Positions 1 through 64,000 of a DNA stretch of 64,000 nt are shown one piece after another. Below the pieces are notes generated by a model. It saw only the letters and a list, made by a program, of their open reading frames with translations. It was not told the origin of the DNA and searched no databases. Each line of letters begins with the position of its first letter. Within the stretch, counting starts at the first letter, position 1. A program made the translations under genes and the position numbers. The stretch is from an uncultured Ruminococcus sp. (GTDB taxonomy: Bacteria; Bacillota; Clostridia; Oscillospirales; Ruminococcaceae): assembly GCA_944388405.1 (NCBI GenBank), contig CALXIQ010000007.1, positions 1 to 64,000 on the forward strand. Reading direction: 5' to 3'.

Positions 1-552
1 CTTTTCCAGCGCCTTGCCTCTATGAGATACCGAATTTTTAAACTCGGCGTCCACTTGAGCAAAGCTTTTATCGCCGTACATAAAAATCGGGTCGTAGCCA
101 AAGCCGTTTTCACCCAGTGGGGCAAAACCTATTTTACCCTCGCACCGCCCCTCAACAGAGATTTCACTGCCGTCGGGTCTGATAAAATGTATAGCGCAGA
201 TAAATCTTGCGCCTCTGTTTTCCTCATCGACGCCTTTAAGCTTTTCAAGTATAAGGTCGCATCTTTCCTTATCGGATGAAAGGCCGCCGTATCTTGCGGA
301 ATAAACTCCCGGTTCGCCGCCCAGAGCGTCTACAGCCAGACCGCTGTCGTCTGCAAGTACTGCGCACTTTTTCAAATCGTAAATAGCCCGTGCCTTTATG
401 GCTGCGTTTTCAGCAAAGGTTTTTCCCGTTTCTTCAGCTTCTATATTTACTCCTGCTTCACTCTGGGAAATCACATCGTAGCCCAGCGGCTCAAGCAGCT
501 CTTTGTATTCACGTATTTTTCCTTTGTTGTTGCTGGCAATAATCAGCTTCAT
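1..552 (-). CDS. rdgB: XTP/dITP diphosphatase (RdgB/HAM1), 3' end cut by window edge
   Basis: House-cleaning nucleotide pyrophosphatase that hydrolyses non-canonical purine triphosphates (dITP, XTP) to monophosphates in the cytoplasm. The protein begins MKLIIASNNKGKIREY, the family's N-terminal nucleotide-binding signature (SNNKGK). The conserved middle motifs LADDSGLAVDALGGEPGVYS and ENGFGYDPIF are both present, and the visible part ends at the conserved VSHRGKAL region, so only a short C-terminal tail is missing. The ATG at 552 is preceded by a ribosome binding site (AAAGGAC). It is the last gene of a minus-strand run behind ftsY, with a gap of about 100 nt. The family is certain; substrate preference is from family knowledge. 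Confidence 0.95.
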   Translation of the reverse strand, partial: MKLIIASNNKGKIREYKELLEPLGYDVISQSEAGVNIEAEETGKTFAENAAIKARAIYDLKKCAVLADDSGLAVDALGGEPGVYSARYGGLSSDKERCDLILEKLKGVDEENRGARFICAIHFIRPDGSEISVEGRCEGKIGFAPLGENGFGYDPIFMYGDKSFAQVDAEFKNSVSHRGKALEK

Positions 553-651
553 TTTTATGTCCTTTCAACTTAACCTAAGAAATCAAAATTCTCATCACAC
601 CAACATTTAACCCAAAACCTGCTCGCAAAGCTTGCGGTTTTTAAACGTTTG

Positions 652-1557
652 CTATTCAAACAGCGCGTTTACAAAATCCTTTGCTGAAAACGGCTGAATA
701 TCGTCTATCTTCTCACCTACCGTAACCAGCTTTACTGGAACCTTCAAATCATCGGCGATGCTGATTATTATACCGCCCTTAGCGGTTCCGTCAAGCTTGG
801 TGAGAATTATTCCCGTTATATCGGCGACCTCGTTAAACTGCTTCGCCTGATTTACCGCATTCTGACCTGTGGTTGCGTCCAGCGCCAGCAGCACTTCAAG
901 AGCGCAGCCCTCCGCCTGCTGATGAACAATCCTTGAAATCTTGCGAAGTTCGTCCATAAGATTTTTCTTGTTGTGAAGCCGTCCCGCCGTATCGCAGATA
1001 ACAACATCGGTTTTTCTCGCCTTTGCCGCCGTCAGAGCGTCAAACACAACTGCCGCAGGGTCAGAGCCTTCGTTGTGCTTAATTATGTCAACTCCCGCTC
1101 TCTGAGTCCACACCTCCAGCTGGTCGATTGCCGCCGCTCTGAAGGTATCCGCCGCCGCAACAAGCACCTTCTTGCCTTCGTTTTTAAGCTGATAGGCAAG
1201 CTTTCCTATGGTGGTGGTTTTTCCTACGCCGTTTACTCCTATAACAAGTATCACCGACGGAACGGTGGACAAATCAAGGGGCTTATCCTCGCCAAGCATT
1301 TCGGCAATAACCTCTTTAAGCATATCCATTATCATAGACGGCTCTTTTACGCCCTCACTTTTCACACGCTCCCTCAGCTCGTCGCATATCTTCATGGAGG
1401 TCGTAACGCCTATATCGCACATAATAAGGGTTTCCTCAAGCTCCTCAAACAAATCCTCGTCTATTTTTGTAAAGGAATTGAGAAGACTTTCAATCTTACT
1501 CATCATCGAGTCCTTGGTTTTTTTCAGTCCCGCTTTAAGCCTTTCAAAAAATCCCAT
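652..1557 (-). CDS. ftsY: Signal recognition particle receptor FtsY
   Basis: GTPase that docks SRP-ribosome complexes at the membrane for co-translational insertion of membrane proteins. 301 residues. A short helical N domain (about 1-95) is followed by the G domain: P-loop GVNGVGKT at 107-114, DTFRAAAIDQL near 137-147, DTAGR at 189-193 and TKLDGTAKGG near 253-262. It lacks the long acidic A domain of E. coli FtsY, as is usual in Firmicutes. It follows smc by 14 nt on the same strand, the smc-ftsY order common in Firmicutes, so the two are probably co-transcribed. Confidence 0.97.
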   Translation of the reverse strand: MGFFERLKAGLKKTKDSMMSKIESLLNSFTKIDEDLFEELEETLIMCDIGVTTSMKICDELRERVKSEGVKEPSMIMDMLKEVIAEMLGEDKPLDLSTVPSVILVIGVNGVGKTTTIGKLAYQLKNEGKKVLVAAADTFRAAAIDQLEVWTQRAGVDIIKHNEGSDPAAVVFDALTAAKARKTDVVICDTAGRLHNKKNLMDELRKISRIVHQQAEGCALEVLLALDATTGQNAVNQAKQFNEVADITGIILTKLDGTAKGGIIISIADDLKVPVKLVTVGEKIDDIQPFSAKDFVNALFE

Positions 1558-1571
1558 AAAATCTCTCCTAA

Positions 1572-4500
1572 CTACTGAAGCTTCATATTTTCGGTATCAG
1601 CCATGCTCATTTTCAACAGCTTTGATATTCCGTCCTCCTGCATGGTAACTCCGTAAAGCACATCGGCTTCTTCCATTGTTCCGCGGCGGTGTGTGATGGT
1701 AATAAACTGCGTGGTATCGGTAAACCTGTGAAGATACTGTGCAAATTTCGTTACGTTTACGTCGTCCAGCGCCGCTTCTATTTCATCAAGCAAACAGAAT
1801 GGCGATGGGCTTATTTTCAGTATTGAAAAATAAATGCATATGGCAACAAAAGCCTGCTCTCCGCCGGAAAGCAGCGACAAATTCTTGATAAGCTTGCCGG
1901 GAGGCTCAACCTTTATGTCGATGCCGCACTCCAGCACATTTTCACTGTCGGTAAGGGAAAGCTCTCCCAAGCCGCCGCCGAACAATTCGGTGAAAATCTC
2001 CTTGAAGTTGCGGTTAATCTTTTCAAAGGTTTCGGTAAACATCGACTTCATGTTTTCCGTCAGACTGTAAATAAGCTCCTCCAGCTCTAGCTTGGAGGTG
2101 TTTACGTCGTCAAGCTGACCCTTCATAAACTCATACCGCTGCGAAACCTCGGCGTATTCCTCAATTGCTCCAAGATTTACGCTTCCGAGATTTTTGATTT
2201 TGTTTCTCAGCTCGGAAAGTCTTTTGCCCGCTTCAAAAACGTCGTCAAGCTTTTGAGCACGCTCCTCCGCTTCGGTTCGGGTAAGCTCATATTCATCCCA
2301 CAGCCGGGAAACAAGCTTGTCAAAATCGGTAGTGCAGGAAGCCTTTCGCTCGGAAACACGGTTTATCTCGTTTGACAGGGTTTCCTTTTCCTCCGTCTTT
2401 AGCTTCTGCTCGCTTCTCAGCTTGTTTGCTTTTAAGTCGTATTCGCTATGCTCTCGCTGCGCCTTTTCTATGCTGAAATTAATTCTTGCAATAACCTCTC
2501 CCGAGCCATCAATTGCCTTGTTAATTTCTACTATCTCCGCCCGCTTTTCCTCAATGGATTGCTTGTTCTCCAGAATTTTTTCTTTCAGCCTGCCGCTGTC
2601 GTCGCTGTTAGTTTCAAGACTGGTTTTAAGCCTTTCTATTGACAGCCTGCAAGCTTCCTCGTCCTTGGAAAGCTCCACCGACTTCATTTTCTGCTGTGAC
2701 AGCCGTGACATAAGCTGCTCCCTCTGAGATTTAAGCTCGTCTATCCGGTTCTGGGAATTAGCCAGCTTTTCCTCGCTGTCGAAAATCTGCTTATCGGCGT
2801 CGGAAAGCAGGGAATTTGTTTCATCAATTTCCTGCTGTGTGGCTATAAGCTTATCCTTCAAGGATTCCATGCTTTGTTTTACGCTTTCAAGCTTTTCAGC
2901 ATACTGCTCCGAGTATTCCCTCACCCGTTTAATTTCCATATCAAGGCGAAGCTCGTCCTTTGAAAGACTGTCAAGCTGTTCCTTTACACCATCTATATCT
3001 GCACCCAACTTTGCAGCCTCCTGAGAAAGCTTTTCCCTCTCATTTTTCAGCCTGTCGTTTTCCGACTGCGCCTTATCACGCTGACGATCTAAAGCGTCAA
3101 TTTCGTTTTTACGGGTAAGTATTCCGGTGTTTTTAGAAACGCTTCCTCCCGTAAATGAGCCGCCGGAGTTTATAACCTGCCCGTCCAGGGTAACAATGCG
3201 GAATCTGTAGCCGTATTTCTTTGCTATAACCGTCGCCAGGTCGATGTTTTCCGCTACGCACACCCTGCCCAGCAGGCTGTTTATAACTCCCTCGTATCGC
3301 TTATCAAACTGTGCCAGGTCACAGGCGAGGGCTACAAAGCCTTCCTCATTTTCAGGTACATCCGAAAGCCGCTGACCCTTAACCGACGTCAGCGGCAGAA
3401 AGGTAGCCCTGCCGGCTTTTGACTCTTTAAGCAGCCTTATTCCACGTTTTGCAGCATCCTCGTTTTCAACGATTATATTTTGCAAAGCGCCCCCAAGAGC
3501 GGTTTCAATCGCCACGGAATATTCGGGTCTGACGCTTATAAGCTGCGCCACTGAACCGCAAACGCCCGAAACACGTCCCTGCTTTGACGCCTGAAGAATA
3601 TGCTTTACGCTGTAAGCAAAGCCTTCCATGGAATTTTCAAGGTCGCGAAGCAGTCCAAGTTTTTGTACTATTCCTTTGAGAGCCACATCGTTTTGCAGAA
3701 ATTTATCCTCAGCGGCTTTAAGCTTTTCCTTTCTGTTTTCAAAAAGCTTTGAAAGGCCTGCCAGCTTGTTTTGGTTCTCATTTTTTAAGTCGGCGGTCTT
3801 ATTTTTTGACTTCGTTAAATTATCAAGTTCCGATGCGGTGAATTTCGCCTTGGTTTGAGTATCTTTCATTTCATCGGCGGCGGCGCTTATTCCCTCCTGA
3901 ATTTCCGAAAGATTGTTTTTAGCGTTTTCAAGCTTAAAGCTAAGCTCCGATTTTTTCAGGTACAGCAGATTAAGACCGCTGTTTGAATCGGCAAACTCCC
4001 GGTCAAATTCTTCCGATTGCAACTGCAAACCCGCCAGCTTTTCCTCGTCGGCTTTGATTTCAAGGTCAAGCTTTTCTTTCCTCTCAGCAGCATCTTTTAA
4101 ATCATTTTCACGTTTTTTTAACTCGGTTTCAAGAAAATATTCCGAGCTTCTTGACTGCTCGGTCTGCTCCTCCAGCTGCTTTACAGACTCGCTCAGATGT
4201 TCTATATCATTTTCAAGCACTGCGATTTTTGCGCCTGCCTGAGAATTATCAAGCTCCGTCTGATGTATCTTATCCCTAAGCTGGTCCACCTCTGCGGATT
4301 TTTCCGCACTCATGGCAAAGGCGTCCTCTATGCTGTCCTCCAGAACGTCAAGCTCCTCCGTAATTGTATTATACTGAACGTCAAGGGATTCAAGCTTGTC
4401 GTTATAACCCTTTTCCGAATCGGCAAGCTCCTTTAATTTGTGAACCCACACCGAAATTTCAAGACTACGTTTTTCGTCGTCCAGCTCACGGAACTTCTTT

Positions 4501-5135
4501 GCCTTTTCGCACTGCTTTTCCAGCGGACCGATTCTGTCTTCAAGCTCGGTCATTATGTCGTTAAGACGGGCTATATTATCCTCGGCAGCAGAAAGCTTCC
4601 GCTCCGCTTCTTCCTTTTTGTATCTGAATTTTGAGATTCCCGCCGCTTCTTCGAAAATTTCACGCCGCTCAGTAGACTTGCTGCTGACGATGTCGGCGAT
4701 TTTTCCCTGACCTATTATGGAGTACCCGTCTCTGCCAAGACCGGTATCCATAAAAAGCTCCACAATGTCCTTGAGCCTTGAAGGTGCGCCGTTTATCATG
4801 TATTCGCTGTCGCCGTTTCTGTACAATTTTCTGGACACTGAAACAATGTCGGTATCAACCTCCAGCGCCCTGTCCTCGTTGTCGATAGTGAGAGTTACCT
4901 GTGCAAAGCCGGCTCTGGGACGTGATTTTGAGCCGTTGAAAATAACGTCCTCCATTCGCCCTCCTCTGAGGGTCTTTGAGGACTGCTCTCCCATTACCCA
5001 TCTCATTGCGTCGCCGATGTTGGATTTTCCCGAGCCGTTAGGACCCACAACGGCAGAAATGCCCTTATCAAATTCAAGCTTTACCTTGTCGGGAAAGGAC
5101 TTGAAGCCGTGAAGCTCAAGGGATTTAAGGTACAT
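1572..5135 (-). CDS. smc: Chromosome segregation ATPase SMC
   Basis: Core subunit of the SMC-ScpAB condensin that organises and segregates the chromosome. 1187 residues, the normal length. The N-terminal ATPase half carries the Walker A motif GPNGSGKSN at 31-39. Two long coiled-coil stretches rich in E, K, L and Q flank a hinge at about 500-660, which includes the glycine-rich GGSFTGGS. The C-terminal half has the ABC signature LSGGEQ near 1088 and Walker B LLDEIEAALDD near 1115. The ATG lies 4 nt after the stop of the radical SAM gene, with a GGCGGTGAG binding site overlapping that stop, so translation is probably coupled. scpA and scpB are not in the window. Confidence 0.98.
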   Translation of the reverse strand: MYLKSLELHGFKSFPDKVKLEFDKGISAVVGPNGSGKSNIGDAMRWVMGEQSSKTLRGGRMEDVIFNGSKSRPRAGFAQVTLTIDNEDRALEVDTDIVSVSRKLYRNGDSEYMINGAPSRLKDIVELFMDTGLGRDGYSIIGQGKIADIVSSKSTERREIFEEAAGISKFRYKKEEAERKLSAAEDNIARLNDIMTELEDRIGPLEKQCEKAKKFRELDDEKRSLEISVWVHKLKELADSEKGYNDKLESLDVQYNTITEELDVLEDSIEDAFAMSAEKSAEVDQLRDKIHQTELDNSQAGAKIAVLENDIEHLSESVKQLEEQTEQSRSSEYFLETELKKRENDLKDAAERKEKLDLEIKADEEKLAGLQLQSEEFDREFADSNSGLNLLYLKKSELSFKLENAKNNLSEIQEGISAAADEMKDTQTKAKFTASELDNLTKSKNKTADLKNENQNKLAGLSKLFENRKEKLKAAEDKFLQNDVALKGIVQKLGLLRDLENSMEGFAYSVKHILQASKQGRVSGVCGSVAQLISVRPEYSVAIETALGGALQNIIVENEDAAKRGIRLLKESKAGRATFLPLTSVKGQRLSDVPENEEGFVALACDLAQFDKRYEGVINSLLGRVCVAENIDLATVIAKKYGYRFRIVTLDGQVINSGGSFTGGSVSKNTGILTRKNEIDALDRQRDKAQSENDRLKNEREKLSQEAAKLGADIDGVKEQLDSLSKDELRLDMEIKRVREYSEQYAEKLESVKQSMESLKDKLIATQQEIDETNSLLSDADKQIFDSEEKLANSQNRIDELKSQREQLMSRLSQQKMKSVELSKDEEACRLSIERLKTSLETNSDDSGRLKEKILENKQSIEEKRAEIVEINKAIDGSGEVIARINFSIEKAQREHSEYDLKANKLRSEQKLKTEEKETLSNEINRVSERKASCTTDFDKLVSRLWDEYELTRTEAEERAQKLDDVFEAGKRLSELRNKIKNLGSVNLGAIEEYAEVSQRYEFMKGQLDDVNTSKLELEELIYSLTENMKSMFTETFEKINRNFKEIFTELFGGGLGELSLTDSENVLECGIDIKVEPPGKLIKNLSLLSGGEQAFVAICIYFSILKISPSPFCLLDEIEAALDDVNVTKFAQYLHRFTDTTQFITITHRRGTMEEADVLYGVTMQEDGISKLLKMSMADTENMKLQ

Positions 5136-5139
5136 TTTC

Positions 5140-6132
5140 TCACCGCCGTTCTATAAGTTTAACGCTTTCTGTCTGCATAGCGTCGGGCACAATTTTAAGC
5201 TGTGTGCCCTTTTGTCTGAAATATTCGATATTGCATTTTTTGTGTCCCTGCGCCTTGCTGAGATTTCTTGCCGGAACGGAAATCTCTCCGTAGCGGCAGC
5301 CATCGCCCAGCAAAGCCGCTATTTTTTTCTGATATATCCGCCCCTCGCACAGTTCACGGAATGCAGGGTGATAAAATCCCCCCAGCGCCTGACCTTCCAC
5401 AACTTCCGATGCGTGAAGCCCAAGCTTTATTACCTTTATGCCACGCCGTTTGGCGTCCTCCAGAAAATCTGCGCACAAATTCACTGCCGAATCAAACTCA
5501 AAAGGCTTGTACTCGCTGCTTTTATAAAGCTGACCCAGTTTAGTTCCTTCAAGAATAACGACCGGATATATCCTTACGGTATCCGGTCCCAGCGCCGCAA
5601 TTTCATTCCAAGTTTTTATTTCATCCTCAATTGTACTTTTATAAAGCCCCACCATCATCTGAAGCCCAAGCTCAAATCCCCTGCTTTTTATAAGCGACGA
5701 AGCCGCAGCCACATCCTGTGAGGTGTGCCCTCTCTCGTTAGCTTGCAGCACATGATTGCACATCGACTGCGCCCCCAGCTCTATCGCCGTAACGCCGAAG
5801 CTTTGCAAAGTATCAAGTATATTTTCATCAATGCAGTCGGGTCTGGTGGAGATGCGTATTCCTTTGAATTTTTCGCCGCCCACAAAAGGTTTTGCGGCGT
5901 TAAGCAGCTCCAGCATATAATCTTTGTCTATCGCTGTAAAGCTTCCGCCGAAAAATGCGATTTCTGTATTTCCAGGGTCGCCCACCTCGCTTAAAGCCTG
6001 AGCGCATATTCTGCCTACATCAGCCCCTCTTGGTATGTCCTGCCTACCTGAAATCGTCCGCTGATTGCAAAATGCGCACATATGGGGACAACCCACATGA
6101 GGAATAAATATGGAAATATTGCTGTGGGACAT
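5140..6132 (-). CDS. Radical SAM protein, Elp3-like family
   Basis: 330-residue radical S-adenosylmethionine enzyme. The cluster-binding motif is CPHMCAFC (CxxxCxxC) at about residues 14-21, followed by the GGSFTAID glycine motif and a TIM-barrel pattern including ISTRPDCID and ELGAQSM, which is typical of the Elp3/coproporphyrinogen-oxidase-like branch. No acetyltransferase domain follows, so it is not a full Elp3. Homologues are often found between rnc and smc in Clostridia, and here it overlaps rnc by one base (TAATG) and sits 4 nt before smc. The substrate is unknown; a role in tRNA or RNA modification is only a guess from the Elp3 relationship. Confidence 0.85.
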   Translation of the reverse strand: MSHSNISIFIPHVGCPHMCAFCNQRTISGRQDIPRGADVGRICAQALSEVGDPGNTEIAFFGGSFTAIDKDYMLELLNAAKPFVGGEKFKGIRISTRPDCIDENILDTLQSFGVTAIELGAQSMCNHVLQANERGHTSQDVAAASSLIKSRGFELGLQMMVGLYKSTIEDEIKTWNEIAALGPDTVRIYPVVILEGTKLGQLYKSSEYKPFEFDSAVNLCADFLEDAKRRGIKVIKLGLHASEVVEGQALGGFYHPAFRELCEGRIYQKKIAALLGDGCRYGEISVPARNLSKAQGHKKCNIEYFRQKGTQLKIVPDAMQTESVKLIERR

Positions 6133-6836
6133 TACACATCTATCCCCATAAGCGCCAACGCCTCTTTTGCGGCAGCCTGTTCCGCAGTTTTTTTGGAACG
6201 TCCCGTACCCTCTCCTATCACGTTGTTGTTAAGCAGCACCTGAACGGTAAACTTTTTATCATGATCAGGCCCCGATTCCGATTTAAGAAAATACTCTATC
6301 TTTTCCTCGGGATTTTTCTGGATTATCTCCTGAAGGCTCGTCTTATAATCGTGGAATGACGAAGAGCCTTTAGGTGTAATATCCTTTGGAATAAAGGAAA
6401 GTATATAGGGAGCAACGGCTTCCATTCCGCCGTCAAGATAAATAGCGGCGATAACCGCTTCAAATGCGTCGGAAATAATGGAAGGACGCTCTCTTCCGCC
6501 AGTCATCTCTTCTCCCTTTCCGAGAAAAATATGACTTCCCAGATCAATCTTCTTTGCAAACTCAAACAGCGAGCTTTCGCACACCAGCGAAGCTCTCAGC
6601 TTGGTAAGCTCCCCCTCGGGGATATGGGTAAAATGCTTGAAAATATAATCCGACACTACGATAGACAGCACCGAATCGCCCAAAAACTCCAGTCTTTCAT
6701 TGCTGTTGCGTGATTTCTTATTTTCATTTGCAAAGGACGAATGTGAAAGCGCCTCGTACAGCAGCTTTTCGTTTTTGAATTTGTAGCCTATCTTTTGCTG
6801 AAGCGTTTCAAGGCTTTGCTGTTCGCTCATAGACAT
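6132..6836 (-). CDS. rnc: Ribonuclease III
   Basis: Double-strand-specific endoribonuclease for rRNA precursor processing and mRNA turnover. 234 residues. The catalytic signature NERLEFLGDSVL is at about 46-57, and the second catalytic patch, with ISDAFEAVIAAIYLDGG, lies near 122-138. A double-stranded RNA-binding domain covers about 160-230 (DYKTSLQE... and TAEQAAAKEAL). The ATG at 6836 has a GGGAGG site 8 nt upstream. The stop codon overlaps the start of the radical SAM gene. It lies 30 nt downstream of plsX; the acpP gene often found between plsX and rnc in other Firmicutes is absent here. Confidence 0.97.
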   Translation of the reverse strand: MSMSEQQSLETLQQKIGYKFKNEKLLYEALSHSSFANENKKSRNSNERLEFLGDSVLSIVVSDYIFKHFTHIPEGELTKLRASLVCESSLFEFAKKIDLGSHIFLGKGEEMTGGRERPSIISDAFEAVIAAIYLDGGMEAVAPYILSFIPKDITPKGSSSFHDYKTSLQEIIQKNPEEKIEYFLKSESGPDHDKKFTVQVLLNNNVIGEGTGRSKKTAEQAAAKEALALMGIDV

Positions 6837-6866
6837 AAAATCGTCCTCCCTTCTTTTGTTTTCAAT

Positions 6867-7874
6867 TTACTGCTGCGGCGTGTTTTTCATGATTTCTATC
6901 GCCGCCGTAATTTCATCTATTACCTTTTTCTCGGTAAACTGCTTTGCCTGTCTTATGGCATTGTAAAACGCCTTTGCATTTGACGAGCCATGAGCCTTTA
7001 TTACCGGCTTGGAGGTCCCCAGCAACGGAGCTCCGCCGTATTCCGAGTAGTCCATTTTCTTTCTGAACTTTTTAATGTTGCCTATTACCATAAGCGCCGC
7101 AAGCTTAGATTTAAAATCGCTTGTAAGCAAAGATTTAAGCTCCCTTGAAAAAAATTTGCCCATTCCCTCGTACAGCTTAAGCAACAGGTTTCCGCTGAAC
7201 CCGTCGGTAACAACTACGTCGCACTCACCTTCAGGTATCTGCCTTGCTTCGATGTTTCCGATAAAATTAACGGGAGCAGACTTAAGCTGCTTGTACGCTT
7301 CAAGCTCCAGCTCTCTGCCCTTTGATTCCTCAGAGCCTATGTTTGCAAGCCCTACTGTGGGGGACTCCACCCCGAGAATCGTGTTCATATACGCCGAGCC
7401 CATTACTCCGAACTGCACCAGCATTTCGGGACGACAGTCGGAATTTGCACCGCTGTCAAGGAGCATTGTGGGCTCTCCCGCAGTAGGTAGGATAGTCGCA
7501 AGGGCGGGACGCTTTATGCCCTTTAATCTTTTTACTATAAAGGTTGCGCCTACCACCAACGCTCCCGTTGAGCCTGCGGAAACAAAAGCGTCGCCCTGCC
7601 CGTCGGCAACAAGCTGCATACCAACTGCCATAGAGCAGTCCTTTTTGCTTTTTATAACATTGGTAGGCTCCTCGCATACGTCGATAACGGTATCGGCGTG
7701 CTTGATTTTAAGCATAGAAATATCGAGCGCATTGTTCTTGGCGCAGAATTTAATCTTGCCCTCGTCGCCTACCAGAGTAATATCAATTCCAAAATCTCTC
7801 TGAGCGTCGATTGCTCCCTTTATTACCTCAAGCGGCGCATTATCGCCGCCAAAAGCATCTAATACTATATTCAT
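6867..7874 (-). CDS. plsX: Phosphate acyltransferase PlsX
   Basis: Converts acyl-ACP to acyl-phosphate, the acyl donor for PlsY in phospholipid synthesis; a peripheral membrane enzyme. 335 residues, the normal length. Family motifs are visible: MNIVLDAFGGDNAP at the N terminus, SAGSTGALVVGATF, LLDSGANSDCRPE and VTDGFSGNLLLKLYEG. The start has an AAAGG site. It is the first gene of the run plsX-rnc-radical SAM-smc-ftsY-rdgB, driven by a clear promoter about 75 nt upstream. No FapR-like operator was recognised in the leader. Confidence 0.97.
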   Translation of the reverse strand: MNIVLDAFGGDNAPLEVIKGAIDAQRDFGIDITLVGDEGKIKFCAKNNALDISMLKIKHADTVIDVCEEPTNVIKSKKDCSMAVGMQLVADGQGDAFVSAGSTGALVVGATFIVKRLKGIKRPALATILPTAGEPTMLLDSGANSDCRPEMLVQFGVMGSAYMNTILGVESPTVGLANIGSEESKGRELELEAYKQLKSAPVNFIGNIEARQIPEGECDVVVTDGFSGNLLLKLYEGMGKFFSRELKSLLTSDFKSKLAALMVIGNIKKFRKKMDYSEYGGAPLLGTSKPVIKAHGSSNAKAFYNAIRQAKQFTEKKVIDEITAAIEIMKNTPQQ

Positions 7875-7946
7875 ACAAATCTACCTTTCCGACTTATTAT
7901 TGCTTTTATATTAATTGCGGTTGCCGATAACAATCCACACGTTTTT

Positions 7947-7975
7947 ATTATAATACACATTTAATAAAAAAGCAA
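7947..7975 (-). promoter_or_regulatory. Vegetative (sigma-A type) promoter of plsX operon
   Basis: On the minus strand the -35 box TTGCTT (7970-7975) and a perfect -10 box TATAAT (7947-7952) are separated by 17 nt. The spacing and the position about 75 nt before the plsX start fit transcription of the whole plsX to ftsY run. Confidence 0.8.
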
Positions 7976-8025
7976 TAAAAAACACGGTAAAAATATGATA
8001 ATAAATCATCCTCATTATTGCCGGG

Positions 8026-9342
8026 TTACAACTCTGCAATCAGCTTGTCAAGATCCTTAAGCCCTCTCTCGGCTATTTTCTCATACCGAAGCTTTTTGTC
8101 CCGTATTTTTTCAGACAACGGGGGTAGTATTCCCATGTTGCAGCCCATAGGCTGGAACTTCTCCACCGACGGGTCGCTGATGTATCTTGAAAGCGCCCCC
8201 AGCATTGTGGTTTCGGGCAGCTTTACATATTCCTTTCCGCTAAGCCGCTTTGCCATATTAAGCCCTGCCGCAATACCGCTTGCCGCCGACTCAATATAGC
8301 CCTCAACTCCCGTAATCTGCCCTGCAAAAAACAGGTTTTCACGGCTTCTCATATTAAACTGACGATTTAACAGCTTTGGTGAATTGATAAATGTGTTTCT
8401 GTGCATAACGCCGTATCTTACAAACTCGGCGTTTTCAAGCCCGGGGATAAGTGAAAAAACTCTCTTCTGCTCGCCGAACTTCAGATTTGTCTGAAACCCT
8501 ACCAGATTGTAAAGAGTACCCCGAGAATTTTCCGCCCTCAGCTGTACCGCCGCATAAGGCCTTCTCCCCGTTCTGGGGTCGGTAAGCCCCACCGGCTTAA
8601 GAGGTCCGAAGCGCATTGTGTCCTCGCCCCTTTTTGCCAGCACCTCAATGGGCATACAGCCCTCGTACACCTTGAAATCGTCTTTGGCAAAATGCTCTTT
8701 GTCAAAATCGTGAAGCGGTGCAGATTCGGCGTTTATAAGCTCGCTGTAAAATCGCAGATACTCATCCTTATCCATAGGACAGTTGACATAATCAGCCTCG
8801 CCCCTGTCGTATCTTGAAGCAAAGAACACCTTACCCTTGTCAAGGCTTTCAAAAGTTACAATTGGTGCAGCGGCATCGTGGAAATACAGGTAATCTCCGC
8901 AAAGCTGCCGGATGCTTTCGGCAAGAGGGTCAGAGGTGAGAGGCCCTGTGGCAACAATAACATCGCCATCTGGTATTTGGGTAACCTCCTCACCGATTAC
9001 CTTTATCAAGGGACAACCCTTGATTTTTTCGGTAACTGCATCTGAAAACTTCTCCCTGTCCACCGCCAGAGCGCCACCGGCGGAAACACGGGTTTTCTCG
9101 GCGCACTCCACAACCAGTGAGCCTAAACGCCGCATTTCCTCCTTTAGCATTCCCGCTGCCGACCCTATTCTTTCGGCTTTAAGGGAATTTGAACACACAA
9201 GCTCCGCAAAGCCTGCATATTTGTGAGCGGGAGAAAACTTTGCCGGCTTCATTTCATAAAGCTCTACCTCAATACCAGCCTTTGCCAGCTGCCACGCCGC
9301 CTCACAGCCTGCCAGCCCTGCGCCTATAACCTTAACCGCCAT
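8026..9342 (-). CDS. trmFO: tRNA (uracil-54,C5)-methyltransferase, folate-dependent
   Basis: FAD enzyme that makes ribothymidine at position 54 of tRNA, using methylenetetrahydrofolate as the carbon donor. 438 residues. It starts with the FAD-binding motif [16 protein letters not shown] and ELYEMKP. Family-specific stretches follow: [27 protein letters not shown] and [18 protein letters not shown]. The start overlaps the last 11 bases of topA and has an AAGGGA site inside topA. The topA-trmFO neighbourhood is common in Firmicutes. The known alternative, TrmA, uses SAM and has a different fold. Confidence 0.97.
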
Positions 9343-11422
9343 TGCTTAAATCCCTTTCATAGCCGCAGCCCTCTTTATGACATATCAGCTTTCCGTTTTT
9401 GCCGCCCTTCTGGAAGAGAGTTGAGCCGCAGTTTGGACACTTCTCCTCGGTGGGCAGATCCCAGGTCATAAAGCTGCAGTTGGGATTGTCCTCGCAGCCG
9501 TAATATTTCTTGCCCTTCTTGGACTTTTTAAGCAACACCTTTTTACCGCAGAAAGGACATACTCCACCCGTTTCCTGAACAATCTTCTTGGTGTTTGTGC
9601 ACTCCGGGAATCCCGAGCAAGCCATAAATTTTCCGTACCTGCCTATCTTAATTACCATAGGCTTGCCGCAAATCTCGCAAACCTGGTCAGTCTGCTCGTC
9701 GGGAACCTTCATGCGCTTACCGTCCATGGCGGTTTCGGCCTCCTTAAGCTCCTCGTCAAAATCATCGTAAAATTCCTCAAGGGTTTTAACCCAGCTTTTT
9801 TTGCCGCTTTCAACCTCGTCAAGGCTGTTTTCCATATTCGCCGTAAACTTAACGTCTACTATCTTTCCGAAATGCTCCTTCATAAGCTCGTTTGTAACCT
9901 CACCCAAAGAGGTAGGCTTAAGTTGCTTTCCTTCACGCTCGACATAATTTCTTGCCAGAATGGTTGTTATTGTAGGAACGTATGTTGAGGGACGTCCTAT
10001 TCCGGTTTCCTCAAACGCCTTTATCAGAGTAGCTTCGGTGTATCTCGGAGGCGGCTGGGTAAAGTGCTGATTTCCCTCCAGTGACTTTACTTTGAGGATA
10101 TCCCCTTTGTTTATGGGAGGCAGAACGTTTTTCTTTTCCCCGTCGTCGTCCTTCGACTCCTCGTAAAGCACGGTAAATCCATCAAACTTTACCGAATATC
10201 CCGTCGCCTTAAAACCGCAACCGTTGGCGTCAATATCCACCGAAACGGTGTCCATCAGGCAGTTTGACATCTGGCTGGCAATAAACCTTTCCCAGATAAG
10301 CTTGTAAAGCTTATACTGGTCGCTGGTAACCCCGCTTTCCTTTACCATATCGGGAGTCAAGTCAGCGTGAGTGGGTCTTATAGCTTCGTGGGCGTCCTGT
10401 GCGTTGCTTTTTGACTTGTATTTTTTCGGAGTTTCGGGAATATACTTTTCCCCGTACTTTTCCTTGATAAATTCATATGCCGCCGCTCTCGCCTCGTCGG
10501 AAATTCTCAGGCTGTCGGTACGCATATAGGTGATAAGACCTGTTGCGCCCAGACCTTTTATTTCTACGCCCTCGTAAAGCTCCTGAGCGGTTTTCATGGT
10601 TCTTCTTGCCTGGAAGGAAAGTCGTCTTGACGCTTCCTGCTGAAGGGTTGAGGTGGTAAACGGCGCCGCAGGGGACTTTCTGTGGACGCTTTTTTTCACA
10701 TTGCTCACCACAAACTCAGCATTTTCAAGGCGGGCAAGTATTTCATCGGTCTGCTCTTTTGTGTTAAGCTCCGGCTTTTTGCCGTCAACGGTGGCAAGCT
10801 TTGCCCCGAACGCCTTACGGCTTGAAGCGGCAAGCAGCTTTGCATCTACAGACCAGTATTCCTGTGAAACAAAGGAGCGGATTTCCTCCTCACGGTCGCA
10901 GATCATTCTCACTGCCACCGACTGAACTCTTCCTGCCGAAAGTCCTCGTCTTATCTTTCTCCACAAAAACGGAGAAAGCTTATATCCCACGATTCTGTCA
11001 AGAATACGCCTTGCCTGCTGAGCGTTAACAAGATTTAGGTCTATGGTTCTGGGATGGCTCATTCCGGCTTTTATACCCGTTTCGGTAAGCTCGTTAAAGG
11101 TAACCCGGTTTTTATCGTTCAGGTCAAGACCGAGTATCTGGGCAAGATGCCATGAAATAGCTTCTCCCTCACGGTCGGGGTCGCTTGCAAGATATACGTT
11201 ATCGCTTTTCTTGGCGAGCTTTTTTATATCCTTTATTACCCCTTCCTTGTCCTTGATATTCACATACTGGGGTTCAAAATCATGCTCTATATCAACGCCC
11301 AGCTTTGACTTGGGCAGATCCCTTATATGCCCCTTTGAAGCGACAACCTCGTAATCATCGCTTAAATATCTTTTTATTGTTTTGATTTTCGTGGGCGACT
11401 CAACAATTATAAGCTTAGACAA
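9332..11422 (-). CDS. topA: DNA topoisomerase I (type IA), TTG start
   Basis: Relaxes negative supercoils. 696 residues. The Toprim domain opens with [19 protein letters not shown] and carries DPDREGEAI. The active-site tyrosine is in [14 protein letters not shown], near residue 298. Three C-terminal four-cysteine zinc ribbons start near CEICGKP, CPFCGKK and CPNCGST. The first codon is TTG at 11422, with GGAG about 8 nt before it; no in-frame ATG fits the conserved N terminus better. It lies downstream of a terminator that closes dprA and upstream of an overlapping trmFO. A small inverted repeat (CACGG/CCGTG) lies in the short leader. Confidence 0.97.
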
Positions 11423-11503
11423 ATAAATTTCTCCATTCTTTCACGGTATAAAGCCGTGGATTTTCAATACCTCACCAAGTATGGTGGAGGTTATTTTATT
11501 ATA

Positions 11504-11533
11504 CAAAACCGGCGTTACTCTCACACAACGCCG
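11504..11533 (-). terminator. Intrinsic terminator of dprA
   Basis: On the minus strand a 7-bp stem (CGGCGTT/AACGCCG, 11527-11533 and 11510-11516) is followed by a GTTTTG tract. The hairpin overlaps the dprA stop codon, so dprA transcription probably ends here, before topA. Confidence 0.7.
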
Positions 11534-12744
11534 AACATTTTTCCCGGCAGCGATTTGACATATCCCTCAAGCTCAAGCACCGTCAACTCGGACAGCACCT
11601 TTGATATATCCTCCCCCAGCAGCTCGGCAATGCCGTCCGCAAGCATAGGCTTGCTTTGTATTATACGGCAGATATCCGCCTTAATCCCGGTAAGGGTGGA
11701 ATAATCCTTTTTCACCCCGTCGGCTTCCTCACGGACAGCTGATTTCCCTGAGCCGGCAACACGCTTTTTTCTCGCCTTAGGCTTTACGGTTACAGCGTCC
11801 GGACTTCTGAACACGGCTGAATCTTCAAGGGTTTCGTATTTTCCTCCGATAATGTCAAAAGAAAAATCCTCAATCCTTGAAGCGCAGACGTAATACACAA
11901 AATCCTCCCCGCCGAATATAGGCTTGCAGCCCCTTCTCAGCAGATCACGCTGCCCGAAATACCTCTTGTCGGTTATGTCGTGAGGCGGAACGGTAAAAAT
12001 CTGCTTTCCCTGTGAAACGGCGTGATGAACGTTATCAAGACCTCTGCTGTTTTCTGAGCACTCTATAAAAACCAATGCGTCAGAAAGTCCCACAAGTATA
12101 CGGTTGCGGTTGGAAAAGCTGACGGGCGGGCTGTTCATATACGAACAGGTTTCGCTTAAAATCACTCCCCTTTGACAGATACGCTCTTTAAGCTCACCGC
12201 TTCCCTTGGGATAATCGGCGTCGATATCTCTTCCGCACACACCGCAGACAAATGCGTTCGATTCCAGCGCAGCTTCGGCAGCAAGCTGATCTATCCCCTC
12301 GGCAAGTCCCGTGATTATGGAACAGCCACGGGCGCACAGGTCGCTGCAGATTACTTTCACAGCAGTTTTTGAATATTCGGAAGGATTTCTCGAACCTGCC
12401 ACCGCCGCAGCCGGATTATTGTTCAAAAAGTCAGGATTCCCTTTGCAAAACAGCACCGCAGGCGGCGCTGCAATTTTTTTGAGCTGCTGCGGATAACCCT
12501 CACTTTCATAACAATAAACGGCTATATTATCCTTTTCGCATTTTTTGATTATCTCATCCGCTTTTTGGAGAGAGAAGCCTTTTATCCGTTTGATTTCCCC
12601 GTTGGTAAGCCGCTCACATTCGTTTGAGGTAAGAGCGTATGCAAACTCCTTTACCGTATCATATTTATCTCCAAGCTGCCATAATCTCGGGCTTGCCGCT
12701 CCGAACACCACGGTCAGCCACAGCCAGTAAGCGCGCTTATCCAT
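11521..12744 (-). CDS. dprA: DNA processing protein DprA/Smf
   Basis: Loads RecA on incoming single-stranded DNA during natural transformation; also widespread in non-competent bacteria. 407 residues. The Rossmann-like core is recognisable from AVAGSRNPSEYSK, IITGLAEGIDQLAAEAAL and FSNRNRILVGLSDALVFIE. An N-terminal helix-hairpin-helix-like region and a C-terminal winged-helix region (LTGIKADICRIIQSKP, then ELLGEDISKVLSELTVLELE) flank it. A lysine-rich linker (PKARKKRVAGSGK) separates the core from the C-terminal domain. It lies 69 nt downstream of the SpoU-type methyltransferase. Confidence 0.95.
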   Translation of the reverse strand: MDKRAYWLWLTVVFGAASPRLWQLGDKYDTVKEFAYALTSNECERLTNGEIKRIKGFSLQKADEIIKKCEKDNIAVYCYESEGYPQQLKKIAAPPAVLFCKGNPDFLNNNPAAAVAGSRNPSEYSKTAVKVICSDLCARGCSIITGLAEGIDQLAAEAALESNAFVCGVCGRDIDADYPKGSGELKERICQRGVILSETCSYMNSPPVSFSNRNRILVGLSDALVFIECSENSRGLDNVHHAVSQGKQIFTVPPHDITDKRYFGQRDLLRRGCKPIFGGEDFVYYVCASRIEDFSFDIIGGKYETLEDSAVFRSPDAVTVKPKARKKRVAGSGKSAVREEADGVKKDYSTLTGIKADICRIIQSKPMLADGIAELLGEDISKVLSELTVLELEGYVKSLPGKMFGVV

Positions 12745-12812
12745 AAAAACTCCCCCGTATGTTCAAAATATGTCTTTACAACTCCTTCAAATACCCTCGG
12801 ACAAATGCGACG

Positions 12813-13640
12813 TTATGACATCCTCGACTTTCCCTTGTCGGTCATCTCCCAGAGGATTATTCCCGCCGCCATAGCCGCATTGAGGGAGTTGGCATTTCCG
12901 CTCATTCGTATGGTGATTTTCTCTCTGCACAAGCTGACGTGCTCTTTGGGAATGCCGCTGCCTTCGTTGCCGATTACCACAGCGCACCCTCCCGAATAAT
13001 CAGCGCTTTCCACCGAAACCGCATCGCTGTCAACTACCGCCGCCATAGTCTTTACTCCAATCCTGTCAAAAGCAGTGCACAGCTTTTCAAAGTCGTTGCA
13101 CACAAGTATGTTCAGCCTGAAAAGACTTCCCATAGTCGCCCTGACTGTCTTGGGATTGTAAAGGTCACAGCAGTTGTTTGAAAGAATTACCCCGTCCGCT
13201 CCCACCGCATCGGCGGTACGTAGGATTGTTCCCACATTCCCCGGGTCCTGAACGTTATCAAGCACCAGGTATCTTCCATCAGATTTTATGCTGCTCTCTT
13301 TGAATATATTATCCGGCATTTTCGCAATTATAAATATTCCCTGAGTTTCCTTGGTATCGCATATCTTCCCTGCCAGAGCCTCGTCAAGGGTGTGAAATTT
13401 TCCCTCAAAGCAATCCGAAAACAGCTGAGGGTCTATGTAATCTCCATACTTTTCAAGGGCGGAGGGAGCGGCAAATGCGGCGTATATATCAAGCCTGCCT
13501 TTTTTATATTCGGTTACGGCGTCGGCGCAGAGTCTTGCCCCTTCGATAACGAACATACCCTCAGCCTGCCTTGCCTTTTTGCTTGACAGCAGCCTGAGAT
13601 AAAGCTTGATTTTGGGGTTATCTCTGCTTGATATATGCAT
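12813..13640 (-). CDS. SpoU/TrmH-family RNA 2'-O-methyltransferase
   Basis: SAM-dependent 2'-O-ribose methyltransferase, probably acting on 23S rRNA or tRNA. 275 residues from the chosen start. The three SPOUT motifs are clear: DNVQDPGNVGTILRTADAVG (motif 1), VVIGNEGSGIP (motif 2) and SGNANSLNAAMAAGIILWEM (motif 3). An N-terminal L30e-like substrate-binding region starts MHISSRDNPKIKLYLRL. The ATG at 13640 has GGAGG 8 nt upstream, so the open frame extending to 13673 is not used. The exact target nucleotide cannot be told from sequence. Confidence 0.93.
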   Translation of the reverse strand: MHISSRDNPKIKLYLRLLSSKKARQAEGMFVIEGARLCADAVTEYKKGRLDIYAAFAAPSALEKYGDYIDPQLFSDCFEGKFHTLDEALAGKICDTKETQGIFIIAKMPDNIFKESSIKSDGRYLVLDNVQDPGNVGTILRTADAVGADGVILSNNCCDLYNPKTVRATMGSLFRLNILVCNDFEKLCTAFDRIGVKTMAAVVDSDAVSVESADYSGGCAVVIGNEGSGIPKEHVSLCREKITIRMSGNANSLNAAMAAGIILWEMTDKGKSRMS

Positions 13641-13716
13641 ATTTCGCCCTCCGTTTCCTTGAAAATTCTGCATTTTATATTCACCAACAAATAGCAGCGC
13701 AAGTTGCGGTCATATA

Positions 13717-13751
13717 CAACAAAACACGCAGGTCTTTTAAACGTGCGTGTT
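13717..13751 (-). terminator. Intrinsic terminator of infC-rpmI-rplT operon
   Basis: Minus-strand stem AACACGCA/TGCGTGTT (8 bp, 13744-13751 and 13723-13730) followed by a T-rich tract, 10 nt after the rplT stop. Confidence 0.8.
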
Positions 13752-13760
13752 ATGATTGTA

Positions 13761-14114
13761 TTAAAGAGCGGCCTTAGCCTTCTCAACAATTGCGGTAAAA
13801 CCTGCAGGATCGTTGATTGCAATCTCGGAAAGCATCTTTCTGTTAAGAGTAATGCCTGCCTTGTTTACTCCGTTCATGAATGTGGAGTAGTTCATGCCGT
13901 TAAGCTTAGCAGCTGCGGAGATTCTTGTAATCCAGAGCTTTCTGAAATCTCTCTTCTTCTGCTTTCTTCCGATGTATGCATACTGACCGGATTTCATAAC
14001 GGCCTGCTTAGCCATCTTAAAATGCTTGCTCTTTGCGCCGAAATAGCCCTTTGCAAGCTTCAGAGTTTTATTTCTTCTCTTACGAGTCATCATTGCTCCC
14101 TTGATACGAGCCAT
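13761..14114 (-). CDS. rplT: 50S ribosomal protein L20
   Basis: Binds 23S rRNA early in large-subunit assembly and, in Firmicutes, represses its own operon by binding the infC leader. 117 residues, full length. The basic N terminus [20 protein letters not shown] and the conserved [20 protein letters not shown] and [18 protein letters not shown] stretches identify it. A GGAGG site precedes the ATG by 8 nt. It is the last gene of the operon, 50 nt downstream of rpmI and just before a strong terminator. Confidence 0.99.
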
Positions 14115-14164
14115 AGTTATTACCTCCTGAAATTTAGATTAATGTCTTTTCCCTACAACCCGTA

Positions 14165-14362
14165 TTATTTGTAAGGTACGAGCGCCTTGATGTTCTTGAT
14201 GTTTGAATCGTCCGCATATGCAGCGCCGCGAAGAATTCTCTTGCGCTTGTGAGCCTTCTGGGTCAGTCTATGTCTTTTGTTTGTGTGCTGGAACTTAACC
14301 TTTCCGCTGCCTGTTACAGAAAAACGCTTCTTAGCGCCTGAATGTGTTTTGATCTTTGGCAT
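14165..14362 (-). CDS. rpmI: 50S ribosomal protein L35
   Basis: 65-residue, highly basic ribosomal protein. MPKIKTHSGAKKRFSVTGSG and the C-terminal NIKALVPYK are diagnostic. A strong AAGGAGG site lies before the ATG. It is the middle gene of infC-rpmI-rplT, 24 nt after infC. Confidence 0.99.
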   Translation of the reverse strand: MPKIKTHSGAKKRFSVTGSGKVKFQHTNKRHRLTQKAHKRKRILRGAAYADDSNIKNIKALVPYK

Positions 14363-14386
14363 AAAAATTTATCCTCCTTAAATATT

Positions 14387-14908
14387 TTACTTGTTGTTTT
14401 TGGGAGAAACGAACATAACCAAGCTGCGTCCCTCCATTTTAGACGGCTTGTCAACAACGCCAACCTCTGCAACGGCATCCTTGAATTTATTGAGCAGCTC
14501 TTCACCAAACTGAGGATGAGCCACGGTTCTCTTTCTGAAACGAACCGACACCTTCAGCTTATCGCCGCCCTGTAAAAACTTCACTGCCTGATTGACCTTT
14601 GTGTTGAAGTCATGAGTATCGATTGTTGAAGACATTCTGATTTCCTTTATTTCGATAACCTTCTGATTCTTTTTTGCTTCCTTTTCACGCTTTGACTTTT
14701 CAAAGCAGAATTTACCGTAGTCCATAATGCGACATACGGGCGGCGTAGCCTGAGGAGCAATCTTTACAAGGTCAAGATCCTTCTTGAAAGCAATTTCAAG
14801 AGCTTCTGTTGCAGATAATATACCCAGCTGGGCACCGTCAACGTCGATTACGCGCAGCTCCTTGTCACGTATTTCTTCGTTGATCTGATGTTCTTTGTTG
14901 TTGCTAAT
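14387..14908 (-). CDS. infC: Translation initiation factor IF-3, ATT start codon
   Basis: Prevents premature subunit joining and checks start-codon choice on the 30S subunit. The reading frame continues upstream of the first ATG (14725) through conserved IF-3 residues: NEEIRDKELRVIDVDGAQLG, then EALEIAFKKDLDLVKI and ATPPVCRIMDYGKF. The best start is an ATT codon at 14908-14906, with GGAGG 9 nt upstream and no ATG, GTG or TTG in frame nearby. This gives 173 residues beginning M-SNNKEHQINEEIR. Rare ATT starts are known for infC in E. coli, where they allow IF-3 to limit its own synthesis. The C-terminal domain includes VSVRFRKRT and ends LVMFVSPKNNK. Confidence 0.95.
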   Translation of the reverse strand: MSNNKEHQINEEIRDKELRVIDVDGAQLGILSATEALEIAFKKDLDLVKIAPQATPPVCRIMDYGKFCFEKSKREKEAKKNQKVIEIKEIRMSSTIDTHDFNTKVNQAVKFLQGGDKLKVSVRFRKRTVAHPQFGEELLNKFKDAVAEVGVVDKPSKMEGRSLVMFVSPKNNK

Positions 14909-15058
14909 GACACAGCACCTCCAAAATAAAATAAAACATAAAAACGGGCACAGAAATAATCCGTACCCGCATAACTGTTACGTAAACGCAAAAATCATGT
15001 TGACCTCTTCACTTAACAAACGCTTGAGGTGAGAACGGATCAGGTTCTGCTTTGTTTC
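14909..15058 (-). promoter_or_regulatory. L20-type autoregulatory leader of infC operon
   Basis: About 150 nt of untranslated leader between the promoter and the infC start. It holds a short GAAC/GTTC inverted repeat near 15036-15052, followed by other folded sequence, and ends in a terminator hairpin just before the infC ribosome binding site. This arrangement matches the Firmicutes L20 leader, in which excess L20 binds a mimic of its 23S rRNA site and causes early termination. The position, length and terminator are seen; the L20-binding fold is inferred from the operon. Confidence 0.75.
14936..14969 (-). terminator. Attenuator hairpin in infC leader
   Basis: Ten-base-pair stem (14960-14969 with 14945-14954, including two G-U pairs), 5-nt loop, then a U-rich run on the minus strand. 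It lies about 40 nt before the infC start and well after the promoter, so it can end transcription before the coding region. Confidence 0.8.
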
Positions 15059-15064
15059 TAATAT

Positions 15065-15093
15065 AGTATACACCACTTCTCCGACTTTGTCAA
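15065..15093 (-). promoter_or_regulatory. Strong promoter of infC-rpmI-rplT
   Basis: Consensus -35 TTGACA (15088-15093), 17-nt spacer and -10 TATACT (15065-15070) on the minus strand. The -35 box overlaps the stop codon of the upstream alarmone synthetase gene, so the infC operon has its own promoter and may also receive read-through. Confidence 0.88.
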
Positions 15094-15842
15094 GTGGTTT
15101 TTTCAGATTTTTTTATTTTTTCTGCAAAATCGTTATTTCCGCCCTTTTTGCACACTTCCACCCCATCCGATTCCGACATCCGTCGACTGTGAATACAGTT
15201 ATTTATCTCCTGCATTTCGTTATCAAGCTCCTGTATTGCAACGGCGCAGATTTTAAGGCGGTATCTCAAATCCTCGTCAACCTCGCTGTCGGATTTGTAT
15301 TTAAGCTTGTGCTCAAGGCTTGCCCAGAAATCCATCGCGATGGTTCTTATCTGTATCTCCACCGGAACAGGAACGCCGCCGGTTGAAAGAAATACGGGTA
15401 TTTCCACCAGCAGATGCAGGCTCTGATACCCCGAGGACTTAGGATTTTTTATGTAATCCCTCCGTCTTAGCAGAGTTACGTCGTTTTGTTTAAGCAACAG
15501 CTCCTCCACTCTATAAATATCGTCGATATAGTTACAGATTACTCTTATTCCGGCGATGTCGGTTATATTGCTCTTTATATTCTCAATAGTAAGCGGAATT
15601 TCTTTTAATTTTACCTTAGCAGCTATGCTTTTAAAAGATTTAAGCCTCGACTCGATATGGTGAATCGGGTTGTAAGAAAACTTGGTCTGAAACTCCTCGT
15701 CCAGAATTTCAAGCTTGGTGCGTATTTCCTTTATACCCGCTTTGTAAATCTGCATCTGATTCATAAAGCGTCGTATATCTATTTCAAAAGCAGAGTCTGT
15801 ATACGCTTCAAACTCCTGCGTGTTATAATCAGTAATATTCAT
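15090..15842 (-). CDS. Small alarmone synthetase, RelQ/RelP-like (p)ppGpp synthetase
   Basis: Transfers pyrophosphate from ATP to GDP or GTP, making (p)ppGpp. About 250 residues. The synthetase domain shows ITDIAGIRVICNYIDDIYRV, NPKSSGYQSLHLLVEIPVF and VEIQIRTIAMDFWASLEHKL. There is no N-terminal HD hydrolase and no TGS or ACT domain, so it is a synthetase-only enzyme rather than a bifunctional Rel. The ATG at 15842 (MNITDYN) has AAGGAT 7 nt upstream; the frame extends further to 15914, but that part has no better site. It lies directly upstream of the infC operon. Confidence 0.92.
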   Translation of the reverse strand: MNITDYNTQEFEAYTDSAFEIDIRRFMNQMQIYKAGIKEIRTKLEILDEEFQTKFSYNPIHHIESRLKSFKSIAAKVKLKEIPLTIENIKSNITDIAGIRVICNYIDDIYRVEELLLKQNDVTLLRRRDYIKNPKSSGYQSLHLLVEIPVFLSTGGVPVPVEIQIRTIAMDFWASLEHKLKYKSDSEVDEDLRYRLKICAVAIQELDNEMQEINNCIHSRRMSESDGVEVCKKGGNNDFAEKIKKSEKTT

Positions 15843-15958
15843 ATTAATATCCTTATAAATTGATTGTAATGAAGGTCGTCCGCTTGTTTTCTCAAGCTTT
15901 ATGCTGAATTTCAAAGCATAATACCGCTTAAGCCTGTGAAAACCGTTTTTGATTAATG

Positions 15959-17488
15959 CTAAAACAGCGGCGCAACGAGCCTCAGCAGCGAATCAAGCAG
16001 TGTTGGGAAAAATCCCTTTGACCTCTGCTCTGCCGATACCTCCTCGCTTTTGGCGATAGTTTCAAGGGCATCCTGCTTAAGAGGCATTACGGCAGACGAT
16101 TTGTAGAAAAACGCCGCACATTCAAAGTGGAGATACAAGCTGCGAAAATCCATGTTTATAGTTCCCACCGCTCCTGCAATATCGTCGCACACACAGCTTT
16201 TTGCGTGAATAAAACCGGGGGTGTATTCATAAATTCTCACGCCTGCTTTAAGCAGAGGTCTGTAATATGACCTGGTAAGTCTGTGCACTATCTTTTTGTC
16301 GGCAATTTTGGGCGTAACAATTCTTACGTCAACGCCACGCTTTGCCGCAAGGCACAATGCAGCTTTCAGCTCGCCGTCAAGAATAAGATAGGGTGTGAAA
16401 ATATAAGCATAATTTTCAGCGTTATTAAGCATCTGAATGTACACATTCTCCCCTACATTTTCATCGTCCATAGGAGTATCGCTAAAGGGCTGAACAAATC
16501 CGTCGCTTTCAAACGGTCCTTCATGCCACCTATGGGGCTTGTAATCCTCAAAGCATATATCCTCCTGCCTGAAACTGTTCCACATCTCAAGGAACATCAG
16601 CGTAAAGCTCCACACCCCTTCGCCTTTCAGCATTATGCCGGTATCCTTCCAGTGACCGTGAGGATGGGTGCGGTTTATATACTCGTCCGCAAGGTTTATT
16701 CCTCCCGTAAAGGCGGTGTGACCGTCTATAACAAGAATCTTTCTGTGGTCACGGTTGTTCATAACTGCGGAAATAAACGGCACAAGGGGATTGAACGCCA
16801 TGCACTTTATCCCAAGCGCCTCCATTTGCTTAACAAAGTCCTTGGGCAGCAGAAAAATCGAGCCGAAGTCGTCATACATAAGCCGCACGTCAACCCCCTG
16901 CTTTACCTTCCTCTTTAAAATTTCCAGAATACTTCCCCACATATATCCTTCGTCGATAATAAAATATTCAAGGAATATATAATGCTCCGCCTTTTCAAGC
17001 TCTGCAATCATATCCTCAAACATCTCCTCGCCTATGGGGTAGTACTTGGTTTTTGTGTTGACATATACGGGAAAGCCGCTGTATTTGTAAAGATATCCGC
17101 TTATTTCTCCCATTCTGAGATTATCAGTTTTAAATTCGCTCATTATTTTCTCATCCTGAGCATACTGAGGAAAATACTCTTTACGGGCTTTATCAAGCTT
17201 CTTTCTCATCTTTTTTGACGACTTTTTATTTCCGAAGCACAGATACAGCAGTCCGCCGAACAGGGGCAGAATTGTTATCAGCGCAATCCAGGATATTTTG
17301 TAATCTGAATTTTCGTCTCTGCCTATAATTCTTACCGCTACAAGAAGGCTTATCAGCGCAAAAAAGGTTCTTATCCAGTGAGCGTACTCGGCAAGCCTGA
17401 TAAAAAACACCACAAACCAGCCTGCCTGAATTAAAATCAGCACCGCCGTAATAAAAATTCTGTTAAAAAACGCTTTTATATATCTCAT
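15959..17488 (-). CDS. cls: Cardiolipin synthase
   Basis: Membrane phospholipase D-family enzyme that condenses two phosphatidylglycerols to cardiolipin. 509 residues. Two N-terminal membrane segments (about 10-30 and 37-53), followed by a region reaching ISWIALITILPLFGGLLYLC, precede the catalytic part. Both HKD motifs are complete: HRKILVIDGHTAFTGGIN and HAKSCVCDDIAGAVGTINMD. The family-typical YIFLEYFIIDEG lies before the first motif. It follows the TPM gene on the same strand with about 77 nt between them. A membrane-maintenance link with the upstream SPFH/TPM genes is suggested by position only. Confidence 0.95.
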   Translation of the reverse strand: MRYIKAFFNRIFITAVLILIQAGWFVVFFIRLAEYAHWIRTFFALISLLVAVRIIGRDENSDYKISWIALITILPLFGGLLYLCFGNKKSSKKMRKKLDKARKEYFPQYAQDEKIMSEFKTDNLRMGEISGYLYKYSGFPVYVNTKTKYYPIGEEMFEDMIAELEKAEHYIFLEYFIIDEGYMWGSILEILKRKVKQGVDVRLMYDDFGSIFLLPKDFVKQMEALGIKCMAFNPLVPFISAVMNNRDHRKILVIDGHTAFTGGINLADEYINRTHPHGHWKDTGIMLKGEGVWSFTLMFLEMWNSFRQEDICFEDYKPHRWHEGPFESDGFVQPFSDTPMDDENVGENVYIQMLNNAENYAYIFTPYLILDGELKAALCLAAKRGVDVRIVTPKIADKKIVHRLTRSYYRPLLKAGVRIYEYTPGFIHAKSCVCDDIAGAVGTINMDFRSLYLHFECAAFFYKSSAVMPLKQDALETIAKSEEVSAEQRSKGFFPTLLDSLLRLVAPLF

Positions 17489-17565
17489 CTTTTTTCATCC
17501 TGAATATTATATTTAAATTATACTCTGCCGCAATAACCTGGCGAAACCCCATACCCGCAAGACGG

Positions 17566-18360
17566 TCAGAATTTTCCGCCTCCTCCGCCGTGTCTTGTTC
17601 CGGAAGAACCGCTGTGGGTTCTGCTTCCACCGGAACTGCTTGAGGTCTGTTTTGGCGTCCTGTCCACATTTTTGTACAGAAACACATCTCTGCTTGCTGT
17701 CACCTTCATGCTTCCGGGGCGCACGTAATCCTTAGCCCGATTGTTGGGTTTTACCGATTTAAGCTGCGATTTAAGGGCAAAGGTAACGATAAGCGCCGCA
17801 ACCACGCCTATGCCCATTGAAATAAGTACAATCCTTATTCTGTCCCAGGTAGTTTTATAACGGTTGTTAATATCATAAGGCTCGCCATCCCGAGCTTGCT
17901 CCATAAAATCTTCCGAAAGTTCGGCAAACGTAGAAAACGCCTCATAATAATTTCCGTCGCTCAGGTCGGGAACAGTTTCATCGCCGATAACCCCGATGCC
18001 GTAGTCGGTGAAAATGTCGATGCCCTCTCCTGTAGTGGAGATATACCAGTCCCTGTCCTCCATACTGAGAAGAAACAGCACGCCGCTTTTATCATCGCCC
18101 ACGCCGTAGCCGTTATAGTCAAAATAATCATATGCATAAGCCTCGGGAGTTTTTCCGTCAAGAGAATTTGTGGTGACAATTACGGCGTCGCAGTGGTACT
18201 CATCTGCAAGCGCGGTAAGCTTATCCTCCAACTCACGCTCCTGAGAATCGGTAAGGAGGTTTGCGTTATCAACAACCTTATCTGCATTTTCAGCCGATGC
18301 AGTGAAAGCGCAGACAGCGCAAGCCGCCAACGCCATTATTACAGCAGCAATTTTTTTCAT
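17566..18360 (-). CDS. TPM-domain membrane protein (YgcG/YdjH-like)
   Basis: 264 residues. A signal peptide (MKKIAAVIMALAACAVCAFTASA) leads to a TPM domain at about 25-160, with VVDNANLLTDSQERELEDKL, DAVIVTTNSLDGKTPEAYAY and the conserved DDKSGVLFLLSMEDRDWYIS. One transmembrane segment lies at about 180-200 (IRIVLISMGIGVVAALIVTFAL). The C terminus is rich in S and G and ends GTRHGGGGGKF, as in many TPM proteins. It follows the zinc-ribbon gene by 12 nt. In Bacillus the matching gene ydjH sits with ydjG and ydjI and affects membrane recruitment of PspA; that role is carried over by analogy. Confidence 0.85.
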   Translation of the reverse strand: MKKIAAVIMALAACAVCAFTASAENADKVVDNANLLTDSQERELEDKLTALADEYHCDAVIVTTNSLDGKTPEAYAYDYFDYNGYGVGDDKSGVLFLLSMEDRDWYISTTGEGIDIFTDYGIGVIGDETVPDLSDGNYYEAFSTFAELSEDFMEQARDGEPYDINNRYKTTWDRIRIVLISMGIGVVAALIVTFALKSQLKSVKPNNRAKDYVRPGSMKVTASRDVFLYKNVDRTPKQTSSSSGGSRTHSGSSGTRHGGGGGKF

Positions 18361-18372
18361 ACCCTCTCCCCC

Positions 18373-19461
18373 TTACATAAGCAAAAGACCGATTACCGAA
18401 GCCACAACGGAAACCGCCGCAAAAACTCCAATAAACCAACGTGCGAACGCTCCCTTGTCAAGAGGAAGGTTTCCAACCATTTTGCCTGTCTGACCGTTCA
18501 TAGCGAATATGTAGTTGTTTTCTTTCCATGATGTGGTCAGTATCCAAACAGGATAAAGAGCATACTTTACACTGTTATCAGAAAGCCGCACGCTTGAGCT
18601 GCGGGTAGTTACGGTGTTGTAGCCCTGAACGGTGCTTCTGAAAGCGTCCTCGGTGCTGGTTCTTATCCGCTGATTTGCACGGTCCTTGCTCTGCTCTGCG
18701 GTGACATCGTACTTATCCGCTAAAAATCCTGAAAGATATGCCGTCTGAAAATCCACCGCATCCTTGAAATCAAAGGGTTCTATCGACTCCATTAAAGCGT
18801 CGTCCATTTTTGACGAACCGTCAACGGGAACACGCTCAAATCCGATGTTTCCCGCCCTTGACACAAGATAATGGGAGGTTTCCCTGTAATTATACCTGCT
18901 GTCGCTCCAATGGCGCACTCTTGTCGCATTGTATGACACATCGGCGTCCGCCTGAGCGTCAAACAGCCAGAATGGCACATAAACCCCTTTTATCTCGTCG
19001 ATGTGGTTTTCATCCTTGAACACCTTGGGCAGTAGCTTTTTGCCGTGAAAATGCTTGCTTAACGCCTCCTTGGCAGCCTTTTTGTCAAGCTTGAAGGGAA
19101 TTACATAATCAGGTCGCAAATCCCCCGCAAACTGACCCTTCATAATCACGGGATTTCCGCAGAATGGGCAGCTTGTGGCAGCAGTGGTTTCATCGCCTAC
19201 CACCTCGCCTCCGCAGGATTCGCAGATGTAAACAAACATTCCCTCCTGCTCGCCCTTCTGCCACTGACCTCCTATATCGTCGCCCCACTCCATGCTTTCC
19301 GCCTTTTCGGCTTTAAGCTCCTCGTCGTAGGATTTAAGGGTGTCCATATCAAATTCGGTATCGCAGTAGGGACACTTCATCTTCTGAACCGAGGTATTAA
19401 ACTCTATCGCTCCGCCGCAACAGGGACATTTATATTCCAGCAATGTGGACAAAGGTATCAC
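18373..19461 (-). CDS. TFIIB-type zinc-ribbon membrane protein (YdjG-like)
   Basis: 362 residues. Two N-terminal zinc ribbons are visible: CPCC...CPYC near 14-37 and CESC...CPFC near 80-100. A middle region includes IPFKLDKKAAKEALSKHF and a YVPFWLFDA motif that is common in this family. The C terminus carries a hydrophobic membrane segment (about 340-361). Gene order SPFH, zinc ribbon, TPM, with gaps of 28 and 12 nt, mirrors the Bacillus ydjI/ydjG/ydjH group. The molecular function is not established. Confidence 0.8.
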   Translation of the reverse strand: MIPLSTLLEYKCPCCGGAIEFNTSVQKMKCPYCDTEFDMDTLKSYDEELKAEKAESMEWGDDIGGQWQKGEQEGMFVYICESCGGEVVGDETTAATSCPFCGNPVIMKGQFAGDLRPDYVIPFKLDKKAAKEALSKHFHGKKLLPKVFKDENHIDEIKGVYVPFWLFDAQADADVSYNATRVRHWSDSRYNYRETSHYLVSRAGNIGFERVPVDGSSKMDDALMESIEPFDFKDAVDFQTAYLSGFLADKYDVTAEQSKDRANQRIRTSTEDAFRSTVQGYNTVTTRSSSVRLSDNSVKYALYPVWILTTSWKENNYIFAMNGQTGKMVGNLPLDKGAFARWFIGVFAAVSVVASVIGLLLM

Positions 19462-19489
19462 CCCTTATAACAGTTTATCTTAAATTTTG

Positions 19490-20899
19490 TTATTTAGCAT
19501 CGTTATCATCAAAAGGATCGCCGCATTCGGGACAGAATTTCGGAGGATTTTTCGGGTCCTCAGGCTTCCATCCGCACTTGTCGCACTGATAAAGGGGCTC
19601 TCCCGCAGGCTTTGGTTTTCCGCATTCCTGACAGAACTTGCCTTTGTTTACCGTGCCACAGGAACATACCCAGCCCTCCTGAGGCTTGGGTTTTCCGCAC
19701 TCAACGCAGAATTTGCCGGTGTTCTCTGCCCCGCAGGAGCATTTCCAGCTGTCGGCTGGCTTAGGCTCAGGCTTTGGTTTACCGCAACCCATGCAGAATT
19801 TCCCCGTGTTGCCCTTCTGACCGCACTCACACTCCCAGCCGTTTGCAGGTGCAGTCTGCTGAGCAGTGGACTGAGCCGCCTGCTGCTGTTGCTGCTGACC
19901 CATAGCAAACAGGTTCTGAGCGTTTATTCCGCCAGCCTGCTGAGCCATTCCCATACCCATAAAGCCCATCATTGCGCCGTTAGGATTTTCAGCGGCGGAC
20001 TTTATAGCTTCAGACTGTGCGCCTACCAGCGTTGCGGCAGCCATGGTGGGGTCACGCATAATGGCAACTCTCTGGGCTTCCTTAATCATTTCCTCGTCTT
20101 CTTTTGGTATGCTTATGGAATTAAAGGAAATGTTCACAATCTCCAGACCACGGATTTCGCCCCACTCGTGAGTAAGCTCCTTCTTAAGAGCATCACGTAT
20201 TTCTATATTCTTTGAAGGAATCTGATTGGGGCGTACCTCAAGCTCTGAAATCTTTGCAAACGCAGGTCCAAGGTAGGTAAGCAGCTCCGATTTAAGGGTA
20301 TCGGCAAGCTCCGCCTTTTCATATTCCCTCTCCACGTTTCCGCACACGTTGGTGTAGAAAAGCAGAGGATCGGCAAGCTTATAAGTGTAAATTCCGTTGC
20401 AGCGCACCGAAATATCAACGTCCAGACCGATTTTGCTGTCTACCACGCGAAACGGAATAGGCGTGGGAGTGCCAAATTTATTGTCGATAATCTCCTTAGT
20501 ATTAAAGTAGTAAACACGCTGATCCTTTCCCGTATCTCCGCCGTAGGTAAAACGCTTTCCTATCGTCTTAAAGGTATCCTTTATTCCCTGACCCAGTCCG
20601 CCGGTAAAGATGCTGGGCTCGGTGGAGGTATCGTAGGTGTATTCACCCGGCTCGGCGCAAACCTCTACCACCTTTCCCTGCTCCACGATTATCATACACT
20701 GACCGTCGGCTACAGCGATTCCGCTGCCGTTTGAGATGATGTTATCGCTGGCTTTGGTGTTTGAAGAACGTCCCGACGTCACTTTCTGACCCTTTGTCAC
20801 CAGCACATCGTTGCTTATTGCCTCACAGTAAAAGAACTCCTTCCACTGGTCGGCAAGCGCGCCGCCTGCGGCGCCTGTTATTGCTTTGATAATACCCAT
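19490..20899 (-). CDS. SPFH-domain protein with C-terminal zinc ribbons (YdjI-like)
   Basis: 469 residues from the ATG at 20899, which has GGGAG 8 nt upstream; the longer frame to 20917 has no better site. The N-terminal two-thirds form an SPFH/flotillin-like region (MGIIKAITGAAGGALADQW through GEIRGLEIVNISFNSISIPK). A Met/Gln-rich stretch (GQQQQQQAAQ) leads to four cysteine clusters of the form CxCG...CxxCG separated by KPKP-type linkers. The Bacillus homologue YdjI is a membrane-domain scaffold. It is the second gene of the presumed operon that begins with the small membrane protein. Confidence 0.85.
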   Translation of the reverse strand: MGIIKAITGAAGGALADQWKEFFYCEAISNDVLVTKGQKVTSGRSSNTKASDNIISNGSGIAVADGQCMIIVEQGKVVEVCAEPGEYTYDTSTEPSIFTGGLGQGIKDTFKTIGKRFTYGGDTGKDQRVYYFNTKEIIDNKFGTPTPIPFRVVDSKIGLDVDISVRCNGIYTYKLADPLLFYTNVCGNVEREYEKAELADTLKSELLTYLGPAFAKISELEVRPNQIPSKNIEIRDALKKELTHEWGEIRGLEIVNISFNSISIPKEDEEMIKEAQRVAIMRDPTMAAATLVGAQSEAIKSAAENPNGAMMGFMGMGMAQQAGGINAQNLFAMGQQQQQQAAQSTAQQTAPANGWECECGQKGNTGKFCMGCGKPKPEPKPADSWKCSCGAENTGKFCVECGKPKPQEGWVCSCGTVNKGKFCQECGKPKPAGEPLYQCDKCGWKPEDPKNPPKFCPECGDPFDDNDAK

Positions 20900-20983
20900 C
20901 TTAATTACTCCCTTCAATTAATATTTGTCACGGCATAGACAGCCGTCTGAAAAAATTGCCGTCACATATTTTAATTTGCAGCT

Positions 20984-21283
20984 TTATTCCGATTTCTTCT
21001 TGGCATAAGGATTTCTCTCTGCGGAATAAGGATTCTTGTTTTCCTTTTTTACCTCAGGCTCGTTAGCGGCGTCGGAAGCCCATCCGATAAAAAATGTAAA
21101 CACAATTATAACAAGCAGCCACAGTCCCAGACACAGCCAGAAAATCCACAGCGGAAGCTCTATTACAAAGTACAGCACCAGCGCTATCGCCGCAGGAATA
21201 AGCCAATGAAGATTCAAAAGCATATTCACAAAAAAGCACAGCAGCTTGCCCCCTGAAGATTTAGTCCTTCTCAAAAAGATCAC
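20984..21283 (-). CDS. Small two-helix membrane protein
   Basis: 99 residues with two membrane segments in a row (about 22-40 and 46-68) and a polar C terminus (ENKNPYSAERNPYAKKK). The listed start is a GTG at 21283; a TTG at 21274 preceded by GGGGTG is an equal or better candidate, giving 96 residues. No family was recognised. It is the first gene on the minus strand before the SPFH gene (85 nt apart), so it may be part of that membrane-stress-like operon. Confidence 0.6.
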   Translation of the reverse strand: MIFLRRTKSSGGKLLCFFVNMLLNLHWLIPAAIALVLYFVIELPLWIFWLCLGLWLLVIIVFTFFIGWASDAANEPEVKKENKNPYSAERNPYAKKKSE

Positions 21284-21753
21284 CCCACAAAATAAACCCG
21301 AAAACTCAATACTGCATAACCATTCTATGCAAAAATTTTCACACTTACATCATATCATAACCCGGCGAAAAAATCAATAAAACTTTAAATTTTTTTCGTC
21401 TATATGCAGTAAAATAATGAATTTTGCATAATTTTATTTATCTCTTTTGTAAAATACATCAATGCCGCAATATACACCGTGACGACTAAAGAGTTAAGCC
21501 CGGGCATATCAGACGCAATGCACATAATCCTCTTGCAAATTAATAATAAACATAATATAATTAAACCATAATCTCCATAAAAAGAATTTGTTAAATCAAA
21601 GCAGTTGATCTCTGTTTATCACGAACTATAATTATCTGTGCGCCTTGCTAAGGCAGACAACTTGATAAAAATTGCGAAAATATGATTTTTATTTTTAAAT
21701 CACCCAATGAAACCTTCCTCGCAGACACTTTATATATGAAAGGCGGTGATGAA
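21284..21753. other. AT-rich divergent intergenic region
   Basis: About 470 nt between the minus-strand membrane gene and the plus-strand sigma factor. No convincing gene or RNA was seen. The sequence is AT-rich. A GAAAC motif at about 21710, near the sigma gene, could be an ECF-type -35 element for autoregulation, but its -10 partner is not clear. Confidence 0.5.
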
Positions 21754-23301
21754 ATGACCTCTGAAATTCTTGAAAGCTACACAGACAAAATATATGCGTA
21801 CGCACTTAGTAAAACCTTCTCTGCAGATGAAGCAGACGATCTTTCGCAGGAGATTTTGTATCATGCGATTGAAAATCTGCCAAAGCTTAAGGACGAAAAC
21901 AAATTTGAACCTTGGCTTTGGGGACTGGCGGCAAATTGCGCAAAGTCGTTCAGACGTCATAAGAAAAAAGAACGCACGGTTTATCTGTACGATATTCCCG
22001 ACATTGATTGGCAGGAACAGCAGCTGGATCAGAGCGATGAGGAGCTTTACAGCTATCTGCGTGAGAAGATCGCAATGCTTTCTAAGATTTATCGCGATAT
22101 AATTATCCTCTACTATTATGATGGCCTTTCGACAAAGGAAATCTCACAACGTCTTGCTATCCCAGAAGGTACAGTTACATGGCGTCTTTCGGAAGCAAGA
22201 AAGAAACTGAAAAAGGAGTGTCGAACTATGAACGAAACAGCATTCAGACCACAGAAAATGTGGATTGATATTTACGGTTCCGGCGAATATAACGGTGAAA
22301 GCAAGCCTTTCCCGTTTCAGTTTATCAACGATGCATTGTCCCAGAACATACTCTACTATTGTTACGAAAAACCTCAGGATATAGAGAGCCTTGCAAAGCT
22401 GTGTGGCGTACCGGCTTACTATATTGAAGACAGAATGGAAAATCTCCTTAATCGAAATGCGGTGATTGAACAAAGCAAGGGCAAGTATCAAACGGACTTT
22501 ATCATCTGGACAGACAAGTATGGAGAATTTTGTGAGAAAAATTCCGGCAGCTATATCCAACCTATTGCCGATAAGCTGACCTCAACGCTTGATAAGCTGT
22601 TTGAGCTTTGTGACAAAATACCGATATACCGTGCGGAAAAATCAGTAGACGAGCTGCATTATCTTTATGGCGTCATGGCTTTCGATTATATAAGCCGTAA
22701 ATTCAGCAGGCTGGATTACCCGGAAATACCCATCAATTATGACGGTTATCGCTGGCGCTTTGTCGCAAATATGGAAAGCGGAAAATTCCGGCGTATAACC
22801 ATAGGTCACCAAACCTGTTATCCATACAGTGATAACCGCATCACCTACAGCCATCATTCATTTTGGATAAAGGGATTGGGCGGCAGAGATATGATGTACA
22901 GCGATGACATTCTGGCATGCGAAAGCTTGCTTGACCCGTCGGTTTCATGTGATGAGAGCACTGTTGCCCAGACTGTTCAGAGAGGATATATAATCAGAAA
23001 TGAAAGCGGCGTATTGACTGTTACTCCGCCTGCGTTTACAAAAGAACAGAAAGCCGAATTTGACGGAATCGTTCAGGATCTGTTTGAGCCTGTAGCCTGC
23101 GAATACCTCGACTGCATTGACAGATTTATTTCAGGCTATAAAAAGCTGTTTCCGAAACATCTGGCAGACGATGCAAAGAGAATGTGTTACTATATGGTTT
23201 TCAACTTCTTTGAGGTTGTTGCAGAATACTGTCAGAAAAAAGGTGTGCTGTCCGAGCCCTCCACTGATTGGATCTGCGATGTGCTGGTACAGATTAAATA
23301 A
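21754..23301 (+). CDS. ECF-type sigma factor with long C-terminal extension
   Basis: 515 residues from the ATG at 21754, preceded by AAAGGCGGTGATGAA. Residues about 1-155 are a standard ECF sigma factor: region 2 (FSADEADDLSQEILYHAIEN and FEPWLWGLAANCAKSFRRHK) and region 4 (YYYDGLSTKEISQRLAIPEG, then VTWRLSEARKKLKKE). Ordinary ECF sigmas stop at 160-200 residues. Here a winged-helix-like stretch (DIESLAKLCGVPAYYIEDRM) and about 300 residues of unknown fold follow, with no membrane segment. No anti-sigma gene is adjacent. The target genes are unknown; the extension may act as a built-in sensor or partner domain. Confidence 0.85.
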   Translation: MTSEILESYTDKIYAYALSKTFSADEADDLSQEILYHAIENLPKLKDENKFEPWLWGLAANCAKSFRRHKKKERTVYLYDIPDIDWQEQQLDQSDEELYSYLREKIAMLSKIYRDIIILYYYDGLSTKEISQRLAIPEGTVTWRLSEARKKLKKECRTMNETAFRPQKMWIDIYGSGEYNGESKPFPFQFINDALSQNILYYCYEKPQDIESLAKLCGVPAYYIEDRMENLLNRNAVIEQSKGKYQTDFIIWTDKYGEFCEKNSGSYIQPIADKLTSTLDKLFELCDKIPIYRAEKSVDELHYLYGVMAFDYISRKFSRLDYPEIPINYDGYRWRFVANMESGKFRRITIGHQTCYPYSDNRITYSHHSFWIKGLGGRDMMYSDDILACESLLDPSVSCDESTVAQTVQRGYIIRNESGVLTVTPPAFTKEQKAEFDGIVQDLFEPVACEYLDCIDRFISGYKKLFPKHLADDAKRMCYYMVFNFFEVVAEYCQKKGVLSEPSTDWICDVLVQIK

Positions 23302-23414
23302 CTATTTTTTAACAACAAATAAAAAAGTCTGAGCTATAATAATAGTTTTTATAAAACGTCCGAATCACAGACCGCACCCGTTCTATTGACAAATTCCGAA
23401 TCCATAACATAAAC

Positions 23415-23451
23415 AAAACAGCCTTATAGCTTAATGCTTTAAGGCTGTTTT
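23415..23451. terminator. Bidirectional terminator between sigma gene and SDR gene
   Basis: Twelve-base-pair stem (AAAACAGCCTTA with TAAGGCTGTTTT) and a 13-nt loop, with A-rich and T-rich flanks on either side. It serves the plus-strand sigma gene and the minus-strand redox operon, which converge here. Confidence 0.8.
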
Positions 23452-23537
23452 ATCGTAATTGACCGTATAGTCCTAATATATAAAACTTATGTACCGGCTT
23501 TCACAAAAACTCTCTTGTGAATAAACCGATACTCTCA

Positions 23538-24371
23538 TTATTCCTGCGGCTTCAAGGGCCCATAATAATAGCTTGCGGTTGCGCCGCCGTCAATGAGAAA
23601 AGTAGAGCCGGTGATGAAAGCGCCTGCCGGTTCCATCAGAAGCTCGGCAACATTTGCCACTTCGTCCGCTGTACCCGGACGTCCGGCAGGACATTTTGCA
23701 AACATATTTTTATAAAAATCACCGCGTGGGCCGTTAAATTCATCTACAGCAAGAGGTGTCACAATAATACCGGGAGCAATGTCGTTGAGTCTGGCTCCGC
23801 GCTCACCCCATTTTACCGATTCAGCCATTACACGCTTTTCGTTGCAGCGTTTCGCCATCTGATATGCGTGAAGGGTGTCACGAATGTTTTCGGGACGAAG
23901 CATTTCAAGCTCCAGCAGTTCTTCGGTGGGAGTAGTAGCAAGCAATTCGTCCTGTTCAGGTGTAAGCGCAGGCATACGGAATCCGCTCTGGCTTGAGATT
24001 GTTACGCCTACGCCGCCTTCTTTGATAACCTTGCCCACTTCTTCAAGCAGCACAGCGGTACCGTAAAGGTCTACCTTCAAAATTGCTTCGATAGGCGCCT
24101 GACTGGGAGAAACCCCTGCTGCATTGATAAGCATGGCAATCTCGCCGTACTTTTGCGCCTCTGCGATCAGATTCAGAATGGATTCACGAGAGGAAAGATC
24201 CATCTCCACAGGCACAGTATCAAAGCCTGCATCATTCATTATCTTTGAAATAGTCTGCGCATTGGTCAGACTTTTATCCCCAATCACGATTTTCTTTCCA
24301 AATCCGACTCTGCGGGCAATCGCCATACCGATCTGCCCTGCGCCTGTTAAAATTACAACATCTTTTTTCAT
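23538..24371 (-). CDS. Short-chain dehydrogenase/reductase
   Basis: 277 residues from the ATG at 24371, which has GAGGAGG in front; the frame open to 24476 is not needed. The Rossmann motif VILTGAGQIGMAIARRVGFG binds NAD(P). The catalytic Ser lies in VTISSQSGF and the YxxxK motif in AYQMAKRCNEKR. The C-terminal family motif GPRGDFYKN and IDGGATASYYYG are present. It is the last gene of a four-gene redox operon, 13 nt after the flavodoxin gene. The substrate is unknown. Confidence 0.9.
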   Translation of the reverse strand: MKKDVVILTGAGQIGMAIARRVGFGKKIVIGDKSLTNAQTISKIMNDAGFDTVPVEMDLSSRESILNLIAEAQKYGEIAMLINAAGVSPSQAPIEAILKVDLYGTAVLLEEVGKVIKEGGVGVTISSQSGFRMPALTPEQDELLATTPTEELLELEMLRPENIRDTLHAYQMAKRCNEKRVMAESVKWGERGARLNDIAPGIIVTPLAVDEFNGPRGDFYKNMFAKCPAGRPGTADEVANVAELLMEPAGAFITGSTFLIDGGATASYYYGPLKPQE

Positions 24372-24384
24372 GTTCACTACCTCC

Positions 24385-24900
24385 TCAGACTGACTTTTTT
24401 GCCCATGCCGCAACGGTGCTTTCCGATTTTGAAGCGTCTGCCCCATGGACTGCCAGACCTTCGCCGAATGTTGCACCCGTGCAGAGTTTTTTCAGATCAC
24501 GTTCACAATTTCCCAGACCGCTTCCCTCGTGGGTCATAACGGCAAAAACCTTTTTGCCTGTAAAGTCCAGCTTTTCAAGCTGAGTAAAAATCGCCATCGG
24601 AAAAGTTCCCCACCAGCATGGTCCGCAGACAAACACATTGTCGTATTCTGAAATATCTTCAAGATATTCTTTCAGCTCAGGTCTTGCATTTTCACGCAGT
24701 TCCTTTTTCGCCTCTTCTATGCAGACATAATAATCATCAGCGTAGGGTTTAACCGTATCCACCTCAAAAAGGTCGCCGCCAACAGCTTTCTGAATAAACT
24801 CGGCAACAATTTCCGTATTGCCCTTTGCAATATTTTTGATACTTCCGTTCCAGTAATTTTCACCTTTACGTGAATAGTAAATAATTAAATTCTTTGCCAT
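24385..24900 (-). CDS. Flavodoxin-like protein
   Basis: 171 residues from the ATG at 24900, with AAGGAG upstream. The FMN-binding loop is in IIYYSRKGENYWNGSIKNIA. WGTFPMAIFTQLEKLDFTGK and FAVMTHEGSGLGNCERDLKK match the long-chain flavodoxin/NADPH-quinone-reductase-like group. The acidic surface typical of electron carriers is visible. It lies between the NTF2-like and SDR genes, so it could carry electrons for the operon's reductases. Confidence 0.88.
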   Translation of the reverse strand: MAKNLIIYYSRKGENYWNGSIKNIAKGNTEIVAEFIQKAVGGDLFEVDTVKPYADDYYVCIEEAKKELRENARPELKEYLEDISEYDNVFVCGPCWWGTFPMAIFTQLEKLDFTGKKVFAVMTHEGSGLGNCERDLKKLCTGATFGEGLAVHGADASKSESTVAAWAKKSV

Positions 24901-24926
24901 AATCCACATCTCCTTAATATTATTTT

Positions 24927-25292
24927 CTAATAGGTTGACGCCCGTGCTTCCGTGATTATCCATTTGCCTGCTTTGAGTACAAGCTTTAAGTCAAGCTGTA
25001 ATCTCCAGGTATGCCGTCCGCCGCCAAACACAGCAGCGTTCACAATACTTTGTCCGATAAGCTGCGCTGTATTGTCATGTATCTTTGCTTCTATACTCTG
25101 ATGATCTGCTGAGAAATAATTCAAAGTTCCATCCTCAACGGCACGTATAAATGACTCCTTTGACTGCTGCATACCCGTCATATGTTTCAGCACGAAGTCG
25201 TTATCCAATACCGCGGATAATATTTTTCGGTCTTTATTAATCATGCCTTGATACATCAGTCGGTAACATTCCTCGACCCGTTGTTTGCTCAT
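24927..25292 (-). CDS. NTF2-like (SnoaL/DUF4440-type) small protein
   Basis: 121 residues with a NTF2-fold pattern: N-terminal helices (RVEECYRLMYQGMINKD), a middle strand pair with HMTGMQQSKESFIRAVEDG, and a C-terminal strand set (RLQLDLKLVLKAGKWIITEA). Such domains can be ketosteroid-isomerase-like enzymes or binding proteins. The start overlaps the aldo/keto reductase stop by 4 nt (ATGA), so translation is coupled. The substrate is unknown. Confidence 0.75.
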   Translation of the reverse strand: MSKQRVEECYRLMYQGMINKDRKILSAVLDNDFVLKHMTGMQQSKESFIRAVEDGTLNYFSADHQSIEAKIHDNTAQLIGQSIVNAAVFGGGRHTWRLQLDLKLVLKAGKWIITEARASTY

Positions 25293-26410
25293 TTCTCAAA
25301 CTCCTTTGCGACATCTACAAGCAATTCACGGATAGGTAGATGTTGCGGACAGGCATGTTCGCATTTTCCGCATTTGATACAGTCTGATGCCTTTCCGTTA
25401 TGAGAGGTATATATATTGTTGTAATAGTAATCCGTGTTCCAGTTGTTAAACACTTTTTTGGCGTTCATGCAGGCAAACAAGTCCGGAATCAGAATTCCTT
25501 TGGGACAACCTGCAGTGCAGTAACGGCAGGCGGTGCAAGGAATCAGGTTCTTTGAATTAAACACCTCTTTAACCTTCTCAATGACGGCACGTTCCTTTTC
25601 GGACAAAGGCTTAAAATCCTTCATAGCGCTGATATTATCCTCCATCTGCGCCATATCGCTCATGCCAGAGAGAACCATTATGATTCCCTCAAATCCTGCC
25701 GCAAAGCGCAATGCATAGCTTGCGGGACTTCCTCCCTTGAGCGTATCGATTACAGCTTTGGCATCGTCGGGAAGGTTAGCGAGATTTCCGCCCTTTACCG
25801 GCTCCATAACAATAATAGGCTTGCCGTGCTTTCTGCACACCTCGTAGCACTTACGGCTTTGCACCGCCGGGTCGTCATAGTCCACATAGTTAAATTGTAT
25901 CTGCACCACTTCGATTTGCGGGTATTCCGTCAGTATCTGTTCCAGTACCTCCGCTGTATCGTGAAATGAAATTCCAAAGTGCCTGAATTTGCCCTCTTTC
26001 TTAAGTTCTAAAGCGGTTTCATAGGCTTTGCACTTTTTGAAGAAAGCAAAATTTTCGGCGTTCTGTGCGTGCATGAGGTAAAAATCAAAATAGTCTACAC
26101 CGCAGGCTGCAAGCTGCTTTTCAAACAACGGACGGATATCCTCTTGTTTTTTGAAAAAGAAGTTAGTCAGCTTGTCGGTTAAAATGTACTTATCACGAAA
26201 GTAACGACTCGTCAAGCAATCCCGCAGCGCTGTTTCGCTTTTGCCGCCGAGGTATCCGTGGGCGGTGTCAAAGTAGTTAAAGCCGTTTTCCATAAATGCG
26301 TCTACCATAGCGCACATCTGAGTCTTATCCACCTCGCCGTCCGCAAGCATAGGCAAACGCATACAGCCAAATCCGAAGTTTTTCCTAACATCTGAAAAAT
26401 ACCGATTCAT
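25289..26410 (-). CDS. Aldo/keto reductase with C-terminal 4Fe-4S domain
   Basis: 373 residues. The TIM-barrel AKR part shows FGFGCMRLPML, NYFDTAHGYLGGKSE, the catalytic lysine in YILTDKLTNF, and DFYLMHAQNAENF. The C terminus carries two cysteine clusters, CTACRYCTAGCPKG and CIKCGKCEHACPQH, fitting two 4Fe-4S clusters. Such AKR-ferredoxin fusions are common in anaerobes. It is the first gene of the operon, with its own promoter 51 nt upstream and a GGAG site before the ATG. The physiological substrate is unknown. Confidence 0.92.
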   Translation of the reverse strand: MNRYFSDVRKNFGFGCMRLPMLADGEVDKTQMCAMVDAFMENGFNYFDTAHGYLGGKSETALRDCLTSRYFRDKYILTDKLTNFFFKKQEDIRPLFEKQLAACGVDYFDFYLMHAQNAENFAFFKKCKAYETALELKKEGKFRHFGISFHDTAEVLEQILTEYPQIEVVQIQFNYVDYDDPAVQSRKCYEVCRKHGKPIIVMEPVKGGNLANLPDDAKAVIDTLKGGSPASYALRFAAGFEGIIMVLSGMSDMAQMEDNISAMKDFKPLSEKERAVIEKVKEVFNSKNLIPCTACRYCTAGCPKGILIPDLFACMNAKKVFNNWNTDYYYNNIYTSHNGKASDCIKCGKCEHACPQHLPIRELLVDVAKEFEK

Positions 26411-26460
26411 TTTGTCGCTCCTCTGTTTTGAAAAATATATTTTTATCTGCTACACTTTAT

Positions 26461-26489
26461 ATTATACAGACAGACCTTTATTAAAGCAA
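26461..26489 (-). promoter_or_regulatory. Promoter of the AKR-NTF2-flavodoxin-SDR operon
   Basis: Minus-strand -35 TTGCTT (26484-26489), 17-nt spacer and -10 TATAAT (26461-26466), about 50 nt upstream of the AKR ATG. It lies between the LysR terminator and the operon. Confidence 0.8.
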
Positions 26490-26530
26490 TTCAAGTTTTG
26501 AGACTTTTATATAAGAAAAACTGATATGAA

Positions 26531-26557
26531 AAAGAGCCTGCACACAGCAAACTCTTT
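26531..26557 (-). terminator. Terminator of LysR regulator gene
   Basis: Eleven-base-pair stem (26531-26541 with 26547-26557, two wobble pairs), a 5-nt loop and a minus-strand T tract, just after the LysR stop. It separates the regulator from the redox operon. Confidence 0.8.
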
Positions 26558-26567
26558 CAGATTAACG

Positions 26568-27458
26568 TTATTCGTTTTTATCAAACTGCGCTTTCAGTAT
26601 TTCTGCAAATTCTTCAATATAAAAGCCTGAATTGTCGGCTTTCCAGAACGCACAGTAATTTCTGAGGATAGGTTTTTTGTTCCGACAGAGAGGCAGACGG
26701 ATAATTACGTCTTTATACTGTGCAGGCAAGGAGCCGCCCTCTATGGGAAGATAGCCTTTACCGCTTACCACCATCAGTCGTGCCTCATCTAAATTATCAG
26801 CGAATATTACCGGGCTTGTGATACCATAAATCTCACGATAATAGTTTTGTTCATGTTCCTGCTGTTCTTTAGAAGCAATCAGAATACATGGAGTATGCCG
26901 CAGATCGCCTGCATTTACATATCCCATACCTGCAATCGGGTTTCTTGCGGCAATCTCAACATGGCAGTCTATTGTTGTGAGAACAATGTTGATATATTCA
27001 TCAGAAAAAGCCCGTCGTTGATCATTCAGAATCAAATCCACCATATCTGTCCGAAGCTGCTCGTATAGATCTTCATGGTTTCCGGTTTTTATATCGATAG
27101 GAATGTTCGGCCGTTTTTCGGCAAACTCAGCCACGGCTTTCTGAAATTCCGAGCCGCCGTAGCCTTTCAAATATCCGATGCGTAAGGTAAAATCATCACC
27201 GTGGGCAATCTGTGCGGTTTCTTTACATAGTCTTTCAAAGTCCGCAGTCAGCAGCAGGCTTTGCCGATAGAAATGCTCGCCCGCAGGTGTCAGCGAGAAA
27301 TGACGGTTGCCCCGTTGTAGCAATGTTACGCCCAGCTCCCGCTCCAATGCCTGCACCTGCTGTGAAATAGCGGACTGCGATATATAACATTCTTCAGCAG
27401 CTTCGCTGAAGCTTCTACAGCGAACTACAGCCTGAAAGTATTTAATCTGCTTTAGCAT
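26568..27458 (-). CDS. LysR-family transcriptional regulator
   Basis: 296 residues. The N-terminal helix-turn-helix is textbook LysR: MLKQIKYFQAVVRCRSFSEA, then CYISQSAISQQVQALERELG and LLQRGNRHFSLTPAGEHFY. The C-terminal periplasmic-binding-protein-like domain would bind the inducer. It is transcribed in the same direction as the redox operon downstream rather than divergently, so control of that operon is likely but not proved. It has its own promoter. Confidence 0.93.
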   Translation of the reverse strand: MLKQIKYFQAVVRCRSFSEAAEECYISQSAISQQVQALERELGVTLLQRGNRHFSLTPAGEHFYRQSLLLTADFERLCKETAQIAHGDDFTLRIGYLKGYGGSEFQKAVAEFAEKRPNIPIDIKTGNHEDLYEQLRTDMVDLILNDQRRAFSDEYINIVLTTIDCHVEIAARNPIAGMGYVNAGDLRHTPCILIASKEQQEHEQNYYREIYGITSPVIFADNLDEARLMVVSGKGYLPIEGGSLPAQYKDVIIRLPLCRNKKPILRNYCAFWKADNSGFYIEEFAEILKAQFDKNE

Positions 27459-27495
27459 TATCCTTTTCTCCTTATGTATCCTGAACGTTGATATA

Positions 27496-27524
27496 AGTAT
27501 ATCACATTTTTATGCTCTAATCAA
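27496..27524 (-). promoter_or_regulatory. Promoter of LysR gene
   Basis: Minus-strand -35 TTGATT (27519-27524), 17-nt spacer, -10 TATACT (27496-27501), about 38 nt upstream of the LysR start. Confidence 0.75.
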
Positions 27525-27612
27525 GCGGCGGAGCAGGAACGTCGGCAGTAGTGCGATTGAGCAGTATGCAATTTCTGCCGCAGGTTTTATCAGCGATTTT
27601 CAAGGCGCAAAG

Positions 27613-27654
27613 AAAGACAGCATAACAGGCATTTCTGCCTTCTATGCTGTCTTT
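27613..27654. terminator. Bidirectional terminator after surface protein gene
   Basis: Twelve-base-pair stem (AAAGACAGCATA with TATGCTGTCTTT) whose loop holds a second small stem (AGGC/GCCT). It lies about 110 nt beyond the surface protein stop on the minus strand. The rest of the 306-nt gap (27459-27764) contains the LysR promoter and no gene that I could support. Confidence 0.75.
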
Positions 27655-27764
27655 TACTTTTGCAAACGCCTATCAGGTTGTATTTTAACTTTTGTTTTCA
27701 GATTACTGCCTTATGTGGCGTTGCATCATAACTTCCTATTTCAGATAAACTGCTTTCCGTAGAA

Positions 27765-30700
27765 TTAACGCTGTTTCATGGAATTTTTGCGTTTAACTGC
27801 AGCAGTCGCAATCATAAGCGGAATTACTACCGCCGCCAGAGCTGCAAACCGTACTGCAGGATTGTCGGCAATTCCCGTCTGAGGAAGATCCGAAGCTGAA
27901 TTGACATCCGAATCGCTTGACTCATCGGGTGTTTCAACACTGCTTGAATCATCTGGTGTCTCTACACTGCTGGAATCATCGGGTGTCTCTACATTGCTGG
28001 AATCATCGGGTGTCTCTACACTGCTTGAATCATCGGGTGTCTCTACACTGCTTGAATCATCAGGTGTCTCAACATTGCTTGAATCGTCAGGTGTCTCAAC
28101 ATTGCTTGAATCATCAGGTGTCTCTACACTGCTTGAATCATCTGGTGTCTCGACGTCACTTGAATCGTCTGGTGTCTCAGCAGAAACTTCGGTAAACTCC
28201 GCCGTTATTTCAATATCTCCCGTGATGTACGCTCCGTAAATCACAAGCTCTCCGCTTTCGGCGTCGTAGCTGTATCCGTCGGCAGAGATTTCCTCGCCAC
28301 CCGCCGTAACGCTGACGGTTTCGGGAAGCTGATATCCGTCGTCAGGTGTCAGAACTGCGGTGTAGTCAGTGCCATTTTCTGCGGTAAGCTCACCATTTGC
28401 AGTACCGTTTGTAAGCGCAAAGGTTACGCTGTAGCTTTCAGGCTCGGAAGCCTCGACCGCCATAATTTCCGAACGGTCGCGTACACGCAGTCTGTTGCCC
28501 TCAGCGTCGTGGGATACAAAGCCTACTGCGCTGATTGTTGCGCCTTCCGTTACGAACTCTTCCAGTACTGCTGAGGTGTCGTCTGAATAGCCGATATATC
28601 CGTCAATGAACACTCTGCAGCTTTCTCCGCTTTCGTCCATAACCTCAATGCTCTCTACAATTTCATTAGCAAGCTTTACGCTCTGAACCGTGCCTTCAAC
28701 ACGAACCAGCTTACCGAAGTTAGTTTCATAATCATTGGCTTCCTTGGTAGTAGAGTCTGTGATAACAACTTCACCACTTCCCTCAAGCACCGTTACATTG
28801 ATTGCAGACAGCTGCTTGTCGCCGATATACTCGCTTACCGAGCCGGTTACCATAATCTGATCGCCACGGCGGATTGTATTGTCGTCGATTGGGAATACGT
28901 TAATTCCGTTGCCCTCTTCGTCCTGAATGTAGATTGTGTTGAAGAATGCATTGCCCGATTCGGCAGTGCCGTTGGCTACAGTGCCGATAACGGTGAACAC
29001 ATCGCCGTCCTCGCCTGCACGGGCCTCCTGAATTGTGCTGATTACAGGTTCTTTCTTAACCATGTTAAGAATGTTCTCAGCAATGATGCCGTTAGAATAG
29101 CTTACCTGATCTTCGGTGGCAACTTCAAAGTTGGAGCAGAACACTGTTCCCGAAAGGAACACACGTCCTTCCCCTACCGCTTCGGTGGCCATTGCAATAA
29201 CGTCGCCCTTTTGTACTACTGCTGTTTCTGGGTCGTACTCGTCGCTGTAACTCAGCACCGGCTTGCCATGACCCTGTGTAGGAGCCTTGCTGTTGATTGA
29301 GTAGGTGGTTTCATGTCCGTAAACAATCGCTTCGCCGTCTCCTACCGCAACAGAGCATCCCGAATAGGAGCTGTAAGGCAGTGCGGAATCAACCACGCCC
29401 TCAAGTACCTGCTGTACCACAGGATCGGTGCTTTCGGTGTTAAAGTCGTCAAAGTAAAGTCTGTAAGCCTGACCGCCGTTTTCATCCTGGTCTATAAGCT
29501 CATCGTCGTTTACACGCATTGTTGAGCCGATAGCCTCAAGCAGTTTGTTTACCTGCTCATATGTGGTATAAGGCAGTCCGCTGTTGGCGTCCTGATAATC
29601 CGCAAGTCCGCAGACTATTACTGTACCGCCGTTTTGTACATAATTACCTACAAGTTCAATGAAGTCATCTTCAAAAACACTGGGCTGAGCATCGCCGGTG
29701 TAATCGCTTGTATATTTCAGCGGTGCTGAGATAACAAACAGTGAGATATCCTCAAGGGTTTCCGCTGTAATTTCCTCACCTGGCTGAGCTACTCTTACCT
29801 GAATGTTTTCAGCTGTGCCCATGTTGATGAAATTTGTCATGTTGCCGGAATAGTAGCCGTTTACATAGTCGTTATAGTGAGTACCGTCTATCAGCACCTT
29901 TGTGGCGATTGCCGGGTCTGATACGCTGAGCTTCAGCACGTCGGTAAAGGTAAACTCCTCACCGTTAATTAACGCTGTCATCTGAACGTTGATGTTAAAG
30001 CCGCCTGCCTGTTCCACCGTGTAGGGGAATTCATAGGAGTAGGAGGTTCTTGAAGCAACAACGCCGTTTGTGCCAATTGTTGTTACATCTGCGGTATGGA
30101 AAGGCGCTTGCTGTCCCTCCATTGTGTATGTAAGAGATGTAATCTGCATTTCTGCGCTGAGATTGTTATAAATCTGGCTGGACATTTCGATGTCGTCGCC
30201 CTTGATTGGAAGAGCTACGCTGCTTGAAGTCTTGGAAACTCCTGCGTTAAGGCTTTCGCCTACCCATACGGGAGCGGTTACCGCAATGTTCTTGTCCGCC
30301 TGAGTAATGCGCAGATAATAGTAACCGTAGTTTGCAGGCAGATTGTCAAAAGTAATGTCAGCCGAACCGCCTTCAAAAGTCTGCTCTGCCAGCGTCTGAC
30401 CGCCGTTTACAATAACCTCAACCTTCGTGCTTCCTTCGGTATCTGTAGGGTCGCTGATGGAAACTTCGATGTTGACTGACTCCTGGTCGTCAAGAATCGA
30501 ACCCATTGCGTTGCCATTAAGAGAATAGAGGATTGAAAGATCGTTATCCTCTGTAGCGTACACACGATAGTTCTTCATTGCGTCGTAGATAGCTTCCTCG
30601 GTAAGGTCTGTAGCCAGCACAACGCTACGAGCGGTATTGGAATCGCCCCAGTTACCCTTGTGGTTATCCTGGTTGTTGGTGGGAGCTACGTGCCAGCCCT

Positions 30701-33335
30701 TATCAAGAGCACGAGTATAGTAGCTGTAGGAAGGGAAATATCCTGTGCTGCCGATAGCTCCCTCGCCGTTACCAACCTCAATCAAGGTAATCTGATTGTC
30801 AACCACCGGGTCATACAGCGAGAAGTCCATAAAATCGCCGAAGGTGTCGCCTGGGTGGTTAAACTGTGAAATTGTTTCGGGGTTTTCGTTCAAGGTGTCG
30901 TAATAAGCCTGAAGCACCTCGTAGTTGTCGCCCTTTTTATAAGGAGCGTAGTTTCTGCTTTCAAAGCCGTCTGAATTAAATGTATTGATGTGTCCGGGAG
31001 AACCACCCGACCAGGTCATTTCAAAGCCGTAAAGACCTACAAACGTACCTTTTTCACGTTCGGTTATATCCCTTGCGCCCGAGCGGCCTTCTTCCCACTC
31101 TGCGCTGAGCTCCTCGGCGTTTTCAGAATCCATATGCACATTTGCATCGTTGTCAAATGAGTTTGAATGGTCTGTAAGCGCTAAGAAGTCAAGATTTGCA
31201 ACATTGGAAGCATGGTCAAACGCCTGAGCCACCGTACCTGTACCATCTGACAGATTGGTGTGAGCATGAAGCTGACCAAAGTAGAGATTATAATCGTCAA
31301 GGCTCATAGGAGCTTTATAAGTAAATGTTGTAACCTCGCCTGTCTGAGCTTCTGTTCCCTCACCTGCAGGTACATAAGCAACCGCTTTGATGATTACAGG
31401 CTTATCCTTTTCGGGAGTTTCCTCAATTTCAATGGGAGCGGAGTACTTCTGGCTCTCATCTGTTACGTCGGGGTCTGCAGGCTCTGTGCCGTCGGCAGAC
31501 ATAGTATAATAAATCTCTGCACCATCTGATGTGGTAAGAGTTATGCTCTGTCCTGCCTCAACGCTTGCGCCGCTTTTAGGTGAAGCTTCAACTTCAAGTC
31601 CCTCAACCGCAGGTTCTTCTTCATCTGGTGTTTCGGGAACTTCACCGTCTACCTTGTAGAAACTCAGCTTAAACTGGTCATCGGTTGCGGAATTGCTGGA
31701 ATTGTAAGTGCTCCAGTTGCCATAATCGGCATACCATTCCATATAATTGCCTCGACCGATATTTTTGATATTAAATGTACCATCTTCTAAGTCAATAACT
31801 TCCCAGTCGTCATACATTGCGCCAAGGTCCATGCTGGAAAAGCTTTCGCCCATTCCGATACTCTGACCGTCCTGTTGGAAGCTGTAGCTGCCGTCGTCAT
31901 TTGCAACTACCGTCCAGATATTTGCATCTGTATATCCGCTTACTACGCCGTCGGCAACGGTGATATCCGTGCCCACATTATAGAAGCCTGTTTTCTCGCT
32001 GGATAATGCCTTATTATATGCAGGCGCATAAATTACTACCTTGTCGCCGTCGACAATAGGACCTTCCGGCTCTGTTGCAGGCTCGTCGCCGTCTACTTTG
32101 TAGAAGCTAAGCTTAAACTGGTCATCGGTTGCAGCATTGCTGGAATTGTAAGTGCTCCAGTTTCCATACTGGTAGTACCATTCCATATAATTGCCTCGAC
32201 CGATATTTTTGATGTTAAATGTGCCATCGTCAAGTTCAATTACTTCCCAGTCGTCATAAATTGCGCCAAGGTCCATGCTGGAAAAGCTTTCGCCCAATCC
32301 GATGCTCTGACCGTCCTGTTGGAAGCTGTAGCTGCCATCGTCGTTTGCAATTACCGTCCAGATATTTGCATCTGTATATCCGCTTACTACGCCGTCGGCA
32401 ACGGTGATATCCGTGCCCACATTATAGAAGCCTGTTTTCTCGCTGGAAAGCGCCTTGTTATATGCAGGAGCATAGATTACTACCTTGTCGCCGTCCTGAA
32501 GCGGAGCTTCTTCCTCTATAGTGTAGGAAAGCGTCTGAACTGCGCTGGTTACGCCGTTAAGAACCGCCACCGCTTTTAAGGTGCAGTCTTCTGTAATTAC
32601 CGGCTTGTTGTCGTCGGCATACAGCTGACGGGCGGTATTTTCGGAATTAGACGGATCGCTGCCGTCAAGGGTATAGTATATCAGCGCATCTTGCGTTGTA
32701 GAGCTTAAAGTAATTTCTGTACCCGAAGCCACACTGCCCGCCATAGGTGAAGCCATGGGAGCTGCTACCGTAGTTCCACTCGAGCCTTCGTCGGTAAGCT
32801 TATAAAGCGCAAACTGATAGGGATATCCGTTGGGATTTCCCGTTGCAGTCGTTGTCTTATAGGCACGGAACTTGTTCTGAGATCCTTTGTTGCTTGCCAA
32901 AACAACAGTATCATCTCCCGTTCCGGAAAAGACAAAGCTGCCGTTTTCCTCAGTCCATGCCCAGTCGTACTCGTCAGCTATTATGCCGTTATTGTTTCCG
33001 CCTGCGGGTGCGATGTAGTTTCCGTCACTGAGTTTGATTTTAACGGAACTTCCATTCACCTCAAGGTCAACTACAATCGAGCTGTCCGGGTCGGTTATGG
33101 AATCGCTTGCGATGTCAACCGCTACAGCCGAAACCCATGTTCCGTCCATCGGACCCACCGCATAGCCGGTATCAACCGCCATAACATACTTTCCTGTCAC
33201 AAATTCCTGCCCATCAGAAATTTTCTGATAGGTATCCGTTCCCTCGGCAAATACCGACATCGGGATTACGGAAAACAGCAGCAAAAATGTCAGGCATGCA
33301 GATATGACTTTTTGCAGTCCTTTCTTAATCATCAT
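27765..33335 (-). CDS. Giant LPXTG wall-anchored protein with PHP metallohydrolase domain
   Basis: 1856 residues. Order: signal peptide (about 1-31); N-terminal region; chitobiase C-terminal-like domain (about 190-275); two nearly identical 135-residue modules (about 281-415 and 429-563); a second chitobiase-like domain (about 578-675); a CehA/McbA-type PHP domain starting near 683 with LYFGQLHAHTNLSDGTG and FLALTDHSN (metal ligands); a GATase/DUF4350-like region; two OB-fold-like regions; a bacterial-repeat domain; ten TPDDSS repeats; and the sortase signal LPQTG near 1816 with a hydrophobic segment and basic tail. It is probably an extracellular phosphodiesterase or phosphatase bound to carbohydrate or wall; the substrate is unknown. 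It lies 38 nt after yibE. Confidence 0.9.
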   Translation of the reverse strand: MMIKKGLQKVISACLTFLLLFSVIPMSVFAEGTDTYQKISDGQEFVTGKYVMAVDTGYAVGPMDGTWVSAVAVDIASDSITDPDSSIVVDLEVNGSSVKIKLSDGNYIAPAGGNNNGIIADEYDWAWTEENGSFVFSGTGDDTVVLASNKGSQNKFRAYKTTTATGNPNGYPYQFALYKLTDEGSSGTTVAAPMASPMAGSVASGTEITLSSTTQDALIYYTLDGSDPSNSENTARQLYADDNKPVITEDCTLKAVAVLNGVTSAVQTLSYTIEEEAPLQDGDKVVIYAPAYNKALSSEKTGFYNVGTDITVADGVVSGYTDANIWTVIANDDGSYSFQQDGQSIGLGESFSSMDLGAIYDDWEVIELDDGTFNIKNIGRGNYMEWYYQYGNWSTYNSSNAATDDQFKLSFYKVDGDEPATEPEGPIVDGDKVVIYAPAYNKALSSEKTGFYNVGTDITVADGVVSGYTDANIWTVVANDDGSYSFQQDGQSIGMGESFSSMDLGAMYDDWEVIDLEDGTFNIKNIGRGNYMEWYADYGNWSTYNSSNSATDDQFKLSFYKVDGEVPETPDEEEPAVEGLEVEASPKSGASVEAGQSITLTTSDGAEIYYTMSADGTEPADPDVTDESQKYSAPIEIEETPEKDKPVIIKAVAYVPAGEGTEAQTGEVTTFTYKAPMSLDDYNLYFGQLHAHTNLSDGTGTVAQAFDHASNVANLDFLALTDHSNSFDNDANVHMDSENAEELSAEWEEGRSGARDITEREKGTFVGLYGFEMTWSGGSPGHINTFNSDGFESRNYAPYKKGDNYEVLQAYYDTLNENPETISQFNHPGDTFGDFMDFSLYDPVVDNQITLIEVGNGEGAIGSTGYFPSYSYYTRALDKGWHVAPTNNQDNHKGNWGDSNTARSVVLATDLTEEAIYDAMKNYRVYATEDNDLSILYSLNGNAMGSILDDQESVNIEVSISDPTDTEGSTKVEVIVNGGQTLAEQTFEGGSADITFDNLPANYGYYYLRITQADKNIAVTAPVWVGESLNAGVSKTSSSVALPIKGDDIEMSSQIYNNLSAEMQITSLTYTMEGQQAPFHTADVTTIGTNGVVASRTSYSYEFPYTVEQAGGFNINVQMTALINGEEFTFTDVLKLSVSDPAIATKVLIDGTHYNDYVNGYYSGNMTNFINMGTAENIQVRVAQPGEEITAETLEDISLFVISAPLKYTSDYTGDAQPSVFEDDFIELVGNYVQNGGTVIVCGLADYQDANSGLPYTTYEQVNKLLEAIGSTMRVNDDELIDQDENGGQAYRLYFDDFNTESTDPVVQQVLEGVVDSALPYSSYSGCSVAVGDGEAIVYGHETTYSINSKAPTQGHGKPVLSYSDEYDPETAVVQKGDVIAMATEAVGEGRVFLSGTVFCSNFEVATEDQVSYSNGIIAENILNMVKKEPVISTIQEARAGEDGDVFTVIGTVANGTAESGNAFFNTIYIQDEEGNGINVFPIDDNTIRRGDQIMVTGSVSEYIGDKQLSAINVTVLEGSGEVVITDSTTKEANDYETNFGKLVRVEGTVQSVKLANEIVESIEVMDESGESCRVFIDGYIGYSDDTSAVLEEFVTEGATISAVGFVSHDAEGNRLRVRDRSEIMAVEASEPESYSVTFALTNGTANGELTAENGTDYTAVLTPDDGYQLPETVSVTAGGEEISADGYSYDAESGELVIYGAYITGDIEITAEFTEVSAETPDDSSDVETPDDSSSVETPDDSSNVETPDDSSNVETPDDSSSVETPDDSSSVETPDDSSNVETPDDSSSVETPDDSSSVETPDESSDSDVNSASDLPQTGIADNPAVRFAALAAVVIPLMIATAAVKRKNSMKQR
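27907..28178 (-). repeat. 27-nt tandem repeats encoding the ETPDDSSxV wall-spanning linker
   Basis: Ten near-identical 27-nt units inside the surface protein gene, encoding nine-residue ETPDDSS(S/N/D)V repeats just before the LPQTG anchor. Because the unit is a multiple of three, the opposite strand is also open across it. Such repeats usually span the cell wall and can change copy number by slippage. Unit-to-unit differences are mostly synonymous or S/N swaps. Confidence 0.92.
31647..32051 (-). repeat. Duplicated 405-nt module, second copy
   Basis: Nearly identical in DNA to 32091-32495, offset by 444 nt. It encodes a 135-residue module beginning GDKVVIYAPAYNKALSSEKT and containing DDGSYSFQQDGQSIG. 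The close DNA identity points to a recent in-frame duplication. Confidence 0.88.
32091..32495 (-). repeat. Duplicated 405-nt module, first copy
   Basis: Partner of 31647-32051. The two copies differ at few positions (for example GLGESFSSMDLGAIY against GMGESFSSMDLGAMY). The 39-nt spacer encodes an acidic, proline-containing linker (EPATEPEGPIV). Confidence 0.88.
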
Positions 33336-33373
33336 ACTTGTGTTCGTCCTCCTTAAAACTCTTTATATCTATA

Positions 33374-34582
33374 TTACGATACGTGCTTATTCGGCGCCAT
33401 TAAACGTGCGCTTATTAAAGCAACGATCGGAACTGTAAGAAGAATTCCCATTGCTCCCGCAATGCTCTGGATAATCTCAATACAGATATAATCGGTATTG
33501 ATAAGCTGTATAAATGGAATATCATAAGTCTGAACCAGAATCAACATATTCAGGGACGAGCCTGCAAACGCAAGAATAAGCGTGTTTGCCATTGTGCCCA
33601 TAGCGTCTCTGCCGATATGCATTCCGGAGCGGAACAGCTTTGCTGCTGTCAAGGACGGGTTTTGTTTATGAAGCTCCCATACGGACGAGGCAATTCCCAG
33701 AGCCACATCCATTACTGCGCCGAGAGCGGAAATCAGCACGCCGCACACCAGCAAACCGCTTATCTTCATGCCCTTGTCTGCGCCGTAAAGAATAAGATTT
33801 TCAGCTTCCGACATATTGAACCCGTTCATAGGGGTGATGTTTCCAACCAGTGCGGCAATGCCTCCGGCTACCACAACTCCGATAACGCAGCCCAGCACCG
33901 AGCACAGCGTCTTTTTGGAAAAGCCGTTGAGCAGAATAAGAGCTCCCGCAGCCGTTACCGCTACAATCGCCACAGTTACCGCAATTGCGGAAACTCCTCT
34001 GATTAGACACGGTATCAGGATAAACCATACGCTCGCCAAGGTAAACAGCAGACCAAGCAAAGCGCCCAGTCCCTTTTTGCCGCCCAATACCGCCAGCAGG
34101 ATAAAGAAGATAAGTACAAAAACTCCTAAAACACCGCCACGGTTGTAGTTAAACAGTGAGGCATAGTAAGCGCCGTCGTCATCGATCATAATTCTTACAA
34201 TAACCTCGTCCCCCGTGTCAAGATCGACGTTAAACAGCGCGCTCATGTAGTTTGTAAGGCTCATTATTTCATCTTTGTGAGTACCGCTGAGAATACGGAT
34301 TTCCAGCTCCTGAGTGCCGACTCTTCTGCCCTCGGCGTTATCGTAATCAGGCTGGGCGTCGTCTGATAAAACCGCAGTGACTTCCGCCTTTTCATACACC
34401 ATCTGACTTGCGCTTGTGGCAACCTCGCCGTCCTGAGGCAGGTTCAGCCAGACGGCGCAGCCTATCATCGCTCCTAAAATAACAATCCCTGCAATCAGCC
34501 CGATAAAATTCTTCGGCTGTTTCAATCGATTACAAAAAGCCTTTATGTTGTCTGAAAATCTTGTATACAGCTTTTTTGGCAT
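33374..34582 (-). CDS. YibE/F-family membrane protein
   Basis: 402 residues. One N-terminal membrane segment (about 26-47) is followed by an extracellular region (to about 150) and then several membrane segments, including GVLGVFVLIFFILLAVLGGK and, near the end, ILLTVPIVALISARLMAP. The family motif region GALLGLLFTLASVWFILIPC is clear. Family members have been suggested as efflux or transport proteins, but the function is unproved. It lies immediately upstream of the surface protein gene (38 nt), so the two are probably one operon. The start has a GGAGGGA site. Confidence 0.88.
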   Translation of the reverse strand: MPKKLYTRFSDNIKAFCNRLKQPKNFIGLIAGIVILGAMIGCAVWLNLPQDGEVATSASQMVYEKAEVTAVLSDDAQPDYDNAEGRRVGTQELEIRILSGTHKDEIMSLTNYMSALFNVDLDTGDEVIVRIMIDDDGAYYASLFNYNRGGVLGVFVLIFFILLAVLGGKKGLGALLGLLFTLASVWFILIPCLIRGVSAIAVTVAIVAVTAAGALILLNGFSKKTLCSVLGCVIGVVVAGGIAALVGNITPMNGFNMSEAENLILYGADKGMKISGLLVCGVLISALGAVMDVALGIASSVWELHKQNPSLTAAKLFRSGMHIGRDAMGTMANTLILAFAGSSLNMLILVQTYDIPFIQLINTDYICIEIIQSIAGAMGILLTVPIVALISARLMAPNKHVS

Positions 34583-35024
34583 ATGGAAAAATCCCTCCGA
34601 ATATATTTAAAGCATTGATTTTACAATGAGTTTTTTATTGTGAGGCGGCACCCCTCAGAGATTTTATACCGCTCGCTTCAACACATAATATTTTATATCT
34701 ATCTTTATTTTTTAGCTATCACACTTGGGTATAATATCAGTAAAAATTAAATGGTTAAAAGTAAAATTTTCAAGATGTTGCCCGCCGTCGATTATACATA
34801 AAAAAGCCCCGTATCCACGAAAAATCATGGGTACGAAGCTTTTTGAATTGCTTATTGTCAGTGAAATTACGCTCTTTACATTTATGCGAAAGCCCTGCCG
34901 ACGATAACAGCCGATATACAAGATAAAGGACGTCAACGCTTTCCGCCGATGCCCTTTGCTTAACCCGATTGTGGGGTTTATTTACACGCTCAAGGCGGTT
35001 TTATTACAATCTACGCACTGCCGA
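34583..35024. other. Intergenic region between yibE and araC-like gene
   Basis: About 440 nt with no supportable gene. It holds a terminator hairpin for the AraC-type gene (34799-34845), a weaker inverted repeat (AACCC/GGGTT near 34963-34979) and AT-rich sequence before yibE. Short open frames here lack coding character. Confidence 0.5.
34799..34845 (-). terminator. Terminator of AraC-type gene
   Basis: Imperfect long stem: AAAAAGC pairs with GCTTTTT and an inner CGTATCCA pairs with TGGGTACG, with T-rich ends on both strands. It lies about 180 nt beyond the AraC-type stop on the minus strand. Confidence 0.6.
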
Positions 35025-35855
35025 TTAGCTGTTCGCCTTTTTGTGCAGCGACCTGAATTCAGCCGGCGACAGCATTTCATGGCGTTTGAACACTGCGCAG
35101 AAATAGCTGCAATCGTTATATCCCACCAGAGCCGCAATTTCGTTGATGTTCTTTTTGTCCTCAAGCAGCAGAAGCTTTGCCTGCTGTATTCGCTTTCTGG
35201 CAAGATACTCGAAAGGACGCATATTCAGACATTCCTTAAACAGCCGGCATAGATACTGGGGCGAAAGATCTATAAGCTCAGACAGCTCCGAAAGGGTAAG
35301 ATTCTGCTGATAGTTTTTTTCGATATAATCGATAACAGGCTGAAGCTGGTTAAGCTTTGCGCCGTCCTTGGAGCCGTTCTGAAGATTAACTACTCTGTTA
35401 AGCTCTATGAAAAACTGATACAGGTAAGCCGAGCACTGATGACCTCGGTAATAGTAATTGGTTTTCATAAGATAAAGTATCTTCTTGAAAATCGCATCCA
35501 GCGAGCTGATGTCGTGAATGTGAAAAACCTTGGCTTTATCAAGCTTTATATAGTCAAGCACCGCCTTTACCTCCCTGCCCTCAAAGGTAAGCCAATGAGT
35601 TTCCCATATATCCTCCACGGGATAATACTCGTGGGGCACATCGGGCGGAAGATAAATAGCGTCCCCTGCGGTTATCTGATATTCCTGACCCTCAAGCTTA
35701 AGCACGCCGCTACCCCTGATGCAATAGATTATCTGATGATTGGGATAGCCGTCCTCACGGATAAAATGAAACTCCCTGTCCCTTGCTCCCACTCCCAGCA
35801 CGTACATAGGAAGGTTGACTTCATCGCCTAACACGGTGTAATAATAATCGGTCAT
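35025..35855 (-). CDS. AraC-family transcriptional regulator with cupin sensor
   Basis: 276 residues. The N-terminal half is a cupin-like sugar-sensing domain (IIYCIRGSGVLKLEGQEYQI and AGDAIYLPPDVPHEYYPVED). The C-terminal half has two helix-turn-helix motifs: LTLSELSELIDLSPQYLCRL and INEIAALVGYNDCSYFCAVF, with the FKRHEMLSPAEFR end signature. It is typical of carbohydrate-responsive activators. The nearest possible targets are yibE/surface protein downstream or the divergent SGNH operon; the true target is not known. Confidence 0.93.
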   Translation of the reverse strand: MTDYYYTVLGDEVNLPMYVLGVGARDREFHFIREDGYPNHQIIYCIRGSGVLKLEGQEYQITAGDAIYLPPDVPHEYYPVEDIWETHWLTFEGREVKAVLDYIKLDKAKVFHIHDISSLDAIFKKILYLMKTNYYYRGHQCSAYLYQFFIELNRVVNLQNGSKDGAKLNQLQPVIDYIEKNYQQNLTLSELSELIDLSPQYLCRLFKECLNMRPFEYLARKRIQQAKLLLLEDKKNINEIAALVGYNDCSYFCAVFKRHEMLSPAEFRSLHKKANS

Positions 35856-35916
35856 AATATCACTCTTTTCTTCCCCCGCATAGCAGGATTAATATATTTT
35901 CATATTCTACTATTAT

Positions 35917-35945
35917 ATAATATCACGGCATACCAATGTTGTCAA
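35917..35945 (-). promoter_or_regulatory. Promoter of AraC-type gene
   Basis: Consensus -35 TTGACA (35940-35945), 17-nt spacer and -10 TATTAT (35917-35922) on the minus strand, about 60 nt before the start. Confidence 0.8.
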
Positions 35946-35970
35946 GAGATTATAAAATATAAAAAAACAG

Positions 35971-35999
35971 TTGTACAAAGTGTAAATATATGATACAAT
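35971..35999 (+). promoter_or_regulatory. Promoter of SGNH-NYN-yfcE operon
   Basis: -35 TTGTAC (35971-35976), 17-nt spacer, -10 TACAAT (35994-35999) on the plus strand, about 120 nt before the SGNH start. It is divergent from the AraC-type promoter, with only 25 nt between the two -35 boxes, so one bound regulator could affect both. Confidence 0.7.
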
Positions 36000-36119
36000 A
36001 TAATAAAGCCGTTAAGCCACCTGAAATGTCATGCAAAAGGCCCAAGCGGCATAAATTTGTTTATAAGATTATCATAAGTCTGTGCAGTTAAAATATTATA
36101 AATTGAACAAGGTGAAGCC

Positions 36120-37139
36120 ATGCTAAAAAAATTTTTCTGTATTGCCGCAGCGCTGTGGGCGTTTCAGTTTTGTGAAATACCTTGCTTCGGGGAAAACGTA
36201 TTTCAGGAAATAGAAACCGATGTTCCGCCCCATATACTTTTTCTCGGCGACTCCATAGCTTCGGGATACGGGCTTGAGGGCTATGATAACGGTCGTGAAA
36301 ACTGCCGCTCATATGCAAATATCCTTTCTGAGGAATATGAAGCCCTGCTTCCCGAGGAATGTGGATTTTCAATGACCAATCTGGCAGTCGACGGACAGAA
36401 CTCCTCTGACCTTGCCGAAAGAGTTGTAAGCGGAGAATACGACGATTATCTGAAATCCGCCGACTGTATCGTTATCTCAATAGGCGGAAACGATATGCTT
36501 GACGTTATGTTCGATATAATGAGATCGTCGGGAATAGTAGGTGATTCTTCAAGTTTTGACTTTACGGCGCTTATACAGGGGCTTGCTGATATGTCCCGGA
36601 GCATAGACCTAAACCTTGAAAGCTTTGATGAAAACATTGCCGAAACTGCGGCATATATAAAATCCATCAGCCCGGCTGAAGTTATCGTTCAGACTCTTTA
36701 CAATCCCTTTGAAAGCTTCAACGTCCCTGCCATAAGCGAGCTTTCTGCCCAAAAAATCGACAGGCTCAATGAAATGATAGTTGCTCATTCCTCCGACGCC
36801 GATGGCGGATATACGGTGTGTGACGTAGCATCCGCTTTTGAAGGTAAAGCAAACGAACTGACAAAAATCTCACAGTTTGACGTTCACCCAAACGTGGAGG
36901 GCCACGAAATCATCGCCGACTGCGTAGACAATTCGGTAAGAAGTCACAGGTACAGCTACCTAAAGGCTGCGGAAGCTTCCGTGCCCACAGGCGTTGATAA
37001 CTCTTCCGATACAGCGGGATTGATTATTGTCATGATTTCCGCCGCTGCCGCTTTGATTGTAGGAATAATACTCGGAAGAAAGCTGCGAAAACTGAGCCGA
37101 AATGATGCAGACCCAACAGATGCCGAAAATGACGACTGA
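36120..37139 (+). CDS. Membrane-anchored SGNH/GDSL hydrolase
   Basis: 339 residues. Signal peptide (about 1-23), then a GDSL/SGNH esterase fold: block I ILFLGDSIASGYG (catalytic Ser), block III VISIGGNDML (oxyanion Gly and Asn), and block V FDVHPNVEGHEI (catalytic Asp-His). A C-terminal membrane segment (about 299-317, LIIVMISAAAALIVGIILG) with a basic tail anchors it outside the cell. Likely substrates are acyl or acetyl esters on lipids or cell-wall glycans. AAGGTGAAG precedes the ATG. It is the first gene of a three-gene plus-strand operon. Confidence 0.88.
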   Translation: MLKKFFCIAAALWAFQFCEIPCFGENVFQEIETDVPPHILFLGDSIASGYGLEGYDNGRENCRSYANILSEEYEALLPEECGFSMTNLAVDGQNSSDLAERVVSGEYDDYLKSADCIVISIGGNDMLDVMFDIMRSSGIVGDSSSFDFTALIQGLADMSRSIDLNLESFDENIAETAAYIKSISPAEVIVQTLYNPFESFNVPAISELSAQKIDRLNEMIVAHSSDADGGYTVCDVASAFEGKANELTKISQFDVHPNVEGHEIIADCVDNSVRSHRYSYLKAAEASVPTGVDNSSDTAGLIIVMISAAAALIVGIILGRKLRKLSRNDADPTDAENDD

Positions 37140-37155
37140 CTTATATTTTGTGAAA

Positions 37156-37195
37156 CGGAGGGAAACCATGGCACAAATGTGCCCATGGTAAATTT
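37156..37195 (+). promoter_or_regulatory. Displaced ribosome binding site with hairpin before the NYN gene
   Basis: The only good Shine-Dalgarno (CGGAGGG, 37156-37162) lies 33 nt before the NYN start. Between them, 37166-37188 form a stem (CCAT plus GGCACA with TGTGCC plus ATGG, one bulged C). Folding this stem would leave an effective spacing of about 10 nt. The same stretch also holds a 7-codon open frame. Confidence 0.6.
37168..37191 (+). CDS. Seven-codon upstream open reading frame (MAQMCPW)
   Basis: ATG at 37168 is ideally placed 5 nt after GGAGGG and is followed by six sense codons and TAA. The NYN gene ATG begins 4 nt after this stop, close enough for re-initiation by the same ribosome. 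No homologue can be recognised for so short a peptide; the alternative is that the hairpin at the same place sets the spacing for the main gene. Confidence 0.45.
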   Translation: MAQMCPW

Positions 37196-38404
37196 ATGAA
37201 CGCTTATCTTATAGATTTTGAAAATGTAAAATCAAAAGGCCTTACAGGCATAGAACACTTAGGCGAAAACGACAGGGTAATAATATTCTACAGCGAAAAT
37301 TCCGACACCATAAGCTTTGACATGCACATGAAGGTTATGGCGACCCCAGCCTCTGTGGAATATCTTAAAGTCAGGGTGGGCGGAAAAAACGCCCTTGACT
37401 TTCAGCTATGCTCAATGATGGGCTTTATCGCCGCCAAGGAAATATACAGATTTATTTTTATCATCAGTAATGACAAGGGCTTTGACAAGCTTCACGATTT
37501 CTGGAACGTTTGCAATGTAAACAACACCTCCTGCACCGTGTTCAGAAGTCCTACCATAAAATCCGCAATGCTCAGCAAGGGACTGCTGCGTCACGGTTCG
37601 GTTAAACAGTCGGTTGACGAGCAGACTGACGAGCATGATATCACCGAGGAACAGCCGGAGGAACAGGTTATCGAGCCGACCGAAGCCACAGCAAACGAAA
37701 GCTTTAACCAGCCGACTCCACAGTCTGAAACCGACATTTATTCCGAGGATTCAGCCGACAACTCTGCGGCTGACGATTCCGACCTTGGAGAAACCGGCGA
37801 AAACGATGAAACCGGGCATGAGCCTGAAATGGTTATTACCAAAATTGCGGCCGACGACCGTAAACATAATACCGAGCGGGTTTTGGCGCAGATAAAAAAC
37901 GCCCTGCTTGGAAGCTTCGACTTTGAAATGAGCGACGTGGAAGAAATAATGGAATGTATCGAAAATTCAGAAACAAAAGAGGATTTTCACAATTCCCTCG
38001 CAAAAGTGTTTAAGCAGAACGCTACCGAGCTTTATAAGATACTGCGTCCAAAATATCTCAGGCTTAAAGCTATGCTCAGAAACGAGGAGGATGGCGAACA
38101 AGCCCTTGCCGAAGCAGGCGAGGAAAGCGTATCAGATGCTGTCTCGGCAAACACTGAGGTTTCAGACAGCGACGGCAAAGACGACAACGCTCTTATGAAC
38201 GAAATAAGCCGCCTGCTGAAAAGTCACTGTTCTCAGGAGGAGATCGAAACGGTATGCAGGCTTATAAATGAAACCGACACAAGGCAAAGGCTTTATCTCT
38301 CCATTATAAAGAAATATAAAAAGGACAGAGGCTGCGAAATATATAAATACATCAAGCCCGAATACATGAATCTTATCAAGCTTAAAACGGAGGTTACGGT
38401 ATGA
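37196..38404 (+). CDS. NYN/PIN-like ribonuclease domain protein with duplicated C-terminal module
   Basis: 402 residues. The N-terminal part (about 1-135) is a NYN/PIN fold, with acidic residues in YLIDFENV (D7, E9), GKNALDFQL (D68) and FIISNDKGFDKL (D93, D97) suited to metal-dependent RNA cleavage. An acidic, low-complexity linker (about 140-215, rich in E, D, S and T) follows. Two related helical modules end the protein: about 226-293 and 331-396, each finishing with E-(L/I)-Y-K-x-(L/I)-(R/K)-P-x-Y. I do not recognise this module. The last 4 bases overlap the start of the phosphodiesterase gene. Nuclease activity is inferred from the fold. Confidence 0.8.
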   Translation: MNAYLIDFENVKSKGLTGIEHLGENDRVIIFYSENSDTISFDMHMKVMATPASVEYLKVRVGGKNALDFQLCSMMGFIAAKEIYRFIFIISNDKGFDKLHDFWNVCNVNNTSCTVFRSPTIKSAMLSKGLLRHGSVKQSVDEQTDEHDITEEQPEEQVIEPTEATANESFNQPTPQSETDIYSEDSADNSAADDSDLGETGENDETGHEPEMVITKIAADDRKHNTERVLAQIKNALLGSFDFEMSDVEEIMECIENSETKEDFHNSLAKVFKQNATELYKILRPKYLRLKAMLRNEEDGEQALAEAGEESVSDAVSANTEVSDSDGKDDNALMNEISRLLKSHCSQEEIETVCRLINETDTRQRLYLSIIKKYKKDRGCEIYKYIKPEYMNLIKLKTEVTV

Positions 38405-38916
38405 AACTTATGATAGCGTCGGATATTCACGGCTCGGCATATTATTGCCGCAAGCTGCTGGACGCTTTTGACGAGCACCATGCAGACAGGCTTGTGCTGC
38501 TGGGGGATATTCTTTACCATGGACCAAGGAATCCCCTCCCCCAAGGGCACGACCCCAAGGCGGTAGCCGCTATGCTAAACGATGTTAAGGATAGTCTGCT
38601 TTGCGTAAGAGGCAACTGCGACTGCGAGGTTGACCAGATGGTGCTGGAATTTCCCGTAATGGCGGAATACGCGTGGATATGCGCAGACGGCGTCACGATA
38701 TTTGCCACCCACGGACACAAATTTAATCCCGACAATCCGCCGCCGCTGAAAAAAGGCGACGTTCTGGCAAACGGTCACACTCATATCCCCGTTATAAAAG
38801 ACATGGGAGACTATACTTATATAAACTGCGGCTCTGTAGCTCTCCCAAAGGAAAATTCGCCCCACAGCTATATAATCATGGAAAACGGAACGTTTACCCT
38901 CCATGAACTGAAATAA
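38401..38916 (+). CDS. yfcE: YfcE/MJ0936-family metallophosphoesterase
   Basis: 171 residues. Metal-binding motifs of the calcineurin-like fold are complete: ASDIHGSAYYCRKLL, LVLLGDILYHGPRN, VRGNCDCEVD, THGH and GHTHIPV. Family members hydrolyse phosphodiesters such as bis-p-nitrophenyl phosphate and 2',3'-cyclic nucleotides in vitro. The ATG overlaps the NYN gene stop (ATGA), so the two are translationally coupled. A strong bidirectional terminator follows. The coupling suggests a joint role in nucleic acid or nucleotide processing, which is inference. Confidence 0.9.
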   Translation: MKLMIASDIHGSAYYCRKLLDAFDEHHADRLVLLGDILYHGPRNPLPQGHDPKAVAAMLNDVKDSLLCVRGNCDCEVDQMVLEFPVMAEYAWICADGVTIFATHGHKFNPDNPPPLKKGDVLANGHTHIPVIKDMGDYTYINCGSVALPKENSPHSYIIMENGTFTLHELK

Positions 38917-38936
38917 TATATGCTTTCACGGAATAT

Positions 38937-38986
38937 AAAAAAACAGGCTGTCCCCCGAAATCAATCGGTAGGGCAGCCTGTTTTTT
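38937..38986. terminator. Bidirectional terminator between yfcE and yfhO
   Basis: Long stem AAAACAGGCTG/CAGCCTGTTTT, with an inner CCC/GGG, flanked by A6 and T6 runs. The genes on either side converge here. Confidence 0.9.
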
Positions 38987-38990
38987 CACA

Positions 38991-41573
38991 TTATTCTTCG
39001 CTTACAACACGGTTGGCTTTCCTGCGTTTGTTGATATCAAACGCAGCCATAACTGCACATATCATCAGACCCCAGCCTGAAACCGCCATGCCCTCATGCA
39101 GCATGGGAGCGGTATAGACAATTCTTATGTGATGGCTGCCCTCTGATATGGGGAATCCTATAAACGCTGTGTTTACCTTTTCATAATCCTGGATTTCGCC
39201 ATCCACATATATTTCAAATCCGCTGTCATAAGGCACCGTCAGCTGAAAATACCCGTCGGAGGAACATTCTATACTACCCTCCATTACGTCGCCCTTGGTT
39301 TTTTCCTTGTCAAAAACCAGCTCGTCGTAGATGGGCTGAGGATAATCCATTGTGCAGGCGGTTATTTCGCTTATTTCATACTCCCCTTTTCCGAAAACAA
39401 ATTCCAGCTCGGTAAGGCTTTCGGCGCTTCCGCTTGTAAGGACGTACATAAACACGGTGTTATGATTGTAATACTTCCACTCGGGGTCGGTAAGGGTATT
39501 GGTTATTCCGTTTACCGAAACTTTTATGTCCTTTCGTTTGCCGGTTTTATTATCAGCCTTCATTTCAATAACAAGTATCTTATCCTGCGGAATCTCCTCG
39601 GGAAGCTTTACCATAGTCGAAAAATCAGATGAGCTTTTAATTTCCCAGCCGTCGGGCAGCTCACTTATGTTTTCATTTTCACTTAGCATTATCTCGCCGT
39701 ATTGTGAAACGGTAGACTGATATTTCGATTCCTCCTCCGCCGAATCGGTAACAATACAGTTTACCAGCGCCTCCATTTTCTGAACAGGGCTGAGACTCTG
39801 ATACTCCCTTTCGCTTATCACACGGCTGGTGCTTCGCCCGATGGGAAGGGCGTTGTCGTTTTTATAAAGCGTGAAATCGCCCGCGCTTTCCACCGGCTCA
39901 TATCCGGTTTCGTTACATTCTTCGTCGGTTATAAGGTATTTGTTCCCCATGAAATTCTCAAACAGAATGTTTGACGACCTTGTGGTCAGCGCAGAATTTC
40001 TATACTCGTTTTCATTCTGCATTTCATTAAAATAAAAGCTGTTGTAGCCTTTGTGGTGGAGCGAGGAATATATATACGGGCTGTAATAATCGGTGCTGTA
40101 AACTATGTTTACCGTATCTGACCGATTAACTCCGCAGGAGCTTCTCACTATATTTTCGTCCTGAGAGATAAGCTCCGCAAGCTGTTCAATCTGTTGTGAG
40201 TTTTCATATTCAACTTCACTTTGCAAAACCAGCTTGTCATTAAGATTGAATGAAAGCATTGCCACAAAAGGCATTACCGTTGCCGCCACCCACAAAAACG
40301 CCTTTTTGCGCCACCGACAAAAGCAGACAAAGCAAACGGCAAGCATCAGCACATCAGCCGCCATAAACTCCCACGTGCTTTTCCAGCCGTCGTAAAATAC
40401 TGCGCCCAAAGCGTAAACCAGCAAAAAGACGCCGAATATGATTTTGTAAGACCTTTTCCCCTCGCAAAGCTCCTCATAGCATTGTCCGAGAAGGATTATC
40501 CCCAAAGGAATAAACGGTATCAAAACCTTTGCGTCAAGATACATTGTTCCGTTGAGGGCGTAAACTATTATGGGAAAACAAGAAACTGCCGCCATAGCAA
40601 TCCCAAGCAAGCGTCTTGCTTTATCCTTAGTCAGTATTGCCGCCACAACTCCCAGTATTGCAAAGCAGGAAAGTCCCATGGAATAGGTGGTCATTCCTAT
40701 ATAGTCAAGCTTGAACTGAGGTATAAATTCCGCAAGGTCTATACTTACATTGGTTTTATCCCTGCCCGTGAGAAGCACCGCCATTGTGGGCAAAAGCAGC
40801 ACTCCCGCCAGCATCACCGACACAAACAGATGTCCAGCATAAGCAAAGCCCGCTTTCAGCAAAGCCTTAAGCTTGATTTTATCATTGAGTGAAAGATACC
40901 GATACGCTCCGTAAACCACAAGCACCACCAGCGCCGAAACGCTGAAAAACCAGCTTGACAGGATTATCATAAACGTCCAGAAGATAAGCCCGGCTCTTTT
41001 GCCGCTTTCAAAATACCTGTCGGTTGAGCCTAATGCAAGAATCAGAAACGGCATGTAATTTACAAACATAACATGCCTGTGTCCGTGAAATATAAGCGGA
41101 GTTGCGCACAGAAAAGCTATAGATAAAAGAAACGCCGTGCTGTCTTTAAATTTGGTGCGTATAAACCGATAGAAAAGCAGTATGCTTATTTCGGTGAGGA
41201 TAATGCTTGCCGCCTGAATGTAAGTGGACATTTTAACAAAGGGCAGAAGATAAGATATAAGTATTATCGGCGAATAAAGCCCGTAGTAGGCAAGATAGTA
41301 TATATTCTCCCCTGCCCCCAGATTCGGCGCAAAGCTTGGGAAAAAATCTCCCGTTTCATAAAAAAGCTTTCTGAAATAGTCGGGAATTGCATAATGCTGA
41401 CCGTCCCAGTCTGTATTTGAACCGTAGGCGTATTCAAATCGCATTATAAGCAGCACCACCACAGCAAAAATCACCGTCAGCACCGCTATATGTATTATGT
41501 TTATACGTCCGAATTTCTTGGCGTCGCTCACACTGTTGCTCCTCCGTTTGGTAACATTTTTGCGGTACATCAT
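38991..41573 (-). CDS. YfhO-family polytopic membrane glycosyltransferase-like protein
   Basis: 860 residues. N-terminal half: more than ten membrane segments, with an extracellular loop near the start (NTDWDGQHYAIPDYFRKL) as in YfhO/GT-C proteins. C-terminal half: a large outside domain (about 460-830), then a last membrane segment (MAVSGWGLMICAVMAAF) and basic tail. YfhO homologues are linked to glycosylation of lipoteichoic acid or other envelope polymers. The ATG overlaps the PIG-L stop by one base (TAATG), so they are coupled. The exact sugar acceptor is unknown. Confidence 0.85.
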   Translation of the reverse strand: MMYRKNVTKRRSNSVSDAKKFGRINIIHIAVLTVIFAVVVLLIMRFEYAYGSNTDWDGQHYAIPDYFRKLFYETGDFFPSFAPNLGAGENIYYLAYYGLYSPIILISYLLPFVKMSTYIQAASIILTEISILLFYRFIRTKFKDSTAFLLSIAFLCATPLIFHGHRHVMFVNYMPFLILALGSTDRYFESGKRAGLIFWTFMIILSSWFFSVSALVVLVVYGAYRYLSLNDKIKLKALLKAGFAYAGHLFVSVMLAGVLLLPTMAVLLTGRDKTNVSIDLAEFIPQFKLDYIGMTTYSMGLSCFAILGVVAAILTKDKARRLLGIAMAAVSCFPIIVYALNGTMYLDAKVLIPFIPLGIILLGQCYEELCEGKRSYKIIFGVFLLVYALGAVFYDGWKSTWEFMAADVLMLAVCFVCFCRWRKKAFLWVAATVMPFVAMLSFNLNDKLVLQSEVEYENSQQIEQLAELISQDENIVRSSCGVNRSDTVNIVYSTDYYSPYIYSSLHHKGYNSFYFNEMQNENEYRNSALTTRSSNILFENFMGNKYLITDEECNETGYEPVESAGDFTLYKNDNALPIGRSTSRVISEREYQSLSPVQKMEALVNCIVTDSAEEESKYQSTVSQYGEIMLSENENISELPDGWEIKSSSDFSTMVKLPEEIPQDKILVIEMKADNKTGKRKDIKVSVNGITNTLTDPEWKYYNHNTVFMYVLTSGSAESLTELEFVFGKGEYEISEITACTMDYPQPIYDELVFDKEKTKGDVMEGSIECSSDGYFQLTVPYDSGFEIYVDGEIQDYEKVNTAFIGFPISEGSHHIRIVYTAPMLHEGMAVSGWGLMICAVMAAFDINKRRKANRVVSEE

Positions 41574-42328
41574 TAAACCTCAACCGTCACAACCGACGGT
41601 TTGTACTCCTCCCACATCTCATATTCGTTCATATGACTCAGCTTTTTAATCGTTTTGCTCTGGGATTCGTATAGCTTTTCCAGTTCTTCTTTATAAGCCA
41701 GTTGCTGTGCAGTGATAGGAGTAAGCGCATTTTTTACATCCTCCAGCATTGACTTTTTAAAGTATTTTCCGAAACAATACAGAGTTGAATCAATTTCATC
41801 ATCGTTATATATCTGCGTTACAAAGCTGTGGAGCATTTGATGATGAGCGTGACCGTACTCTCCGTTTTTGTTGTGGGTCACTATCAGCTCCCATTTCTTA
41901 TATTTCATTATTTTTTCAATATCCGACACGATACCGCTGCGCACTCTGGACCAGTCGTCACGCTGTCCTCTGACTTTATCCGGATATTTAAGTATTATAC
42001 CCTCGTTTCCCGACTCTTTCATGACCTTATAAAACTCTTCAGAGCGCTCCTTATCTTTTCCGTTAGTAACGCAAACCACCATATATCCGCCTTCCATAAG
42101 GTGTCCTCCGCCCCACAGCAGCTCGTCATCCGGATGTGCTACTATCATAAGCTTTGAGGCATTATTCACATCCGCAGCTTTGATTTTGTCGTCTGTAAGC
42201 GGCTTTACATCATAGGCGTTATGTATTACCACCTGGATGTAGATACACGACGCTCCGATAAGTAATAGCAATATAATCAAAGCATATATAAAAATACGCT
42301 TTAATATTTTTCTGCGTTTTGTTGTCAT
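41573..42328 (-). CDS. PIG-L family N-acetylglucosamine deacetylase-like protein
   Basis: 251 residues. N-terminal membrane segment (about 13-33), then the zinc-binding PIG-L signature IVAHPDDELLWGGGHL and a second histidine cluster NGEYGHAHHQMLH. Family members deacetylate N-acetylglucosamine linked to lipids or small molecules. Here the membrane anchor and coupling to yfhO suggest an envelope glycolipid or glycopolymer as substrate. Confidence 0.88.
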   Translation of the reverse strand: MTTKRRKILKRIFIYALIILLLLIGASCIYIQVVIHNAYDVKPLTDDKIKAADVNNASKLMIVAHPDDELLWGGGHLMEGGYMVVCVTNGKDKERSEEFYKVMKESGNEGIILKYPDKVRGQRDDWSRVRSGIVSDIEKIMKYKKWELIVTHNKNGEYGHAHHQMLHSFVTQIYNDDEIDSTLYCFGKYFKKSMLEDVKNALTPITAQQLAYKEELEKLYESQSKTIKKLSHMNEYEMWEEYKPSVVTVEV

Positions 42329-42385
42329 ACTGGTATTCCTTTCAAACTCAGTTCTTTTTTACCTCTTTTTATTCTTAAAACAGCA

Positions 42386-42404
42386 GGCGGTATTTTCAAC
42401 CGCC
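42386..42404 (-). terminator. Terminator of galT
   Basis: Stem GGCGGT/ACCGCC, a 7-nt loop and a TGTTTT tract on the minus strand, 8 nt beyond the galT stop. Confidence 0.65.
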
Positions 42405-42411
42405 GGTGAAT

Positions 42412-43908
42412 TTATTTATTTACATATTCTATAAACCTTGAAAAATACTCTCTTCCCTTTTCATTCCTCTTGAATACTCCGGCATGTTCAAGAACCTTTG
42501 CAAAAACAATTCCTATTTCTTTCTGGATAATCTCATTTATATTTTCTCCGGTTATATTATAATTTTTTGAAAATTCCTCTGCCCAGTCCGCATGTTTTGA
42601 AAGTGTTTCATCGCTTCTTAGATCTTCCCCGTTCACAAGTGCCTGCGCAAGTCTGCCCATTTCGTCTTTGAGTCTTGCAGGAAGAACAGCAAGTCCCATT
42701 ACTTCGATAAGCCCGATATTCTCTTTCTTTATATGATGCAACTCAGCGTGAGGGTGATATACTCCAAGAGGATGTTCTTTGGTAGTAATATTGTTTCTCA
42801 GCACCAGATCAAGCTCAAAGCTTCCCTCTCTCATTCTTGCTATGGGAGTAATGGTGTTGTGAGGCTCTCCGTCCGTCTCAGCGAAAATGAACGCTTCTTT
42901 GTCGGTATATCCTCTCCAGCAGGAAAGTATTTTTCCGGCAAGCCTAACAAGCTCAGCTCTGTCTGGCGACGAAATTCTTATTACCGACATAGGCCATTTT
43001 ACTATTCCTGCCTTTACATTTTCAAAACCCTTGAACGTAAGCTCCTTTTCTACGGGAGCCTTTGCCATTGCAAATGTATAGTTTCCCCCTTGGAAATGCT
43101 CGTGAGAAAGAATCGAGCCGCCCACTATGGGCAAATCAGCGTTTGAGCCTACAAAATAGTGGGGAAACTGACCTATAAAATCAAACAGCTTTGAAAACGC
43201 CTCTTCATCGATAACCATCGGCGTGTGCTTTTTGTTAAACACAATACAGTGCTCGTTGTAATAAACGTAGGGAGAATACTGAAATCCCCAGTCCTCGCCG
43301 TTGATTTTAAGGGAAATTACCCGGTGATTCTGCCTTGCGGGAAAATCCACCCTGCCTGCATACCCCTCGCTTTCATAGCAAAGCTGACACTTGGGGTAGC
43401 CAGACTGTTTTGCATTTTTCGCCGCCGCTATGGCTTTTGGGTCTTTTTCGGGCTTTGAAAGGTTTATGGTTATATCAAGGTCGCCGTACTCTGTGGGAGC
43501 AATCCAACGCATATCCTTTTTGATTCTGTAGCGTCTTATGTAATCGCTGTCCTGTGAAAGCTTGTAGAAATAATCGGTTGCCGCCTTTACCGATTCGTTT
43601 GCGCAAAGCTCTCTGAACTTACCGTTCACCTGAGATGGTCTTGGCGTAAGCAAGCCCATAAGCTTGGTATCAAACAAATCTCTGTAGACAATGCTGTCCT
43701 GACACAGCCCCTTTTCACAGGCGTAATCGATAAGCTCCTTTAAAGTTTCCTCAAGATCTATCCCGGAATACTCCTCAGCGGGTTCATCGTATTCGTCCAT
43801 GTCAAGGGCTTCGAGAATACGGTTGATAACAAAAACCCTGTCCTCATCGTCAATAAGCCCTGATTCAATACCGTATGCCGCAAGCTTTTTAATGCTGTCA
43901 TAAATCAT
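42412..43908 (-). CDS. galT: UDP-glucose--hexose-1-phosphate uridylyltransferase, class II
   Basis: Leloir-pathway enzyme that exchanges UDP between glucose-1-phosphate and galactose-1-phosphate. 498 residues from the ATG at 43908 (MIYDSIKKLAAYGIESG), which has GGGAG 8 nt upstream. The long Firmicutes-type form is confirmed by GGSILSHEHFQGGNYTFAM and HPHAELHHIKKENIGLIEVM. The catalytic HxH is present. No galK or galE lies next to it. It has its own promoter, divergent from leuA. Confidence 0.95.
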   Translation of the reverse strand: MIYDSIKKLAAYGIESGLIDDEDRVFVINRILEALDMDEYDEPAEEYSGIDLEETLKELIDYACEKGLCQDSIVYRDLFDTKLMGLLTPRPSQVNGKFRELCANESVKAATDYFYKLSQDSDYIRRYRIKKDMRWIAPTEYGDLDITINLSKPEKDPKAIAAAKNAKQSGYPKCQLCYESEGYAGRVDFPARQNHRVISLKINGEDWGFQYSPYVYYNEHCIVFNKKHTPMVIDEEAFSKLFDFIGQFPHYFVGSNADLPIVGGSILSHEHFQGGNYTFAMAKAPVEKELTFKGFENVKAGIVKWPMSVIRISSPDRAELVRLAGKILSCWRGYTDKEAFIFAETDGEPHNTITPIARMREGSFELDLVLRNNITTKEHPLGVYHPHAELHHIKKENIGLIEVMGLAVLPARLKDEMGRLAQALVNGEDLRSDETLSKHADWAEEFSKNYNITGENINEIIQKEIGIVFAKVLEHAGVFKRNEKGREYFSRFIEYVNK

Positions 43909-44010
43909 ATGCAACGCTCCCTTTTCACAAGAACTGAAATTATCTTTAACGCCGCCCACAAACAAGGCATCAGAGCTGAGTTATTGTGCGGCGATTAATT
44001 TGCCGTATTA

Positions 44011-44039
44011 ATTATACCCCCGTCGATTAGGTTTGTCAA
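44011..44039 (-). promoter_or_regulatory. Promoter of galT
   Basis: Perfect -35 TTGACA (44034-44039), 17-nt spacer, -10 TATAAT (44011-44016) on the minus strand, about 100 nt before the galT start. Confidence 0.88.
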
Positions 44040-44124
44040 CAACGCTAATCTTATGTGTTTCTTAAGATTTTCAAAAGTCATACAGCTGTGTTACACTGCG
44101 ATTGTAAAATAAATATGAACGGGG

Positions 44125-44153
44125 TTGACAAAACCTGATTCGTGTAATATAAT
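44125..44153 (+). promoter_or_regulatory. Promoter of leuA
   Basis: Perfect -35 TTGACA (44125-44130), 17-nt spacer, -10 TATAAT (44148-44153), just before the T-box leader. Confidence 0.88.
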
Positions 44154-44159
44154 AATGAC

Positions 44160-44436
44160 AATATGAATATTTCAAATGCGCTGATGGGAAGAAAAGCATA
44201 TCTTTCAGTTTCAGAGAGCTGCCGTTTGGTGCAAGGCAGTACGGATTTTATGTAATAACTCGTCCCTGAGCAGGTGCGGCGAAAGATTTTATCAAGTAGC
44301 TTCACACGGTAGGCTTCCGTTACAAAGCAGCACATTGTCAGATGTGGCTGAGGCATCATAACGTAAGTTATGTGCGAATTAGAGTGGTAACACGGGTAGA
44401 ATGCTCGTCTCTTGTTTTAAAGAGACGGGCTTTTTT
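44160..44436 (+). promoter_or_regulatory. Leucine T-box riboswitch of leuA
   Basis: The leader has the T-box order: AGAGAGCTG stem I motif (44214-44222), a CUC-like specifier near 44257-44259 (leucine) followed by CCCTGAGC, the T-box GAGTGGTAACACGG near 44382-44395, and an 11-bp terminator (44403-44413 with 44420-44430) plus six T. UGGU in the T-box fits a tRNA with discriminator A, as in tRNA-Leu. Uncharged tRNA-Leu would favour the antiterminator and switch leuA on. The specifier assignment is by eye and supported by the gene that follows. Confidence 0.88.
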
Positions 44437-44461
44437 AGTATCATGAAAGGAGTGGCTGTCC

Positions 44462-44524
44462 ATGAAAGACAACTACGGAAAATGGCTGTTCGACCGACTA
44501 TGTTTTCGGACAGACCGACTTTAA
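44462..44524 (+). CDS. Putative 20-codon leader ORF before leuA
   Basis: ATG with AAAGGAG 9 nt upstream, 20 codons (MKDNYGKWLFDRLCFRTDRL), stop 47 nt before leuA. It is transcribed only when the T-box reads through. It could be a leader peptide, a remnant gene or chance. No homologue is recognised. Confidence 0.3.
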   Translation: MKDNYGKWLFDRLCFRTDRL

Positions 44525-44571
44525 AAACATAATTCTTAAAACACCAACAAACCGTTATAGGAGGAACTTAT

Positions 44572-46239
44572 ATGAAAAATTTTGAAAAGTATCAGAGAGG
44601 TTATTTTATGCCCCCTGTTGAATCATTAAAATGGGTGAAGAAGGAATACATTGACCATGCTCCAATGTGGTGCTCGGTAGATCTGAGAGACGGAAACCAG
44701 GCGCTCATTATTCCTATGAGCTTAGACGAAAAGCTTGAATTTTTCAATCATTTGGTCAAAATAGGCTTTAAGGAGATTGAGATAGGATTCCCTGCCGCTT
44801 CGGAAACAGAGTATGAATTCTGCCGCACTCTTATTGAAAAGAACATGATCCCCGACGACGTTACTATTCAGGTGCTGACACAGTCGAGAGAACATATTAT
44901 TAAAAAGACATTTGAAGCCATTGAGGGTGCAAAGCATGCGGTCGTGCATCTTTACAATTCTACCTCGGTGGCTCAGAGGGAGCAGGTTTTCCGCAAGTCA
45001 AAGGAAGAGATTATTAAGATTGCCACCGACGGAGCGGAGCTTTGCAATCAGTACAGAGAAAACGCCAAGGGAAACATCATATTTGAATATTCTCCCGAAA
45101 GCTTTACCGGAACAGAGCCTGAATTTGCACTTGAAATATGCAACGCAGTGCTTGACATCTGGAAGCCCACTGCGGAAAGAAAAGTAATAATCAACCTTCC
45201 CGTAACGGTGGAAATGTCATTACCTCATGTTTACGCATCTCAGGTTGAGTATATGTGCGATAATCTGAAATACCGTGAAAACGTAATTGTATCTCTTCAT
45301 CCTCACAACGACCGTGGCTGTGCGGTTGCGGATTCCGAACTTGGATTGCTTGCCGGCGCAGACAGAATCGAGGGAACCTGCTTCGGAAACGGTGAGAGAA
45401 CCGGCAACGTTGATATTGTTACCCTTGCAATGAATATGTTCTCCCACGGCGTGGACCCCAAGCTTGACTTTTCCGATATGCCTGCTTTGGTAGACCTTTA
45501 CGAGCGTGTTACCAGAATGAAGGTTTACGACAGAAGTCCTTATGCAGGCAGACTGGTATTCGCCGCATTTTCAGGCTCTCATCAGGACGCTATTGCAAAG
45601 GGCATGAAGTGGCGTGAGGAACACGACCCCGACCACTGGTCTGTACCCTACCTCCCCATCGACCCCAAGGACGTGGGCAGAGAATACGACGGCGACGTTA
45701 TCAGAATAAACTCACAGTCCGGAAAGGGCGGAATAGGCTATCTGCTTGAGCAGAAGTACGGCTACAACCTCCCCAAGAAGATGAAAGAAAACTTCGGCTA
45801 TGCAGTTAAGAGCGTTTCCGACCACAAGCACAAGGAGCTTATGCCGGAGGAGATTTACGAGATATTCAAGCAAAATTATCTTAACGTAAATACCCCCGTA
45901 AGCGTAAGCGAATCACACTTTGTTCAGGAATCCGACGGCTCTATCACCGCCAGCATTACTGCAACTATCCCCGGCAAGGGCACTGCAGTTTACTCCGCTT
46001 CGGGAAACGGCAGACTTGACGCCGTGGCAAACGCTCTTAAAAACGCTATCCCACTCGACTTCACTATCGAAAGCTACGAGGAGCACGCAATCGACAGACA
46101 TTCCTCCGCCGAGGCGGTATCCTATGTAGGCATTTCGGCAAACGGCAAAACCGTCTGGGGCGCAGGCAGAAACACCGATATAATTGTTTCCTCAATAAAT
46201 GCTCTCCTTTCGGCTATCAATCATATTTTAAAGGATTAA
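44572..46239 (+). CDS. leuA: 2-isopropylmalate synthase
   Basis: First committed step of leucine synthesis: acetyl-CoA plus 2-oxoisovalerate to 2-isopropylmalate. 555 residues, the long form. The TIM barrel starts with MWCSVDLRDGNQAL (metal-binding DGNQ), and VIVSLHPHNDRGCAVADSEL with ADRIEGTCFGNGERTGN are HMGL-like signatures. The C-terminal regulatory domain (about 420-555) would bind leucine for feedback inhibition. GGAGG lies before the ATG. The upstream leucine T-box gives a second level of control. leuB, leuC and leuD are not nearby. Confidence 0.97.
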   Translation: MKNFEKYQRGYFMPPVESLKWVKKEYIDHAPMWCSVDLRDGNQALIIPMSLDEKLEFFNHLVKIGFKEIEIGFPAASETEYEFCRTLIEKNMIPDDVTIQVLTQSREHIIKKTFEAIEGAKHAVVHLYNSTSVAQREQVFRKSKEEIIKIATDGAELCNQYRENAKGNIIFEYSPESFTGTEPEFALEICNAVLDIWKPTAERKVIINLPVTVEMSLPHVYASQVEYMCDNLKYRENVIVSLHPHNDRGCAVADSELGLLAGADRIEGTCFGNGERTGNVDIVTLAMNMFSHGVDPKLDFSDMPALVDLYERVTRMKVYDRSPYAGRLVFAAFSGSHQDAIAKGMKWREEHDPDHWSVPYLPIDPKDVGREYDGDVIRINSQSGKGGIGYLLEQKYGYNLPKKMKENFGYAVKSVSDHKHKELMPEEIYEIFKQNYLNVNTPVSVSESHFVQESDGSITASITATIPGKGTAVYSASGNGRLDAVANALKNAIPLDFTIESYEEHAIDRHSSAEAVSYVGISANGKTVWGAGRNTDIIVSSINALLSAINHILKD

Positions 46240-46250
46240 TCAAACTTAAC

Positions 46251-46298
46251 AGCGGTCGGTACTTTGTAATTATTGCAAAGCACCGACTGCTTTGTTTT
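46251..46298 (+). terminator. Terminator of leuA
   Basis: Ten-base-pair outer stem (AGCGGTCGGT with ACCGACTGCT), a mismatch, then a CTTTG/CAAAG inner stem, followed by a T-rich tract. Confidence 0.85.
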
Positions 46299-46333
46299 GC
46301 GTATAAAAATTTCCCTTAAAATTGCAGACGTGC

Positions 46334-46372
46334 AAAAAACGCAGACTCTCAATTGCGAGAATCTGCGTTTTT
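46334..46372. terminator. Bidirectional terminator, mainly for fprA
   Basis: Stem AAAACGCAGA/TCTGCGTTTT with an inner CTC/GAG, A-rich on one side and T-rich on the other, 10 nt beyond the fprA stop on the minus strand. Confidence 0.85.
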
Positions 46373-46381
46373 GTATTGCAA

Positions 46382-47557
46382 TTATTTTGCAGTCATAGCG
46401 TCTGCCAGCTGAGCCAGCGCACTTTCCGACGCTTCATTAAGCGCCGAACGGATTGTAACCATAGGCTCTGCAAGAGTTACGTTCTTGAAGCCTTCAACAT
46501 ACGACTTCATTACCCTGCCTGCCGTGGGACCCCACGAGCCGTTTTCCACAATGCCAATCTTTCGGTTCTGATAAAGCTTAGATTTAAGGTGAAGCAGGAA
46601 ATCTTCCATAACGGGGAACACGCCGCCGTCGTAGGAAGCCGCCATAAGCACCATTCTGTCATATCTGAAGGCGTCCTCCACAGCCTCCGCCATATCAGAC
46701 CTTGAAAGGTCCATTACAACTACCTTTTCGGCACCTCTGTCTTTAAGCATCTGCTCCAGCTTTTTAGCTGCGTCGGCAGTATGGCCGTGGATTGAAGCGT
46801 ATGCCACAAACACACCCTTATCCTCAGGCTCGTAGCTTGACCATACGTTGTATTTATCAATATAGTATTCCAAATTGTCTTTAAGCACAGGACCGTGCAG
46901 TGGAAGAATCATCTTTATTTCAAGTCCCGCCGCCTTTTTAAGCAACGCCTGAACCTGAGCGCCGTATTTTCCTACAATATTAAAATAATATCTTCTCGCT
47001 TCGCAAGCCCAGTCCTCATCGGTATCAAGCGTTCCGAACTTTCCGAAGCCGTCAGCCGAAAACAACAGCTTTTCGCTCTGCTCATAGGTAACCATAACCT
47101 CCGGCCAGTGAACCATAGGCGCCATTATAAACTGCAGCGTATGACTGCCCAGAGAAAGAGTATCTCCTTCCTTTACGGTAACACAGCGGTCGTCTATGCC
47201 GTCCATGGTGAAAAACTGCTTCATCATGGTAAAGGTCTTGGCGTTTCCCACCAGCTTCATTTCGGGATATTTCTCAGCCAGCAATTTGATATTTGCCGAA
47301 TGATCCGGCTCCATATGCTGAATCACTAGATAATCCGGACTTCTTCCGTTAAGGGCATTTTCCAGCTTTTCAAGCCATATGTCGGTAACCCTGTGGTCGG
47401 CAGTATCCATAACTGCGATTTTCTCGTCAACAATAAGATACGAATTATATGATACCCCGTTGGGAACCTTGTACTGGCTTTCAAACAAATCAAGAGTTTT
47501 ATCGTCAGCACCGATATAAATCACGCTATCCGAAATTTTAACGTCTCCCATTTTCAT
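46382..47557 (-). CDS. Flavodiiron protein (FprA, A-type flavoprotein)
   Basis: Reduces oxygen or nitric oxide, protecting anaerobes. 391 residues. The metallo-beta-lactamase-like diiron domain has IQHMEPDHSANIKLLAEKY (HxExDH ligands) and APMVHWPEVMVTYEQ; a flavodoxin domain follows from about 250 with FVAYASIHGHTADAAKKLEQ and IVENGSWGPTAGRVMKS. A strong promoter is upstream. No rubredoxin gene is adjacent. Confidence 0.95.
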   Translation of the reverse strand: MKMGDVKISDSVIYIGADDKTLDLFESQYKVPNGVSYNSYLIVDEKIAVMDTADHRVTDIWLEKLENALNGRSPDYLVIQHMEPDHSANIKLLAEKYPEMKLVGNAKTFTMMKQFFTMDGIDDRCVTVKEGDTLSLGSHTLQFIMAPMVHWPEVMVTYEQSEKLLFSADGFGKFGTLDTDEDWACEARRYYFNIVGKYGAQVQALLKKAAGLEIKMILPLHGPVLKDNLEYYIDKYNVWSSYEPEDKGVFVAYASIHGHTADAAKKLEQMLKDRGAEKVVVMDLSRSDMAEAVEDAFRYDRMVLMAASYDGGVFPVMEDFLLHLKSKLYQNRKIGIVENGSWGPTAGRVMKSYVEGFKNVTLAEPMVTIRSALNEASESALAQLADAMTAK

Positions 47558-47586
47558 TCCTCCAAACTAATCAATTCACGGGTATT

Positions 47587-47615
47587 ATTCTATCACAGAC
47601 AAGTATATTTGTCAA
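47587..47615 (-). promoter_or_regulatory. Promoter of fprA
   Basis: -35 TTGACA (47610-47615), 17-nt spacer, -10 TAGAAT (47587-47592) on the minus strand, 29 nt before the fprA start. Confidence 0.85.
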
Positions 47616-47635
47616 TATCATTTTCAACATATAGT

Positions 47636-48145
47636 TTAACTGTCAATCACAAACCGCCAGGGCTTGTCTATATCCTCCTGAGCGGCATAATTTATGCCTA
47701 CCCGCTTTTCGGTATGATATGAATGTTCCTCTCCGTCGTCCTCTATCCAGATAACGGGATTATCCACAAACGAACTAAGATTCAGCTCTCCCGTAACTCC
47801 CAGCTTCTTGGTAAGCCTGGCAGGACCTTCGCAGCCCTCCCCTGCCCGAAAAAGCACACCCTGGGGATTCTCCCTTCCCCCGGTTATCACATTCATCAGC
47901 CAGTGCATTCCGTAGCAGAGGTAAACATAAACAGTGCCGCTTTCGCAATACAGTGCCTCGGTGCGCTTTGTCCTGCCCTTGTGGGCGTGACAGGCAGTAT
48001 CAGCCTCGCCGCAGTAGGCTTCCGTTTCAGTTATTCTCACCCGGATTTCCTCACCGCTTAGCTTTGAAACCAGAATCTTTCCCACAAGCTGTGGAGCAAC
48101 CTCCAGAGCGTCACGGTCAAAAAATTTATAATCAAGCTTGTTCAT
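47636..48145 (-). CDS. 3-methyladenine DNA glycosylase (AAG/MPG type)
   Basis: Excises alkylated purines in base-excision repair. 169 residues, a little shorter than the usual 190-200. RITETEAYCGEADTACHAHK (catalytic Glu region) and TVYVYLCYGMHWLMNVI are diagnostic; EGPARLTKKLGV follows. The C terminus (RVGINYAAQEDIDKPWRF) is complete, so the short length reflects compact loops rather than truncation. It lies 12 nt after rqcH. Confidence 0.93.
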   Translation of the reverse strand: MNKLDYKFFDRDALEVAPQLVGKILVSKLSGEEIRVRITETEAYCGEADTACHAHKGRTKRTEALYCESGTVYVYLCYGMHWLMNVITGGRENPQGVLFRAGEGCEGPARLTKKLGVTGELNLSSFVDNPVIWIEDDGEEHSYHTEKRVGINYAAQEDIDKPWRFVIDS

Positions 48146-48157
48146 ACTAAAACCGCC

Positions 48158-49915
48158 TTATTTTTTATCCCGAAGCTTCTCAACCAGCTCTTCATCGGGC
48201 TTCACAAACAAAGTGCGGTTGTTTGTGAAAATAACCATGCCAGGCTTTGCGCCGTTTGGCTTTTTAACATTCTTTATCAGGGTGTAATCCACCGGCACAT
48301 GAGAGGAGTTTCGTCCCTTGGAATGATATGCCGCAATAATCGCCGCTTCCTCGATTGTCCTGTCGGGAGGGGTTTCGCCATGGCAGGAAATAACGGTGTG
48401 GGAGCCGGTAATCCCCTGAGTGTGCAACCAGATGTCCTGCTTTTCGCTGTCCTTGCAGGTAAGCTTGTCGTTTTGCTTGTTGTTTCTTCCCACACGTATC
48501 TCAAATCCATCGGAGGAGATAAACTTTATGGGCGGCAGACTTTTTGGCGGCTTCCCCTTTAACTTTGAGGACTTTATATACCCCTGCTCCGCCAGCTCAA
48601 GTCTCAGCTGAATTACATCGTTTTCGCTCTGGGCTCTGGTGAGGGAATCAAAAACCGAATCAATATATTCAAGTTCCTCCTCTCCCTGACTTATAAGCAC
48701 CTTCAGCTTTTTCTCCGCAGTGTCCGCCTTGCGGTATTCCTTGTAATACTTCTGTGCATTCTGTGAAGGTGTCAGCCGCTTGTCAAGTGGAATCTTTATC
48801 AGAGGACATTTTTCATCGTAGTAATCCTCAACCTCCGCTGTTCCCTGTCCCTTTTCAAGGCGATAGAGATTAGCCATCAGCAGGTCGCCATATTTTTTAA
48901 GCTTGTCACGTTCTGCGCACTCCTTCAGTTCCTCACGCTGATTAGCGGTACGCCTTGCAATTCTGTCGGAGGTGTTTACCAGAAACTTAAACAAATCCTG
49001 CGCCCGCTGTTTCATTCTGGCGGCTCTGTCCCTTTCGGAATAGAAGTAATCCAGCGTTTCGCTGGGGGAATCAAGCTGCTTGGTAACCATAAGACTGCCG
49101 TACTGATTAATTGAGGTAAAGCAGAAATCCTTAAACAGTCCCTCTTTGGTTTTCACCACGGTGTACTTGTTCTCCCCGTTTCTGATTTCCTCAGCCGTCT
49201 TTTTAAGATAAAACGCCAGCCTGTCGAAGGTGTCCGAATCCATCTCGTTGACAACCAACTCCCTGCCCCTGCCGGCAAAAAACTCAGCCTCTCTGGCGAA
49301 CACGGGAGAAATTCCCTCTATAGCTTTCATCAGCGCTTTGGGCAGACTGAGGGTGGGATAATTCCTCACCTCTCCGCATATGTCCTCCGCGCTGTCGTCA
49401 AGGAGGGAAAGCCTTTTCTCTCTGGGCGGCAGGGTGTAAGCCATTCCGGGCAGCACCATTCTTACAGCAGACATATCCTGTCCCACCCGCTTGATGCTGT
49501 CCACTATCTTCCCCTCGGAATTAATGAGAATAAGATTTGAATGTCTGCCCATTATTTCAACGGCAAGGGTAAGACGGCAGATGTCACCCATTTCGTTTGC
49601 CGAGTCAAAATCAAAGTAAAGTATCCGCTCAAAGCTGTCCTGCCTTATATCCACAAGCCTGCCCGACGACAGATGCTTTCGCATAAACATACAAAACATT
49701 GGGGGAACCTTTGGGTTTTCAATCTCCGCTTTGGTTACGTGAACCCTGGCAGTTCCCGCCCCCGTATTGAAAAGCAGTCTGTATGAGCCGTCCCGTGTGC
49801 GTATTCCTATAACAAGCTCCTCCCTTGAGGGCTGATAAATCTTGTCCACCCGCCCGTCTATAAGAGGTGAAAGCTCGTTTTTCACCAGTCTTAAAAATAC
49901 TCCGTCAAGAGCCAT
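48158..49915 (-). CDS. rqcH: Ribosome quality control factor RqcH (NFACT family)
   Basis: Binds stalled 50S-peptidyl-tRNA complexes and adds alanine tails for degradation. 585 residues. The NFACT-N domain opens MALDGVFLRLVKNELSPLID and carries GRVDKIYQPSREELV; a coiled-coil middle (about 280-440) is followed by the NFACT-R domain with DIWLHTQGITGSHTVI and RNSSHVPVDYTLIKNVKKPN. It has also been named a fibronectin-binding protein in older annotation. It lies 12 nt after the trmK-nif3 gene. Confidence 0.95.
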   Translation of the reverse strand: MALDGVFLRLVKNELSPLIDGRVDKIYQPSREELVIGIRTRDGSYRLLFNTGAGTARVHVTKAEIENPKVPPMFCMFMRKHLSSGRLVDIRQDSFERILYFDFDSANEMGDICRLTLAVEIMGRHSNLILINSEGKIVDSIKRVGQDMSAVRMVLPGMAYTLPPREKRLSLLDDSAEDICGEVRNYPTLSLPKALMKAIEGISPVFAREAEFFAGRGRELVVNEMDSDTFDRLAFYLKKTAEEIRNGENKYTVVKTKEGLFKDFCFTSINQYGSLMVTKQLDSPSETLDYFYSERDRAARMKQRAQDLFKFLVNTSDRIARRTANQREELKECAERDKLKKYGDLLMANLYRLEKGQGTAEVEDYYDEKCPLIKIPLDKRLTPSQNAQKYYKEYRKADTAEKKLKVLISQGEEELEYIDSVFDSLTRAQSENDVIQLRLELAEQGYIKSSKLKGKPPKSLPPIKFISSDGFEIRVGRNNKQNDKLTCKDSEKQDIWLHTQGITGSHTVISCHGETPPDRTIEEAAIIAAYHSKGRNSSHVPVDYTLIKNVKKPNGAKPGMVIFTNNRTLFVKPDEELVEKLRDKK

Positions 49916-49927
49916 GATTGTTACTCC

Positions 49928-51385
49928 TTAAATCTCATATGATAAAATGTCCGCATTGCTTGCGGCAATTTTAAACTCAACGTCCTTAAACTTTTCCGAC
50001 AAAACACCCAGCATATACTCGCAGAAAATGTTTTCCGTGTGGTAGTGACCGCCGTCAATTACGCAGATTCCGGCGTTGTGCGCATCTATAAACACATCGT
50101 GCTTTACGTCGCCGGTGATTAAGCAGTCCGCTTTTTTGGACAGGGCTTCATTCAGATAACTTCCTCCGCTGCCGGAGCATACTGCTATGCGTTTTATGAC
50201 CTTGCCGTCTTCGAAGCCGTTGTACCTCACTACGGTGTTTCCAAGAGCGGTTTTCACCCTTTTTGCAAGCTCCGTGGGCGTAGTTTCTTCGCAGTCGCAC
50301 ACAAAGCCCACAGGGGTCTCATTTTCAACCGCCAGCGGCTCCTTTGGCTCAAGCCCCAGCTTTTTGCAGAGGATAGTATTCATCTTTGCACTGTCAAAAT
50401 TTGTGTGCGCCGAAATTGCGCATATCCCGGCAGAGCACAGCTTAACCGCCGCACACCTGTCGTCAAGGGTTTTAAGCCCTCTGAAAATCACGGGATGGTG
50501 AGTTATTATAAGCTGAGCATTTTCCCTTATTGCCTCGCTGATAATTTCATTTGTTATATCAAGGGCAATCAAAGCCTTTTTTATCTCCTTGACCTGAAAA
50601 ACCACATTCATTCCGCTGTTGTCAAAATCCAGCTGCAATGAATAGGGAGCAAGCTCGTCTATGTAACCGTAAATATCATTCACTGTGGTCATATTATCAC
50701 CTTTATCACATTTTATTGCAATTTCTCTGAGGCTCTGCGCCGTTTTTATATATTCCTCTCCAATCGAAGCCTTATCCTCCGACCGTGTCATGCCATTACC
50801 TGCCGCTTCAAGTCTTTGCGCCTGACGAAGATAATATTTCCTGCCGTCCTCCGAATCAACCAAAACCCTGCCTACATAAAGATAAGCAGTATCGCACTGA
50901 TACTCCGGTTTTTTTCCGATGTAAACCGCCTGCATCACCGAATATACAAACCTGCCGTCCTCGCAGGGAATTTCCTTTGTGACCTCAAAGCCGTTGTCAT
51001 AAAGCCATTTCCTCAGATAATCCCACTTTGTCATGGGTTGGAGCACAATATTAACTTTGTTTGTTTTTACCCATTCCGCTCGGCTTAAAATATCGGCTAT
51101 AAGCTCTCCGCCCATTCCGGCGATTACAATATCGGTAATACCATCAGGCTTTATTTCATCAAGCCCGTCGGAAAGCACCAGCTTAACCCTATCTTCAAGC
51201 CCCTGCCTTCTCACGGTTTCGGCGGCAGAGCTGAGAGGCTTTTTGTTTACATCGCAGGCAATGCAGCTTTCGCAAATGCCCGATGTGATAAGATATGCCG
51301 CCAGATGTCCGTGGTCTGTGCCAACGTCTACGGCTTTTTTTCCTTTGCAAAGTCCGGCGCAGGCAAGCAGCCTTTTGTCGTTCAT
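49928..51385 (-). CDS. TrmK-Nif3 fusion: tRNA(A22) methyltransferase plus NIF3-like dinuclear-metal domain
   Basis: 485 residues from the ATG at 51385 (MNDKRLLACAGL), with GGGAGA 6 nt upstream. Residues about 1-225 are TrmK: VDVGTDHGHLAAYLITSG binds SAM and DIVIAGMGGELIADIL is the family motif. Residues about 230-485 are a NIF3/YqfO-type protein with metal-binding HHPVIFRGLK, AHTNFDSAKMNTIL and DGGHYHTENIF. In many Firmicutes these are two adjacent genes. No stop separates them here, but AAAGGTGAT lies just before an internal ATG (about 50692), so a separate NIF3 product may also be made. The fused function is unknown. Confidence 0.9.
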   Translation of the reverse strand: MNDKRLLACAGLCKGKKAVDVGTDHGHLAAYLITSGICESCIACDVNKKPLSSAAETVRRQGLEDRVKLVLSDGLDEIKPDGITDIVIAGMGGELIADILSRAEWVKTNKVNIVLQPMTKWDYLRKWLYDNGFEVTKEIPCEDGRFVYSVMQAVYIGKKPEYQCDTAYLYVGRVLVDSEDGRKYYLRQAQRLEAAGNGMTRSEDKASIGEEYIKTAQSLREIAIKCDKGDNMTTVNDIYGYIDELAPYSLQLDFDNSGMNVVFQVKEIKKALIALDITNEIISEAIRENAQLIITHHPVIFRGLKTLDDRCAAVKLCSAGICAISAHTNFDSAKMNTILCKKLGLEPKEPLAVENETPVGFVCDCEETTPTELAKRVKTALGNTVVRYNGFEDGKVIKRIAVCSGSGGSYLNEALSKKADCLITGDVKHDVFIDAHNAGICVIDGGHYHTENIFCEYMLGVLSEKFKDVEFKIAASNADILSYEI

Positions 51386-51490
51386 AAAATCTCTCCCTAT
51401 CCAAAGCCTTACGCTTTTGGGTATTGTCAATAAAATACGCTGTACAAAGTCGGCAGACAATGGACAGCGTATTCAGTCAGCGTATGCGTT

Positions 51491-51694
51491 TTATCCTGCA
51501 ATATGAGCATTAAGCTTTTCAATCATGCTGTTAACGTCAACGCCATGAACCATACAAGCCTGCTCAAGCGATTCTCCTCTTGAGGAAGGGCAGTACAGGC
51601 AGTGCATTCCCATTTCGGTGAAATACTTGGATGTAGTTTCGTCATGATCAAGAATATCGCCGATAATGGTATCCTTTGTAACCTTAAAATCCAT
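51491..51694 (-). CDS. DUF1858 protein
   Basis: 67 residues. DUF1858-type sequence with MDFKVTKDTIIGDILDHDE and a cysteine pair near CLYCPSSRGESLEQAC. Such small proteins are common in anaerobes and are often linked to hybrid-cluster proteins or redox disulfide chemistry. GGGAG lies 8 nt before the ATG. It stands alone between the trmK-nif3 gene and a zinc-ribbon gene. Confidence 0.85.
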   Translation of the reverse strand: MDFKVTKDTIIGDILDHDETTSKYFTEMGMHCLYCPSSRGESLEQACMVHGVDVNSMIEKLNAHIAG

Positions 51695-51790
51695 TTAAAA
51701 CACTCCCTTCATTTTAACCGACATTTATATTATAACCAATTTTTCATAGCAATGCAATAGCTTTTTGTAAATTTAATCGCCGCCATTAAG

Positions 51791-51816
51791 CAAAAAGAGC
51801 CGCCAAGCGGCAGCTC
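51791..51816 (-). terminator. Terminator of zinc-ribbon gene
   Basis: Eight-base-pair stem (51797-51804 with 51809-51816, one G-U) and a T5 tract on the minus strand, 35 nt beyond the stop. Confidence 0.75.
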
Positions 51817-51850
51817 AAAGAGTCTTGGAATAAAGATATCTTCTGAGAAA

Positions 51851-52126
51851 TTATTCCTCTCTCATTTTTGCGAAGCACTCGCTGCAATAAACAGGTCTGT
51901 CCTCACTGGGCTTGAATGGAACAACCGCCTCGCCTCCGCATGCGGCGCAGGTAGCGGTATACATCTGTCTTTCGCCTCTTGAAGCGTTCTTTCTTGCGTC
52001 GCGGCAAGCCTTGCATCTCTGAGGTTCGTTTTCAAAGCCCTTGCTTGCGTAAAATTCCTGCTCGCCTGCTGTGAAAACAAATTCGTTTCCGCATTCCTTG
52101 CACACCAATGTCTTGTCCTCGTACAT
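51851..52126 (-). CDS. Small zinc-ribbon protein
   Basis: 91 residues with two CxxC-type zinc sites: CKECGNEFVFTAGEQEFYAS with CKACRD, and CAACGGEA with CSECFAKM. GEQEFYASKGFENEPQRC is a recurring signature of small probable zinc-binding proteins in Clostridia. GAGG precedes the ATG by 9 nt. Its role is unknown; nucleic acid or protein binding is possible. Confidence 0.8.
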   Translation of the reverse strand: MYEDKTLVCKECGNEFVFTAGEQEFYASKGFENEPQRCKACRDARKNASRGERQMYTATCAACGGEAVVPFKPSEDRPVYCSECFAKMREE

Positions 52127-52154
52127 GATTCTTTACCTCACTAAAATTAAAATG

Positions 52155-52219
52155 TGCCCCGGTCGGACTCACACCGACACCTTTGTTAAAACAACGCTCT
52201 GTAATTAAGCTACCCGGCC
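52155..52219 (-). tRNA. Degenerate tRNA-like element, 65 nt
   Basis: Minus-strand sequence with a D-arm-like stem (GCTT/GAGC), a perfect T-arm stem (GTCGG/CCGAC) with a 7-nt loop, and TAG at the usual 8-10 positions. It departs from a working tRNA: the acceptor arms (GGCCGGG and CGGGGCA) do not pair, the D loop lacks GG, the T loop reads TGTGAGT rather than TTC-A, and only 17 nt lie between the D and T arms, leaving a shortened anticodon arm (TTGTT/AACAA). No CCA is encoded. It may be a tRNA pseudogene or a tRNA-like RNA. It lies 26 nt after sigH. Confidence 0.5.
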
Positions 52220-52245
52220 GTACAATACAGAAAATTATTTTGCAG

Positions 52246-52833
52246 CTATCTCAAAACCGCCTTAAGTTTTCGCCTAACCCTCTGCATTGCGTTGTCTACC
52301 GTTTTTACGGACACGCCTAATTTTAATGCTATCTGATTATAAGCCAAACCCGATAAGTATAATTGAAATACATGCCACTCAAGCTCCGAAAGAGCCGAAT
52401 AAATTTTCTCAAAAATTTCATTCATGCGTTCCTTCTCAAGCACAATATTCTCGGGAATGTCGGACGGATCGTGGGAAGGCTCTTCCTCCTCGCCGACAGT
52501 CTCCTCAAGACTTGCCTTGTCCTTTTTGAACGCCGAAATCATTCTGTTTTTAATACACGTCATAGCGTAGGTGGAAAACTTAACATCCTTTTCAGGCTTA
52601 TAGCTCTTAATTGCGCTCATCAGTCCCATAAGACCTTCTTGAATAAGGTCGTCGTAAACCCCTCCCGCAAAGGACTTCGCCCTCGCTTCAACAGCGCAGA
52701 TATACCTTGAAATAAGCGAAAGCAGCGCCTGCCCGTCGTTGTTCTTAGCCATAGCGGCAAGCTGTTCGTCGGAAAATTCAGCATAACCGCTCTTTTCAAG
52801 CAGACTTTCATCTACCAAAATATATCCCACCAT
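52246..52833 (-). CDS. sigH: RNA polymerase sigma factor SigH-like
   Basis: 195 residues. Region 2 is DDLIQEGLMGLMSAIKSYKP and FSTYAMTCIKNRMISAFKKD; region 4 is LSELEWHVFQLYLSGLAYNQ and KLGVSVKTVDNAMQRVRRKL. The overall pattern is that of the sporulation/competence SigH (SigH/RpoD-like). The first ATG is weakly supported by a ribosome site and lies only about 16 nt from the promoter; a TTG at 52818 with GGTGGG upstream is an alternative start. Whether the organism sporulates cannot be told. Confidence 0.88.
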   Translation of the reverse strand: MVGYILVDESLLEKSGYAEFSDEQLAAMAKNNDGQALLSLISRYICAVEARAKSFAGGVYDDLIQEGLMGLMSAIKSYKPEKDVKFSTYAMTCIKNRMISAFKKDKASLEETVGEEEEPSHDPSDIPENIVLEKERMNEIFEKIYSALSELEWHVFQLYLSGLAYNQIALKLGVSVKTVDNAMQRVRRKLKAVLR

Positions 52834-52855
52834 TCACGCTATATGATGTAATAAT

Positions 52856-52884
52856 ATCATAACACGATTAAACTTTAAAGTCAA
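52856..52884 (-). promoter_or_regulatory. Promoter of sigH
   Basis: -35 TTGACT (52879-52884), 17-nt spacer, -10 TATGAT (52856-52861) on the minus strand, 22 nt before the annotated start, so the mRNA leader is very short. Confidence 0.8.
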
Positions 52885-53035
52885 GCAGCTTTCAAATTAA
52901 AATTAATTTTACCACTGATTTGTAACATTATACATATTTCAGGCTGATTTAATAGTAATTATGCCTAAAACTTTTTAAAATACCAGGCTGAATTTAAAAC
53001 TTCTCCCTGTTAATAATGCCCACAACATCGAAATT

Positions 53036-53596
53036 CTATACCCGGGCATATTTCTCTCTGCCCTGAGAGAAAATATCTCCTCCGAAGCAGTCGTTGGCAA
53101 CGATCAGCGGAAACCGCTCAACATAAAGCCGCTTTACTGACTCGCAGCCCAGATCCTCAAAAGCAATTACCTCGCAGGATTTAATGCAGTTGCAAGCCAA
53201 AGCTCCCGCTCCGCCCACTGCGCACAGATATATCGCCTTGTTGCGTACTATAGCGTCCCTTACCTCCTGTGAGCGTTCGCCTTTTCCGATCATGCCGCCC
53301 AAGCCTAAATCCAGCAGCCTCGGCGCAAACCTGTCCATTCGTCCCGACGTGGTGGGACCGCAGGAGCCTATTGGCTTGCCCTCGGGAGCAGGAGTAGGAC
53401 CTGCGTAATAAATCACGGCATTTTCAAGGTCAAAAGGCAGCTTCTCTCCGTCGTCAAGCATTTTCATAAAACGCTTGTGTGCGGCGTCCCTTGAGGTATA
53501 AACCGTACCTGTAAGCAGCAGCTTGTCGCCACAGCGAAATTCCTCCGCGCGAAGCTTAAGCTCCTCAGCCCTAACTTCCTTTATATCACTGTTCAT
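53036..53596 (-). CDS. Orphan fumarate hydratase beta-subunit-like protein
   Basis: 186 residues from the ATG at 53596. It matches the C-terminal (beta) part of class I 4Fe-4S fumarases and tartrate dehydratases: LLLTGTVYTSRDAAHKRFM, SCGPTTSGRMDRFAPRLLDL and IGKGERSQEVRDAI. The alpha subunit that holds the iron-sulfur cluster is not adjacent; ftsZ lies upstream. It may pair with an alpha subunit elsewhere or have another role. A terminator separates it from ftsZ. Confidence 0.88.
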   Translation of the reverse strand: MNSDIKEVRAEELKLRAEEFRCGDKLLLTGTVYTSRDAAHKRFMKMLDDGEKLPFDLENAVIYYAGPTPAPEGKPIGSCGPTTSGRMDRFAPRLLDLGLGGMIGKGERSQEVRDAIVRNKAIYLCAVGGAGALACNCIKSCEVIAFEDLGCESVKRLYVERFPLIVANDCFGGDIFSQGREKYARV

Positions 53597-53670
53597 CTGC
53601 AATCACATCCCTTATACAAACTATACTGCAAAATCTGCGACCCTGCAGCAAACCTTAAACCTCCCTTGAT

Positions 53671-53699
53671 AAAAAAAGGCGAACCTATCGATCCGCCTT
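53671..53699 (-). terminator. Terminator of ftsZ
   Basis: Stem AAGGCG/CGCCTT (53694-53699 and 53676-53681) followed by T5 or more on the minus strand, about 37 nt beyond the ftsZ stop. Confidence 0.8.
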
Positions 53700-53735
53700 A
53701 TTTTAACAAAGCATATTCTGATGTAAAACCCGCTA

Positions 53736-54851
53736 CTATTTATTCTTGAAAATATTAAAAATATCGTCGTAGTAATTAGGGTTGTCTGCCGCCTTTACTC
53801 CGGCTTTGTGCATAGCGTCGGCATTTGCCTTTGCGTCATCGCTGAAGTTTGCAGAAAAAGCAGCTTTCTTTGCGTTTCCGCCGATTCCGGGACCGTTGCC
53901 GTCAAAGTCTGCGGCAATAACCGTTACCGAAACCTCATCGTTAGTATCGGGATTGTATCCGTTACCGAAGATAATCTCAGCGTCAGGGTCAACAGCCGCT
54001 GTGATAGCATTGGTAAGCTCATCGATCTCATCAACCACAATATCCTCTGACATTGTAATGTTAACAAGCAATCTCTTTGCTCCCGTGATGGAAGTTTCAA
54101 GCAGGTCGCTTGAAATAACCTGAGAAACAACATCCTGAACCTTGTCCTTGCCCTGACCATGGCCGATAGCCATGTGAGCAAATCCGGCGTTCTTGATGAT
54201 TGTGGTGATATCCGCAAAGTCAACATTTATCTCATCATGTCTTGTAATGATTTCCGCAATGGAGATTACATCTGTCTTTAAAACCTCATCGGCAAGAGCA
54301 TAGGACTGACGCATTGTAAGCTTCTGATCTCCAGAAAGGAGATTCTGGTTGGGGATAACGATAAGGGCGTCAACATGCTCAAGCAGTGAAGCAATTCCCT
54401 TTTCCGCCTTTTCCATCTTCTTAGGTCCTTCAAACTTAAAGGGCTTTGTTACAACCGCAACGGTAAGCTTATCCATTTCCTGTGCAATCTCAGCAACTAT
54501 GGGAGCAGCGCCCGTTCCGGTTCCGCCGCCCATTCCGGCAGTGATGAAAACCATGTCTGCGTCCTTGATTACCTCGGCTATCTCGTCTCTGCTCTCCTGA
54601 GCCGAAGCCTCGCCGATTTCAGGCTTTGCGCCTGCGCCCAGACCGTGAGTAAGCTTAGCGCCTATCTGAATCTTCTCGGTAGCCTTAGAACCCTTCAGCG
54701 CCTGAATATCCGTATTAATTGCAATATAGTCAACGTTTCCGGCAATACCTGCACAGGCTATGCAGTTCAAAGCGTTTCCGCCGCCGCCTCCGACGCCTAT
54801 TACCTTGATTCTGGCACCCTCTACCGGTGCTTCAACATACTCGTATGACAT
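53736..54851 (-). CDS. ftsZ: Cell division protein FtsZ
   Basis: Tubulin-like GTPase that forms the division ring. 371 residues from the ATG at 54851 (MSYEYVEAP), which has AGGAGG 9 nt upstream; longer in-frame starts overlap that site. The GTP signature GGGTGTGAAPIVAEIAQE and the N-terminal KVIGVGGGGGNALN are complete. The C terminus ends NPNYYDDIFNIFKNK, which may serve as the conserved C-terminal peptide. It lies at the end of the division cluster with its own promoter. ftsA is not adjacent. Confidence 0.98.
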   Translation of the reverse strand: MSYEYVEAPVEGARIKVIGVGGGGGNALNCIACAGIAGNVDYIAINTDIQALKGSKATEKIQIGAKLTHGLGAGAKPEIGEASAQESRDEIAEVIKDADMVFITAGMGGGTGTGAAPIVAEIAQEMDKLTVAVVTKPFKFEGPKKMEKAEKGIASLLEHVDALIVIPNQNLLSGDQKLTMRQSYALADEVLKTDVISIAEIITRHDEINVDFADITTIIKNAGFAHMAIGHGQGKDKVQDVVSQVISSDLLETSITGAKRLLVNITMSEDIVVDEIDELTNAITAAVDPDAEIIFGNGYNPDTNDEVSVTVIAADFDGNGPGIGGNAKKAAFSANFSDDAKANADAMHKAGVKAADNPNYYDDIFNIFKNK

Positions 54852-54955
54852 ACTTGACATCCTCCTAATTGAATTTATAGCGTAATTTCCGTTATTTTCA
54901 TTGTCAGATTGCGGCACAATACCGCATAAAGCCCCATAGACATAAATATATTTCT

Positions 54956-54984
54956 ATATTATCACAAAACACAACAAATGTAAA
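54956..54984 (-). promoter_or_regulatory. Promoter of ftsZ
   Basis: -35 TTTACA (54979-54984), 17-nt spacer, -10 TAATAT (54956-54961) on the minus strand, about 105 nt before ftsZ. Confidence 0.7.
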
Positions 54985-55063
54985 GCGTTAAATTGAACGT
55001 TATCTGAATATTTTATTAAAAAACATAGAACCTAACGATTTAATCAGATATTATTCAAATTAT

Positions 55064-56035
55064 CTACCACTCATTGGTTGAATAGGCGTCGCTGCTGTTA
55101 TATAATGTATCGTCCCCATACCCGTTTTGCAAATCACTGCCCGAATCTAAGCCTGACAGCGAATCATCATTGCTCTGGGATTCTTCCCCCGAATCCTGAG
55201 ATGACTCGGACTGCTGAGATGACGAAGAATCGCTTTTTGGGATTGCGGATATACCGCTATCAACGCCGTTATAACGCAGCGTTCCCTCGTAGCTGTCCGA
55301 CAAGCTTTTATCTATAACCGCCTTAATATGAGAAAGCTTATGCTCAATATCGACCGAACTTCCCAACTGTATTTCTATTCGGTTGTCATAAGTCATTCTT
55401 ATATCCGTTCGGTAGGTAAGGTCTATTTCGTTTATATTCTCAAACTCCAACGCTTTTATTTCGCTGACAATCTCCTCGAGTATTCTCGTTTTAAATTCGT
55501 CCTGCGATTCAAGCTCGCTGCCCGGTTCAAGGCTTATAAGCTCAAAGCCCTTTATAAGCGTAAGTTCAGAGTCAAGGGGAACGTCGGCTTCAAGAATTCT
55601 TCCCGATTCCGACAGAATGTAATACCTGCCGTCCTGCTCTATCTGAGCCGCTTTTACCGCCTCGGTAACCTGTATTTCAAGCTCTGAAGGGTATTTCCTG
55701 CTTACCTGAACGTCGTCGATATAAACAAGGGTGTTTTTCAGTCTGGTTTCAACGGCGTCGGTATCGGTTCTTATAAGATTCACCCCGTTGTTCACTCCGC
55801 CCACTGCAAGAATCTGCTCGGTGGTGTAAAGACTCACTCCCTTAATATTGATTGTCTTTACGTTAAAGAATACCGTCATGCACAAAATAAGCACTATTAT
55901 TGCAACAAAAACCACGGCCAGCGCATAATAGGTGTTAAGATTGCTTCTGCGCTTTCTTCTGTGTACTTTTACACGCTGTCCGTTTATATATTTGTATTGA
56001 CCGTCTTCATGGCGGCTTTTAACAACATCCTTCAT
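55064..56035 (-). CDS. ftsQ: Cell division protein FtsQ/DivIB
   Basis: Division protein with one membrane span and an outside POTRA domain; it bridges FtsL/B to septal wall synthases. 323 residues. Basic cytoplasmic N terminus (KVHRRKRRSNLN), membrane segment about 33-55, then POTRA with VKTINIKGVSLYTTEQILAV and SRKYPSELEIQVTEAVKAA. The C-terminal tail is rich in S, D and Q (low complexity), longer than in most homologues. It lies 43 nt downstream of murA. Confidence 0.88.
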   Translation of the reverse strand: MKDVVKSRHEDGQYKYINGQRVKVHRRKRRSNLNTYYALAVVFVAIIVLILCMTVFFNVKTINIKGVSLYTTEQILAVGGVNNGVNLIRTDTDAVETRLKNTLVYIDDVQVSRKYPSELEIQVTEAVKAAQIEQDGRYYILSESGRILEADVPLDSELTLIKGFELISLEPGSELESQDEFKTRILEEIVSEIKALEFENINEIDLTYRTDIRMTYDNRIEIQLGSSVDIEHKLSHIKAVIDKSLSDSYEGTLRYNGVDSGISAIPKSDSSSSQQSESSQDSGEESQSNDDSLSGLDSGSDLQNGYGDDTLYNSSDAYSTNEW

Positions 56036-56078
56036 TTTATAATCCCGCTCCTGTGAACGGCGCTCCTTTCAATTGTTT

Positions 56079-57338
56079 TCAGCTGTTCTCCCGACGCACC
56101 GAAGCGCCTACCATACTAAGCTGCTTTTCAATCTCCTCATAACCTCTGTCTATAAGTCTCACGTTTGTAAGCACAGTCTCACCCTCTGCACTGAGAGCCG
56201 CAATTGCAAGAGCAGCCCCGCCTCGCAAGTCGGTAGCGCGGACATTTGCGCCGTAAAGCCTTTTTACTCCTTCAACCACCGCTACCTTGCCTTCCGCCTT
56301 TATATCGGCTCCCATTCTGACAAGCTCGTCAACGTGACGGTAGCGGTTTTCAAATATATTTTCAACTATAACGCTTGTTCCCTGAGCTTTCGCAAGCGCC
56401 GCCATTATTATAGCCTGAGCGTCGGTAGGAAATCCGGGATAAGGCATTGTCCTTATGGTCTTAACCGCTTTAAGCGGCTTTTTGCTGCAAAGATATATTC
56501 TATCGTCGTAAGGATAAACCGTGCAGCCCATCTGCTCAAACACGGGAATAACCGAATCTATATCCTGGCTTCTGGCGTTTTTCAGGCTTATTTCCCCGTT
56601 TGTCACCGCCGCAGCCGCAAGCATAGTACAAGCAACTATTCTGTCAGGCATGACGCTGTATTCGCAGCCGTGGAGGCTGCCTACGCCGGTTATATAAACA
56701 GTGCTTGAGCCCTGACCGCTTATTCTTGCACCGCAGCAGTTAAGAAAATTAGCCAGGTCTGAAATCTCAGGCTCTCTTGCGGCGTTGTATATCACCGTAT
56801 CTCCCTTGGCAAGACAGGCGGCAAGCATTACATTTTCAGTTGCCCCTACCGACGGGAATGAAAGGGATATTCTTGCTCCCCTCAGCCCTTTGGGACAGGA
56901 GCAGCTTAAAACGCCATGTTCCTCCCTTATGACAACGCCCATCTGCTTCAGCGCAGAAATGTGCATGTCTATCGGTCTCGGTCCCAGCTCGCAACCTCCG
57001 GGGAAGGACAGAGAACATTCTCCCATTCTTCCCAGCACTGCGCCGAGAAAAACGATACTTGACCTCATTTCTCTCATAAGCTCGTCGGGAACGCTGCTTC
57101 CCGTAAGCTCGTTTGATTTTATCGTTACCGTGTTGCCCTGACTGCGGCATTTGCACCCAAGGCAGGTAAGTATCCTGCAAGCCGCAAAAACATCGGAAAG
57201 TCCGGGGCAGTTATGTAAAACGACCTCTCCTTTTACCAGAACACAGCCCGCCAGCAAGGGCAGTGCGCTGTTTTTTGCACCCTGGACTTCAATCTCTCCG
57301 CTGATACGCTTCTCTCCCTCAATCACCAGCCTTTGCAT
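56079..57338 (-). CDS. murA: UDP-N-acetylglucosamine 1-carboxyvinyltransferase
   Basis: First step of peptidoglycan precursor synthesis; the target of fosfomycin. 419 residues from the ATG at 57338 (MQRLVIEGEKRISGEIEV). The active-site cysteine is C116 in FPGGCELGPRPIDMHI, so fosfomycin sensitivity is expected by family. FPTDAQAIIMAALAKAQGTS and DLRGGAALAIAALSAEG are typical. GGAG precedes the start. It sits between murG and ftsQ in the division cluster. Confidence 0.96.
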   Translation of the reverse strand: MQRLVIEGEKRISGEIEVQGAKNSALPLLAGCVLVKGEVVLHNCPGLSDVFAACRILTCLGCKCRSQGNTVTIKSNELTGSSVPDELMREMRSSIVFLGAVLGRMGECSLSFPGGCELGPRPIDMHISALKQMGVVIREEHGVLSCSCPKGLRGARISLSFPSVGATENVMLAACLAKGDTVIYNAAREPEISDLANFLNCCGARISGQGSSTVYITGVGSLHGCEYSVMPDRIVACTMLAAAAVTNGEISLKNARSQDIDSVIPVFEQMGCTVYPYDDRIYLCSKKPLKAVKTIRTMPYPGFPTDAQAIIMAALAKAQGTSVIVENIFENRYRHVDELVRMGADIKAEGKVAVVEGVKRLYGANVRATDLRGGAALAIAALSAEGETVLTNVRLIDRGYEEIEKQLSMVGASVRRENS

Positions 57339-57465
57339 AAAGCTTTCTCTCCTTTTCAAAGAAATTCATCGCCGGCGAATTAAAATCACCCGACTTTAAC
57401 TTATATTATGCTGAATTTCCTTGACCGGTGAAAAGAGAGTATATATACTTCTTTATCCTTTGCTT

Positions 57466-58611
57466 TTATTTATCCTTGACGCTTTCAATAAGCGGTTTAA
57501 GGGTGTTGTATATTCTGTCGGAGGTATCTGCTATAAATAAAGCGGCGGTGTTTTGCGACAGCTTTTCAAGCTTTTCAGGACTTGCAACAAGCTCAGCCAC
57601 CTTATCTATAATTGTGGTTTCGGTAAGCTCCTTTTCTTCATAAACAAAGCCTGCTCCCGCATTTTGCAGCACCATTCCGTTGTAATACTGATGATTCTCC
57701 GCAACCATAGGCGAGGGGATAAGTATCGCGCCTCTGCCCACCGACTCAATCTCTGTAAGAGTGCTTGCGCCGCAGCGGGTGATAACCAGATCCGCCGCCG
57801 CCATGCAAAGGGGCATATCAATATAATCCCGGACAATAAGCCGTGGATTATCCTTGACCTTTACGCCGTCAGCTTCAAGCTTGTCGATGTAATCGGCATA
57901 CCCCTTGTAGGTTCCGTAGGAGTGAATATGATTTATCCTTGCACCGGTTTCCTGATACCATTTAATCAGCCTTGCGATATTCTCGTTAAGCACCCTTGAA
58001 CCAAGGCTTCCCCCGGTGGAAAGTATTACAATCTCATTGTCGGCAAAGCCCAGCCTGTGCCTTGCGTCCGACTTTGAAATGCGCTTAAACGCCTTTCTTA
58101 CCGGCAGACCAGTTACCACAGACTTATCCTTTACCGACGGGTCAAGATTCTTGGTGTCCTCAACAGTTAGCATTATTCTATCCACTTTTTTGGACAGCAG
58201 TTTTGTGGTTACTCCCGCAAAGGCGTTTGCCTCGTGAATTGCGGTCTTTATACCCAGCTGAGCCGCTTTTCTTACCACAGGCCCTGAAACATAACCGCCC
58301 GTACCGATAACAAGCTGAGGCTTAAAATCGTTTATAATCTGTCTTGCTCTGCTGCCGGTGCGGCTGAGATACCATACCGCTCTGATGTTGCGCTTTACAT
58401 TCTGAAAATTAAGCTTTCTCTGAAAACCCTCAACCTTTATAGGCTCGAACCTGTATCCCGCTTCGGGGACAAGCTTTGCTTCAAGCTTTTCGGGATTTCC
58501 CGCAAAGCAAAATTCTGCGTCGGGATAATGCTCCTTTATTATTTCCGCAATGGCAAGGGCGGGATTGACGTGTCCCGCAGTTCCTCCGCCCGCCAGCAGT
58601 ACTCTAAGCAT
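57466..58611 (-). CDS. murG: UDP-GlcNAc:lipid I transferase MurG
   Basis: Membrane-associated enzyme that converts lipid I to lipid II. 381 residues from the ATG at 58611 (MLRVLLAGGGTAGH). Glycine-rich loops LLAGGGTAGHVNPALAIAE and STGGSLGSRVLNENIARL, with TRCGASTLTEIESVGRGAIL, form the donor-binding site. GAGAGG lies 10 nt before the start. It follows ftsW by 43 nt. Confidence 0.96.
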   Translation of the reverse strand: MLRVLLAGGGTAGHVNPALAIAEIIKEHYPDAEFCFAGNPEKLEAKLVPEAGYRFEPIKVEGFQRKLNFQNVKRNIRAVWYLSRTGSRARQIINDFKPQLVIGTGGYVSGPVVRKAAQLGIKTAIHEANAFAGVTTKLLSKKVDRIMLTVEDTKNLDPSVKDKSVVTGLPVRKAFKRISKSDARHRLGFADNEIVILSTGGSLGSRVLNENIARLIKWYQETGARINHIHSYGTYKGYADYIDKLEADGVKVKDNPRLIVRDYIDMPLCMAAADLVITRCGASTLTEIESVGRGAILIPSPMVAENHQYYNGMVLQNAGAGFVYEEKELTETTIIDKVAELVASPEKLEKLSQNTAALFIADTSDRIYNTLKPLIESVKDK

Positions 58612-58654
58612 AAACCACAAACCTCTCTCAATAGATTATTACAGCTTGACGCTG

Positions 58655-59857
58655 CTATTTAGGCGTTCGTGCCTGACGTGAAATGTTCAGCAGTATGCCC
58701 ATTTCCGCCAGCTGTATCAAAAGCGCCGTTCCGCCGTAGCTGAAAAACGGCAGTGATATTCCTGTATTTGGGAAAGAGTTGCTTGCAACCGCTATGTTCA
58801 ACAGCGCCTGTGAGCCTATCTGAATTGTGATTCCTGCCGCAAGCAACATTCCAAAGCGATCCTTCGCCCTGGAAGCTATGTAAAAGCCTCTGATGATAAA
58901 CATAAGAAACAGAATGATTACCACCATTGCGCCCACAAATCCCAGTTCTTCGCAAACTACCGAGAACACAAAGTCGTTCTGCGATTCGGGAAGATAAAGA
59001 TACTTCTGCCTTGACTCGCCAAAGCCCAGCCCGAACAATCCACCAGAGCCTATAGCCAGAATCGACTGATAGGTCTGAAGCGTGGTGTCGCTGGTATCGG
59101 AAGTAGGGTCTGCCCAGCTTTTGAATCGGTCGAGGATATAGCCAAAATCTCCTGTAGCGAACACTTTGTACAAAATAAACAGCACACCCGCCGCACCCAC
59201 GCAGCCGATAAATATCCAGAATGTCTTTCTTGGCATTCCGCTGACAAACATCATTGTAACTCCGATTATTCCCACCAGCAGAACCGCCGACATATGCCTT
59301 TGCAGCACCAGAACCACTGCCACCAGTCCCAGTATGATGGTAAAAGGCAGAACACAGTACTTCCAATCGCTAAACTTAGGGAAATTAACCGCCATTATAT
59401 AGGCGAAGATAATGATAAATCCCACTTTCAGCAGCTCAGAGGGCTGCAACTGCAGCGGACCTATATTGACCCATCTGCGTGCGTTGGCGGTTTCAACTCC
59501 GAAAAGCGCCGTGTAAAGCGTAAGCAGCCATGTGGCTATAAATATTATATATGCAATCTTTGTATTCTGAAAAAAGTGATAGTCAAGATAAGATATAAGA
59601 AACATTGCCACAAGCCCTAAAGAGCCTGCGAAAATCTGCCTTTTAACATAATGATAGCCGTCATTAAATTCCGAAAGTCCCCAGGCATAGCTGGCAGAAA
59701 ACATCATTATAATGCCAAAAACAAGAAGCACCAGCACAAGTATGAAAAACGGCTTGTCAATCTCGCTTTTTATAAATCTGAAGTTTATTTTCTTTCTTGC
59801 CTGAGCAACCGGCTGACCCGCAGAGCTGCCGCCGCTTGCTGCGCTTTTGTCAGACAT
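58655..59857 (-). CDS. ftsW: SEDS-family peptidoglycan polymerase FtsW/SpoVE
   Basis: Polytopic glycosyltransferase that polymerises lipid II at the septum. 400 residues with about ten membrane segments after a cytoplasmic N terminus. SEDS signatures: LQLQPSELLKVGFIIIFAYI, SGGLFGLGFGESRQKYLYLP, FVFSVVCEELGFVGAMVVI and SYGGTALLIQLAEMGILLNI. A GGGAGG site lies 8 nt before the ATG. FtsW and the sporulation-specific SpoVE cannot be told apart by sequence alone here. Confidence 0.93.
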   Translation of the reverse strand: MSDKSAASGGSSAGQPVAQARKKINFRFIKSEIDKPFFILVLVLLVFGIIMMFSASYAWGLSEFNDGYHYVKRQIFAGSLGLVAMFLISYLDYHFFQNTKIAYIIFIATWLLTLYTALFGVETANARRWVNIGPLQLQPSELLKVGFIIIFAYIMAVNFPKFSDWKYCVLPFTIILGLVAVVLVLQRHMSAVLLVGIIGVTMMFVSGMPRKTFWIFIGCVGAAGVLFILYKVFATGDFGYILDRFKSWADPTSDTSDTTLQTYQSILAIGSGGLFGLGFGESRQKYLYLPESQNDFVFSVVCEELGFVGAMVVIILFLMFIIRGFYIASRAKDRFGMLLAAGITIQIGSQALLNIAVASNSFPNTGISLPFFSYGGTALLIQLAEMGILLNISRQARTPK

Positions 59858-59878
59858 GAAAACAACCTCCCTTTTGTT

Positions 59879-60910
59879 CTATAGTTTCGTGCTGTAAACC
59901 GAAAACGCCACAGCGCCGACTCCTCCTATCAGCGTAATAAAAGAAAAGAGCGCAATAACCTTATAATCGCTCCAACCCTTCGCCTTGAAATGGGCATGCA
60001 GACTGTTTCCTTTAAAAATCAGCTTTTTACTTTTTTTATAAACCGCATACTGTATCAGCGAACACGCCCCGTCCACAATAAAACCTAAGCCTGCAAGCAG
60101 AAACAGAAAATGCAGCTTTGATATTATGACCATCGACGCCACGGCTCCCCCTAAAAACAGCGAGCCGGATTCGCCGATAAAAACCTTTGACGGCGAAAGC
60201 CCCCAGATCAGTATCCCTGCGCATGTCCCCGCAATACAGTAGGCGTACAGCTGACCCTCGGAATTTGAGGTAACATTGCAGCATACCGCAACAATCAGAG
60301 AAAATACAAGACAGGTAGTTGCGCAAAGTCCGTCGCAGCCGCTTGAAGTATCGCCTCCGAAGCAGTCGTGAAGCTTAACGCAGTTTACAGCTACCGTCAG
60401 CATAATCCCCATAAGTGGATAGTAAAGATACCCAAAATCCATGTATCCCAGACGAAAAGGCAGCAGAACCTCCGTAGTCCCATCTCCCTGCAAATACAGT
60501 ATCAGCAGAAACCCGATGCTGAGCATAAGCTGTGCCGCAACCTTATGGCGCAGCTTAAAACCCAAAATTGCTTTTCTTCTGTCCTTTGCGTAATCCTCAG
60601 CGATACCGATTGCCATAAGCAGCAGGCAGTATACATATGCCGCCCCAAGCCGCCCGCCGCTTCCCCCATCGCCTATCTGATAGGATGAAACCAGCACGCT
60701 TATTCCAAGAAATAGTCCTATTCCCATGGACAGGGCAATTATAATTCCGCCGAATTTCGGCTCAGAGCCGTCCTTTTTAAAGCGGTCGCCTATATAAAGG
60801 TCAAACTTTCCCGTTTTAAGCTTGCGAAACAGGGGTATCAAAATTTTCCCCAACATAAATCCTGCAAATATCTCAACCGCAAGAATTATCAGCATTCTAT
60901 TCCAGAGCAT
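59879..60910 (-). CDS. mraY: Phospho-MurNAc-pentapeptide transferase MraY, divergent
   Basis: Makes lipid I in the membrane. 343 residues with about ten membrane segments. Position between murF and ftsW and the overall fold support MraY, but signature motifs differ from the usual form: the acidic pair is AEDYAKDRR (normally DDY), the Asn-Asp loop is NCVKLHDCFGGDTSSGCDGL with an insert of about 8 residues relative to the usual N-x-x-N-L-T-D-G-L-D-G-L, and the histidine motif is SLHAHF (usually HHH). The start overlaps the murF stop by 14 nt, with GAGG in front. Confidence 0.88.
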   Translation of the reverse strand: MLWNRMLIILAVEIFAGFMLGKILIPLFRKLKTGKFDLYIGDRFKKDGSEPKFGGIIIALSMGIGLFLGISVLVSSYQIGDGGSGGRLGAAYVYCLLLMAIGIAEDYAKDRRKAILGFKLRHKVAAQLMLSIGFLLILYLQGDGTTEVLLPFRLGYMDFGYLYYPLMGIMLTVAVNCVKLHDCFGGDTSSGCDGLCATTCLVFSLIVAVCCNVTSNSEGQLYAYCIAGTCAGILIWGLSPSKVFIGESGSLFLGGAVASMVIISKLHFLFLLAGLGFIVDGACSLIQYAVYKKSKKLIFKGNSLHAHFKAKGWSDYKVIALFSFITLIGGVGAVAFSVYSTKL

Positions 60911-62255
60911 TTAAAACCTCTTCAAGCTTCATTCCCCGACTACCCTTCAGCAAAACGGTATCACCCACTTTAAGGACGCCTTTGAGATACTTTGCAATCT
61001 CCTGCCTGTCGTCAAAATGCAGACAATTTTCCTCGGGGAAACCCGACTGAACCGCTCCCTCGATGTAATAGCGTGAATTTTCCCCGTAGCACAAAAGCAT
61101 ATCCGCCTTTGAAGCCGCTACATATTTTCCTACGGTTTTGTGATACTGCTTTGTATTCTTACCCAGCTCCAGCATATCCGCCAGAACCGCATATCTTTTT
61201 CCCTCTGTTTTTATCTGGGACAAAACCGAAAGGCTTGCCTTCATTGAATCGGGAGCGGCGTTGTAGCAGTCGACAATAAATCTTACTCCGTTTTTAACGG
61301 CAGTATTCTGCCGCAATCCGTCAGGTCTGAAATCCCCGATACCCTTAACAATCTCCTCAGGCTCTATGCCAAGCTCCAGCCCGACACAGAATGCCGCAAG
61401 GGCGTTTTTAACGTTATGCTCGCCCAGACAATTTATAACGGCGTCAATTTTACCGCCCGGATAGTTTACCGTAAAGGCTACCGATGATTCGTCAGTTTCT
61501 ATATCTGATGCATAAACCTCGCAGTCTTTCTTTTTAATCGAGAAATACACGACCCTTCTGCCGCCGTGTATTTCCACCCCGGCCAGCAACTTGTCGTCCT
61601 TGCTGAGAATAAGGGGCGCATCATAGTCCGCTCCGTCAAGTATCTCAAGCTTCGCCTTTAGAATGTTCTCCTGCGTGCCCAGATTCTCAATATGAGAAAC
61701 CCCTATATTTGTAATCACCGCACAGGTGGGACAAGCGCACATGGACAGACGTGAAATCTCCCCGAAATGGCTCATCCCCATTTCAATAACTGCCGCCTGA
61801 TATTCGCTGTCAAGCCCGAAAAGAGTCTGCGGCAGACCAATTTCGTTATTAAGATTTCCCTGAGTTTTCAGCGTTTTGTATTTTCTTGAAGCAACGCAGG
61901 CAATCATATCTTTTGTGGTGGTCTTGCCTACGCTTCCCGTAACGCCGATAACGGGTATATCAAATTTCCTTCTGTAGTGATTCGCCAGATCAAGCAGAGC
62001 TTTTGCAGTAGAGTCTACAATAATGCATCTTGCGCCCTGCACCGGCCTTTCGGTTATAACCGCTGCCGCTCCCAGCTCCATTGCCTTTACGGCAAAATCG
62101 TGACCGTCGAAGCGTTCCCCTTTAAGAGCGATGAAAACCGAATTTTCAATTATTTTTCTTGTGTCGGTTGAGATTGCACTGACCATAGTGTCAACAGGAA
62201 AGCCAAAGCTTCCGTCGACAGCCTGTATAATTTCAGCCAAGCTCATTTTCTCCAT
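60897..62255 (-). CDS. murF: UDP-MurNAc-tripeptide--D-Ala-D-Ala ligase
   Basis: Adds D-Ala-D-Ala to the stem peptide. 452 residues. N-terminal UDP-binding domain (SLAEIIQAVDGSFG, SVFIALKGERFDGHDFAVKA), central ATPase with VIGVTGSVGKTTTKDMIACV, and a C-terminal domain with FIVDCYNAAPDSMKASLSVL. AAAGGAGC precedes the ATG. The 146-nt gap after murE contains an imperfect GC-rich hairpin with no clear -10 box. Confidence 0.97.
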   Translation of the reverse strand: MEKMSLAEIIQAVDGSFGFPVDTMVSAISTDTRKIIENSVFIALKGERFDGHDFAVKAMELGAAAVITERPVQGARCIIVDSTAKALLDLANHYRRKFDIPVIGVTGSVGKTTTKDMIACVASRKYKTLKTQGNLNNEIGLPQTLFGLDSEYQAAVIEMGMSHFGEISRLSMCACPTCAVITNIGVSHIENLGTQENILKAKLEILDGADYDAPLILSKDDKLLAGVEIHGGRRVVYFSIKKKDCEVYASDIETDESSVAFTVNYPGGKIDAVINCLGEHNVKNALAAFCVGLELGIEPEEIVKGIGDFRPDGLRQNTAVKNGVRFIVDCYNAAPDSMKASLSVLSQIKTEGKRYAVLADMLELGKNTKQYHKTVGKYVAASKADMLLCYGENSRYYIEGAVQSGFPEENCLHFDDRQEIAKYLKGVLKVGDTVLLKGSRGMKLEEVLNALE

Positions 62256-62401
62256 AATTGTTTGCTCCTTTAATGCAGGTCAGTGTCACGCCGACGTATA
62301 ATCATCGGCGGCGTCAGCCCTATTATCTTTTTTGTTCGTCAATATCTTTTTTAACCGCTCAACATATCTCAGCGTTTAAACATAAACCTCAGATTTTTAT
62401 G

Positions 62402-63838
62402 TCAGTCAAGCTGTGCCAGCGCTTCGGCGACTACCTCACGCTCGTCAAAGTGTATCTTGACTCCTCCGGCAAGTATTTGATAATCCTCATGCCCCTTTCC
62501 CGCCAGCACGATAATATCGTTCTTTTCGGCGTTTTTAACCGCCCAGTAAATAGCCTCTCGTCTATCGCAGATTGTTATGTAAGGCGTATTTTTTCCCTCA
62601 AGCCCCTTAAGCACGTCTTTTATTATTTCTTCAGGATCCTCGTTTCGGGGATTGTCTGAAGTAACAATAAGAAAATCTGCATTGTCGGCAGCCGCCGCAG
62701 CCATCAGTGGACGCTTTGTAGCATCACGGTTTCCTCCGCAGCCGAACAGGCACTTGACCTTTCCCTCTGCGCTTGCTTTAATCGCTGAAAGCACGTTGGC
62801 AAGAGCGTCGGGAGTGTGAGCATAATCGCAGATAACGGTGAAATCCCTGCCTGTGGGAACAACCTCTGCTCTGCCTCTTACCCCCTGCATTTTATTGAGT
62901 TCCTTTATGACCTTTTCCGCATCAAAGCCGAGGGTCTCGCAGCAGGCTATAACCGCCAGCGAATTTGAAACGTTAAAAAGCCCCGGCATTTTAAAATCAA
63001 CATTATGCTTTGTCTTTCCATCGCAAAATACATATTTTACGCCGCTGGCTGAAAGCAGAATATCCTCGGCGTAAAAATCCGCCTTGGAAACGGCAGAAAA
63101 AGTCTTATAGGGACAGGTTATTTCCCATGTGTATCTTTTTCCGTAATCGTCGTCTATATTGATAATAGCTGTATCGGAAATGTCAAAGAGAATTTTCTTC
63201 GCCTGATAATAATTTTCCATAGTTCCGTGAACGTCAAGATGGTCCTGGGTAAGATTGGTGAACACTCCTGCGGCAAAGCGGCAAGGACCAAGCCTTTTCT
63301 GCTCCAGCCCCTGGGAGGACGCTTCCATTATAGCATATTCACAGCCCTTATCTACCATTTTAGAAAACAGCTCAAACAAATCGTAAGGCTCGGGAGTGGT
63401 TCTTGCGGTGGGATATACCTCATCGCCTATTTCATTCTGACATGTGCCTATAAGACCGCATTTGCAGCCCAGAGAGGACAATACTTTTTTCATAACGGTG
63501 GTTATGGTAGTCTTTCCGTTTGTTCCGGTAACCCCCACCAGCTTCAGCTTTCTCTCGGGATGACCGAACCATGCCGCACAAAGCATGGGATAGACATCTC
63601 TTGTATCCTCAACGATTATCTGTCTGTCAATGCCCAAATCACGCTCGGTCACTACAACGGCAGCTCCTCGTTCAAGCATCTGCTCAGCTGCGCTATGACC
63701 GTCAAACGTCGCTCCTTTTATGCAGACAAACATTCCTCCGCTTTTCATTTCTGTCCTGGTATCAGAGGTAAGACAGGTTATTTCCATATCGGGGAGATTG
63801 GTTTTTGCCACCCCGTTTATAAGATTATAAAGCTTCAT
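62402..63838 (-). CDS. murE: UDP-MurNAc-L-Ala-D-Glu--meso-diaminopimelate ligase
   Basis: Adds the third residue to the stem peptide. 478 residues from the ATG at 63838 (MKLYNLINGVAKTN). P-loop VGVTGTNGKTTITTVMKK. The specificity motif DNPRNEDP marks the meso-diaminopimelate type, so the wall is probably A1-gamma. The start is poorly placed for a simple ribosome site, with a hairpin between the Shine-Dalgarno and the ATG. It follows a probable penicillin-binding protein gene. Confidence 0.95.
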   Translation of the reverse strand: MKLYNLINGVAKTNLPDMEITCLTSDTRTEMKSGGMFVCIKGATFDGHSAAEQMLERGAAVVVTERDLGIDRQIIVEDTRDVYPMLCAAWFGHPERKLKLVGVTGTNGKTTITTVMKKVLSSLGCKCGLIGTCQNEIGDEVYPTARTTPEPYDLFELFSKMVDKGCEYAIMEASSQGLEQKRLGPCRFAAGVFTNLTQDHLDVHGTMENYYQAKKILFDISDTAIINIDDDYGKRYTWEITCPYKTFSAVSKADFYAEDILLSASGVKYVFCDGKTKHNVDFKMPGLFNVSNSLAVIACCETLGFDAEKVIKELNKMQGVRGRAEVVPTGRDFTVICDYAHTPDALANVLSAIKASAEGKVKCLFGCGGNRDATKRPLMAAAAADNADFLIVTSDNPRNEDPEEIIKDVLKGLEGKNTPYITICDRREAIYWAVKNAEKNDIIVLAGKGHEDYQILAGGVKIHFDEREVVAEALAQLD

Positions 63839-63878
63839 TATTATGACCATGCTCCAAAAATGGGAGCATACCTCCTTT
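63839..63878 (-). promoter_or_regulatory. Displaced ribosome binding site with hairpin before murE
   Basis: A strong Shine-Dalgarno (AAAGGAGG, 63871-63878) lies 32 nt before the murE ATG. A 7-bp hairpin (ATGCTCC with GGAGCAT, 63849-63869) fills most of the gap; if folded it leaves about 11 nt, a workable spacing. The 3' arm of the hairpin also contains a weak GGAG. Confidence 0.55.
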
Positions 63879-63937
63879 CGATGTTCTGGGCTTTTTGCGG
63901 CTGCACATTCAAGCGACGCTTCCAAAGGTTAAAAGCG

Positions 63938-64000
63938 TTACTGGGAACCTACCGTGCTTTGTTCAAAAGTTACGCTGATTGCAGTTCCCATGGGAACATT
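63938..64000 (-). CDS. C-terminal end of probable PASTA-type penicillin-binding protein
   Basis: Only the last 20 codons are in the window: NVPMGTAISVTFEQSTVGSQ and a TAA at 63938-63940. The VPMGTAISVTF pattern resembles the last strand of a PASTA domain, and a SpoVD/PBP2-type gene normally precedes murE in Firmicutes. Identity is inferred from this position and the short tail only. Confidence 0.5.
   Translation of the reverse strand, partial: NVPMGTAISVTFEQSTVGSQ

Follow-up and report, generated by a model that had tools for sequence, protein, structure and literature searches.

Among the closest described counterparts of the locus analyzed here is the CRISPR-associated NYN ribonuclease of Bacteroides fragilis, whose cleavage of RNA is abolished by the D13A substitution and whose locus, going by those sections of the source that were available (PMC11346440), also encodes CorA and the phosphodiesterase NrN, a DHH-type enzyme that degrades SAM-AMP. 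The fold of the N-terminal domain of the NYN protein studied here may further be shared with Rae1/YacP of Bacillus subtilis and with MARF1. The corresponding reference on the phosphodiesterase side is YfcE of E. coli, which is marked by GNCD as a motif and by a length close to 183 amino acids. According to the available sections of its description (PMC4320098), it seems to act on linear phosphodiesters, leaves cAMP and cGMP unhydrolyzed, does not cleave DNA and may need a cellular binding partner; its natural substrate is not known.

The window, i.e., the whole stretch of 64,000 nucleotides of Ruminococcus DNA that was analyzed, brings parts from known families together in an operon of undescribed make-up, with an undescribed domain in one of the products. 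The initial annotation had read three plus-strand genes here, and all three are confirmed: one for an SGNH/GDSL hydrolase (36120-37139; PF13472, 69 bits), one for a NYN/PIN7 protein of 402 amino acids (37196-38404) and one for a YfcE-type metallophosphodiesterase of 171 amino acids (38401-38916). Its statement that it knew of no described system of this composition agrees with our own position. To our knowledge an SGNH-NYN-YfcE operon has not been described, and literature searches, which covered few subscription papers, likewise returned none, nor any paper on PF18475, on YfcE with a PIN domain, or on PIN7 with a PIN domain and bacteria. The locus resembles that of B. fragilis in joining a phosphodiesterase gene to a NYN nuclease gene, but NrN belongs to a CRISPR locus and is of the DHH type (PMC11346440, available sections), whereas the Ruminococcus partner is of the YfcE type, its gene overlaps that of the nuclease, and the operon has no signal synthase; no Cas proteins were found among the five neighbors scanned. 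As compared with E. coli YfcE, with which it shares the GNCD motif, the yfcE of the window lies in an operon behind a NYN gene, the genomic setting being compared on the window side only.

The overlap of the PIN7 stop with the yfcE start takes the form ATGA (38401-38404), as first noted, and a GGAGG for YfcE lies within the last PIN7 codons; translation of the two genes would appear to be coupled. Upstream of PIN7, the spacer (37157-37191, plus strand) holds a GGAGGG Shine-Dalgarno sequence followed by a hairpin (37165-37189), the latter overlapping a seven-codon ORF on the same strand (37168-37191). The hairpin is present, with paired substitutions, in the sister species Ruminococcus sp. Marseille-P6503 (L031), which keeps all three genes. 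The proposal of one promoter and one terminator for the three genes stands firmly at its downstream end, where a long plus-strand stem with a T tract (about 38938-38986; -29.8 kcal/mol, z -8.7) forms an intrinsic terminator, although one absent from the list of a simple terminator scan. At the upstream end a single shared promoter before the SGNH gene is plausible. The candidate, TGTACA-16-TACAAT with a TG before the second hexamer (35972-35999, plus strand; 9/12), is almost identical in the sister species, but sites of this class are no commoner than expected by chance (8 found against 8.7). Divergent from the operon lies a gene for an AraC-type regulator (35025-35855, minus strand; AraC_binding and HTH_18 in Pfam). 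Read from its sequence, the SGNH protein opens with a signal-like segment and closes with a hydrophobic helix at the C-terminus; it probably resides outside the membrane and takes no part in the reaction, and is probably merely co-regulated with the pair, perhaps via the AraC-type regulator.

The assignment of the second gene to the NYN/PIN type was upheld by a match to PF18475 (PIN7) that scores 91.5 bits where the cut-off is 34. Its NYN/PIN domain (37196-37570) carries an acidic triad of D7, D68 and D93, of which D7 and D93 are invariant and D68 is found in at least 90% of the 22 alignment rows; the triad motifs are intact in all 43 PIN7 proteins linked to YfcE. By motif order, these would be the same three aspartates as in the B. 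fragilis enzyme. An AlphaFold model built from eight sequences, with pLDDT blocks from 64 to 92 over the domain, had the MARF1 NYN domain as its top match in fold comparison (Z 9.9, rmsd 2.9, 109 aligned), with a second MARF1 NYN domain (9.7), a hydrogenase chain (9.3), VPA0982 (2qip; 8.4) and Rae1 (7.6) also near. A search of the PDB by sequence with the PIN profile gave chance-like matches only (interleukin-18, best E 0.012). These features point to PIN7 as a putative RNA-cutting enzyme, albeit one differing from Rae1 and MARF1 in forming its own Pfam family and in its C-terminal modules, which match no LOTUS or RRM model of Pfam. Its distribution is patchy, with matches in 39 of 197 genomes of the bacterial family and, over the cut-off, in 16 of 391 genomes of the class (the own genome included), and it is also found on conjugative plasmids.

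The YfcE identity of the third gene was likewise supported, by PF12850 together with NF006988 (PRK09453, the E. coli YfcE type) at 233.3 bits against a cut-off of 117, and by similarity to 1su1, the structure of E. coli YfcE, across residues 1-166 (E 9e-49). The protein contains RGNCD and is comparable in size to its E. coli counterpart. Among the 43 linked versions, the GD-x-x-YHG, GN[CS][DE] and HGH motifs are present in all, SD[IL]HG in 42 and an exact GHTH in 34; judged from sequence, the active-site motifs are intact. The family is widespread: of 245 genomes sampled from the order, 93 have a match to NF006988 above the cut-off. The initial annotation had offered RNA or a cyclic nucleotide as the common substrate, and the latter is made less likely by the inactivity of E. 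coli YfcE on cAMP and cGMP (PMC4320098, available sections).

Beyond the nuclease domain, PIN7 proteins end in a repeat of 48 positions, reached by way of an extended acidic linker (over 81 linkers, a median of 94 residues and about -7 charges per 100). An iterated profile of this module matched 87 of 97 PIN7 proteins, with one copy in 30, two in 47, three in nine and four in one. The protein of the window has two copies (37868-38071 and 38186-38398), both delineated by our own profile and alignment. Modeled alone from six sequences, the module, in the form of the second copy, yields a three-helix domain (mean pLDDT 93.7, pTM 0.81). It matches no Pfam family, and sequence searches against the PDB returned chance-like hits only (best E 1.4). 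A known fold was considered and rejected: Foldseek with the model gave nothing at E 0.001 or better, and the best VIA match, the GH2 domain of GIPC1 (Z 7.5), falls within the range of unrelated helical models. The modules are near neutral (median net charge +1) and hence provide no argument for nucleic-acid binding.

In its own genome the module occurs only in this PIN7 protein, while across the family its profile matches in 36 of 197 genomes. At 26 of 29 module loci checked, a PIN domain lies in the same frame; one further locus (L302) is the module end of a long PIN7 gene of genome G143, and another (L310) is a short frame. The module of locus L314 (genome G177) belongs to a different protein, found again in genome G090, which matches nothing in Pfam or PADLOC and carries an RNTFLH motif, which we take to be the RX4H mark of HEPN ribonucleases. 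If this identity is right, RNA-cutting enzymes of two kinds would make use of the module, and this would speak for a role in aiming.

The conservation of the gene pair was assessed by using the PIN7 protein as query against 197 family genomes, 39 of which gave a match, and by sampling individual genera, designated by number, in which PIN7 was found in 12 of 16 genomes of g1, 12 of 13 of g36, all 29 of g66 and all 11 of g96. Sixty-six loci were examined, one of g103 and 65 of the above four genera. Leaving out one on a cut contig without the PIN domain (L235, genome G477) yields 64 PIN7 loci, outside of which stand second, divergent PIN7 copies in genomes G035, G449 and G457, that of G035 (L064) being without YfcE. 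YfcE lies downstream of PIN7 on the same strand in 43 of the 64 loci, spread over four genera: 9/12 in g1, 9/12 in g36, where two of the three loci without it stop at a contig edge inside PIN7, 18/28 in g66 and 7/12 in g96. Hence, the adjacency extends beyond the closest relatives. The projected distance from the PIN7 stop to the YfcE start ranges over the 43 loci from -4 to +44 nt; it is -4 in 12, -1 in seven, +1 in 12 and +3 to +13 in five, while the seven loci of g96 span +8 to +44. The SGNH gene is upstream of PIN7 in all 12 loci of g1, all 12 of g36, 18 of 28 of g66 and also the g103 locus, and in none of the 12 of g96. Ten g66 loci keep PIN7 with both YfcE and SGNH absent.

Further afield, YfcE was beside PIN7 at none of 31 loci in other genera of the family (from 41 family loci examined with flanks of at most about 7 kb, less where a contig was shorter), none of three in other families of the order and none of 15 across the class (391 genomes, 1.5 kb flanks). 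The linkage is accordingly seen in one bacterial family only. Within it, the 43 linked loci were chosen for the presence of YfcE, leaving the flanks free to vary, and PIN7 itself has a median identity between genera of 35-46%. With antisense ORFs set aside, no gene beyond the trio is common to any of the 81 linked g1-g36 locus pairs or to 161 of the 162 linked g36-g66 pairs. An AraC homolog in the same divergent place is common to 36 of 162 linked g1-g66 pairs, and is divergent in g103 as well; another ORF is common to 32 of 162, in some instances apparently an AraC frame read in antisense. The flanks being mostly not shared between pairs of genera, the trio has stayed together while its surroundings changed. 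A close YfcE is present in 25 of 39 PIN7 genomes as opposed to 58 of 158 genomes lacking PIN7 (p 0.003, uncorrected for kinship), but on removal of the four linked genera this becomes 16/30 versus 58/158 (p 0.10). Since no close YfcE is present in 14 of 39 PIN7 genomes and YfcE stands alone in 58 of 158 others, the two proteins generally do not need each other, and PIN7, being often apart from YfcE, must also serve some use without it.

Phylogenetic trees place the linked proteins at more than one position. In the YfcE tree (68 rows; L075, L076 and L091 dropped as duplicates) linked versions occur at two places: one side of the tree has 39 rows, 36 of them linked, and the linked group of g96 (support 97/85) sits among unlinked YfcE proteins. 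The PIN tree, with 97 rows after removal of PIN pieces shorter than 85 residues, has few columns and long branches; in it the PIN7 proteins of g1, g36 and g66 form one supported clade, and the linked g96 proteins lie apart from this main clade. In both trees unlinked lineages intervene between the g96 pairs and the main clade, and the starred branches force at least three label changes in the YfcE tree and six in the PIN tree. The pairing may have arisen twice, two origins being the simplest reading; alternatively, there may have been one gain followed by many losses.

We consider the most probable reading, at roughly 40%, to be that NYN and YfcE form a conserved coupled pair acting in a single step of RNA processing or RNA decay. 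The two proteins would be made together through coupled translation; the NYN domain would cut RNA internally, held by the modules on their flexible acidic linkers to its target, be it RNA, a ribonucleoprotein or YfcE itself, and YfcE would then act on a linear phosphodiester that this cleavage creates or uncovers. Support comes from a gene order and close spacing that hold across genera where the flanks have been reshuffled, and from the intact acidic triad, the metal motifs of YfcE and the repeated modules. The retention of PIN7 in the ten g66 loci devoid of YfcE and SGNH weakens it, as do the lack of DNA cleavage by E. coli YfcE (PMC4320098, available sections) and the near-neutral modules. 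The earlier suggestion that the two proteins act together is partly sustained, insofar as the adjacency is not confined to close relatives, the flanks are reshuffled and the pair recurs in a separate clade; it is tempered by the restriction to one family, the frequent separation of the genes and the lack of a fusion. Four long YfcE frames were examined as candidate PIN7-YfcE fusions and none was one: neither the PIN profile nor that of the module recognized their N-terminal extras, which resemble stop-free reading frames of GC-rich DNA. A fuller proposal would make PIN7 the partner that the orphan YfcE has lacked in these bacteria, RNA ends or fragments released by the nuclease the natural substrate of YfcE, the module a portable aiming domain for different RNA-cutting enzymes and the pair a two-enzyme RNA-processing machine; it is rather improbable as a whole.

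The main rival, almost as likely as joint action, is that the genes are merely co-regulated, i.e., that a shared transcript and regulator have them expressed under the same condition, with the enzymes acting on different substrates. This is a serious possibility given that the SGNH protein of the same operon is predicted to be extracellular, that some of the loci retain the divergent AraC gene and that each gene occurs without the others, but it sits less easily with the recurrence of PIN7-YfcE without SGNH in g96, in separate clades, and with the very tight spacing in the main clade. Neutral hitch-hiking, whereby a gene order set by descent or by the joint transfer of a block has simply escaped disruption so far, appears doubtful: the confinement of the linkage to one family and the single supported clade of g1, g36 and g66 PIN7 proteins are in its favor, but other genes within several kb are not common to most pairs of genera even though PIN7 has diverged to 35-46% identity, and the second clade, g96, has the pair as well.

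PIN-fold toxins are common, and the patchy occurrence of PIN7, including on conjugative plasmids, would suit a toxin-antitoxin or defense cassette with PIN7 as the toxin. We nevertheless regard this as very improbable, since the partner, a conserved enzyme, also occurs by itself: where a type II toxin-antitoxin system would have a gene for a dedicated antitoxin, it is a 171-amino-acid member of a known family present in 58 of 158 PIN7-free genomes. PADLOC gave no match of weight, a 16-bit hit to HamA over part of module 1 and the linker being taken as chance. A defense island was also rejected, the neighbors of 30 PIN7 loci without YfcE being mixed: 59 of the 151 neighbor proteins at such loci fell into 84 Pfam families, with no defense theme in the 25 listed. 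Equally hard to credit is YfcE as an off-switch that removes a nucleotide signal or modification controlling PIN7, after the manner of NrN acting on SAM-AMP. The precedent of a phosphodiesterase gene and a NYN nuclease in one B. fragilis locus invites this comparison, but NrN has a different fold, DHH (PMC11346440, available sections), the operon has no signal synthase, and YfcE does not cleave cAMP or cGMP (PMC4320098, likewise).

Under joint action of the NYN protein and YfcE, the pair would place both the undescribed C-terminal module and the little-studied PIN7 family in a pathway, and a conserved coupled nuclease partner offers a direct way to seek the substrate of YfcE.

The C-terminal module, a helical repeat that we recognised with our own profile, varies in number among PIN7 proteins, and in genus g36 most of the complete proteins carry three or four copies, separated by linkers that vary greatly (loci L033, L034 and L198-L207). 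In genus g66, PIN7 is encoded without an adjoining SGNH hydrolase or YfcE gene in ten genomes (L036, L216, L218, L219, L222, L224, L225, L227, L229 and L231), and the protein is longer in these, at 517-614 aa. In genome G158, YfcE instead comes directly after an apparent folC gene. Further, PIN7 paralogues occur in tandem in genomes G028, G139 and G135 (L043, L045 and L052), with the active-site pattern partly lost in the second copy of L043.

PIN7 relatives are also encoded on plasmids, namely conjugative ones in Enterobacterales and Acetobacter and one from Selenomonas (L318, L319 and L320). The Selenomonas version possesses the C-terminal module; those Providencia and Acetobacter relatives that were read have a different C-terminus. 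Additionally, the module is found on a second protein of about 350 aa in genomes G177 and G090 (L321, 4305-5357; L322, 2422-3465), whose N-terminal part contains an RNTFLH motif that, judged from its sequence, appears HEPN-like. Two genes near it in G177, judged by their sequence features, resemble McrB, an AAA+ ATPase, and McrC.

In most of the other relatives, a GAAAGGA-type site lies near the PIN7 start with no hairpin insert. In the window (37157-37196) and the sister species Ruminococcus sp. Marseille-P6503 (L031, 5958-6001), a hairpin separates a GGAGG Shine-Dalgarno sequence from this start. Four differences are seen between the two versions of this 24-nt hairpin; they lie in two base pairs and keep both complementary, one changing from G-C to T-A and the other from C-G to G-C. 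When folded, the hairpin would give a normal GGAGG-to-start spacing for PIN7.
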